Below are positions 1-29,452 of a stretch of DNA of 29,452 bases, piece after piece. The position numbers were made by a program, and so were the translations under genes. The stretch is from positions 1-29,452 of IMG/VR virus record IMGVR_UViG_3300042455_000910; one strand, 5' to 3'. Within the stretch, counting starts at the first letter, position 1. Each line of letters begins with the position of its first letter. Below the pieces are notes generated by a model. That model was not told where the DNA came from and searched no databases. It was given only the letters and a program-made list of their open reading frames with translations. Source of the DNA: a virus.

Positions 1-37
1 AGTAGGCAGATGCCATCGTCCACTCGGCCAGCTCTCC
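1..37 (-). tRNA. Partial tRNA, Ser-like, cut by window edge
   Basis: On the minus strand from 37 the sequence reads GGAGAGC, TG, then a D arm GCC...GGC with GAGTGG in the loop. This is the usual start of bacterial tRNA-Ser. The window ends inside the anticodon loop, so the anticodon (apparently ACT by position) and the 3' half cannot be checked. It begins 11 nt after the -10 box of a consensus promoter, which supports a real gene. Confidence 0.7.
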
Positions 38-38
38 A

Positions 39-71
39 TTAAGCAGTTATTATATTGTAATAACTGCTTAA
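39..71. repeat. Perfect 14-bp inverted repeat inside the promoter
   Basis: The arms TTAAGCAGTTATTA (39-52) and TAATAACTGCTTAA (58-71) are exact reverse complements around a 5-nt centre. The repeat starts next to the -35 box, covers the spacer and overlaps the -10 box. There is no U-run after it, so it is not an ordinary terminator. It could be an operator or a processing hairpin. Confidence 0.85.
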
Positions 72-77
72 TGTCAA
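49..77 (-). promoter_or_regulatory. Perfect-consensus sigma70 promoter for the tRNA-Ser
   Basis: The minus strand has TTGACA (72-77), a 17-nt spacer and TATAAT (49-54), exact matches to both sigma70 hexamers at the best spacing. The expected start falls in the few bases before the tRNA at 37. It lies in the gap after the stop codon of the 81-629 gene, so it starts a new tRNA transcript. This points to early or middle expression by host RNA polymerase. Confidence 0.85.
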
Positions 78-80
78 TGA

Positions 81-629
81 CTAAACAAACCTAATTGTAA
101 AGGCAAAGGTAGCCGGGAAGTCGGCAATGAAATCCTTGTTTGTAGGGTCGTTAACGTAGGATGGATCAACTAGGGCACGGATATTGTGTCCAAAGTTAAA
201 ACAAACCATCTTACCAAAGATTGACTGGTAAGAGTTGTACTGCCACAAACCCTGACCTTGAACACGAATAGTTCCGGGATTATTTGCCCCACAGTCAACT
301 TTGCCTTCGTAAGTCATGCCTTCTGTTCCATGCAAGTACTTGACTGCAAAGCCATAAAACGGATTACGCCACAACCACTGTACCTTTGACCACCAGCAAG
401 GGTTGTGTTCGGCACGGAATGTTTGATCGCCATCTAGGCTGTTATCAGGTGTCTGCCACCAGGAAACAAAAGAGAACAAGCGCGGACCTGATTCCCAAAC
501 GGTACCGTTGTTGCACCAGCCAATTTGGGTAGAGTACATAATGCCAATAATAAACGCTAACGGGTAAGTTAAAACAACACCGATTAGGTTAATTGGAACT
601 AAAATAAAAATATAAAGAATATACGCCAT
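81..629 (-). CDS. Membrane-anchored hypothetical phage protein
   Basis: A 182-aa protein with a hydrophobic N-terminus (about residues 2-32, probably one or two membrane segments) followed by a Trp/Asn/Gly-rich soluble part. Residues around 85-90 contain WLWRNP, and Cys pairs occur near 39/78 and 113/143. I do not recognise a named family with certainty; similar short membrane proteins with a W-RNP motif occur in tailed phages. The ATG at 629 is supported by a strong AGGAGG Shine-Dalgarno 7 nt upstream. It follows the 79-aa gene by 29 nt and may be co-transcribed with it. Function unknown. Confidence 0.7.
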   Translation of the reverse strand: MAYILYIFILVPINLIGVVLTYPLAFIIGIMYSTQIGWCNNGTVWESGPRLFSFVSWWQTPDNSLDGDQTFRAEHNPCWWSKVQWLWRNPFYGFAVKYLHGTEGMTYEGKVDCGANNPGTIRVQGQGLWQYNSYQSIFGKMVCFNFGHNIRALVDPSYVNDPTNKDFIADFPATFAFTIRFV

Positions 630-658
630 AGTAATACCTCCTGTGGGTTATTTAATGA

Positions 659-898
659 CTATTGCCAGCGTAGTACAAATAATGTCTTATGTTGTTCCCA
701 GCGAAATCCTACGCCCAGTTGATAGTGATCACCATCGTCCCATGCCCAAGAGGCGAGTCTAGACCCTACATTTTGTGTCAGCCAATTTTCAATGAGATGA
801 ACTCCTAGGTCCCAGTCAATTTGATTAGAATCATCAACTGTTGGCCACGGAACCTGAGCTGTGTAGCGAAAAGGATGTAAGTCCATTAGTGCTCGCAT
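659..898 (-). CDS. Small hypothetical protein (79 aa)
   Basis: A 79-aa acidic, Trp-rich protein with no membrane segment and no domain I recognise. The start at 898 has no Shine-Dalgarno. Instead a late-promoter-like CATAAATA ends exactly 5 nt before the ATG, so a T4-type transcript would begin at the A of the start codon. The promoter box overlaps the 3' end of the tRNA-like gene upstream. The next gene (629) has its own Shine-Dalgarno and could be on the same transcript. Confidence 0.6.
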   Translation of the reverse strand: MRALMDLHPFRYTAQVPWPTVDDSNQIDWDLGVHLIENWLTQNVGSRLASWAWDDGDHYQLGVGFRWEQHKTLFVLRWQ

Positions 899-903
899 AC
901 GGA

Positions 904-911
904 TATTTATG
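904..911 (-). promoter_or_regulatory. Late-promoter-like box CATAAATA
   Basis: It matches NATAAATA, the late promoter of T4-like phages. In T4 the last A of the box sits near -6; that places +1 at 898, the A of the ATG of the 79-aa gene. The box overlaps the encoded CCA (910-912) of the upstream tRNA-like gene. Confidence 0.55.
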
Positions 912-986
912 GTGCCCCTGGTAGGATTCGGACCTACAGATACTGCCTTCTTGGAGCAGTGACTTTACCAGTTTGTCTACAGGGGT
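910..986 (-). tRNA. tRNA-like gene with abnormal anticodon loop
   Basis: A 77-nt cloverleaf with encoded CCA: acceptor ACCCCTG/CAGGGGC (first pair A:C mismatched), D arm GAC/GTC with TGGT in the loop, T stem GTAGG/CCTAC. The anticodon arm is odd. With a 5-bp stem the loop is CCAAGAA, which has C at position 33 instead of the near-universal U and would give anticodon AAG on a class I body. With fully Watson-Crick pairs the loop has 9 nt. The T loop begins TCC instead of TTC. It may be a decaying tRNA or a non-standard one; amino-acid identity cannot be assigned. Confidence 0.55.
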
Positions 987-1102
987 AATTAAGGCTAGTT
1001 TTTCATGTGTCAGGAAAACTAGCAAACCCCGCAGCGGCAGCTCATCTCCGGTTTGGCCCTGGCGGATGCTGAATACTCTTGTGGAGTCGGAGTCAGCAAT
1101 AA
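987..1102. other. Intergenic stretch with imperfect hairpin and coding-like segment
   Basis: GCTAGTTTTTC (994-1004) and GAAAACTAGC (1014-1023) form a 10-bp stem with one bulge, no U-run, directly before the tRNA-like gene on the minus strand. The remaining 80 nt (1023-1102) are unusually GC-rich for this region. One minus frame is open through them and on into the tRNA-like gene, but it has no convincing start codon. I assign no gene. Confidence 0.4.
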
Positions 1103-1708
1103 CTATGAAACTTGTGTGGTTCCATTTCCATTCTTGAAACCAACAACACCACCTTCTGCTTCAATGCGTTTGATAACATCTTCAAACAGGACAGGAGCAA
1201 AGTCAGTTTGTTCTACACAGACGCAATGATAGCGTTCATCTATTGTTTCGCAACCATGAGCCACGAATTCTTCAAGTGTTCGCGCAGGCCGCATGACACG
1301 ACTAGCATGCAAGTGTCCGTGAATGTTAACCCCAAACCGACCAAGACTTTCACTATGTATAGGAATATGAGAGAGAATCATTCCGTTCATGACATGGTAT
1401 CCACGTAGACTACGGAAATACTTCGTGTAGTCTTCATCCTTAAAGATGTCATGGTTACCACGGATAAGAACTTTGTCACCGTTGAGTCTATCTAGGATAG
1501 GCAATGCTTTTCTATTAATTACAACATCTCCCAAGTGATAAACTTTGTCGTTAGGTTTGACCCGTTCATTCCAAGCCTTGACCATGAACTCGTCCATCTC
1601 ATCTGGATCAGTCCATGGGCGTAACTTGGTTACACCATCGTTACGTGTGAACTTACAAACTCCCAAATGCCCAAAATGTGTATCAGACACCAAAAATACG
1701 CTGGGCAT
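1103..1708 (-). CDS. Metallophosphoesterase (calcineurin-like)
   Basis: A 201-aa phosphoesterase of the calcineurin-like superfamily. The metal-binding motifs appear in order: SDTHFGH near residue 8 (D-x-H), HLGDVV near 58 (GD), RGNHD near 82 (GNH[DE]), an H near 113 (SHIPIH) and IHGHLH near 128 (GH-x-H). Such proteins are common single-domain cargo in T4-like phages; the substrate (nucleotide or nucleic acid phosphate) cannot be told. The start at 1708 has an AAAGGAGG Shine-Dalgarno 5 nt upstream. It lies between the tRNA-Cys end of the tRNA operon and the odd tRNA-like gene, so it is probably on the same leftward transcript. Confidence 0.9.
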   Translation of the reverse strand: MPSVFLVSDTHFGHLGVCKFTRNDGVTKLRPWTDPDEMDEFMVKAWNERVKPNDKVYHLGDVVINRKALPILDRLNGDKVLIRGNHDIFKDEDYTKYFRSLRGYHVMNGMILSHIPIHSESLGRFGVNIHGHLHASRVMRPARTLEEFVAHGCETIDERYHCVCVEQTDFAPVLFEDVIKRIEAEGGVVGFKNGNGTTQVS

Positions 1709-1770
1709 AGTGCCTCCTTTCTTTATTGTTTAATATACCATTTTACTACAAAACGGTTTAGTGGTCAATC

Positions 1771-1848
1771 TGGAGCAACGGGCTGGATTTGAACCAGCGG
1801 TGTTAGGGATTTGCAGTCCCTTGCATTGGGCCACTCTGCCACCGTTGC
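1771..1848 (-). tRNA. tRNA-Cys (GCA)
   Basis: A 78-nt cloverleaf: acceptor GCAACGG/CCGTTGC, anticodon stem AGGGA/TCCCT with loop CTGCAAA (anticodon GCA), T arm GCTGG TTCAAAT CCAGC. The discriminator is U and CCA is encoded. U73 is the normal cysteine identity base. Last canonical tRNA of the operon. Confidence 0.93.
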
Positions 1849-1854
1849 GTTGTT

Positions 1855-1928
1855 TGGAGCGGGATATCGGAATCGAACCGATGACGAAAGATTGGAAATC
1901 TTTAGTTTTGCCCCTAAACTAATCCCGC
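1855..1928 (-). tRNA. tRNA-Gly (TCC)
   Basis: A 74-nt cloverleaf with all stems intact: acceptor GCGGGAT/ATCCCGC, anticodon stem AAAGA/TCTTT with loop TTTCCAA (anticodon TCC), T arm ATCGG TTCGATT CCGAT. Discriminator U and encoded CCA fit glycine. It is 6 nt from tRNA-Cys. Confidence 0.93.
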
Positions 1929-1989
1929 CGGGTGTAGGGCTTCCACCTACTTCCACATCGCTTTAAAGTCTGCGTGTCCAAGACTTGTA
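1929..1989 (-). other. Spacer in tRNA operon, possible tRNA relic
   Basis: The 61 nt between tRNA-Trp and tRNA-Gly hold a hairpin of T-arm geometry, GTAGG / 7-nt loop / CCTAC, but the loop is TGGAAGC rather than TTCnAnT. There is no room for a full tRNA body. It may be the 3' remnant of a deleted tRNA or simple spacer; GTGGAAG is repeated twice here. Confidence 0.3.
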
Positions 1990-2063
1990 TGGCTCTGAGC
2001 CAGGGAATTGAACCCCATCCAACAGGTTTGGAGTCTGTTGTGCTACCGTAACACTTGCCCGGA
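1990..2063 (-). tRNA. tRNA-Trp (CCA), with imperfect stems
   Basis: A 74-nt cloverleaf: loop CTCCAAA gives anticodon CCA, discriminator G fits tryptophan, CCA is encoded. Deviations: a C:A mismatch at the third acceptor pair (TCCGGGC/GCTCAGA), an A:C mismatch at the base of the anticodon loop (ACAGA/CCTGT), A instead of U at position 8, and two G:U pairs in the T stem. It may be functional after modification or be decaying. Confidence 0.75.
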
Positions 2064-2065
2064 AT

Positions 2066-2141
2066 TGGTTGCGGGAGCCGGATTCGAACCGACGACCTTC
2101 AGCTTATGAGACTGACGAAATACCAACTTTTCCATCCCGCG
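2066..2141 (-). tRNA. tRNA-Met (CAT), initiator-type body
   Basis: A 76-nt tRNA: acceptor CGCGGGA with unpaired C1 opposite A72, CCA encoded, loop CTCATAA (anticodon CAT), T arm GTCGG TTCGAAT CCGGC. The C1:A72 mismatch and the A11:U24 pair are the hallmarks of bacterial initiator tRNA, and most of the sequence follows initiator tRNA-fMet. The three consecutive G:C pairs of the anticodon stem are absent (TCAGT/GCTGA). It lies 2 nt from tRNA-Trp. Confidence 0.85.
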
Positions 2142-2148
2142 ATAGTAC

Positions 2149-2226
2149 TGGTACACTGTAGGGGATTCGAACCCCTGAAATGTCACCGTGAAAGGGTGAT
2201 GACTTAGGCCGCTTGTCGAACAGTGT
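2149..2226 (-). tRNA. tRNA-Glu (TTC)
   Basis: A 78-nt cloverleaf: acceptor ACACTGT/ACAGTGT, anticodon stem TCACC/GGTGA with loop CTTTCAC (anticodon TTC), T arm AGGGG TTCGAAT CCCCT, discriminator A, encoded CCA. D arm and variable region follow bacterial tRNA-Glu. Confidence 0.93.
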
Positions 2227-2235
2227 ATAAAACTT

Positions 2236-2312
2236 TGGCGGTCTGTATGGGACTTGAACCCATGGTCTCAGCAGTGACAGTGCTGTGATTTAACCAACTA
2301 ATCTAACAAACC
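2236..2312 (-). tRNA. tRNA-Asp (GTC)
   Basis: A 77-nt cloverleaf: acceptor GGTTTGT/ACAGACC, anticodon stem CAGCA/TGCTG with loop CTGTCAC (anticodon GTC), T arm ATGGG TTCAAGT CCCAT, discriminator G as expected for aspartate, encoded CCA. First clearly functional tRNA of the operon. Confidence 0.93.
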
Positions 2313-2313
2313 A

Positions 2314-2398
2314 CATAGTAAAGCACACCAGAGTAGAATCGAACCTACACTACCCGTCAGCAGACCTACCATTGGTCTATCTAATGTACTTTACTATG
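2314..2398 (-). ncRNA. tRNA-like structure with extended stem and shrunken anticodon arm
   Basis: Perfect 10-bp arms CATAGTAAAG (2314-2323) and CTTTACTATG (2389-2398) continue, after one mismatch, into 8 more pairs (ACATTAGA / TCTGGTGT with two G:U). The stem encloses a D-like arm (AGACC AATGGTA GGTCT) and a T-like arm (GTAG/CTAC around GTTCGATT). Only about 13 nt remain where an anticodon arm needs 17 or more, and there is no CCA. It is the first element of the tRNA transcript. It may be a pseudo-tRNA or a tRNA-mimic RNA. Confidence 0.5.
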
Positions 2399-2461
2399 CA
2401 CTAATTTTTTGTTCTACAAGAAGAACTCTATCCTAGTGCCCGCCCGTTTATGCTTGTTTAT

Positions 2462-2491
2462 AGTATAGCATAGGCCCTCGTTGCCTGTCAA
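2462..2491 (-). promoter_or_regulatory. Sigma70 promoter of the tRNA operon
   Basis: TTGACA (2486-2491), 18-nt spacer, TATACT (2462-2467), with an extended TG one base before the -10 box. It faces the tRNA-like/Asp/Glu/Met/Trp/Gly/Cys series. The segment GCCTATGCTATA around the -10 recurs in the queD promoter near 27300. Confidence 0.8.
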
Positions 2492-2503
2492 TACTTTAGA
2501 AGT

Positions 2504-2677
2504 TTAGTCCTCAATCTGGACGTAAACATCTCTTGATCGGAGCATGGTTCGCGCCCGCTCGATCTTATTACGGAACAATTCAGCCTTTTGGTCTTCACTG
2601 AGTGTGAAGTAAGATGCGGCCGATTCTTTAGCTTGTTCCACAATACGATCATTCAATTTACTGTAATCTATTGTCAT
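2504..2677 (-). CDS. Small hypothetical protein (57 aa)
   Basis: A 57-aa charged, probably helical protein (MTIDYSKLNDR... ending QIED) with no membrane segment. ATG at 2677 follows a GGAAAGG purine-rich Shine-Dalgarno. It sits between an intrinsic terminator upstream (2694-2725) and the tRNA promoter downstream. No family recognised. Confidence 0.6.
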   Translation of the reverse strand: MTIDYSKLNDRIVEQAKESAASYFTLSEDQKAELFRNKIERARTMLRSRDVYVQIED

Positions 2678-2693
2678 TCTTTTTCCTTTCCAT

Positions 2694-2725
2694 AAAAAAA
2701 GCCCCTAACTACTTAGAGGCTTTTG
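2694..2725 (-). terminator. Rho-independent terminator
   Basis: On the minus strand AGCCTCTAA / GTAG / TTAGGGGCT forms a 9-bp stem with one G:U pair, followed by a run of 7 U. It ends the transcript of the 33-aa gene. Confidence 0.8.
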
Positions 2726-2747
2726 AATAATAAATAAATCCTTACTA

Positions 2748-2849
2748 CTATTCAAACGCCTTTGTCCCTAGTTCTACGCCGCAATCATTGGCCCACACCC
2801 AAATCATACTTGGTAGTATTGCTAATAGTGTATAGGTTAAATGTTTCAT
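2748..2849 (-). CDS. 33-aa hydrophobic small protein
   Basis: A 33-aa ORF starting MKHLTYTLLAILPSM, with a hydrophobic stretch (residues 5-20) and a short tail with one Cys. It is framed by a T4-type late promoter (2871-2878) and a terminator (2694-2725), so it looks like a complete single-gene transcription unit. No Shine-Dalgarno is visible. It could be a membrane microprotein (lysis, holin-like or inhibitor roles are guesses). Confidence 0.55.
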   Translation of the reverse strand: MKHLTYTLLAILPSMIWVWANDCGVELGTKAFE

Positions 2850-2870
2850 AATAGTATTATTATAGACAGG

Positions 2871-2878
2871 TATTTATA
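2871..2878 (-). promoter_or_regulatory. Late promoter TATAAATA (minus)
   Basis: An exact match to the T4 late consensus, 21 nt upstream of the ATG of the 33-aa gene. The predicted start is near 2865. It is divergent from the plus-strand TATAAATA at 2898. Confidence 0.7.
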
Positions 2879-2897
2879 CCTTGTCAACCTCTTATTC

Positions 2898-2905
2898 TAT
2901 AAATA
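2898..2905 (+). promoter_or_regulatory. Late promoter TATAAATA (plus)
   Basis: An exact match to the T4 late consensus, followed by TTTTC and the ATG at 2911. With T4 geometry +1 is the A of the ATG. It drives the only plus-strand operon of the window. Confidence 0.7.
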
Positions 2906-2910
2906 TTTTC

Positions 2911-3906
2911 ATGCTAAAACTCACTGACATTCGTCAGGTCCAAATAGAACTAACCACCCGTTGTAATGCCCGTTGCCCTATGTGTGTGCGTAACTACCGC
3001 GGCATAGATTTTAATTCGGGCTATCCACTAACCGAGTTGAGTTTAGCGGATATTCAACATATTTGTCAACCAGAGTTTCTTCGGCAACTAACACGTGGTA
3101 TAAGCTTCAACGGTAATCTTGGTGACTTTGGTGCTGCCAAAGATGGATTAGAAATTGTAGAATATCTTGTTGAACACCAAGTTCCGGTACATATCAACAC
3201 CAATGGTAGTATGCGTACATCAGAATGGTGGACTAAGTTTGCCTTGCCTGGAGTTAGTATTGGATGGGCCCTAGACGGGATCGATCAAGAGACTCATGTG
3301 AAGTACAGACAAGATACCAATTGGGACACAGTTATAAGTCATGCTCGTGCATTTATTGACGCCGGTGGATATGCTATCTGGAGATTTATTCCGTTTGACC
3401 ATAATCGTGACCAGGAGCCTGCTGCTAGATTGTTAGCAGAGGCATGGGGATTTAAACAGTTTGAAAACATACACGAAGGTCGAGATCGAGGCCCTGTGTT
3501 CACCCGTGATGGAGAACTCAGTCATTGGCTAGGACCTGAACAAGATTGGCCAATAGATAGTAAGCGCATGGTTGAAGATCATGTCACTTGGTTTGACCAC
3601 CGTACAGTAAAACCAGTTAAAGATACCCCTGTGCTTAATATAACATGTCAACACAAAAGGCAACAAGAACTATACATAGCCGCCGACGGCTCAGTGTGGC
3701 CTTGTTGCTTTTTAGGATTCTATCCAGGTCAGATGACACATCCTGGAAATGAACAGTTAATTCCGTTAACAAAAGAAAACAATGCTTTACAATATAGTTT
3801 GGATCATTGTATTTCTTGGTTCGACAGCATAGAAGAAACCTGGACTAAATCCAGTGTTAATGAAGGTCGACTGTACGGTTGCGTAAACAGTTGTAATCGA
3901 GTATGA
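2911..3906 (+). CDS. Radical SAM protein with SPASM-like C-terminus
   Basis: A 331-aa radical SAM enzyme. The 4Fe-4S motif CNARCPMC (CX3CX2C) lies at about residues 18-25, with the usual glycine-rich (NGNLGDFG) and NTNGS segments following. The C-terminal part has a Cys near 237, ADGSVWPCC near 256-264 and two late Cys, resembling an auxiliary-cluster (SPASM) domain. The substrate is unknown; phage members sit beside glycosyltransferase-like genes, as here. I choose the ATG at 2911 rather than the TTG at 2881, because the TTG lies upstream of the late promoter box and the radical SAM fold begins just after 2911. No Shine-Dalgarno. Its stop overlaps the next start (ATGA). Confidence 0.88.
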   Translation: MLKLTDIRQVQIELTTRCNARCPMCVRNYRGIDFNSGYPLTELSLADIQHICQPEFLRQLTRGISFNGNLGDFGAAKDGLEIVEYLVEHQVPVHINTNGSMRTSEWWTKFALPGVSIGWALDGIDQETHVKYRQDTNWDTVISHARAFIDAGGYAIWRFIPFDHNRDQEPAARLLAEAWGFKQFENIHEGRDRGPVFTRDGELSHWLGPEQDWPIDSKRMVEDHVTWFDHRTVKPVKDTPVLNITCQHKRQQELYIAADGSVWPCCFLGFYPGQMTHPGNEQLIPLTKENNALQYSLDHCISWFDSIEETWTKSSVNEGRLYGCVNSCNRV

Positions 3907-4763
3907 CAGTAGCTCGTGTAGTATTCCTTGCTCGCTACCGCATACCTCATGCATGCTTGGTCATGCAGTTTGATCATTTTCTCAAAGGAATAGACCGCAC
4001 TGTTATTAGTAGTCCTGTGCCCAAAGATGAACTATGGAGTATCTTTGCTCAACATAATATAGATACAACTACTTTTGAATACTTGCCAGATAGTTTAATA
4101 CTTAACAAATATCCTGAAATTGACCATTGGATCTTTGAAGATGACTATCGTGGCAAGTGGTTATGGCAACAGGCATTAAAGTTGGCAGTACGTGACTATT
4201 TGGATGATGAAGTCATTCTAATGCACGACCCAGATACCTTTATGGTTGAACCATACGAGTGCTACAAGGATGGTCGTTTGAACTATTTGATCTTGCCTAA
4301 TACTACGCACGACAGCTATCGCGGAGTCCTTGAAAGCGTGGTAGGCATTAACCGTCAAACTCCTCATTGTTTTGTTACGGAACTAGTTCCGGTACACAAA
4401 GAAGATTGGCAAGCACTTAAGACTCTAGTAGAACACAAGCACAACAAATGGTTTCTTGATGCTATCATAGATTCTGTGCCAGGCATGCCCACAGTGCCTC
4501 CTTGGGGTACCGGTAACATTATTAAATGGTTCAGTGAGTATGAGTTGATTGGTAACTGGGCCATGTATAGACATGATATAGATACGCAAGAACAACGACG
4601 TTTTGAATACAACAGTTTAGACAAGATAGCAAACTACACTTGCGACTATAATTGTTTTGCTGATGCTATTCCAGATCTCAGTCTAAGTTTACAGTTTGAT
4701 TATACCACCAAAACTGTTAAAAACTTTGATCATTATTTAAACTTAATTAGGAGTCGATTATGA
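3903..4763 (+). CDS. DUF6492-type glycosyltransferase-like protein
   Basis: A 286-aa protein resembling the DUF6492 group: W(L)WQQALKL near residues 94-103, a DPD metal-type triplet in LMHDPDTF near 118, FVTELVPVHKEDW near 165-177 and FSEYELIGNWA near 219-229. These fit a GT-A-like fold acting on nucleotide sugars, but no activity is proven for the family. It is translationally coupled to the radical SAM gene and to the next gene by ATGA overlaps. A distant paralogue is at 7222-8070. Confidence 0.65.
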   Translation: MTVARVVFLARYRIPHACLVMQFDHFLKGIDRTVISSPVPKDELWSIFAQHNIDTTTFEYLPDSLILNKYPEIDHWIFEDDYRGKWLWQQALKLAVRDYLDDEVILMHDPDTFMVEPYECYKDGRLNYLILPNTTHDSYRGVLESVVGINRQTPHCFVTELVPVHKEDWQALKTLVEHKHNKWFLDAIIDSVPGMPTVPPWGTGNIIKWFSEYELIGNWAMYRHDIDTQEQRRFEYNSLDKIANYTCDYNCFADAIPDLSLSLQFDYTTKTVKNFDHYLNLIRSRL

Positions 4764-5881
4764 AACTGCCTTATCCTATATACTGTCCCAAGTGGGGAGA
4801 GTTGGCCGCATTAGACTGGGAAATAGAACCGGTAACAAGTGACCTTGATGAAGTCATGCGTAGTGATTTTAAGATTGCTGCGTTGCCTGTTAGGTGTAAT
4901 GTACGCAATGACTTTTCTTATAAGCCTGAGATAGAACAGTTGGATCTCAGCATGTTTGATCTTGTTATTTTAACTGACATCGAGTATCGCCCACTAGAGT
5001 GGATCAAACCTTGGATTGAACAGAATGGCATTCGTGATTATGTATTGGCCTTAGGTGGATTACATCGTAACGAAACTATCGATGAATCCTGTATGGTATA
5101 TCGTCCTTGGTGGAGTTACAATGTACTAAATTTTAATGAAATAATCAACACCGATCGACCCAATAAACCCTACGATTTTGATGTTTTATTAGGAGCCAGA
5201 CGACCCCACAGAGATTATGTTATGTTGTCATTTCAACAAAGTGGATTGATAGATAATAGTATTGTAACTTATAGAGAAATATTTACAGGCGGTGTAATGG
5301 ATCAATGGACTCAGAAAGTTTATGATTGTTTTCCTGATACAAAGTTAAAATATCCCTATATAAGCCCTAACTTAGATCCTGACTGGGAAATTCAAAGGAA
5401 AAATCCGGATGAAACACGTAAATGTTTATTAAAAGAGGGTACTACTCCCTACATGTTAAAAAATATTAGTCCTTACATGCCTTACGAGATGTACAAACGT
5501 ACTAATTATACAGTTGTTTGTGAAACACTTGGAACAGCAGACGCATTCTTTCTAAGTGAAAAGACCGCCAAGCCGTTACTGGCCCAACGAGTATTTGTGA
5601 TGTTTGGTGCTGTTAACTTTTTAAAGAATTTACGTAACTTAGGATTTGAAACATTTGGCAAAGTCATTAATGAACAATATGACAGCGTAGAAGATCATGT
5701 TACAAGATTTGGGCATGCGTTTGAACAATGCCAGTGGTTGGCCAAACAAGACCCTATAGAAATTTATAATCAGGTACAAAAAGAACTAGAGCATAACTGT
5801 AATTTGGCGCAGACATTAAAGCACAAAACCTTAAAGCAGATGCACGACCTGCTTAGAACAAAGATTCCTAACCTAGATTAA
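4760..5881 (+). CDS. Glycosyltransferase-like protein (fucosyltransferase/exostosin-type C-terminus)
   Basis: A 373-aa protein. The C-terminal third has FFLSEKTAKPLLAQRVFVMF followed by GAVNFLKNLRNLGFETF, the pattern of the donor-binding domain in GT10-like and exostosin-like glycosyltransferases. The N-terminal part has no motif I recognise. AGGAG precedes the ATG at 4760. It is the last gene of the plus-strand operon, and its 3' end overlaps the convergent SGNH gene by 14 nt. Probable role: adding a sugar to a surface glycan or virion protein. Confidence 0.6.
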   Translation: MKLPYPIYCPKWGELAALDWEIEPVTSDLDEVMRSDFKIAALPVRCNVRNDFSYKPEIEQLDLSMFDLVILTDIEYRPLEWIKPWIEQNGIRDYVLALGGLHRNETIDESCMVYRPWWSYNVLNFNEIINTDRPNKPYDFDVLLGARRPHRDYVMLSFQQSGLIDNSIVTYREIFTGGVMDQWTQKVYDCFPDTKLKYPYISPNLDPDWEIQRKNPDETRKCLLKEGTTPYMLKNISPYMPYEMYKRTNYTVVCETLGTADAFFLSEKTAKPLLAQRVFVMFGAVNFLKNLRNLGFETFGKVINEQYDSVEDHVTRFGHAFEQCQWLAKQDPIEIYNQVQKELEHNCNLAQTLKHKTLKQMHDLLRTKIPNLD

Positions 5882-6686
5882 AATCTTTTTTGATACGATT
5901 GTACCAGTTGTTAGCAATAATACGTTGACTTTGTTCGTTGCCGTGATATCCAGGATCCTCTCCTTTGAAAGTATTATTTCCACATATTGCCTGGGGGCTT
6001 TGCATAGATTCTAGTTGTATGTAACGATCTGGAATGTTTTTTGGAAATGCGTTGCGCCATTGATCTACGTTTTTAGGATTAAAAGGCCATAGTAAGTTTG
6101 GCAGTACTAAAAAGTTAATACCATCTAGATACATTTGTAATATACCTTCAATCATGATCCACTCATCCATTTGTTTTTTCCAAGCATTGTCGTAGATACT
6201 GTCAATCCATGCACGAACTCCGCGTTGTGCATCTTTGGTAATCTTTCCTGACCGATATGGATGTGGGTAGTTTTCTGCTAAACTAAAGATAGTTTCACAA
6301 ATCATATTATAGTTATTATTTCCATAGTTGACATTGTCAATGCCATCTCTACGATCATATCCATTCTTTAATTCACGATTTTGAAGGTGTTGTTCTAAAG
6401 GAGGATTCTCACCGCCCGGTATATTGTGTTCCCAATCGTACGGTGCAGAGGCAGCTGGTATCTCCATACGGTCCCAAAAGGTAGGACTAACTATTGCAAA
6501 GTCTGGACGTTGTCTGCGTATTTCTTCAATTTGAATACGAATACCACCGTTACTACAACCTTGACGAGCAAGATTAACCAAATCCCAATTTAACTTGTTA
6601 GCTAATACTTCACTCCAACTTGTGCCTGGAAGACTTTGACTTACCGCACTAAAACTACAACCGGCTACCATTAATTTTTTTTTCAT
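5868..6686 (-). CDS. SGNH/GDSL hydrolase-like protein
   Basis: A 272-aa protein whose N-terminus VAGCSFSA is the block I nucleophile region of the SGNH fold (GCS in place of GDS). A Gly/Asn block follows (ARQGCSNGGIR near 40-49) and a C-terminal GYHGNE may carry the catalytic His. Phage SGNH proteins of this type are common in T4-like genomes and are thought to act as esterases on glycans; the substrate is unknown. Coupled by ATGA to the PIG-L deacetylase upstream, which suggests a joint role in sugar modification. Confidence 0.75.
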   Translation of the reverse strand: MKKKLMVAGCSFSAVSQSLPGTSWSEVLANKLNWDLVNLARQGCSNGGIRIQIEEIRRQRPDFAIVSPTFWDRMEIPAASAPYDWEHNIPGGENPPLEQHLQNRELKNGYDRRDGIDNVNYGNNNYNMICETIFSLAENYPHPYRSGKITKDAQRGVRAWIDSIYDNAWKKQMDEWIMIEGILQMYLDGINFLVLPNLLWPFNPKNVDQWRNAFPKNIPDRYIQLESMQSPQAICGNNTFKGEDPGYHGNEQSQRIIANNWYNRIKKDFNLG

Positions 6687-7225
6687 GATCTATTTAACAG
6701 TCCTTTAACTGAGTCAGGAATAAAATATTCATTGGCATGTTCTACCTGATGAAAACTAGCTATAATTTTGCCATGTTCGGGCAATTCATCTAATGTATAA
6801 GTTCCTACCGGTATAACAAATCGTGCATTACCTTGGCCTATTTTAGAAAAAGTTACAGCATCAGGATGATAGTTTAATACAGCGTTGTGTACAAACACAT
6901 GATGCAGGTGTCCGTAATCACCTTCTGCGTTGTGTGTTACTACAATGTCTTGACCACCAACGGCTTCCTGAATATCAATCCATGCACGAGCTTCATCGAA
7001 ACTAATTTGTTTGTTTTCTATATCGTGCCAATTGTCAACGTAACCCAAAAACTTAGTAGAAATTCTACGTTTGTCCCAAAATGCTTTTAGTTCACTGCCG
7101 CGATAGTCGTCAGCTTCGTATGTAAGATAACACACCGTCCAATCTAAATTAGGGTGTGCATGCATGAAACTGTAAGCAAATATAACGCAGTCATCGGGGT
7201 GTGCTACCATTGCTATGGCTTTCAT
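6683..7225 (-). CDS. PIG-L/LmbE-family deacetylase
   Basis: A 180-aa protein with the family signature AHPDD at residues 8-12 and the second metal motif HNAEGDYGHLHH near 99-110. PIG-L enzymes are zinc-dependent N-deacetylases of GlcNAc-type sugars. It is somewhat shorter than typical members. ATGA overlaps on both sides place it in an operon with a DUF6492 protein and an SGNH protein, which fits a small sugar-modification unit. Confidence 0.85.
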   Translation of the reverse strand: MKAIAMVAHPDDCVIFAYSFMHAHPNLDWTVCYLTYEADDYRGSELKAFWDKRRISTKFLGYVDNWHDIENKQISFDEARAWIDIQEAVGGQDIVVTHNAEGDYGHLHHVFVHNAVLNYHPDAVTFSKIGQGNARFVIPVGTYTLDELPEHGKIIASFHQVEHANEYFIPDSVKGLLNRS

Positions 7226-8070
7226 ATCAAGTACTTTGCTTGAGTAATTTTCTTGCTTAATAATAAATCTTGATATTTTTGTTTTTGTGTGTAACTTAAT
7301 TTTGTCCAGGCATTTCGATGTATGCTAACAGTTAAGATATCAGGATATTGCATTTGTAAATATTTTTGATCAAATATTTCAATTTCGGTGTGACAAACAT
7401 TACACGGACAATAACTATTTTTGTCTCCGTTTACATACATAACATCTAAAGATCCTTGACGATATTGTAAGTATCCTGAATAAAGTATAAACTCAGTTAC
7501 CATCCCAGTGTGTTGAAACCATTCAGCAAAGGATTGATTAGTGAGAGTTTCAACTTCTTGGATCATGTCTCGCACAAGACTATTTTCAAAGAAAAACGGA
7601 ATACCCGCTGGCCCGGCCACATCAGTTTGTTGAATATCAAAAAGTTTGCTAACAATTTTTCTAGCTGTGTCAAATACCGGCATAACGGGAAAGTATCCCC
7701 AGGTTAACCGACCGCCATCATCAAAAAGTCTATTCAATTCAACTGATTGCACAATTAAAGTTTTAGCATCGAGCACCATTGACCAAGTACTTTTACTTTG
7801 TTCTGCAGCTAATAATTTTAATAATTGTTGTGTAAGCCACCCATTTTCAATGTAACTATTTTTCCACTGATTTCTATGAATAATTTTTACACGGGTGCTA
7901 TAATTCCCCCACCATGAAACATCAATATCATTTACATCCATGCTATCATCGTTAATAATCACACAGACATTACCAAGATCCATATTATCACAATATAAGT
8001 CTATGCTTTCGGCTTGCAGTTTTAATATAGGAAGTTCGTCACGGAATACTACGGTTACAATGTCTATCAT
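7222..8070 (-). CDS. DUF6492-type glycosyltransferase-like protein
   Basis: A 282-aa protein starting MIDIVTVVFRDELPILKLQ with the GWLTQQLLKL helix near residues 78-87 and a LDAKT triplet region near 101, as in the DUF6492 protein at 3903-4763. The usual acidic DxD is only partly kept (LDAKTL). The start at 8070 has no Shine-Dalgarno; a weak late-box match ACTAAGTA lies 5 nt upstream. It follows the porin terminator and leads the deacetylase/SGNH operon. Function inferred only from the family. Confidence 0.6.
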   Translation of the reverse strand: MIDIVTVVFRDELPILKLQAESIDLYCDNMDLGNVCVIINDDSMDVNDIDVSWWGNYSTRVKIIHRNQWKNSYIENGWLTQQLLKLLAAEQSKSTWSMVLDAKTLIVQSVELNRLFDDGGRLTWGYFPVMPVFDTARKIVSKLFDIQQTDVAGPAGIPFFFENSLVRDMIQEVETLTNQSFAEWFQHTGMVTEFILYSGYLQYRQGSLDVMYVNGDKNSYCPCNVCHTEIEIFDQKYLQMQYPDILTVSIHRNAWTKLSYTQKQKYQDLLLSKKITQAKYLI

Positions 8071-8087
8071 TCAAATACTTAGTCAAC

Positions 8088-8116
8088 AAAAAAGCCCCGA
8101 AGGGCCTTTTTGCAGT
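8088..8116 (-). terminator. Terminator after the porin gene
   Basis: GCCC-TTCG-GGGC flanked by A- and T-runs gives a UUCG-loop hairpin with U6 on the minus strand, and A/T symmetry makes it usable from both strands. It lies 18 nt after the porin stop codon. Confidence 0.85.
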
Positions 8117-8133
8117 ACATATCTAATCAACGA

Positions 8134-9285
8134 TTAGAATGTATGACGTACACCTACTGCATAGTTACTAGAAGACAATGCTGGTGCTAAAGTAGCAACA
8201 TTGGTACTACTAGTTTTGTTCTGACCGTAGATTGCATACAAGTTTGTGCGCTTGCTCAACCAGTAGTTAGAACCAATCTGGAATGCGTTGAAGTTAACTG
8301 TAGGAGTTGTTGGACCAAATGCGTCATAACGACCATTACCTACACTAGCCCAGGCATCAATGGTAGAAGTAAAGTTACCACGAACGCCGATCTGTTGTGC
8401 AGTACGGCTGAGATAATTATTACTACTTAAAGTGCTAGTAGCTTTGCGTGAAACATATTGAGCAAAGGCCTTGACTACGCCAAAGTCATAAGTTGCACCA
8501 ACATACTTCTGTGTGTCTTGTGTGTTTACACCGCCACCAGGAATAACGCTACTAGAGTTGGTTGTCCAATATGTAGGACTGGAAAGAGTAAATGTTTGTT
8601 CGCTTTTTAAAGTTTGATAAGCGGCTACAACATATAACTTGTTCCAAGCATAATCAGCACTCAAACCATAACCATTGTAGTTCGTGTTGCCGCCGGTTGA
8701 GTTTGTTTGAGTAGTGTTGCTGTTTGCTACAGTAGCGAAACCACCAGCACTGAAACCTTTAAAGTTATCACTCTTCAGACTTACTGTATTAGCTGTGCGA
8801 ATTGTGTAAGCTGTGTTACTGCCGTTGCCAGAAGTAGTAGAGCTTGCACCAGTTGCATAGATAACATCACCGATCAAGTTATTTTGTTGACCAGCATCAG
8901 TTGCTGCCACTGCTGTGTGGATTGATGTATACTGAGTACCGAAAGCAACTTGGCCAATACCATTTTGTTTGATACCAACAAAACTTTGACGGTTGTCCCA
9001 GGTACTTGCTTGACCTTGGTTAGGTGTCAATCCAGTTTCAACAGTAAAGAAGGCTGAACGTCCGCCACCTAAATCTTCAGTGCCACGGAAACCTAAGCGG
9101 CTGGTTTGTTCTGCACTGTTACCGAATGTACTGTTTGTGGTTTTTGCAGCCTTGTTACCAACTGCGCCTTCTGCACTTGATCCGATGTAACCAGTATCTA
9201 AGAGACCATAGATGCTGACACTAGACTGTGCGTAAGCAGTGGTGATACCTGCGGTTGCTAGTAATGCTACTAGTAGTTTTTTCAT
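8134..9285 (-). CDS. Gram-negative outer-membrane porin (Burkholderiales type)
   Basis: A 383-aa protein with a signal peptide (MKKLLVALLATAGITTAYA, cleavage before QSS), then SSVSIYGLLDTGY, the first strand of betaproteobacterial trimeric porins. It continues with RLGFRGTEDLGGG and RQSFVGI at the family's usual positions, Gly/Ser/Asn-rich loops, and ends with a C-terminal Phe (VGVRHTF), the outer-membrane assembly signal. Length is normal for the family, so it looks intact. It has its own sigma70 promoter (9381-9409), an AAGGA Shine-Dalgarno and a strong terminator: a bacterial-style monocistronic unit among phage genes, suggesting acquisition from the host. Possible roles are receptor replacement, superinfection exclusion or altered uptake. 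Confidence 0.92.
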   Translation of the reverse strand: MKKLLVALLATAGITTAYAQSSVSIYGLLDTGYIGSSAEGAVGNKAAKTTNSTFGNSAEQTSRLGFRGTEDLGGGRSAFFTVETGLTPNQGQASTWDNRQSFVGIKQNGIGQVAFGTQYTSIHTAVAATDAGQQNNLIGDVIYATGASSTTSGNGSNTAYTIRTANTVSLKSDNFKGFSAGGFATVANSNTTQTNSTGGNTNYNGYGLSADYAWNKLYVVAAYQTLKSEQTFTLSSPTYWTTNSSSVIPGGGVNTQDTQKYVGATYDFGVVKAFAQYVSRKATSTLSSNNYLSRTAQQIGVRGNFTSTIDAWASVGNGRYDAFGPTTPTVNFNAFQIGSNYWLSKRTNLYAIYGQNKTSSTNVATLAPALSSSNYAVGVRHTF

Positions 9286-9380
9286 GCTGTGTGTTTCCTT
9301 TTATAAAAGTTATACAACAATATTATTTACTGAGTTTACTGTTGGTACAGCAAATTTCAGCACTATTATTGGTATTTTGT

Positions 9381-9409
9381 ATGTTAACATAGTAGTTAAC
9401 GAATGTCAA
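9381..9409 (-). promoter_or_regulatory. Sigma70 promoter of the porin gene
   Basis: TTGACA (9404-9409), 17-nt spacer, TAACAT (9381-9386). The -35 box directly follows the U-run of the tmRNA terminator. About 95 nt of leader precede the porin start. Confidence 0.7.
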
Positions 9410-9410
9410 T

Positions 9411-9436
9411 AAAAATGGGCTCCGAAGAGCCCATTT
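9411..9436 (-). terminator. Terminator of the tmRNA unit
   Basis: ATGGGCTC-TTCG-GAGCCCAT with further A:U pairs and a 5-U tail is a very strong UUCG-loop hairpin right after the tmRNA coding piece. Confidence 0.92.
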
Positions 9437-9685
9437 TGGTGGTTTCTGTTACGAGGCATTTCCTGCCCTAGGCGGCCTAAGCTGCCAATGCGAACTGTTC
9501 GTCGTTTGCTTTTACGTTATTTGCTTTTAACGAGTACTCCTCTCGTGTTGCCTTCTTTTCTATCTCACCACGTCGAAACCAAGTCATCCCCAAGAAATAC
9601 ACTATTTCAAATGCACTTTTTGGAGATGTCGGGAATTGAACCCGAGTCCGCAATGCCTTTAATCTAAAGGAATTACAACAATTCT
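9437..9685 (-). ncRNA. ssrA: tmRNA, circularly permuted (two-piece)
   Basis: Rescues stalled ribosomes and tags the nascent peptide. In transcription order the acceptor piece comes first (up to 9685, ending at 9621), then a 29-nt spacer, then the coding piece (from 9591). The acceptor piece has the T arm ACTCGGGTTCAATTCCCGA and ends CATCTCC + A with no encoded CCA. The coding piece starts GGGGATGACTTGGTTTCGAC, the tmRNA 5' signature. GGGGATG pairs with CATCTCC over 7 bp including the G3:U70 pair that marks alanine acceptance. The tag frame (9477-9509) encodes ANDEQFALAA and then TAG. AGGCATT in the acceptor piece can pair with AATGCCT near the 3' end of the coding piece. Two hairpins (9656-9670, 9670-9684) lie at the 5' side of the acceptor piece. 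Exact processed ends are not known. Confidence 0.93.
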
Positions 9686-9889
9686 TTACAGCGGAATAAT
9701 ATTTGATGCTTGCTTGCCTTTTGGGCCTTGCACTACATCAAAAGTTACCGCTTGATTCTCTTTGAGACTTTTAAATCCATTGCTATTAATAGCTGAGAAA
9801 TGTGCAAACAATTCGTCACCACCACCATCTGGAGTAATAAATCCAAAACCTTTTGCATCGTTAAACCACTTTACTTTACCTGTTGCCAT
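9686..9889 (-). CDS. Cold-shock domain protein (CspA family)
   Basis: A 67-aa protein that is a complete [21 protein letters not shown] holds RNP1 (KGFGFI), ELFAHFSAI is the RNP2 region, ending ASNIIPL. It should bind single-stranded RNA/DNA and melt RNA structure. I use the ATG at 9889, not an upstream one, because AAGGAAG lies just before it and the CSD starts there. It lies between the 55-aa gene and the acceptor piece of the tmRNA, whose 5' hairpin begins right after its stop, so a shared transcript must be cleaved. Confidence 0.92.
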
Positions 9890-9923
9890 ATTACTTACTT
9901 CCTTTATTAAAATACTTTGAATA

Positions 9924-10091
9924 CTAATTACTACCTTTAACCACATTATTATCTATTTTGGGGTTGGCGCGAGCAATAACATTTTGTGCTTGGTGAGCAC
10001 GATCTCGCTCGGTGGGCAACGGCCCACACCCCAATCTCGCCCACTCTTCTTCAGAGTAGTAATATTGTGCTACCGGTTTCTTTTGTTCCAT
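9924..10091 (-). CDS. Small hypothetical protein (55 aa)
   Basis: A 55-aa protein starting [20 protein letters not shown], hydrophilic, with no known domain. There is no Shine-Dalgarno; GATAAATA (10099-10106) lies 7 nt before the ATG, so a late transcript would have a leader of about 2 nt. It lies between tRNA-CAT and the cold-shock gene in the same direction. Confidence 0.55.
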
Positions 10092-10098
10092 AGTTGAA

Positions 10099-10106
10099 TA
10101 TTTATC
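10099..10106 (-). promoter_or_regulatory. Late-promoter-like box GATAAATA
   Basis: It matches NATAAATA. T4 geometry puts +1 at 10093, 2 nt before the 55-aa start codon. It would give late expression of the 55-aa protein, cold-shock protein and tmRNA separately from the sigma70 promoter at 10599-10627. Confidence 0.5.
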
Positions 10107-10111
10107 TTTTT

Positions 10112-10188
10112 TGGTGGGCCTTGATGGACTTGAACCATCGACCCAACGATTATGAATCGTTTGCTCTAACCAGCTGAGCTAAAGGCCC
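10112..10188 (-). tRNA. tRNA with CAT anticodon (Ile2 or elongator Met)
   Basis: A 77-nt cloverleaf with encoded CCA: acceptor GGGCCTT/AAGGCCC, D arm GCTCAGCTGGTTAGAGC, anticodon stem AACGA/TCGTT with loop TTCATAA, T arm GATGG TTCAAGT CCATC. G1:C72 and the D arm exclude an initiator. The 3' half (GGTCG.TGGTTCAAGTCC) is close to bacterial tRNA-Ile2, whose C34 is changed to lysidine, so I favour Ile2. Sequence alone does not settle it. Confidence 0.9.
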
Positions 10189-10196
10189 TACAAACA

Positions 10197-10568
10197 TTAG
10201 ATACAGCTAGGACCATACTTGTTCTCGCCGTCGGTACTAGGTACAAACATAATAGCAAGGCTGACTATAAAACCTACATAAGGAATCAAACATAACAAAA
10301 TCCATACTCCACTTTGATTAAAATCTCGAACACGCTGACTGCCAGCCGACCAACTACACACTGCCATAGCAACGGCTAATGCAAACCCAGCCAACAGAAA
10401 AATGCCACCCAATAACCCAGAGCCAACAGTTAATGCGGTGCCAATTGTAAATAACACTGCCAGTCCAATTCCGCCGCCAAATACCACGGTTAGCAGTAGC
10501 ATGATGTAGCTTCGGCGGTTACGACGCCCGGTAAAATTAAATAAATCTTCAAACACTGGCTTACTCAT
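10197..10568 (-). CDS. DUF805 membrane protein
   Basis: A 123-aa protein with the DUF805 pattern: FNFTGRRNRRSYIM at residues 10-23, hydrophobic segments near 23-45, 50-70 and 90-108, the basic loop SAGSQRVRDFNQSG near 74-87, and a C-terminal NKYGP. Family length is normal. DUF805 proteins are bacterial inner-membrane proteins of unknown function and are unusual as phage cargo. Start at 10568 has an AAAGGAGC Shine-Dalgarno and a sigma70 promoter just upstream. First gene of the unit that ends with the tmRNA. Confidence 0.88.
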   Translation of the reverse strand: MSKPVFEDLFNFTGRRNRRSYIMLLLTVVFGGGIGLAVLFTIGTALTVGSGLLGGIFLLAGFALAVAMAVCSWSAGSQRVRDFNQSGVWILLCLIPYVGFIVSLAIMFVPSTDGENKYGPSCI

Positions 10569-10598
10569 TTTGAGCTCCTTTATTAAATTAGTATTACT

Positions 10599-10627
10599 AG
10601 TATAGCATCATGTTCGGTAATTGTCAA
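10599..10627 (-). promoter_or_regulatory. Sigma70 promoter of the DUF805-tRNA-csp-tmRNA unit
   Basis: TTGACA (10622-10627), 17-nt spacer, TATACT (10599-10604) with TG one base upstream of the -10. The -35 lies in the 3' end of the upstream gene. Confidence 0.8.
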
Positions 10628-10976
10628 GAAACTTTTTCAAATTGCCATATAAATTGGCCATCATGGCTTCTTTACTACCAAAGAACACTAGAGTACGCGG
10701 CATTTGTTTATGCATAATAATAAACCAAGGTTGTTGTAGTTTACGATCCAGTGCTATAATCATTTTGCTGTTAATAGCAAATGGTTCAACATTATAATCG
10801 TAGTTCTCGAGTTCAAGATGTTTGGAGAATGTTTCGTATCCTATTTTAGTCAATCGTAAACCACCGTTGCGTCTAAGATTGAACCACCATAAGGCCAAAG
10901 CCTCTGCTTCGGTAACCTTGTAAGGATCGGGCAGATGTTGAATTAATTCTTTTGTAAGTTTATATTTGTCACGCAC
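10608..10976 (-). CDS. Hypothetical phage protein (122 aa)
   Basis: A 122-aa basic soluble protein with no signal or membrane segment. Notable parts: ALWWFNLRRNGGLRLTKIG near residues 28-46, which looks like a winged-helix style turn, and PWFIIMHKQM near 82-91. Proteins of this type accompany small hypotheticals in T4-like phages, but I cannot name the family. Start is GTG at 10976, 1 nt after the stop of the next gene upstream. Confidence 0.6.
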   Translation of the reverse strand: MRDKYKLTKELIQHLPDPYKVTEAEALALWWFNLRRNGGLRLTKIGYETFSKHLELENYDYNVEPFAINSKMIIALDRKLQQPWFIIMHKQMPRTLVFFGSKEAMMANLYGNLKKFLDNYRT

Positions 10977-10977
10977 A

Positions 10978-11265
10978 TCAAGGATATATCTGGTCGCCTG
11001 ATTTTAGTAAGACCACGGTAAAAAGATCAGTTTTAAATTGGATGTTAAGTTTTCGAGCAAGATTGATTGCATGTCCAGGATTGGAGAAACTGACCTTCTT
11101 GTACTTAGGGCCAGGATATTGAACCAACAGGTTCGAGGTTTTAAGATTGATTGGTTTTTTTTGATAAAACACTGCCCACACACCTTCCGAGGCTAACACC
11201 TGTTCGGTCTTGTATGTACTTTTATTTGCTAACTCAATCAGGACATTGGGTTTTGGTCTGCTCAC
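10978..11265 (-). CDS. Hypothetical protein (95 aa)
   Basis: A 95-aa basic protein with no recognised domain. The start is GTG at 11265 with AGGAG 7 nt upstream. A CATAAATA box at 11287-11294 gives a late promoter with a 16-nt leader that contains the Shine-Dalgarno. It is followed at once by the 122-aa gene, so the two look like a unit. Confidence 0.6.
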   Translation of the reverse strand: MSRPKPNVLIELANKSTYKTEQVLASEGVWAVFYQKKPINLKTSNLLVQYPGPKYKKVSFSNPGHAINLARKLNIQFKTDLFTVVLLKSGDQIYP

Positions 11266-11286
11266 TATTAAACTCCTATATATTAT

Positions 11287-11294
11287 TTATGCTA
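11287..11294 (-). promoter_or_regulatory. Late-promoter-like box CATAAATA
   Basis: A NATAAATA match 21 nt upstream of the GTG at 11265. Unlike the leaderless cases, the predicted transcript keeps a normal AGGAG Shine-Dalgarno. Confidence 0.5.
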
Positions 11295-11308
11295 AAATAT
11301 AGGTAGTT

Positions 11309-11518
11309 TTAGAATGAACCCCCGTCCATTTTGATTGAAATTATTTCGTCATCTTGTGCCGCTACAGCCCGTTCTTTAAGTGTAGTAAGCTCTAATAACA
11401 GTCGAGTTAGGTCAGCATGCATGCCTTTGGCATCAGGCATAGGCATAATAAAGTCCTTAGCGCCACGAGACTCGAACCCTTGTAACCGTTCAACAAACCG
11501 TTGTAAATGAATACTCAT
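11309..11518 (-). CDS. Small conserved-type phage protein (69 aa)
   Basis: A 69-aa protein, amphipathic helical (ADLTRLLLELTTLKERAVAA, residues 34-53), with C-terminal IISIKMDGGSF. It may be coiled-coil. It overlaps the 3' end of the 155-aa gene by 29 nt. Function unknown. Confidence 0.6.
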   Translation of the reverse strand: MSIHLQRFVERLQGFESRGAKDFIMPMPDAKGMHADLTRLLLELTTLKERAVAAQDDEIISIKMDGGSF

Positions 11519-11957
11519 CAGCAGTCTCCTTGGTGTAAAACGGGCCAGAGTACGGATAGCGTTGTAATAAAATTAATTTAGGTCCTTGTATCACAGTCCA
11601 GTTACGCCCTTTCTTGACTCGATACCAGCCAGCTGCAAACCAACTTTTACTTTTGTTAGTTTTAGTATACACAGGCAACTTCTTAGGAACATCCCACATG
11701 GGATTATGTACACGACCTGCTACTGGATAGCCATGTACCAAATTAGTTTCGGGTCGAGATTTAACAATCTTAGCACCAGATTCGAATTTAACGTGTACAC
11801 GTTGTTCAACCATTTTAATTGTTTTGTATTGTTGAACCTGGTTATTGATCTTAACTTGGTATCCACCATCGCAAGCTTCAACGTTACCAACCTTGCGATT
11901 TCCTTCTTGCAAGATCCAATACTTGCGATCAATTACGGGTTTTGCTATCAGTGTCAT
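11490..11957 (-). CDS. Hypothetical phage protein (155 aa)
   Basis: A 155-aa basic, beta-rich protein. Its C-terminal half (AGWYRVKKGRNWTVIQGPKL, then YPYSGPFYTKETA) is rich in aromatics. No catalytic motif is visible. It is coupled to the 62-aa membrane protein upstream by an ATGA overlap and overlaps the 69-aa gene downstream. Possibly nucleic-acid binding from charge; no family named. Confidence 0.6.
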   Translation of the reverse strand: MTLIAKPVIDRKYWILQEGNRKVGNVEACDGGYQVKINNQVQQYKTIKMVEQRVHVKFESGAKIVKSRPETNLVHGYPVAGRVHNPMWDVPKKLPVYTKTNKSKSWFAAGWYRVKKGRNWTVIQGPKLILLQRYPYSGPFYTKETADEYSFTTVC

Positions 11958-12142
11958 TTAGTACTCCTCTTTCGACATTCTTCTTGTACTGCTACTGGCA
12001 CATCTGGGTGCCAACCGCCTATCACCTTGCGGCAATCGTATTTTACTACTATTTGATTTTGATCCTGGGGCCAAAAGGCCAAGACCAACATGCCTAAAAC
12101 AATAGCGAATGTTACAGCGGTCCAAAATAAATCTTTAGCCAT
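11954..12142 (-). CDS. Small single-pass membrane protein (62 aa)
   Basis: A 62-aa protein with one membrane segment at about residues 7-24 and a short soluble tail holding two Cys (YDCRKV and EECRK), which could form a disulfide in the periplasm. It overlaps the 5'-3' exonuclease gene upstream by 8 nt and the 155-aa gene downstream by 4 nt. Function unknown. Confidence 0.6.
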   Translation of the reverse strand: MAKDLFWTAVTFAIVLGMLVLAFWPQDQNQIVVKYDCRKVIGGWHPDVPVAVQEECRKRSTK

Positions 12143-13148
12143 TTAACATTCCTTTGTAAGGACCTTTGTAAGTTTCATTCATCCAACGACCGAAGCTGTC
12201 TGCTTGCTCGCTCAATTTGTTTAATTCGTACTTGCCACAGAACTGCATAAAACGTACACCAACTTGTCCTACATCTTTATGAGACATCTGTTCGCGAATG
12301 GCCCCATCTACTGCTGCTTTAATCTCTTTGGGTTGGGCAGTTAAATCTACTAGATGAACGTTGCGTTCATAGTCATCTAACACACGATGCTCTATGCCAT
12401 CCGGATCAGTCCACCTCTGTAACATTAAGTTGTTCCAGTTGTATCCTTGTTTTGTGCGATCCTCAAATGCTTCCTGTAGGCCAACCTTATTCTTAGTGCC
12501 CTTAGTACGGACTCCCGGGTAGGCCGAGAACACATTATCCGACGAATCGCCGCGCATACATTTCTCGAAGAGTAGCCATTGCGGATTAGGGATTGTTTTA
12601 GGTTCTTTAGTTTTTTTATCGATGACCGCTTTTCCTTTAGCATCAAAGATTCCTTCTATAGTGATTAGTTCGTCTGTAATACCGTTGTACTGCTTAACAT
12701 TGGGTGCGATGAGCTGAACAAAGTCAGTATCGCTACTGATAATAATATGTTCGTCTTGGGGATGTAATGCAATCCAGCGAGCTATAATGTCATCTGCTTC
12801 GGCATTTTCGTGCCTAATAACGCTACAGTTAGTTCTCTCTGACAAGTATTTAGTCAAATTATCATAGGTTTCCCAAAACATTTTATCTTCTTCTTGCTGG
12901 GTTTCTGTAAGTGCGGCACGGGCCACAGCCCGATTGGCTTTATAGGGCTTATAAAAGTCCTTGCGCCAACTACGTCCTTCAAGGCCAAACACTACATGGT
13001 CTGCTTCAAAACGCTTGGCTACTTTGTTAGCGGCCATTAATGTAACATGTAATGCAAAGCCTACTTTCTCCCAAGTATCGCTTGCACGGTGAGCACCATG
13101 CCTGGCTCGAAAAAACATATTGGCCGTATCGATTAAAACATAGCGCAT
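12135..13148 (-). CDS. 5'-3' exonuclease (FEN/T4 RNase H type)
   Basis: A 337-aa structure-specific nuclease that should remove RNA primers and flaps during phage DNA replication. Metal-binding acidic motifs are in family order: LIDTANMFFRAR at residues 5-16, EADDIIARW near 117-125, SSDTDFVQL near 138-146 and GDSSDNV near 201-207, followed by the helix-hairpin-helix region (KNKVGLQEAF). Length is close to T4 RNase H and the exonuclease domain of DNA polymerase I. Supports a T4-like replication system. The ATG at 13148 has AAGG a short way upstream. Confidence 0.92.
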   Translation of the reverse strand: MRYVLIDTANMFFRARHGAHRASDTWEKVGFALHVTLMAANKVAKRFEADHVVFGLEGRSWRKDFYKPYKANRAVARAALTETQQEEDKMFWETYDNLTKYLSERTNCSVIRHENAEADDIIARWIALHPQDEHIIISSDTDFVQLIAPNVKQYNGITDELITIEGIFDAKGKAVIDKKTKEPKTIPNPQWLLFEKCMRGDSSDNVFSAYPGVRTKGTKNKVGLQEAFEDRTKQGYNWNNLMLQRWTDPDGIEHRVLDDYERNVHLVDLTAQPKEIKAAVDGAIREQMSHKDVGQVGVRFMQFCGKYELNKLSEQADSFGRWMNETYKGPYKGMLNG

Positions 13149-13156
13149 TGTAGACC

Positions 13157-13858
13157 TTAGATGAATTTGTTATTAATAATGTATTGTAACATAAAACGGT
13201 TAAAAAAGCTATGGGCATCCTTACCAAAATGATAGGAATTGGGCGCAACTGTATCGATACCTTGTTTACGAACAATAGCATCAAACGTCATTGTAGGCTC
13301 GTATGGTGCAACATAACACATATCCCACTCCCGCTGATCTTTAATTTTGGAAAAATCATTATTGCCGTTGAAAAAGATATGCTTGATTCCTTTTTCTTCT
13401 AGTTCTTTGTGGAATGCCCAAATTTGGTCATGTGCTTCTTGAGTTTTCCATTCCCAATCTACACCCATAATATATTGGCGATATTTTTCTTGTAGATCTT
13501 GCGGCACATGGTCAACACCACTAGCATTGACTTGAAGGTATCTGTCTTTGTACAACCATTCTTCTCGTTCCCAAGTTGACCATTGGATAACAACCAAGAG
13601 TTCTTCAAGATCTTGTCGAGTAGCCAACCATTCACGAGAAGTTCGTAAAATTCTTGAGTTGCTACTAGCACTTTCGGCCTCACAATGAAATCCAGTTCTT
13701 AGTGCTAGGCTTAGTAACTTGCCCCAAGTAACCGATAAATTATCAGGGTGTGGCGCTCTCCCGAGATAAAAATATTTTGGATCATCCTCGGCAAATGCGT
13801 GAACATTTACAGCTTCTGCTCCAGCGGTGTGACTATCGCCATTTACATATAATATCAT
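13157..13858 (-). CDS. SGNH hydrolase-like protein (copy 1 of tandem pair)
   Basis: A 233-aa protein with block I VNGDSHTAG at residues 5-13, a Trp-rich centre (IQWSTWEREEW near 92-102), FNGNNDF near 158 (Asn block) and GKDAHSFFN near 211, where the catalytic Asp/His are expected. Phage proteins of this group are uncharacterised; an esterase on glycan or cell-wall acyl groups is the usual guess. It overlaps its paralogue at 13855 by ATGA. Confidence 0.75.
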   Translation of the reverse strand: MILYVNGDSHTAGAEAVNVHAFAEDDPKYFYLGRAPHPDNLSVTWGKLLSLALRTGFHCEAESASSNSRILRTSREWLATRQDLEELLVVIQWSTWEREEWLYKDRYLQVNASGVDHVPQDLQEKYRQYIMGVDWEWKTQEAHDQIWAFHKELEEKGIKHIFFNGNNDFSKIKDQREWDMCYVAPYEPTMTFDAIVRKQGIDTVAPNSYHFGKDAHSFFNRFMLQYIINNKFI

Positions 13859-14499
13859 ATCAATTCGTTATCTCTAATATAATTGTATAACACATCAGAC
13901 CATTCTGCTTGTGCATTTTCTAGGAAGTGATTATTTTTAGTAGGTTTCCATCCGTGATTCTTCAAATACCAAAAGTAACTAAGATCATTATCATAAGGTC
14001 CTACATAGTTCTTATGCCAGTTGAGCTGGATTGGATCTAATAGATTATGTTGAAACGGCATTAATGCATTAAAGAACAAATGAGGAATATGTCGCTCAAG
14101 TAATGATCGATGCATACGATGTATCTGACTATGCATCAGCTTGGACTTGATAGATTGTTGTTCAGGCCCTTGCTCGATCACCCATTGCTTATATCGTTCT
14201 TCAAGTTCGGGGGGTAATGTATCATACCCGCCTGAGTTGACATTATAGTACTGCCCTTGATGTAACCATTCTTCTCTTTCCCAACTAGTCCATCCAATAA
14301 TCACAAAGGTATCTTTATTGGCTCTAGATAAAGAATTACTAGCAGTTCTAATTATTTGTGGATTACTAGTACCGCTCTTAGCTTCATTTGCTAAGGAGAT
14401 ATCCAATCGATTGGCTAGTAGTTGTGGCCATGAAGATTTACCTGAGTCCTTTAATTCGTTTCCTGAACTATTACTATCACCATTTACATACAATATCAC
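13855..14499 (-). CDS. SGNH hydrolase-like protein (copy 2, His site altered)
   Basis: A 214-aa paralogue of the adjacent gene: both begin MILYVNGDS, both have GWTSWEREEW/QWSTWEREEW, and both share the FFN block. Block I is GDSNSSG. At the C-terminus the expected Asp...His element reads NNHFLENAQAEW, with Gln where His is expected, so catalysis may be weakened or rely on another His. Coupled by ATGA on both sides. The pair looks like a tandem duplication followed by divergence. Confidence 0.72.
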   Translation of the reverse strand: MILYVNGDSNSSGNELKDSGKSSWPQLLANRLDISLANEAKSGTSNPQIIRTASNSLSRANKDTFVIIGWTSWEREEWLHQGQYYNVNSGGYDTLPPELEERYKQWVIEQGPEQQSIKSKLMHSQIHRMHRSLLERHIPHLFFNALMPFQHNLLDPIQLNWHKNYVGPYDNDLSYFWYLKNHGWKPTKNNHFLENAQAEWSDVLYNYIRDNELI

Positions 14500-14900
14500 G
14501 ATACTTCAGACCTTCCGTCTCCAATGTTGCGAGTCTTTACTACTCGATCTCGTTGAGGATCCATTGCTTCGTATTGTTCATACGTTTCTAATACAACATT
14601 GCGACACACGTTGGTAAACCAACGATCTACAATGTCGGCATCTGTATCATTTGGACCCATCATGTAACCAGCTTTAACTAGTTTGGCAATAAAGATATCA
14701 TTCCAATCTAGTTCAAATGCGCCATTCTGCATATCGTTAGGATCAATATCCATACTTAAAATATTAACATATGGTTCGCCAGCTTCGGTGGCCGTTTCTT
14801 TAGCAGATTTAGTCTGCTTCTTTGCTGCCTCTGCAATAGGTTTTTTCTTTTGCGGTGGCTCTAGCTTTTTCTTAAAAAAATCAAACATTCCCATTTTCAT
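14496..14900 (-). CDS. Conserved T4-like phage hypothetical protein (134 aa)
   Basis: A 134-aa protein with a very basic, Lys/Ala-rich N-terminus (residues 8-40) and an acidic C-terminal domain: ILSMDIDPNDMQNGAFELDWN, then a segment with DRWFTNVCRNV. I have the impression that similar proteins occur in marine T4-like phages, without known function. The start is uncertain between three nearby ATGs (14900, 14894, 14888); AAAGGA before 14900 favours one of the first two. Coupled to the SGNH gene by ATGA. Confidence 0.65.
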   Translation of the reverse strand: MKMGMFDFFKKKLEPPQKKKPIAEAAKKQTKSAKETATEAGEPYVNILSMDIDPNDMQNGAFELDWNDIFIAKLVKAGYMMGPNDTDADIVDRWFTNVCRNVVLETYEQYEAMDPQRDRVVKTRNIGDGRSEVS

Positions 14901-14927
14901 TTTCCTTTAATCTATTAGCATTTGTAA

Positions 14928-15176
14928 TCATCTATTCTTTAAACACCAAATCAAATGCTCTTCAACTGTATGCCAGTTGTACTCATACACTGGCGTACCC
15001 GGACCAGTCCACATGGCCATTCCTTCATACCCATACTTCAACCATATGATTTGATTACCGCGAATACAACGATGTGGCCACCAAGCAAATTCGCGCCGCC
15101 AACTTGCCCGTTGATAAAAACTACCTTGGCCGCCGAATAAACTATCTAGTGGCGGCACACTATTTGCCCCAACCAT
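14928..15176 (-). CDS. Small Trp-rich phage protein (82 aa)
   Basis: An 82-aa protein with an unusually high Trp/Tyr content (ASWRREFAWWPHRC near residues 25-38, IIWLKYGYEG near 43-52, ending HLIWCLKNR). I start it at the ATG at 15176, which overlaps the queE stop by 17 nt and has a TGTGGGG purine stretch upstream; a longer ORF reaches 15242 but would overlap queE more. Similar small WP-motif proteins seem common in T4-like phages. Function unknown. Confidence 0.6.
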   Translation of the reverse strand: MVGANSVPPLDSLFGGQGSFYQRASWRREFAWWPHRCIRGNQIIWLKYGYEGMAMWTGPGTPVYEYNWHTVEEHLIWCLKNR

Positions 15177-16020
15177 TACCCCACAAGTCCACATGCAATC
15201 TAGGACTATAATTCCAACCCTGCTCACAGCAAATGTTGGCAATACGCAGTTTATTTTCGTCGTAGGGCTTAACTACACCACCTTGTGGCATCAAGTATAT
15301 TTTGCCCTCAAAGCCGCCAGCTCTAAATGTATCACTGGCTCGAATAGCTTCAATAATATGTTCATCTGTTTCTACAACAAACTTGAGATAGGTGTGTCCA
15401 TGCTCTTGATAGCTGGTTACAATCTCAGGACAAATAGCATCATCCCATGATTCTCCTGAGGCACTTAATTTAGCACTGACACTGAATGTAACTTGTCTAC
15501 GTAGATCTCGTTTTACCCATTCGTCTAGATACTGTTTGAAATCATCATGCAACTCTTGAGTTCCGTTGGTTTCGAATGTAATATTTAACAAGTCTTCCAT
15601 GCGAGGATGACTCAGTAATTCTTTGTATGCACGTTGCCAACCTAGCAAGGGTTCGCCACCTGTGATCACAAGATGCACGTCGTTGCCATTATTCTGCCCC
15701 CACATGTTGTTAGGAGTCAATGCTAACATACGCTCTACCAATTCTTCAGTAGGTTGTGTAGGACTTAGATGCTTAAACGCAGGATGCCAACTTGCATAAC
15801 TGTCACACCCTGTTTCAACAAGCGGTAACTCTAGGAAGTTATTGTACAAGTGTACAACTTCAGCCACATCGTCGGCACCTGTTGACTTTTCTCCTGGCTT
15901 GCAACCAAATCCCGCACAGGTAAAGTTACATCCGTATGTTCTTAGGAACACACTAGGAACCCCAACAAAGCGTCCTTCGCCTTGTAAACTATAAAATAAT
16001 TCGCTAACTTTAATTTTCAT
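15160..16020 (-). CDS. queE: 7-carboxy-7-deazaguanine synthase, phage-type QueE
   Basis: A 286-aa radical SAM enzyme converting 6-carboxytetrahydropterin to 7-carboxy-7-deazaguanine. Signature: FYSLQGEGRFVGVPSVFLRT at residues 9-28, Cys-rich SAM cluster region GCNFTCAGFGCKPG (31-44), ITGGEPLLGWQ near 120-130 and FETNGT near 149. The Cys spacing (CX3CX4C) differs from the CX3CX2C of most radical SAM proteins, and additional Cys follow, as in phage QueE forms. It works with QueD (26720) and the QueF-like protein (27966). No Shine-Dalgarno; the late-box variant TCTAAATA lies 5 nt before the ATG. Confidence 0.92.
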   Translation of the reverse strand: MKIKVSELFYSLQGEGRFVGVPSVFLRTYGCNFTCAGFGCKPGEKSTGADDVAEVVHLYNNFLELPLVETGCDSYASWHPAFKHLSPTQPTEELVERMLALTPNNMWGQNNGNDVHLVITGGEPLLGWQRAYKELLSHPRMEDLLNITFETNGTQELHDDFKQYLDEWVKRDLRRQVTFSVSAKLSASGESWDDAICPEIVTSYQEHGHTYLKFVVETDEHIIEAIRASDTFRAGGFEGKIYLMPQGGVVKPYDENKLRIANICCEQGWNYSPRLHVDLWGNGWGK

Positions 16021-16025
16021 AATAG

Positions 16026-16033
16026 TATTTAGA
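16026..16033 (-). promoter_or_regulatory. Late-promoter variant TCTAAATA before queE
   Basis: TCTAAATACTATT differs at one base from the extended T4 late consensus TATAAATACTATT. Predicted +1 is the A of the queE ATG (16020). Confidence 0.5.
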
Positions 16034-16709
16034 TGTTATAAGCATTTTCCCAATATTTTGCTGCAGACTTATGCGCTTCTTCCAACGGATGCATATCCTG
16101 TATTGTAACAGGATATCCATTTTTATGCGACCAATCTACAAAGTTTTGATTATCAAAAAGTTGTAATTGTGGTGCAACTAATCCTTGTAATTCTTTTATA
16201 TAATCTGGAGTATGCCATTTTCCATCTAGTAATTCATAATCCATGTATGTTTGAACCGACTTAATTCCTTTTTGATCTAGATATTGTTGAACAGCCCAAA
16301 TGGTTTGTAGATTCCTAAACTTGTTCCACAGTAAACTACTGTTGGCTCGATTCTTATAAAAGTCAATCATGTCTTCGGCTTGCGTACGATCAACTAGATC
16401 TTTGAGTTTTTCTGGAACACAAGTTGGGCCTAATGTAATCCATGTTTCGTGCTCAACAATATAAAAATCCCAACGAGACATCCAAGTCCAATTAATTACT
16501 GCTAATGTATTTTCTACTGAATTATTTGCAAACCAGGAATAAATTTGTCTAGCAATGCAATCATTGCCACACCCTGGAATAGAGCTAGTATGATATTCGT
16601 AGCCCAACTTTTTAGCAACTAACGCAGACCATGCTTTCGAGCCATCAAGATTGTCTGTTAATTCTGTTCCAAAAACAAAGCTATCTCCGAAGCTAACAAT
16701 CTTCTTCAT
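16029..16709 (-). CDS. SGNH hydrolase-like protein
   Basis: A 226-aa protein with block I VSFGDSFVFGTEL at residues 5-17, a Gly/Asn block (SIPGCGNDCIARQ near 42-54), INWTWMSRW near 72-80 and a C-terminal DMHPLEEAH that can supply the catalytic Asp-x-His. It is intact by motif, unlike copy 2 at 13855. It overlaps the MazG-like gene upstream by 17 nt. Third of four SGNH-type proteins in the window. Confidence 0.78.
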   Translation of the reverse strand: MKKIVSFGDSFVFGTELTDNLDGSKAWSALVAKKLGYEYHTSSIPGCGNDCIARQIYSWFANNSVENTLAVINWTWMSRWDFYIVEHETWITLGPTCVPEKLKDLVDRTQAEDMIDFYKNRANSSLLWNKFRNLQTIWAVQQYLDQKGIKSVQTYMDYELLDGKWHTPDYIKELQGLVAPQLQLFDNQNFVDWSHKNGYPVTIQDMHPLEEAHKSAAKYWENAYNI

Positions 16710-16977
16710 AAAGTTTTGACCATTTCTTTAATTTTGCCTGTTTTTCAATCTTGCCTACATCCAATCGACCCGGATCAAGCACGCCTTGTTCTACTAATAT
16801 GTCTACCATACACAGCATGTCGGCTACTTCTTTTTCTAATACAACGCTATGTTTAACACCATCTTTATTTAGGTTGTTAATGCCAAAGCGAAAACATTTA
16901 CTAACTTCTTGTATAACTTCAGCACATTCTTCTTGTAAGATTACAAGAGCTTCGTTAGTTTTTGTATTCATTCTCAT
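16693..16977 (-). CDS. MazG-like nucleotide pyrophosphohydrolase
   Basis: A 94-aa single-domain all-alpha NTP-PPase. The metal motifs are EECAEVIQE (residues 16-24; ExxE pattern) and EKEVADMLCMVD (48-59; ExxD pattern). It should hydrolyse (d)NTPs or ppGpp-like nucleotides to monophosphates; MazG proteins are frequent in T4-like marine and freshwater phages. Coupled by ATGA to the methyltransferase upstream. Confidence 0.85.
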   Translation of the reverse strand: MRMNTKTNEALVILQEECAEVIQEVSKCFRFGINNLNKDGVKHSVVLEKEVADMLCMVDILVEQGVLDPGRLDVGKIEKQAKLKKWSKLYEEDC

Positions 16978-17540
16978 TTTCTTGTGGCATATTCACTGCC
17001 GTGCATTGTAAATCCATTCTCTAACAACAAAGGTATAGCGGTGGCACATTTGCCATCCCACGTACCATCATTATAAAAGGTATCATCCATAATTACAACC
17101 GCCTGTTTGTCTAAATAAGGCAAACAGTATTCTAATTGCAACCTATGTTCTGCCTGACAGTTTTGGTTATTCATAACAACACCACGTACGGCATAGTTAT
17201 CCATTTGTGTTTGACAGTACGGAGCAATGTTACCGGAATCCCAAATCCAATCAAAATTATCCAGATACAGAACTTTAATAATCTTATTTAGACCTGGGAG
17301 AATATTCTTACACCAATCAGATCCAGACTCTGCTACTACCCAATTGATGTGTGGATAAGTTCTTTCACGTAACCTATGTTCAACATCGACTGAATAAAAT
17401 TCTATGCCTTGTTGTTTTGCCCACTCACACAACCATATAGAACTACCTTCGCCGTTTTCACTACCAATTTCTAAAACAATATGATTACTATTACAAATTA
17501 ACTCTAGCTGTTCTAGTTTCTTGTACGGCATACTGCCCAT
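16974..17540 (-). CDS. Class I SAM-dependent methyltransferase-like protein
   Basis: A 188-aa Rossmann-type protein: VLEIGSENGEGSSIW near residues 21-35 is motif I, YSVDVEHR near 48-55 the acidic motif II, and KQAVVIMDDTFYNDGTWDG near 145-163 the later strand with an Asp pair, as in the Methyltransf_24 group. Target unknown. I use the ATG at 17540 (TAATG overlap with the phosphoribosyltransferase, GGAAG 6 nt upstream) rather than the 17579 start, which would overlap its neighbour by 40 nt. Confidence 0.7.
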   Translation of the reverse strand: MGSMPYKKLEQLELICNSNHIVLEIGSENGEGSSIWLCEWAKQQGIEFYSVDVEHRLRERTYPHINWVVAESGSDWCKNILPGLNKIIKVLYLDNFDWIWDSGNIAPYCQTQMDNYAVRGVVMNNQNCQAEHRLQLEYCLPYLDKQAVVIMDDTFYNDGTWDGKCATAIPLLLENGFTMHGSEYATRK

Positions 17541-18037
17541 TAATTCTTCCACCAATCTTCCCAAGGGAATACAATCCACGAATCTTCTTCGGCTTTATTG
17601 ATATCAACTGCGCTGTAATCAATACGTTTAAACTCACTTGCTTCGTTGTTGACTAGCACAGTGAATCGAACAGAATCGTTCCAAATAGTCAACCAGGGTT
17701 CTGGTTTACTAGGGTGAAAATCCTCCCAATCTTCTTTAATCCAATTTAATGTAGCACCAGAATCGTTGATGTCGTCAACAATAAGAATGTTCTTACCGTT
17801 GTAAGCATCTTCGGCCATCCATAGATTATGTTCGGGTTTGTTTCCATCGTCACGCAGGCTTACCTTAAGGCATTCCATCGGAACTTCTAAGTATTGACTA
17901 ATTAGGTTAGCAGGTGTAAGACCACCACGTGTTAATCCCACAACATAGTCTGGGCGCCAATCACTGGCATTAATTTGGCGCAGGATTTCTTGAGTTTGTT
18001 TTTCAACTGCCCGCCAAGTATGGTAGATTTTTTTCAT
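17540..18037 (-). CDS. Purine phosphoribosyltransferase-like (XGPRT type)
   Basis: A 165-aa type I PRTase. The PRPP-binding motif ILIVDDINDSGATL lies near residues 84-97, an early VVGLTRGGLTPA near 32-43, and the C-terminal SWIVFPWE is typical of xanthine-guanine PRTases. It may salvage guanine or handle a deazaguanine-type base, given the Que genes nearby (speculative). Coupled to kdsA by ATGA. Confidence 0.85.
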   Translation of the reverse strand: MKKIYHTWRAVEKQTQEILRQINASDWRPDYVVGLTRGGLTPANLISQYLEVPMECLKVSLRDDGNKPEHNLWMAEDAYNGKNILIVDDINDSGATLNWIKEDWEDFHPSKPEPWLTIWNDSVRFTVLVNNEASEFKRIDYSAVDINKAEEDSWIVFPWEDWWKN

Positions 18038-18855
18038 TTAACGATACCGTCTATTTGTTTAAGTTTAGCTAAAATTGATTCGAGGTCATCCAACGCAATC
18101 ATGTTAGGACCATCGCTGGGTGCGTTATCGGGATCTTCGTGACATTCCATAAACACAGCAGAAACACATCCTGTGGCAACAGCAGCGCGAGCCAAGTAAG
18201 GAACCATAGTTCGATCACCCCCTGATGTTGATCCGTTTGCTCCTGGGCGTTGTACACTGTGCGTAGCATCAAACACCACTGGAAATCCTGTACGGGCCAT
18301 AGTAGGCAAACTAGTCATATCGACCACTAAAGTATTATAACCATGTGTAACCCCACGCTCGCATAACATAACTTTATGATTGCCTGTGCTAACAACTTTT
18401 TCTGCGGCACTAACAATATCCCATGGAGCCATAAATTGCCCTTTTTTAATATTAACTGTGAGTCCAGTCTCGCCAGCAGCAACAAGTAAATCTGTTTGTC
18501 GGCTTAAGAACGCCGGTATTTGCAATATATCAATTCCAGCATCGGCACATATCTGTGCCTGTTCGGGTAAGTGAATATCAGTCAACACCGGAATGCCAAA
18601 CTTATGTTTGATGCTGTTTAATATCTGCAGACCTTCGTTGATACCGGCACCTCGAGGAGTGTTAACACTACTTCGATTGGCTTTATCAAAACTACTTTTA
18701 TAAACTAAATTAATACCAAGCAGTTGGCAAATTTCTTTTAAACGGCCGGCTGTTTGTTCAGCATGGTCTAAACTTTCAATTTGACAAGGGCCAGCAATTA
18801 ACACAAATGGTGCTGAATTATTAAATTCTATATGGTTAACAAAGAATGATTTCAT
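18034..18855 (-). CDS. kdsA: 3-deoxy-8-phosphooctulonate synthase (KdsA)
   Basis: Condenses arabinose-5-phosphate with phosphoenolpyruvate to Kdo-8-phosphate, the first committed step of Kdo for LPS inner core. A full-length TIM-barrel (273 aa): IAGPCQIES near residues 20-28, YKSSFDKANRSS (near 51-62), GIPVLTDIHLPEQA, DILQIPAFLSRQTDLL, NIKKGQFMAPWD, ERGVTHGYNTLVVDM and FDATHSVQRPG all match the family. I start at the ATG at 18855; an upstream GTG lies in the -10 box. It has its own sigma70 promoter and no room for a Shine-Dalgarno. No KdsB, KdsC, KdsD or Kdo transferase is present in the window, so host enzymes would complete the pathway. Confidence 0.95.
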   Translation of the reverse strand: MKSFFVNHIEFNNSAPFVLIAGPCQIESLDHAEQTAGRLKEICQLLGINLVYKSSFDKANRSSVNTPRGAGINEGLQILNSIKHKFGIPVLTDIHLPEQAQICADAGIDILQIPAFLSRQTDLLVAAGETGLTVNIKKGQFMAPWDIVSAAEKVVSTGNHKVMLCERGVTHGYNTLVVDMTSLPTMARTGFPVVFDATHSVQRPGANGSTSGGDRTMVPYLARAAVATGCVSAVFMECHEDPDNAPSDGPNMIALDDLESILAKLKQIDGIVK

Positions 18856-18861
18856 ACAGTT

Positions 18862-18891
18862 ATTATACACGAACTGTATTTAGATTGTCAA
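18862..18891 (-). promoter_or_regulatory. Sigma70 promoter of kdsA
   Basis: TTGACA (18886-18891), 18-nt spacer, TATAAT (18862-18867). The -35 overlaps the stop codon of the epimerase gene. Only 6 nt separate the -10 from the kdsA ATG, so the transcript would be almost or fully leaderless. Confidence 0.75.
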
Positions 18892-19781
18892 GAGAGAATT
18901 GATCTAATTCCTTGTTCAAAACTCATTGGCTCATAATCGGGCATGATACCACGTAATTTGGTAATGTCTGGCCTACGATTGGCAACCGACCCGGCCTTGC
19001 TTGGTAACTGGTCAAACACAGCGTCTGGGTGTCCTAATTCAGTGGCAATAACTTGTACAGCATCACCTATAGTGATTTCGCGATCATTACCAATGTTTAC
19101 CAATTCACGATTAATATTTTCAGCCACCCAGATACTAGCACGGATAGCATCACTCACGTGGCAGAAACTACGAGTTTCTTGTGAGCCAATTACGGTGAAT
19201 ACCTTATTCTTGATTTTATCAATTTGATCGCCGAGGAAGTGACCTTTTTTGCTATTTTCACCATACACGTTAAAGTAACGCAACATTACATAAGGCAACT
19301 TACTGTTGGCTAAAAAGTTTTCACTTGTGACTTTGGCCAAACGATATGACCAGCGAGCATTGTGAATGTTCTTGATCGTAATGTCTGTGTTCTCGGCCAC
19401 AGGGCTAGTAGGATCATCACTAACAACTTCGCTACTTGAGGCATACACCAACCGAGTTAAATTGGGGCACAGTGAAGCAAATTCAAACACATTGATATCC
19501 GATACAAAGTTATTAACTAAAACTTCGTTAGGACGTTCATAAAAATTAGTGGTGCCATTGATAGCACCATAATGGTAGATGTAATCAAAGTCTGTAGGCA
19601 ACACATTTACAAATACATCTGGAAGTTTTAAATCAGTTATGATCCAACGATCACATTCGGGCATACTGGTTGATCTTGATTGATTATCAATGGCCCAAAT
19701 CTCATGCCCTGCAGCTTTTAATTGTCGACAAAATTCTGTGCCTAATAGGCCGCCAGCCCCAGTTACTAATATTTTACTCAT
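18888..19781 (-). CDS. NAD-dependent nucleotide-sugar epimerase/dehydratase (extended SDR)
   Basis: A 297-aa protein with the NAD motif VTGAGGLLG at residues 6-14, VYASSSEV near 113-120 (catalytic Ser region), and SYRLAK near 146-151 (YxxxK). C-terminal residues match the GalE/RfbB-like superfamily. The exact reaction (4-epimerase, dehydratase or reductase) is not decidable. ATGA overlap with the UDP-sugar dehydrogenase upstream; together they would make a modified nucleotide sugar. Confidence 0.85.
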   Translation of the reverse strand: MSKILVTGAGGLLGTEFCRQLKAAGHEIWAIDNQSRSTSMPECDRWIITDLKLPDVFVNVLPTDFDYIYHYGAINGTTNFYERPNEVLVNNFVSDINVFEFASLCPNLTRLVYASSSEVVSDDPTSPVAENTDITIKNIHNARWSYRLAKVTSENFLANSKLPYVMLRYFNVYGENSKKGHFLGDQIDKIKNKVFTVIGSQETRSFCHVSDAIRASIWVAENINRELVNIGNDREITIGDAVQVIATELGHPDAVFDQLPSKAGSVANRRPDITKLRGIMPDYEPMSFEQGIRSILS

Positions 19782-20551
19782 TCGTTAATCTTTTTGTTAT
19801 CATCAATAATAGCCTGGATCATTGAATACTCTAATCCAAGATTTTTAATTAAATTGTTCCAGGCGCTGGTATCCTTTGGTAAACAATGTCCGCCAAACCC
19901 ACGCAAGTTATCGTTACACATCAAGTAAGCAGGATTGAAACATTCGCGCTTGCTGATTGCATGATATACAGCATCGTAATGTACACCTAACTTCTTGCAT
20001 ACTTCAAATGCAATGTTGGCAAAGATAATTTGCACACTGTGGTTTACATTGTTGAAATATTTGATTACTTCAGCTTCTGTTGGTTTAACACACGCAACAT
20101 TCTTTGGTAAGTGTCCATGAATCTGCTTAACTATTTCAAAATCTTCTTCACGACTACTACCAATAACCAATAGGTCATGGTTGTACATAAAATCCGCCAG
20201 GGCACTCTTAGCACGGAGGAATTCTGGAACGGAACAGATACGCAAATTAGGAAACGAAGAACTTAAACGGTCGCTGGTTCCGGGAATAACTGTACTTTTA
20301 ACACCAACTAATCCGCAATAGCTACTACGACTCAATTCACTAATAACATTTTCAACAATTGAAGTATCGCAATCACCATTTGGTGCTTGGTTGGTTGGTA
20401 CACAAATAAACACGCATTCGGTATCTAGGATATCTTCAAATTTACTTTCTGGATATGCAGGATCAACAAAACTCATTTGATGCCCTAAGTATTGTAATCC
20501 TTCGTGGACTGCCTTGCCTACGGTTCCTCGTCCAATAATGCCAATTTTCAT
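19778..20551 (-). CDS. UDP-glucose/GDP-mannose dehydrogenase-like, short form
   Basis: A 257-aa protein with GIIGRGTVG (residues 4-12) and the catalytic Cys motif FGGHCLPKDTSAW near 223-235. Bacterial family members have about 390-450 aa with a third, UDP-binding domain after the catalytic helix; that domain is missing here, as the protein stops about 20 residues after the Cys motif. Short forms are seen in phage genomes. Likely oxidises a nucleotide sugar to a uronic acid, if active. Confidence 0.82.
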   Translation of the reverse strand: MKIGIIGRGTVGKAVHEGLQYLGHQMSFVDPAYPESKFEDILDTECVFICVPTNQAPNGDCDTSIVENVISELSRSSYCGLVGVKSTVIPGTSDRLSSSFPNLRICSVPEFLRAKSALADFMYNHDLLVIGSSREEDFEIVKQIHGHLPKNVACVKPTEAEVIKYFNNVNHSVQIIFANIAFEVCKKLGVHYDAVYHAISKRECFNPAYLMCNDNLRGFGGHCLPKDTSAWNNLIKNLGLEYSMIQAIIDDNKKINE

Positions 20552-21148
20552 TTAATTTTCCTCTGGATATTTCATATCAACTAATTGGTTAGAATTATTT
20601 GATGCTATACTCAATATTTCTAATGCTACATCGTTTGGAGTTAAACAAACCGCCGGAGTCGACATATCAATTAAAGGAGTGCGTGTTCTTACTGGGTTAA
20701 TTAAACTAACTGTAATATCAGTATTACTAAAGTAATCACATGCCCCTTGCCACACATTATATAGTGCCGCTTTGGAGGCTGCGTACAAAATGTAAGCCTT
20801 ACGTCCGCTGAGATAAGAACTTGATCCAACCATGATAATCTTCACCGGTTTTTTACCTGGGGTATCAATATAGTGTTTGATAATTGCCCAATTAGATCCA
20901 ACATTAATATCAAAAGTTTTATTGTGTGTTTCTGTATTGCCATTATCAAAGTGGCCAACGCAATTGATAACAACATCTGGATTTACAGCAAGTATGGTGG
21001 TAACTTGTTGATAAGATTCTGGATTATTAAAATCCACACTAGAACTATTAACCGGAACAACGCGATATCCAGCCGCAAGAAATACTTCTCTAACAGCAGA
21101 TCCAATACCCCCGCGGGCTCCTAATAAAACTGCTACGCGGTCAGTCAC
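20552..21148 (-). CDS. Short-chain dehydrogenase/reductase (SDR)
   Basis: A 198-aa classical SDR: LLGARGGIGSAV (residues 8-19, GxxxGxG), NCVGHFDNG near 61-69, SSSYLSGRKA near 108-117 and YAASKAAL near 122-129 (YxxxK). About 40-50 residues shorter than typical classical SDRs. Start is GTG at 21148, overlapping the cupin stop (GTGA). Fits a ketosugar reductase in the sugar pathway; substrate unknown. Confidence 0.82.
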   Translation of the reverse strand: MTDRVAVLLGARGGIGSAVREVFLAAGYRVVPVNSSSVDFNNPESYQQVTTILAVNPDVVINCVGHFDNGNTETHNKTFDINVGSNWAIIKHYIDTPGKKPVKIIMVGSSSYLSGRKAYILYAASKAALYNVWQGACDYFSNTDITVSLINPVRTRTPLIDMSTPAVCLTPNDVALEILSIASNNSNQLVDMKYPEEN

Positions 21149-21552
21149 AGTGGAATAATAGAGTTGACTCTTGTGGTATCAGACTCGTAGTCTTCGCCAC
21201 CGCGTGGCCCTGAAGCAAATGCAATCATATCACACCCGTCCTTGCCCATACGCATGGCATGGATTTCGTAGGGTTCGCTAACAGCCAACATGCCCGGAAC
21301 TAATAAGGTCATAGTAGCCGGGATAGACAGGTCAGATGGCTGTGTCCAATATTCACAAACACCACGAGTGATAAACGTATATTGGGTGGTAAGTTTATGG
21401 TAATGATTACCGCGCACTGCATCGGCAGTACTGGTTATATAACATCCGTGATTGATCGTGGCTCTATAAAAAATATCGGCAATGGTACCGCGGTCGTCGG
21501 AGTGAACACCGAGACCAAGATCGGTGGGTTCGTAAATGTTGGTTAATTTCAT
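21145..21552 (-). CDS. Cupin sugar isomerase/epimerase (dTDP-sugar type)
   Basis: A 135-aa cupin: DDRGTIADIFY near residues 19-29, RGNHYHKLTTQYTFITRG near 48-65 (metal/substrate His pair), EPYEIHAMRM near 94-103. Similar to dTDP-4-dehydrorhamnose 3,5-epimerase-like and 3,4-ketoisomerase proteins. It lies between a C-methyltransferase and an SDR, which fits a 3-C-branched or 6-deoxy sugar route. ATGA overlap with the methyltransferase. Confidence 0.72.
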   Translation of the reverse strand: MKLTNIYEPTDLGLGVHSDDRGTIADIFYRATINHGCYITSTADAVRGNHYHKLTTQYTFITRGVCEYWTQPSDLSIPATMTLLVPGMLAVSEPYEIHAMRMGKDGCDMIAFASGPRGGEDYESDTTRVNSIIPL

Positions 21553-22778
21553 TGGGATAAAAACCTTGTGTTAGGATTGATATTTAGTAGGGCCTTCTTT
21601 AGTGGCTCGCCAATATTCCAACTTAAAATAAGAGCATATGGATTTTCATAATTAGCAAACTCATTATCACCACAAATAGGAATGCGAGTCAATGGTGTAT
21701 ACTTTCCTTGTTTATGTTCACTGGAGTCGGTAATACATTTGATAACAGTTTTATTGAGTCCATGCCAGTTTAACCAGGTGTTTGCCTTGGCCGCTGCACC
21801 CACACCAATAATAACAGCGGCTGGATCTTCAGCTAATATTTGGTAAAAATTAAGTAACCATGCATTGCGTTGTTGTTCAAATTTTTCCTGTAATTTGGCA
21901 TAAAACTTAGGATCAAATAGGCCCAGTTTGGTTTCACTTTCGATGGCCCCTTTGACCAAAAACGGCATTTCATTATCAGTACTGCGTCTGGCTATGACTC
22001 TAATACTTCCGCCATGATAATCAACCACGTCAAAATCTACAACTTCTAAACCAGCTTGTTGTAATAAGTGCCAGGCGCTTTTAATGGTAAAATAACTGAT
22101 GTGTTCGTGATATACCATGTCCACAAAACGACCACTCTGGATCATGCTGGCCCAGTATGGCAGTTCAAATACGAATAGACCATCTACATCCAATAGATCA
22201 GCCACCCCGCGAGCAAAATCTACAGGATCGTTAGCATGGTTAAACACATTGTTGGCCAAGATTAATTTAGCGGGGCCAAACCGGTTAAGTACCTCATCGG
22301 CCACAGTTCGATTGAACAAGGCGTGGATACTATCAACTCCTTGTTTAAGTGCAATTTCGCACATGTCTCCTGAACTATCAATACCTAAGGTCTTAACCCC
22401 ATCTCTTTGAAATTGTTTAATTAAATAAGCATCATTACTGCCAATTTCTACTACAAGTCCTTGTACTGGATATTTTTCTTGTATGGTGTTGGCATACTCG
22501 TTCCAATGGTTTCTGGCTGTTTTTGAATTACTTGAGGTATAACTATAACTATATAAATTATAACGATCTTCGGCATGACTGACATAGCCAAGTTGTATCT
22601 GACCAGATGCAGGATTTAAATAAAGTTGTAATGGGAATACTGGTTCGGATAAATTTAATTGATCTTCTGCTATAAATGTATCTGCATAGGCATGTTGTCC
22701 TAGGTCAAGAATTTTAGTGACGGACTCGCCTGTGATTAAACACTTAGATAAATGTTCGCTTTGTGTTATACTGTTCAT
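21549..22778 (-). CDS. Sugar C-methyltransferase (NovU/TylC3-like)
   Basis: A 409-aa three-part protein: an N-terminal segment like the zinc-binding domain of C-methyltransferases (CLITGESVTKILDLGQHAYAD), a central SAM-binding domain (VVEIGSNDAYLIKQF near residues 111-125, then FELPYW near 202-207 and YHEHISYFT near 219-227), and the Methyltransf_14-type C-terminal domain (VIIGVGAAAKANTWLN near 325-340). YHEHISYFT is characteristic of the family. Only one of the usual N-terminal zinc Cys is visible. Probably methylates a keto-sugar nucleotide. Confidence 0.85.
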   Translation of the reverse strand: MNSITQSEHLSKCLITGESVTKILDLGQHAYADTFIAEDQLNLSEPVFPLQLYLNPASGQIQLGYVSHAEDRYNLYSYSYTSSNSKTARNHWNEYANTIQEKYPVQGLVVEIGSNDAYLIKQFQRDGVKTLGIDSSGDMCEIALKQGVDSIHALFNRTVADEVLNRFGPAKLILANNVFNHANDPVDFARGVADLLDVDGLFVFELPYWASMIQSGRFVDMVYHEHISYFTIKSAWHLLQQAGLEVVDFDVVDYHGGSIRVIARRSTDNEMPFLVKGAIESETKLGLFDPKFYAKLQEKFEQQRNAWLLNFYQILAEDPAAVIIGVGAAAKANTWLNWHGLNKTVIKCITDSSEHKQGKYTPLTRIPICGDNEFANYENPYALILSWNIGEPLKKALLNINPNTRFLSQ

Positions 22779-23599
22779 AACTGGCCCAGTTTAAATTGAA
22801 ACATGTGACTATTAATATCATTTTTTTTGAGTTTCTCCCAAGGATCTTGACGAGTTGCCTTGACATTCTCCCAAAAAGTAATATCTTGCCCTATTGATTT
22901 CATATAGGCTGCCAAGGTATCGCAGTTGCTTAAACGTTGCTGAATAAATCGAGGGTTATGAAAATCTAATGGGTGATTTGGATTATGTTCAAATCGAGTT
23001 CTTATTGTAGTGGGCGAATTCTCCTGATTGCCCGTAAGATCCGTACGATCATGCACAACATCAATATCCACGATTTCTAAAATGTCTAACATATATGCTA
23101 GTTGACTGATTTCTGCATCAATCATTTGATGTATGCTTAATTGACCTAATAGGTCTACCCAGTTTGATGGAACAATGGGAAATATGCTGTAGGGGTGTTC
23201 ATTATGAGTATGAACCTTGAGTACTTTGAACTGGTCGGTATATTGAGCAATCACTTGATCCCAGTGTTGGGTTTCCATGATGGCATCATCATTCCAGACA
23301 AACAACCAGTCAGCAGTAGCTTCGGTTGCCATGCTATTATAATATTGATTAAGGTTGTCATATCCCATTGGGTCAAACCCTAGTATAGTATATTCTATAT
23401 TATTGGAATCTAAGTTTGGTTGAATTTCTTGGATAAAATAATCAAATCCAATTTTATCATCGTTATCGAAACCTAAAATAAATTGTATATTTTTAATATT
23501 TTTTGCATTAGATAATAAACTAGCTATACTATCAGCTAGAGATCTTGTGCGTCCTCGAGTGGGTAATAGCACAGCTATACTGTGTTTGTTATTAGACAT
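22775..23599 (-). CDS. GT-A-type glycosyltransferase-like protein, tandem copy 1
   Basis: A 274-aa protein starting HSIAVLLPTRGRTRSL, with FDNDDK near residues 44-49 (acidic metal-type site), LNQYYNSM near 82-89 and WNDDAIMETQHWD near 101-113. Together these resemble a family 2-like GT-A fold. Highly similar to the next gene upstream, so a tandem duplication. Overlaps its paralogue by 8 nt and the methyltransferase by ATGA. Confidence 0.7.
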   Translation of the reverse strand: MSNNKHSIAVLLPTRGRTRSLADSIASLLSNAKNIKNIQFILGFDNDDKIGFDYFIQEIQPNLDSNNIEYTILGFDPMGYDNLNQYYNSMATEATADWLFVWNDDAIMETQHWDQVIAQYTDQFKVLKVHTHNEHPYSIFPIVPSNWVDLLGQLSIHQMIDAEISQLAYMLDILEIVDIDVVHDRTDLTGNQENSPTTIRTRFEHNPNHPLDFHNPRFIQQRLSNCDTLAAYMKSIGQDITFWENVKATRQDPWEKLKKNDINSHMFQFKLGQL

Positions 23600-24461
23600 T
23601 TTTATTTGATTCCTTTTGGATCACGTTATGTCCAGTGGAATCCTGTGTTATCCGGTAGATAACTGTTTGTCCATTGGGATCGTTGGCCGTCATTTTAGCA
23701 AACGGATCGTTTTTTCCAGATTTTACACCCTCCCACCACGAAATATCAAGATTTTGAGATGTCATATATTGGGAAATTTTTTCAGTATCAACATGGCGTT
23801 GATTGAGTAGAATTGTATTATGAAAATCTAATGGATTATCGGGATTACCTTCGAGCATTATTTTTTTATCATTGGTTTCGTCTTTGTTATTGCCAGTAAG
23901 ATCCGCACGGTCATGAGTAATGTTAACCTCAATAATTTTCATAATATCCAACAGGTAGGCTATTTGACTAACTTCGGCATCGAGCATTTGATGTCGGGCA
24001 AAATATCCAGTAACTTCTTGCCATTCAGCAGGTAGAATCGGAAACACTGCATAAGGGTGTTCATTGTGTGCGTGTGCTTTCAACAATTTAAATTCCCCAG
24101 TACACTCACTGACTCGTTCGTCCCAATCTTGAGTTTCCATAATAGCATCATCGCACCAGACCATCAGCCAATCGGCATCGGCATCGTCGGCCATTCTGTT
24201 ATAATATTGGTTGAGTCCCAAATATCCCAACGGTTCAAAACTGAGAGCAAGATAATCAACACCGCGACGATCCAAGTCGGGCTGTATAACATTGACAAAA
24301 TGATCAGTGCCAATAGAATCATTGTCGTCGATCCCAAAAATAACCTGTATGCGATCTAAATTTTTAGTGCGGTCAAGTAAGCTAAACACACTACGGCTAA
24401 GTGCATCGGTTCGTTTGTGTGTGGCCAACATTACCGCTATACTGTATTTGCGTTTTGACAT
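23592..24461 (-). CDS. GT-A-type glycosyltransferase-like protein, tandem copy 2
   Basis: A 289-aa paralogue of the 22775 gene, sharing YSIAVMLATHKRT, DDNDSIG, LNQYYNRM, WCDDAIMETQDWD, HNEHPYAVFPI and THDRADLTGN in the same order. No Shine-Dalgarno; AATAAGTA (one mismatch to NATAAATA) ends 6 nt before the ATG. First of a run of coupled genes down to the epimerase. Confidence 0.7.
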   Translation of the reverse strand: MSKRKYSIAVMLATHKRTDALSRSVFSLLDRTKNLDRIQVIFGIDDNDSIGTDHFVNVIQPDLDRRGVDYLALSFEPLGYLGLNQYYNRMADDADADWLMVWCDDAIMETQDWDERVSECTGEFKLLKAHAHNEHPYAVFPILPAEWQEVTGYFARHQMLDAEVSQIAYLLDIMKIIEVNITHDRADLTGNNKDETNDKKIMLEGNPDNPLDFHNTILLNQRHVDTEKISQYMTSQNLDISWWEGVKSGKNDPFAKMTANDPNGQTVIYRITQDSTGHNVIQKESNKNV

Positions 24462-24470
24462 ATAAGTTAC

Positions 24471-25100
24471 TTATTTCTGCATGTGATTGTGTGGCAAAAT
24501 TGTGATGTGATCCAATTTACGATTAACAGCAAATACAATCATCTCTGCCACTTCTGCCGCGGTAAGCGTAGGCCCTTGGGCATAGATTTGTTCTATCTCT
24601 TTGGAGGTTTTAGTATCTTGATAATTCTGCCGTAGCATATTGGTTTTGATCTTTCCGGGGCATATTTCGGTAAACACTATGGTCGGGCACTCTTTCCTAA
24701 TAGTATCAATGCTGTATCTTAGTGCATGCTTGGCTGCTGTGTAAAATATGTTATGAGCGATAGGATCATCAATGTTGATACTGGTCATGTAAACAAACTG
24801 TCCTTGATTACGTTGACTCACATATTGCTTAACCAACAACAAAGCCCCGGTAAAGTTTATGTCGACTTGACTTTGTTGTTTTTGCCATTGATTGTTTTTC
24901 CAGCCTTGGTAACTGCCGGGATTAACTCCGGCACAGTTAATTACGCAGTCAATATCGGACAAATCTACTTCGTCAATGTGCGCAAAATTTCCTAGGTCAA
25001 ACTCTTGACTTGACAGTGCTACAACGTTATGATCCGTTTTTAGTAATTCATAACAGGCTTGGCCTACTCCAGAACTGGCACCAGTCAAGAAAATTTTCAT
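24471..25100 (-). CDS. Short-chain dehydrogenase/reductase (SDR)
   Basis: A 209-aa classical SDR: LTGASSGVGQA (residues 5-15), NCAGVNPG near 60-67, TSIN near 105, YTAAKHAL near 120-127 (YxxxK) and ICPGKIKTNM near 145-154. All catalytic elements are present. Coupled to the FkbM methyltransferase by ATGA. Substrate unknown; context suggests a carbohydrate intermediate. Confidence 0.85.
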   Translation of the reverse strand: MKIFLTGASSGVGQACYELLKTDHNVVALSSQEFDLGNFAHIDEVDLSDIDCVINCAGVNPGSYQGWKNNQWQKQQSQVDINFTGALLLVKQYVSQRNQGQFVYMTSINIDDPIAHNIFYTAAKHALRYSIDTIRKECPTIVFTEICPGKIKTNMLRQNYQDTKTSKEIEQIYAQGPTLTAAEVAEMIVFAVNRKLDHITILPHNHMQK

Positions 25101-25837
25101 TCGATTGCAGGAGTATCAAAATAAAATTCGTAATCATCTAGCCCTGGAACATTGCTAAAATCCAAATTGTCTAAATAAAACTCGTGTCTCTTAGTAGTAT
25201 TGTCACACAAATCTTTGCGTATAAAAGTAAATTCAAAACAATCACAACTTCCGTCTTGTCCTAATGAAGTATGATTGTTGCCATGTAAGTGAACTAATTC
25301 GTAATATTGTTTAATTTTTTCTACAGTCTGTTTGAAATTTTCTCTGCGATAATTGGCAAAATGTATTTCAATCACAATAACAGGAAAAATATCTTGGCGA
25401 GATAGTATATCATCTAATATAATAAACTCTCCGCCCTCAATATCTATTTTTAACATGATACGTTGGCTTTCCAACCGATCAACTGCTTCTCCTACTTCTG
25501 TATGTGTAATATTGTAACCTTTGCGTCCAACATTTTCAATAAAATGCACAGCCGATTTACTAAAAAACTCATGATACGGAGCTCGCAAATAATCTTTCAT
25601 GTTGTTGATATTTACGGTGCCATCATACATGTGAATTTTTGCATCAGGTTTGAGTTTTTTCCATGCACGGTCAAAGCTCCAGTTTTCACCAAGTCCAAAA
25701 CTAAGAAGATCGTCACAATGATCTAATGCCATACGAGGAACTATGTAGCCACCATCGCTATCGCACCCGACACGAATTGGGTCCGTGATTGTGATAGGCA
25801 GGCAACAGATTAAATCATTGGGTAATTTTAGTTTCAT
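25097..25837 (-). CDS. FkbM-family methyltransferase
   Basis: A 246-aa SAM-dependent methyltransferase. LLSFGLGENWSFDRA near residues 44-58 is motif I, and MLKIDIEGGEFIILDDIL near 132-149 is the FkbM signature. Family members O-methylate sugars or other hydroxyls. Lies 12 nt after the oxygenase gene and overlaps the SDR by ATGA. Fits capping or decorating of the glycan built by the surrounding genes. Confidence 0.85.
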   Translation of the reverse strand: MKLKLPNDLICCLPITITDPIRVGCDSDGGYIVPRMALDHCDDLLSFGLGENWSFDRAWKKLKPDAKIHMYDGTVNINNMKDYLRAPYHEFFSKSAVHFIENVGRKGYNITHTEVGEAVDRLESQRIMLKIDIEGGEFIILDDILSRQDIFPVIVIEIHFANYRRENFKQTVEKIKQYYELVHLHGNNHTSLGQDGSCDCFEFTFIRKDLCDNTTKRHEFYLDNLDFSNVPGLDDYEFYFDTPAIE

Positions 25838-25849
25838 ATTTTCTTTCTA

Positions 25850-26677
25850 TTATTCTCTTACGGTAAAAATTGTTAAAAACAATTTGCCAGTGGGACCAGC
25901 TGCGGTGGCATGTACTTGTGGACGATCCCAACTGATAGCATCGCCTAGTGACCATTCGTAGCATTGATCAAATGATAAGCCGTGTAAATCTTCTGGAGTA
26001 AGATGAGGAAGGTATTTTTGCCTAATGTCTTCTGGAAACGGTTGGTCATGAACGTTAACAACATCCGAGTAATCGGTGATAGGATAGTTTTGTCTGGTCA
26101 GTCTAAGTGGAATCAGGTACTCTAACATTTCAAAGAATTCATTATCAATTGCCCAGTCAGTGATGCTTGCCGGATCATTAACAGCCTGTTCTTTAAGTAC
26201 CCGCAGGTCTTCAACAAAGGTCTTTCCACCATGCTGATTAGGAAGATCGTACCCGCATTCATAATGAGGTTGTTTACTAAACTTACTCATAGGACCGTGC
26301 CAGTAGTTGTCAAAAAACATAGTACCAACCAATCCTGGTTCTTTAGGTAGTTCCAAAGGAATTAAAATATTTTTATAGATGGCTTGTTTTTCTTTGCCAG
26401 CGCCAGTATCTGCATGTATAGGAAAATACGTATCACCTTTGCGAAAGTCTGCACGGTACATACCCATCCAATATTCTAGCTCATATCCTGGTTCAAGAAT
26501 TTGATCAAGTATTTTTTTAACAGTTGATTTGTCCCATCCATCTTTACTCCAGTCAATGTTTTTACTGATATTATCAGGACGCACATCTAGTCCAGATTTA
26601 TCCGTGTAAAAAAAGTCAACTAACTCTTTGATAGTTTCTTGATCAATAATATTTCGGTGAATTTTAAGCGTGGACAA
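25850..26677 (-). CDS. 2-oxoglutarate/Fe(II)-dependent oxygenase-like protein
   Basis: A 275-aa protein with the HxD iron motif FPIHADTG near residues 86-93 and a distal His in RPQVHATAAGPTGKLFLTIF near 252-271, with a Lys or Arg for the 2-oxoglutarate carboxylate. Resembles the prolyl-4-hydroxylase-like oxygenases of cyanophages. Substrate unknown. The reading frame starts at TTG (26677), supported by GAGGAG 6 nt upstream; the ATG a few bases before it is out of frame. A TATAAATA late promoter precedes it. Confidence 0.75.
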   Translation of the reverse strand: MSTLKIHRNIIDQETIKELVDFFYTDKSGLDVRPDNISKNIDWSKDGWDKSTVKKILDQILEPGYELEYWMGMYRADFRKGDTYFPIHADTGAGKEKQAIYKNILIPLELPKEPGLVGTMFFDNYWHGPMSKFSKQPHYECGYDLPNQHGGKTFVEDLRVLKEQAVNDPASITDWAIDNEFFEMLEYLIPLRLTRQNYPITDYSDVVNVHDQPFPEDIRQKYLPHLTPEDLHGLSFDQCYEWSLGDAISWDRPQVHATAAGPTGKLFLTIFTVRE

Positions 26678-26700
26678 ACATCTCTCCTCAGAACAACAAA

Positions 26701-26708
26701 TATTTATA
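26701..26708 (-). promoter_or_regulatory. Late promoter TATAAATA before the oxygenase
   Basis: An exact T4 late-box match. Predicted +1 near 26695 leaves an 18-nt leader that includes GAGGAG. Confidence 0.65.
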
Positions 26709-26719
26709 TGCGTATATTA

Positions 26720-27271
26720 TCACGCAAACAAATCTTCGTTCCATTCGCGATGTCCTTCGCGGAACGCCATATTACTTTGTGTTTCACGCACTTCTATACG
26801 ATAGCACCATAAACGACGGGCTTCTTCTGGCCCCCACATGTCTGGAATGTAAACACCGTTGACATACTTGTAAAGCATGTCTGCCAGGCCTTCGCAACCC
26901 AGGCGTGGAAGAATAGTTAGCTTGGCCATGTTCTTTGATTCTAATAGTTTGTATGTTTCTAGTTCTGGATCATCTTCGGCCACTAACAGTGTATGATCAA
27001 ACTGACTCTGTAACACTTCTTTGAGTTCCTTTAATCCACCATAGTCAGCAGCCCAGTTACGCACATCCAAGTCGTTAGTTCCAAAGTAAAATTTCATGCT
27101 AAATGCGTATCCATGAATTAAGTTACAATGGCTGTCGGCCTTCCATTGGCGATATGCTACAGGGAATTGGTCTACATACTCTTTGGTACTGGTAAATTTG
27201 TAAGTGATTGGTCGCACCTGTTGCTGTTCGTTGATAGCTCGGATTACTTCTGTTTCGTTATAATAAATCAT
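26720..27271 (-). CDS. queD: 6-carboxytetrahydropterin synthase-like, phage-type QueD
   Basis: A 183-aa protein of the QueD/PTPS family. SHCNLIHGYAFSM near residues 47-59 carries the catalytic Cys and a zinc His; the canonical HGH is HGY here. WAADYGGLKELK near 73-84 and FDHTLLVAEDDPE near 91-103 (catalytic Asp-His) follow, with the Glu in RIEVRET near 161-167. Feeds QueE (15160) with 6-carboxytetrahydropterin. AGGAG precedes the ATG at 27271 and a sigma70 promoter lies at 27290-27319. Confidence 0.87.
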   Translation of the reverse strand: MIYYNETEVIRAINEQQQVRPITYKFTSTKEYVDQFPVAYRQWKADSHCNLIHGYAFSMKFYFGTNDLDVRNWAADYGGLKELKEVLQSQFDHTLLVAEDDPELETYKLLESKNMAKLTILPRLGCEGLADMLYKYVNGVYIPDMWGPEEARRLWCYRIEVRETQSNMAFREGHREWNEDLFA

Positions 27272-27289
27272 TTATTTCTCCTATGTTAG

Positions 27290-27319
27290 ATTATAGCATA
27301 GGCTTGCAGAATTTGTAAA
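27290..27319 (-). promoter_or_regulatory. Sigma70 promoter of queD
   Basis: TTTACA (27314-27319), 18-nt spacer, TATAAT (27290-27295) with TG one base upstream. GCCTATGCTATA is shared with the tRNA operon promoter. An AATAAATA box at 27355-27362 could be a second, late promoter. Confidence 0.75.
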
Positions 27320-27385
27320 GCGGGATGAATGCCGGAAAGGCCGCTATGAAACATTATTTATTTAATTCTACCAGTACCAAGGCCT

Positions 27386-27529
27386 TCACTCTTTTCTTGC
27401 TTTGTGTTTAGCTATAGCATCGGCAGTACGCTGTTGGAAGTCCACCATATTGTGATAGCCCATGCGATAACAAGCACAATGATTGCCCAAGATCCAACGA
27501 GCTAGTTTAATTCTAAGTTTCTGTATCAT
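27386..27529 (-). CDS. Small basic protein (47 aa)
   Basis: A 47-aa basic protein, MIQKLRIKLARWILGNHCA and a charged helical tail (AIAKHKARKE). Its ATG overlaps the stop of the DNA glycosylase gene (ATGA), supporting translation. No family recognised; could be a nucleic-acid-binding partner. Confidence 0.5.
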   Translation of the reverse strand: MIQKLRIKLARWILGNHCACYRMGYHNMVDFQQRTADAIAKHKARKE

Positions 27530-27963
27530 GCAAACACTTCCTCTTGTAAATATCTCTTCAATTCTTTATCAGTAGTGTCTACTGTGTAATTGTTCTTGAA
27601 AAAAATCTCATAACTATCTGACCCATACTTGCCGATGCCATGTAACTTAGTGGCATCGTTACCATCCCACGAGAAAAAATCTTCAGTCATGCGGCATAGT
27701 CTTTTGTATCTGACATTGATCATGCCCAAGCTCCAGATGACATCTTTGATCTCTTGCTCTTGATCCAATTGATTTACTGCCTTATCAAATGAGTTAGCAG
27801 TAGGCCATCGATGTAGGAATACAGGTAACACAGTCTTTACTGGTATTCTTCCAGTCTGATTCAGCATAATAACAGCAACCATGTGTTGCCAGATACCGGC
27901 ATCAGTTAATCCAAGGGGTAACTGTTGTTGCACCATAAGATCATCTCTTAAAGTTTGTATCAT
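27526..27963 (-). CDS. HhH-GPD DNA glycosylase-like protein (MBD4/EndoIII type)
   Basis: A 145-aa protein resembling the catalytic domain of MBD4-like glycosylases: MVAVIMLNQTGRIPVKTVLP near residues 24-43, WSLGMINVRYKRL near 81-93, the hairpin LHGIGKYGSDSYEIF near 112-126 and the catalytic Asp in VDTTDKELKRY near 131-141. Such enzymes remove mismatched or modified bases. I start at the ATG at 27963: AAGGA is upstream and it lies 2 nt after the QueF-like stop. Its place beside Que genes suggests a link with modified-base DNA (inference). Confidence 0.8.
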   Translation of the reverse strand: MIQTLRDDLMVQQQLPLGLTDAGIWQHMVAVIMLNQTGRIPVKTVLPVFLHRWPTANSFDKAVNQLDQEQEIKDVIWSLGMINVRYKRLCRMTEDFFSWDGNDATKLHGIGKYGSDSYEIFFKNNYTVDTTDKELKRYLQEEVFA

Positions 27964-27965
27964 TA

Positions 27966-28364
27966 CTATTCCTTGTGATTTTGCCATAGTGTATCAGTAC
28001 CTCCTAGATGCCCCCAATCACTATCGGCAGTCATACAACTGCTGATTCCGCCTCTAGGTCTAAAGTCTATTTGAATACGCAAACGTACAGGCTGATATGC
28101 CTGCATCAAATGTTTGTACAGCACATCTATACATCTTTCATAACTTATTACAGTATCTCGATATTGAAAAAGATAATTTTTTAAACTTTTTAATTCAATA
28201 GTTTTATCCTGGCCATAAAACCATAGCTTTATACTGCCAAAATCTGGTTGGGTATGTTTTCCTAAAAAAGTGAATTCGGGGATAGTGATTCTTTGCTCGT
28301 ATCCAACCGCAGTATTGGGCAAACTGTCTAATACTGCAATATCAATGTTTTTCCATAATTTCAT
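27966..28364 (-). CDS. queF: QueF-like protein lacking the catalytic cysteine
   Basis: A 132-aa T-fold protein. QPDFG (near residues 39-43), the substrate-binding IELKSLKNYLFQYRD (near 56-70) and the late FRPRGGISS (near 102-110) are the QueF (preQ0 reductase) signature. In QueF the catalytic Cys lies in a CPxTGQPD context. Here the same place reads FTFLGKHTQPDFG: Gly instead of Cys and one residue fewer. It therefore should not form the thioimide intermediate. It could bind a 7-deazaguanine base or serve a new reaction. It lies 1 nt after the aldolase gene and 2 nt before the glycosylase gene. Confidence 0.82.
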   Translation of the reverse strand: MKLWKNIDIAVLDSLPNTAVGYEQRITIPEFTFLGKHTQPDFGSIKLWFYGQDKTIELKSLKNYLFQYRDTVISYERCIDVLYKHLMQAYQPVRLRIQIDFRPRGGISSCMTADSDWGHLGGTDTLWQNHKE

Positions 28365-28365
28365 A

Positions 28366-29031
28366 CTAGTATTTTCCTGATGCCAGTACTATCCGGCAAA
28401 TGTGTTCTAGTCGTTCTATATGTTCATAGGCACGCCAGGGACTAGTATCAATAGCTACAACGCCATGCCCTTTAATTCCGACTATATCGTAGGAAATGTT
28501 ACCTTTGTTGTCTAGGCACAGATTACGATGGCAAGCGTCGCCTAATTCCTGACTGGTGGGCGGAACATCCGGAACATTGGATGCTACTCGAGTATATCTA
28601 CTCAGTTCAGGAAAGTTGCCGACTATGGTACTAAGATCAATACCAGCATGCATGGCCGCTACAATATAGGTAGGATGTAAATGTATTACTACACGAACTT
28701 CTCCGTGATGTTGTCCCATTTCCTTTTGTAAACCAAAATGCAAGGGGATTTCCCCACTAGGTTTGAGTCGTTCACTGATTTCAGTATAAGGTAACTCTTT
28801 CCAACCGTATCGTTCGGCCAACAATCCCGTACCAACTTCGTTCCAACTGTATGGTGGTTTGATTAAAATCTTTTTGAATTGATCCGGTTGTAGTGTCTGT
28901 TTACGCACACCACTAGGCGTAATGTAAAAGTGATCACGGTCGTGATGACGTATACTTACATTACCATCTCTACTGGTAATCCAGTTGCGTTTGTACGCAT
29001 CTAACATTACTTCACATATAGTTTCTAACAT
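28366..29031 (-). CDS. Class II aldolase/adducin-family protein
   Basis: A 221-aa zinc aldolase-type protein: TSRDGNVSIR near residues 19-28, FYITPSGVRK near 35-44 (phosphate site), the acidic PSGEIPLHF near 90-98, zinc ligands in VIHLHPTYIVAAMHAG near 114-129, and a third zinc His in GIKGHGVVA near 184-192. Length fits fuculose-1-phosphate aldolase and related epimerases. Substrate unknown; could supply or degrade a sugar phosphate. TAATG overlap with the Cys-rich gene upstream. Confidence 0.85.
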   Translation of the reverse strand: MLETICEVMLDAYKRNWITSRDGNVSIRHHDRDHFYITPSGVRKQTLQPDQFKKILIKPPYSWNEVGTGLLAERYGWKELPYTEISERLKPSGEIPLHFGLQKEMGQHHGEVRVVIHLHPTYIVAAMHAGIDLSTIVGNFPELSRYTRVASNVPDVPPTSQELGDACHRNLCLDNKGNISYDIVGIKGHGVVAIDTSPWRAYEHIERLEHICRIVLASGKY

Positions 29032-29210
29032 TATTTTTCACCTTGTATTAGTTCACCAGTCACCGCATTAACTCGCAAACCAGATTCATTTATAAAATAA
29101 GGTTGGCACATCTTTTCGCCATCCCATTTCTGACCACACCAACACTCGCCCTCTGCATTGATAATGCAAGTACCGCTGCCACAGCATCTTGGATCTTGTG
29201 TCATATTCAT
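29031..29210 (-). CDS. Cys-rich small protein (59 aa)
   Basis: A 59-aa protein starting MNMTQDPRCCGSGTCIINA, with 6 Cys in the first half (CC..C, CWC, C), followed by GQKWDGEKMC. The Cys spacing suggests a metal-binding knuckle. I recall similar short CCGSGTC proteins in betaproteobacteria, which would fit a gene taken from the host; not checked. Start overlaps the membrane-protein stop (ATGA) and its stop overlaps the aldolase start (TAATG). Confidence 0.65.
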   Translation of the reverse strand: MNMTQDPRCCGSGTCIINAEGECWCGQKWDGEKMCQPYFINESGLRVNAVTGELIQGEK

Positions 29211-29452
29211 GCTCCGTTTGTGCGTTGTAGTGCTTGCTCACGTTCTGGATCAGTGAGTTCGTAGTCACGTTGAGCACGAGTAGGATCACGCATCAAGGGT
29301 GGTGTGGCTAGTGGTGGATACCTTTTCTTAAACCATCGGAAGGTGCTCCAGGTCACAAACACCATGATAATCAAGGCTATATGCCCTAGCATATTGTAAC
29401 CTATGGTCAACAGTTCGCCGGCGAATATGCCAAAGGCCAAACACCAAAAACA
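29207..29452 (-). CDS. Small membrane protein, 5' end probably outside the window
   Basis: The frame is open to the window edge; the first in-window start candidate is TTG at 29440, without a clear Shine-Dalgarno. The protein has hydrophobic stretches (AFGIFAGELLTIGYNMLG, then HIALIIMVFVTWSTF), a basic loop and an acidic C-terminal tail ending RTNGA. One or two membrane segments. Overlaps the Cys-rich gene by ATGA. Function unknown. Confidence 0.55.
   Translation of the reverse strand, partial: CFWCLAFGIFAGELLTIGYNMLGHIALIIMVFVTWSTFRWFKKRYPPLATPPLMRDPTRAQRDYELTDPEREQALQRTNGA

Follow-up and report, generated by a model that had tools for sequence, protein, structure and literature searches.

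A porin gene beside a permuted tmRNA

We analyzed a stretch of 29,452 nucleotides of viral DNA (IMG/VR record IMGVR_UViG_3300042455_000910; hereafter the window), in which a gene on the minus strand (8134-9285) encodes a 383-aa outer-membrane porin of the Porin_4 family, starting with MKKLLVALLATAGITTAYAQ and ending in RHTF. The Porin_4 match (4.8e-37; 128.8 bits against a curated cut-off of 27) spans positions 3-308 of the 310 in the profile, and Porin_1 was also matched (1.6e-12). A Sec signal peptide at about residues 1-19 (MKKLLVALLATAGITTAYA|Q), identified by eye with no dedicated predictor, and the C-terminal aromatic residue for BAM, a Phe, were both present in the 383-aa sequence, as a first-pass annotation of this DNA had noted. 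The closest solved structures in a phmmer search of the PDB were BpsOmp38, Omp32, and PorB, that is, Burkholderiales and neisserial porins. The AlphaFold model (pLDDT 41) was too poor for a fold search, with a barrel-like strand pattern. No PHROGs family matched the porin, and tblastn against 50,697 phage records returned no relative.

Directly downstream of the porin, on the same strand, lies a gene for a DUF6492 protein (7222-8070), followed by a PIG-L family deacetylase (6683-7225, minus strand); both are conserved flanks of the site, and DUF6492 is also directly downstream of the barrel gene in the related contigs L005 and L066 and colinear in L175. An intrinsic terminator-like hairpin with a UUCG loop (8088-8111, minus strand) stands 3' of the porin. 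Read from the sequence and not called under a stricter terminator-finding rule, this hairpin keeps its fold with an altered stem sequence in L005, L066, and L175, which supports the earlier claim that the gene has its own terminator. Upstream is a permuted (two-piece) tmRNA with the tag ANDEQFALAA (9386-9721, minus strand; ARAGORN 9386-9710, Rfam 9410-9721), matched by RF01850 (beta_tmRNA, 174 bits) and the permuted family RF04321 (138.7 bits). The tmRNA unit ends in a second terminator-like hairpin (9412-9437, minus strand; listed on the plus strand by the program, the hairpin being symmetrical). The first-pass annotation had placed the porin between sugar-modification and tmRNA units, and this arrangement was found, with DUF6492 and the deacetylase downstream and the permuted tmRNA upstream. 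It had also described an autonomous unit on a lytic-type phage, a description supported by the terminator-like hairpins on both sides. The unit has the layout of a moron: a position between conserved phage genes, these hairpins, a late-type box or sigma70-like site, and a site that is empty in the cultured phage Paride.

A cold-shock protein gene (9686-9892, minus strand) lies upstream of the tmRNA and overlaps its start by about 25 nt (9686-9710), and the same gene pair occurs in L085. For the tmRNAs of related phages (L005:9473-9901, L066:13014-13433, L085:16010-16427, and others), ARAGORN predicted unusually long tags, about 29 aa with LAV or FAV at the end, in contrast to the tag of the window. 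At 18034-18870, the window encodes a DAHP_synth_1-family protein resembling KdsA (Kdo-8-phosphate synthase); since its neighbours are sugar and glycosyl genes, surface sugars may be a further target of the phage. QueE-like (15160-16020) and QueD-like (26720-27271) proteins belong to the 7-deazaguanine pathway, probably for DNA modification.

Phage group

The window phage is best placed among large T4-like phages, with PA5oct and Paride (Wroclawvirus, Arenbergviridae) as nearest cultured kin. These two phages have a core gene order in common with the window; in Paride, the order QueE, 14496 homologue, exonuclease, 11490 homologue, and 10978 homologue is kept. The last of these in the window is a 95-aa conserved core gene upstream of the porin site (10978-11265, minus strand), with a homologue in Paride, and the 5'-3' exonuclease, our core anchor gene (12135-13148, minus strand), is 52% identical to that of PA5oct/Paride. 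Core synteny and core protein similarity with PA5oct/Paride, compared over a partial genome, mark the window phage as Arenbergviridae-like. After the 10978 homologue of Paride, no tmRNA and no barrel were found. T4-type genes for scaffold, tail sheath, and tail tube are present on related contigs of 235 and 337 kb. The 337-kb contig, which bears a porin, also holds genes for CsgF (curli secretion; L265:15091-15531) and a CHASE2-domain protein (L265:18795-20000).

Conservation of the porin

An intact porin frame was identified in 4 further viral contigs (L002, L003, L004, and L005). The gene in L002 and L003 was identical to that of the window (0 differences), that of L004 had 1 nucleotide change, and the porin of L005 had 86% amino acid identity with the same neighbours, so a search for this porin in related phage contigs, as had been proposed, was productive. 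With the full-profile Porin_4 match, the intact frame in 5 viral contigs confirms the earlier description of a complete host-type porin. L002, L003, and L004 were colinear with the window through both porin junctions over 7.5-22.7 kb at 99.98-100%, and an assembly join, which had been named as a possible refutation, is excluded because three near-identical contigs are colinear across both junctions. A host-type gene within a 29-kb fragment could have arisen where assembly joined host DNA to phage DNA, but the probability of such an artefact is negligible: it is already refuted by these independent contigs, diverged relatives also have phage flanks, and a tail sheath gene and a porin are on one 337-kb contig.

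Between the window and L005 porins, dN was 0.080 and dS 0.477 (dN/dS 0.17), from which we conclude that the porin is kept by selection and is not a decaying passenger. The ratio was 0.12-0.18 in other phage porin pairs and 0.08-0.18 over all pairs tested, and the check for purifying selection advised by the first-pass annotation was thereby answered in the affirmative. Across the same two phages, dS was 0.48 for the porin, 0.58 for the exonuclease, 0.82 for another gene, and 1.6-2.1 for most neighbours. The low porin dS suggests a recent exchange between the window phage and the L005 phage; alternatively, it may reflect codon constraint in a highly expressed gene.

Leader and expression signals

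The porin is preceded by a 5' leader conserved across barrel families (9286-9335, minus strand), which ends in the ribosome-binding region AAAAGGAAA and is nearly identical for about 48 nt to the leader that precedes a TorF barrel in L175. Within it, a late-type promoter box, GTAAATA (9324-9330, minus strand), lies 45 nt upstream of the ATG. The T4-type late promoter is defined by a TATAAATA-type box at a set upstream distance, with the T4 consensus ATAAATA, of which the GTAAATA of the window falls short. A sigma70-like site, TTGACA-17-TAACAT (9381-9409, minus strand), is alone not above chance, with 5 sigma70-like matches in the region against 3.9 +/- 2.0 in shuffles; L005 has TTGCAT-17-TATAAT at the matching place. 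The first-pass annotation had assigned the gene its own sigma70 promoter, a call not upheld by these counts, and the element conserved in the family is the late-type box.

Of 81 distinct barrel leaders, 49 had NTAAATA at 30-70 nt upstream of the ATG (shuffles 5.6), and 32 had CACTAAATA (shuffles 0.1). The NTAAATA box was missing from 32 of the 81 leaders, many of which show TTGAC...TATAAT-like sites. The same motif was enriched 10-40 nt before ORFs in the related 235- and 337-kb contigs, where it precedes tail sheath, tail tube, and scaffold genes, and ATAAATA occurred 12 times in the 30-39 bin before ORFs of the large contigs (0.31 expected). Because NTAAATA is found in the leaders and is enriched before ORFs that include tail and scaffold genes, late expression of the slot barrel is likely.

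Covariation supported a leader hairpin after the box in related phages (13 leaders; 7 double-change cells against 2.6; 2 of 500 shuffles). No stable stem was found in the window and L005 leaders (-2.5 kcal/mol, z about 0), and for this reason the hairpin was rejected as part of the window feature.

A slot for outer-membrane barrels

In 80 viral loci around the exonuclease, the gene after the tmRNA encodes a signal-peptide barrel of varying family. We identified four families of occupants: Porin_4, TorF/Gcw_chp (TIGR02001), a 150-160 aa OMP_b-brl-like barrel, and a 184-aa barrel-like protein. The small barrel was modelled with 8 strands (pLDDT 80) and matched NspA, OmpA, OmpX, and Ail, so what the slot occupants share is not a wide pore. 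In these exonuclease loci, drawn without selection for barrels, a barrel came within 110 nt after 8 of the 12 tmRNA genes that had sequence behind them. Among 119 loci selected by their barrels, ARAGORN placed a tmRNA within 600 nt upstream in 52, a lower bound because Rfam recovered tmRNAs missed by ARAGORN in six loci (L136, L139, L153, L156, L174, and L175). The order was reversed in L102, with the porin first and the tmRNA after it. A search for hosts of the small barrels in 250 Burkholderiales genomes, run with no positive control, gave no match at 1e-8. Gcw_chp matches in 'Acinetobacter phage MD-2021a' were dropped as phage barrels since their catechol-degradation neighbours identify bacterial DNA; L291 (CAKLQF020000008.1), labelled Acinetobacter phage, carries catechol-degradation genes and represents bacterial DNA in the phage collection.

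Exchange at this site was seen on comparing the window with its sister L175. The flanks on either side of the slot align at 77-90%, and a 200-nt stretch comprising the leader and signal peptide is common to both. Between this stretch and the terminator there is no alignment, with a porin in one and TorF in the other. The alignments indicate that the body of the barrel is exchanged between constant flanks and behind a constant 5' leader. A single barrel was present in 35 of 37 loci over the stretch covered, and tandem pairs in the other two, L175 (4917-6735, TorF and TorF) and L208 (5229-6693, 184-aa type and TorF), are possible intermediates of barrel exchange.

On a core-gene tree of the 37 loci, built from DNA of the exonuclease and the 95-aa gene, occupant family required 15 changes, against a mean of 14.0 for shuffled labels; a protein tree also gave 15 changes, and branches with support of at least 95 force at least 10 changes between TorF and non-TorF. 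The slot occupant is without detectable phylogenetic signal, in a count that rests on one anchor region, short stretches, and loci partly selected by barrel type. The exonuclease anchor may itself recombine and so inflate the number of occupant changes. For a clade of large T4-like aquatic phages, we propose a dedicated, late-expressed barrel slot coupled to the permuted tmRNA, where unrelated families (16-stranded porin, TorF, 8-stranded, and 184-aa type) would be swapped behind a common leader and would re-surface the infected cell; we regard the chances of this proposal as evenly balanced.

Origin of the porin and presumed host

The best genome-collection match to the window porin was in a Polynucleobacter MAG, at 53-59% identity, and 70 of 101 genomes drawn from the genus had relatives of the porin at 1e-20 or better. 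Among 200 genomes sampled family-wide and 300 order-wide, every match at 1e-85 came from a small genome (1.7-2.2 Mb). The window porin, Omp32, BpsOmp38, and the Polynucleobacter chromosomal porins are full-length members of one family; unlike the chromosomal porins, the phage porin has a phage-type leader and is at most 59% identical to that of any genome found. On the porin tree, window and L005 pair on a long stem (0.38 changes per site) inside the Polynucleobacter radiation, which together with the identity of up to 59% agrees with a Polynucleobacter-like porin. The first-pass annotation would have given way to a porin tree placing the gene inside one host's chromosomal locus with identical flanks; we found phage flanks and a long branch of its own.

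A second phage group (L135, L136, L137, and L139) and L138 stand apart from the window/L005 pair. The tree has phage porins at 2-3 places, and a single clade of slot porins was not rejected by the AU test (p 0.36); since a single clade is left possible, several acquisitions were not preferred over one, and no number is claimed. From the kinship of the porin with Polynucleobacter porins, the phage is probably of freshwater, with Polynucleobacter as its presumed host.

Proposed function and alternatives

We propose that the phage would make a general trimeric-type porin of Polynucleobacter origin, probably late in infection, and place it in the outer membrane of the host. For a member of this family, Sec export and insertion by BAM would be expected, as would transcription of the autonomous unit. 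The porin would currently fill a slot, next to the tmRNA of the phage, at which outer-membrane barrels are exchanged, and the common product of this slot would be a new barrel in the host outer membrane and not a particular channel. Such a barrel would remodel the cell surface and so limit superinfection by competitors, or limit the loss of progeny that re-adsorb to cells producing phage or already lysed; changing hosts and rivals would drive occupant turnover. A surface-remodelling cassette that limits superinfection or re-adsorption is the most likely reading of the locus, one that we hold tentatively and put a little short of an even chance, with Lc of PA-2 and Lom of lambda as precedents; its late expression, membrane insertion, and exclusion function are what we infer from sequence. 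As neighbours fill the slot with barrels that should not conduct solutes, an altered surface is taken as the selected property, and the fact that pore-forming barrels and small 8-stranded ones replace each other points rather to a surface role. Known lytic phages usually exclude superinfection early in infection, and the late-looking conserved box counts against the exclusion reading on that ground.

Nutrient entry, which like superinfection exclusion had been suggested in the first-pass annotation, is the main rival, second after surface remodelling and rather unlikely. The porin would raise outer-membrane permeability, so that the infected cell, a streamlined oligotroph, could go on taking up small organic acids while a large genome is being replicated over a long period, the porin working with phage-encoded periplasmic receptors. 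The gene belongs to a general porin family related to Omp32, which was solved with malate (2fgq, title), and the window's own virus encodes a TctC receptor with a signal peptide (in L049). L115 and L120 encode TctC as well, and the 337-kb porin-bearing contig encodes both TctC and DctP; these receptors count against the surface reading and fit uptake. However, small 8-stranded barrels, from which no solute conduction is expected, also occupy the slot, the kind of barrel does not follow phage lineage, and the viral scan returned only one other relative of the TctC of the window's virus (76%).

The receptor genes were located as follows. The TctC-type periplasmic receptor of the window's virus (L049:15593-16510, minus strand; PF03401, 3.6e-10) has a clear TTGACA...TATAAT upstream. 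Further TctC genes were at L115:18946-19845, L120:18426-19310, and L273:12320-13210, one being in the 337-kb porin-bearing contig, and the DctP (TRAP) receptor of the 337-kb contig (L273:8419-9366, 3.2e-54) seems to lack a signal peptide.

Insertions can gather neutrally at a hot spot next to an RNA gene, and the barrels could be neutral or weakly selected cargo, host genes collected by chance in the tmRNA region. This is improbable and already disfavoured: in the unselected sample, something other than a barrel comes after 4 of the 12 tmRNA genes, and Paride is without tmRNA or barrel there, but four unrelated families are all outer-membrane barrels with signal peptides and related leaders, and the porin is under purifying selection.

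There is a slim chance that the barrel aids lysis, late massive synthesis overloading the assembly machinery or weakening the membrane and so helping release. The late-type box would suit this, as would the CsgF gene in the 337-kb porin-bearing contig, CsgGF having been proposed in lysis regulation of a methylophage with a two-piece tmRNA (PMC9004378). Against it, a complete folded barrel is under purifying selection, and no special link to lysis genes was seen in the window. Spanins, moreover, are the usual agents of lysis.

Relation to known systems

Two-piece tmRNA in aquatic phages and phage CsgGF pores have already been described (PMC9004378). The Melnitz-like methylophages of that study resemble the window phage in being aquatic and in having a two-piece tmRNA and phage-encoded outer-membrane pore genes (CsgGF); their tmRNA lies upstream of a transcription coactivator gene, and a porin is not mentioned (PMC9004378). 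Searches of the open-access literature turned up no description of such phages with a porin or a barrel slot.

What is known of phage-encoded outer-membrane proteins comes mostly from isolated examples in temperate lambdoid phages. The Lc porin of lambdoid phage PA-2 and NmpC of the defective qsr' prophage are complete host-type trimeric porins, and Lc has been reported to exclude superinfection through receptor replacement. The window porin is likewise a phage-borne, complete, host-type porin, predicted to be trimeric, in an accessory unit. Lc and NmpC, however, are Enterobacteriaceae porins of temperate lambdoid phages, whereas the window has a Burkholderiales Porin_4 protein in a large T4-like phage; unlike them, it occupies a tmRNA-linked slot with a late-type leader and exchange with unrelated barrels. 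Lom of phage lambda, of the Ail/OmpX/PagC/Lom family, is a small outer-membrane barrel. The small slot occupant is similarly a phage-encoded small barrel, its 8-stranded, NspA/OmpA/OmpX/Ail-like structure being a model, so that the likeness is structural; unlike Lom, it sits in a slot where porins are found in other phages.

Here, large lytic-type phages maintain, as an entire group, a site for a barrel, and its kind is swapped as fast as the data resolve. Unrelated barrels at the same tmRNA-side spot suggest that these phages re-dress the surface of the cell being killed. Whether the benefit lies in the channel or the surface is a question that the slot makes testable and single cases cannot. 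A tmRNA with a barrel gene after it can serve as a marker in the search for more phage surface proteins, and the bacterial relatives of a porin indicate likely hosts, here Polynucleobacter, of uncultured phages.

Follow-up and report, generated by a model that had tools for sequence, protein, structure and literature searches.

The window, that is, the whole stretch of 29,452 bases analyzed here, is an IMG/VR record of a freshwater bacterial virus and carries on its minus strand a circularly permuted, two-piece tmRNA gene of the betaproteobacterial (beta) type. Rfam cmscan matched the entire beta_tmRNA model RF01850 (model positions 1-331) at 9410-9721(-) with 174 bits (E 1.6e-54; gathering cutoff 84 bits) and the tmRNA_permuted model RF04321 at 9477-9680(-) with 138.7 bits (cutoff 47 bits), and ARAGORN independently called a permuted tmRNA at 9386-9710(-) with the tag ANDEQFALAA-stop, identical to the frame read in the original prediction. 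The permuted gene which that prediction had described in a phage context, and for which it had suggested the covariance search, is thus borne out. Since both covariance models agree and compensatory changes are found across 27 related sequences, a chance origin is excluded.

Read in the direction of transcription, the stop codon of a cold-shock gene is followed by the acceptor piece, the discriminator A, a 29-nt spacer, GGGGATG, ACTTGGTTTCGAC, the tag, and a terminator hairpin. The acceptor piece (9622-9680, minus strand, as for all features of the gene), comprising the 3' tRNA-like half and a P2 strand, was delimited by the covariance model, sequence reading, and covariation (n = 27); reading of the sequence places within it the T arm TCGGG-TTCAATT-CCCGA (9629-9645) and the acceptor 3' strand CATCTCC (9622-9628), followed by discriminator A73 (9621). 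The intervening segment (9592-9620), read likewise, is presumably removed in processing and, unlike the spacers of many relatives, contains no open reading frame (ORF). The acceptor 5' strand GGGGATG (9585-9591) begins the coding piece and completes an acceptor stem of seven pairs including G3:U70, as had been stated correctly from the sequence. The tag frame (9477-9509) starts from an Ala resume codon and has a hydrophobic LAA end before its TAG stop. Past it, a palindrome scan, which lists the plus strand, placed an intrinsic terminator hairpin (AAAATGGGCTC TTCG GAGCCCATTTT) at 9412-9437, and the T-rich run that follows on the minus strand (TTTTTATT) was read from the sequence. The interval first proposed for the gene, 9437-9685, covers its core, but the gene is somewhat longer and reaches this hairpin. 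AAA follows the discriminator, so that CCA is not encoded, whereas each of the eight canonical tRNA genes in the window includes CCA; the host would need to supply the CCA addition that had been foreseen.

Directly upstream lies a cold-shock protein gene (9686-9889, minus strand; Pfam CSD, E 4.9e-29; predicted start codon at 9889) whose stop codon abuts the acceptor piece, and ARAGORN placed a neighboring tRNA-Met (CAT) with encoded CCA at 10112-10188(-). The 5'-3' exonuclease of the window (PHROG 107) is about 50% identical to the exonucleases of the jumbo phages PA5oct and CBB, and other matches to phage context comprise QueE, a MazG-like protein, DUF7338, and a virion protein. Three contigs from other metagenome sets (L002, L018, and L023), also in IMG/VR, are 100% identical across the locus join, and the order and junction of cold-shock gene and tmRNA recur in the relatives L068 and L236; a chimeric contig is therefore unlikely, and the continuity with phage genes that the original prediction had wished to see confirmed is supported. 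Cell-surface sugar genes are numerous in the window, and a DAHP-synthase-family protein (PF00793; 18034-18870, minus strand), which by sequence resembles KDO-8-phosphate synthase, sits in a cluster of nucleotide-sugar and methyltransferase genes as cell-surface modification cargo. An outer-membrane porin gene of Burkholderiales type with a signal peptide (8134-9285, minus strand) adjoins the tmRNA and had no match in the phage collection; a virus-encoded porin might perhaps mask receptors or aid nutrient uptake while the cell is infected. Together, the RNA type and the porin suggest a betaproteobacterial host.

Permuted tmRNAs are widespread among related viruses. A pattern scan detected 24 viral contigs with such genes, the majority of them beta-type, and they are present in 21 of 46 fragments among the exonuclease relatives. 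Among 28 large contigs (100-357 kb) that were chosen for carrying one of two tag cassettes, 26 carry a permuted tmRNA above cutoff and 15 a T4-type Gp23 capsid gene. The window itself, a 29-kb fragment, has no capsid or terminase gene of its own and no T4-type Gp23 match was noted there; as part of the best explanation, with Gp23 seen in relatives only, we propose that it is a fragment of a T4-like large or jumbo myophage. Searches for SmpB returned nothing in 25 and 28 viral records (53 in all), whereas the same search was positive in 10 of 14 control genomes, and the host must therefore supply this protein.

The tRNA-like part of the gene is constrained as an RNA. In 27 distinct related sequences every pair of the acceptor and T stems is standard, a figure (100% paired) biased by the filter for at least six acceptor pairs with which these sequences were gathered. 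Compensatory changes on both sides, which the filter does not force, occur in 7 of 12 pairs across the 27 sequences (shuffle mean, 4.6). The G3:U70 pair is invariant (27/27) and also present in all 191 distinct permuted cores, although the regular expressions that found the latter partly favor it; in relatives found through a neighboring protein, with acceptors such as GGGCCTG, GGGTCCG, GGGCTCG, GGGCCAG, and others, the acceptor-pair filter does not force it. At the level of sequence comparison, these results demonstrate RNA-structure constraint on the viral permuted tmRNA family.

On this evidence we consider it very likely that the locus is a beta-type tmRNA gene that is circularly permuted, functional, and resident in the virus, on a fragment of a T4-like large or jumbo myophage. 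An alternative, that a host ssrA was recently captured or that the contig joins host ssrA to phage DNA, draws on the beta-type structure and on the adjoining porin gene, and the original prediction had likewise proposed capture from a betaproteobacterial host. However, beyond the identical join in three other contigs, the closest sequences are those of phages: the two tRNA-like halves share 91% and 88% identity with phage contig L037, compared to 66% and 68% with the host-like betaproteobacterial copy L020, and in a weakly resolved tree of about 160 nt the window groups with L037 while the three host-like copies fall together elsewhere. The bacterial comparison comprised these three copies (L016, L020, and L116) and two exact-pattern genome scans. 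A 42-nt tag-context pattern occurred at 104 viral loci (some overlapping), whereas 11.3 million contigs from bacteria and archaea did not contain it; since the pattern was derived from the window, this excludes only close host copies. A second exact pattern had no match in bacterial genomes. The tag DNA of the window was found in at least 120 viral contigs and in no bacterial contig scanned, and ANDEQFALAA also occurs in 66 of 79 further viral loci. From the discriminator on, the host-like betaproteobacterial copies have ACCT only and most phage relatives ACCA. By blastn, the window tmRNA had no match in INPHARED, though variants from other viral contigs did reach isolate phages. Recent capture is thus not supported by these comparisons, and we regard capture or chimerism as very improbable; of the earlier proposal, the beta type stands and a distant betaproteobacterial origin is possible. 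Separately, the host-like copy L116, on the 278-kb Cupriavidus plasmid NZ_CP017753.1, is a full beta-type permuted tmRNA (231.7 bits; tag ANDKRFALAA) that is absent from the distributed gene table.

Following established tmRNA biology, we propose that the virus-resident gene acts as follows. Host RNase P would cut the precursor at G9591, the 3' end would be trimmed at A9621, and host tRNA nucleotidyltransferase would add CCA, after which host AlaRS would charge the molecule via the G3:U70 alanine identity pair, with both pieces remaining paired. Together with host SmpB and EF-Tu, the viral tmRNA may then enter ribosomes stalled on broken mRNAs, which would be plentiful when a lytic phage degrades host mRNA; the stalled peptide would receive ANDEQFALAA, whose ALAA end would send the product to host ClpXP, and the ribosome would be freed for phage translation. 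The benefit would probably be that ribosomes are recycled while mRNA is broken down in the lytic cycle, and use during infection, as originally suggested, is plausible. The RNA could instead act as a decoy that competes with host tmRNA rather than performing full trans-translation, for which a tag-less tmRNA-like RNA of mycobacteriophage DS6A, reported to inhibit host tmRNA (cited in PMC11915505), provides a precedent, and the unusual LAV or FAV tag ends of some relatives would fit. Yet the tag frame of the window is intact with a canonical ALAA end and the frame is kept throughout the family, making a decoy very improbable. An inert relic, such as an integration-site copy left by a prophage, would accord with ssrA being a common phage integration site (PMC9004378) but is scarcely credible here, since the gene is complete, has a terminator, and shows compensatory base changes, and its relatives are large T4-like phages.

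Within this family, tags and tRNA-like halves do not travel together. Phage contig L037, nearest to the window in its halves, bears the different tag AKTSTGEVTVSGKNVKFSARSAQRQSLAV, whereas the window tag shares 97% identity with the tag of L048, though the halves of L048 are more distant (76% and 80%), and in L079 the tag of the window is joined to an alpha-type RNA. The tag cassette thus appears to recombine independently of the tRNA-like halves. A class of conserved long tags of 27-31 residues, typified by GEVTVSGKNVKFSAR, occurs on 72 viral contigs and in L036, L037, L039, L040, L049, L068, and L108; its 50 distinct DNA versions encode 28-31 residues, with indels all in frame and all versions ending in LAV or FAV followed by TAA. 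These long tags have a net positive charge, whereas the 10-aa tag of the window is acidic. Across the 191 distinct permuted cores, whose tags were picked by a heuristic, the tag ends in LAA in 132 and in LAV or FAV in 33. As many of its bases were fixed by the scan pattern, the pN/pS of 0.71 for the long tag carries little information; in-frame indels and the retained LAV or FAV end provide better evidence. The long tag had no match in Pfam, and no second protein source was found in the loci examined; it may loosely resemble the C termini of HU. Tags of this length and ending probably change the fate of the tagged proteins. Other long tags, for example ANADTFDFSAMSFTGNTVRGAANESRFALAA, are also found among viral permuted tmRNAs, and the 235,812-base contig behind L187 (L349, L365), possibly a chimeric assembly, holds two permuted tmRNAs whose tags differ: ANDESYALAA in one gene and a long tag in the other.

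Across relatives, the segment separating the halves measures from under 25 to 401 nt, and in many it holds an ORF with a Shine-Dalgarno motif directly downstream of CCA; the stop codon of this ORF lies 1 nt ahead of the acceptor 5' strand. The encoded products include a thioredoxin (L410, 1-600, minus strand; E 4.1e-21), a DUF2061 protein (L356; E 3.5e-20), a CxxCxxCC protein (L233, 9677-10141, plus strand; E 1e-5), a PGDYG protein (L391; E 3.4e-6), and single-helix membrane miniproteins of 19-26 residues such as MNDNLNSLAIGVIVVLVVFALVLL; further spacer ORFs with Shine-Dalgarno motifs lie at 13870-14137(+) in L236 and 13743-14181(+) in L051, and the membrane peptides encoded in the set formed by L410, L356, L233, L236, and L051 have 21-24 aa. 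Counting only loci that had not been fetched for having an ORF, an ORF fills every spacer of 130 nt or more (8 of 8; shuffled, 0.9%), although the eight include near-identical pairs, and 17 of the 86 that measure 60 nt or more (shuffled, 2.2%; reverse strand, 1 of 86). Pooled pN/pS over 16 homologous pairs was 0.27, the tmRNAs around the ORFs score 58.6-138.7 bits with RF04321 (cutoff 47), and spacer ORF and Gp23 gene occur together in the records behind L235, L283, L237, and L290. Many short spacer ORFs that start with TTG or GTG and have no ribosome-binding site were dismissed as chance occurrences, because TGA is in any case frequent immediately ahead of the acceptor stem. Given that the nested gene has its own ribosome-binding site, we propose that a single precursor gives rise to a small mRNA as well as the two-piece tmRNA. 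The accessible text of a 2025 tmRNA census describes spacers containing a tRNA gene or a repeat and mentions no protein genes; as far as this and the other literature available shows, a protein gene inside a permuted-tmRNA spacer would be an undescribed architecture, though such absence is not proof of novelty.

We consider it likely that the window tmRNA belongs to a virus-resident family of modular permuted tmRNA cassettes in which tags recombine independently, LAV or FAV tags probably alter protein fate, and many relatives hold a working protein gene in the spacer, that of the window being minimal and noncoding. Tag modularity and nested protein genes make this family of greater interest than the window gene itself: where a spacer ORF is present, a noncoding RNA gene is wrapped around a protein gene, and because closely related phages differ in the attached tag, the role of tag identity in infection is directly testable. 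More generally, the presence of ribosome-rescue RNA in viruses suggests trans-translation as a limiting factor for phage yield while mRNAs break down.

Permuted tmRNA in phages is an already published category. The view in the original prediction that split tmRNAs are scarcely or not at all reported from viruses did not hold, as PMC9004378 reported a two-piece tmRNA in the OM43 phage Melnitz and counted 53 among 18,146 phage genomes in 2022, and in INPHARED the isolate phages PaMx31, Moby (Menderavirus), BUCT628, XacN1, and DLP6 (L117-L121) exceed the cutoffs of both RF04321 and RF01850. The loci of these isolates are mostly unannotated at the match. The 2025 census lists only 79 phage tmRNAs, which implies that viral tmRNA diversity is largely unsampled. 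Compared to betaproteobacterial permuted tmRNA (RF01850), the window gene shares the order of halves, the acceptor stem with G3:U70, the T arm, the position of the tag, and the terminator, but it is phage-borne, its halves are about 66-68% identical to a host-like copy, and AAA with no encoded C follows its discriminator where host-like copies have CCT. The five isolate phages likewise contain G3:U70, but they encode ACCA and other tags, no spacer ORFs comparable to those of the relatives were seen in them, and they were isolated on Xanthomonas, Stenotrophomonas, Pseudomonas, or Acinetobacter, genera that use one-piece tmRNA and are not known for the permuted form. With Melnitz and the pelagimyophages (PMC9004378) the window shares a two-piece tmRNA and, as proposed, a T4-like aquatic myophage as its carrier; the tmRNA of Melnitz, however, is of the alphaproteobacterial type and linked to a glutamine riboswitch, whereas cmscan with Rfam found no riboswitch at the window tmRNA, which is of the beta type and lies beside a cold-shock gene.
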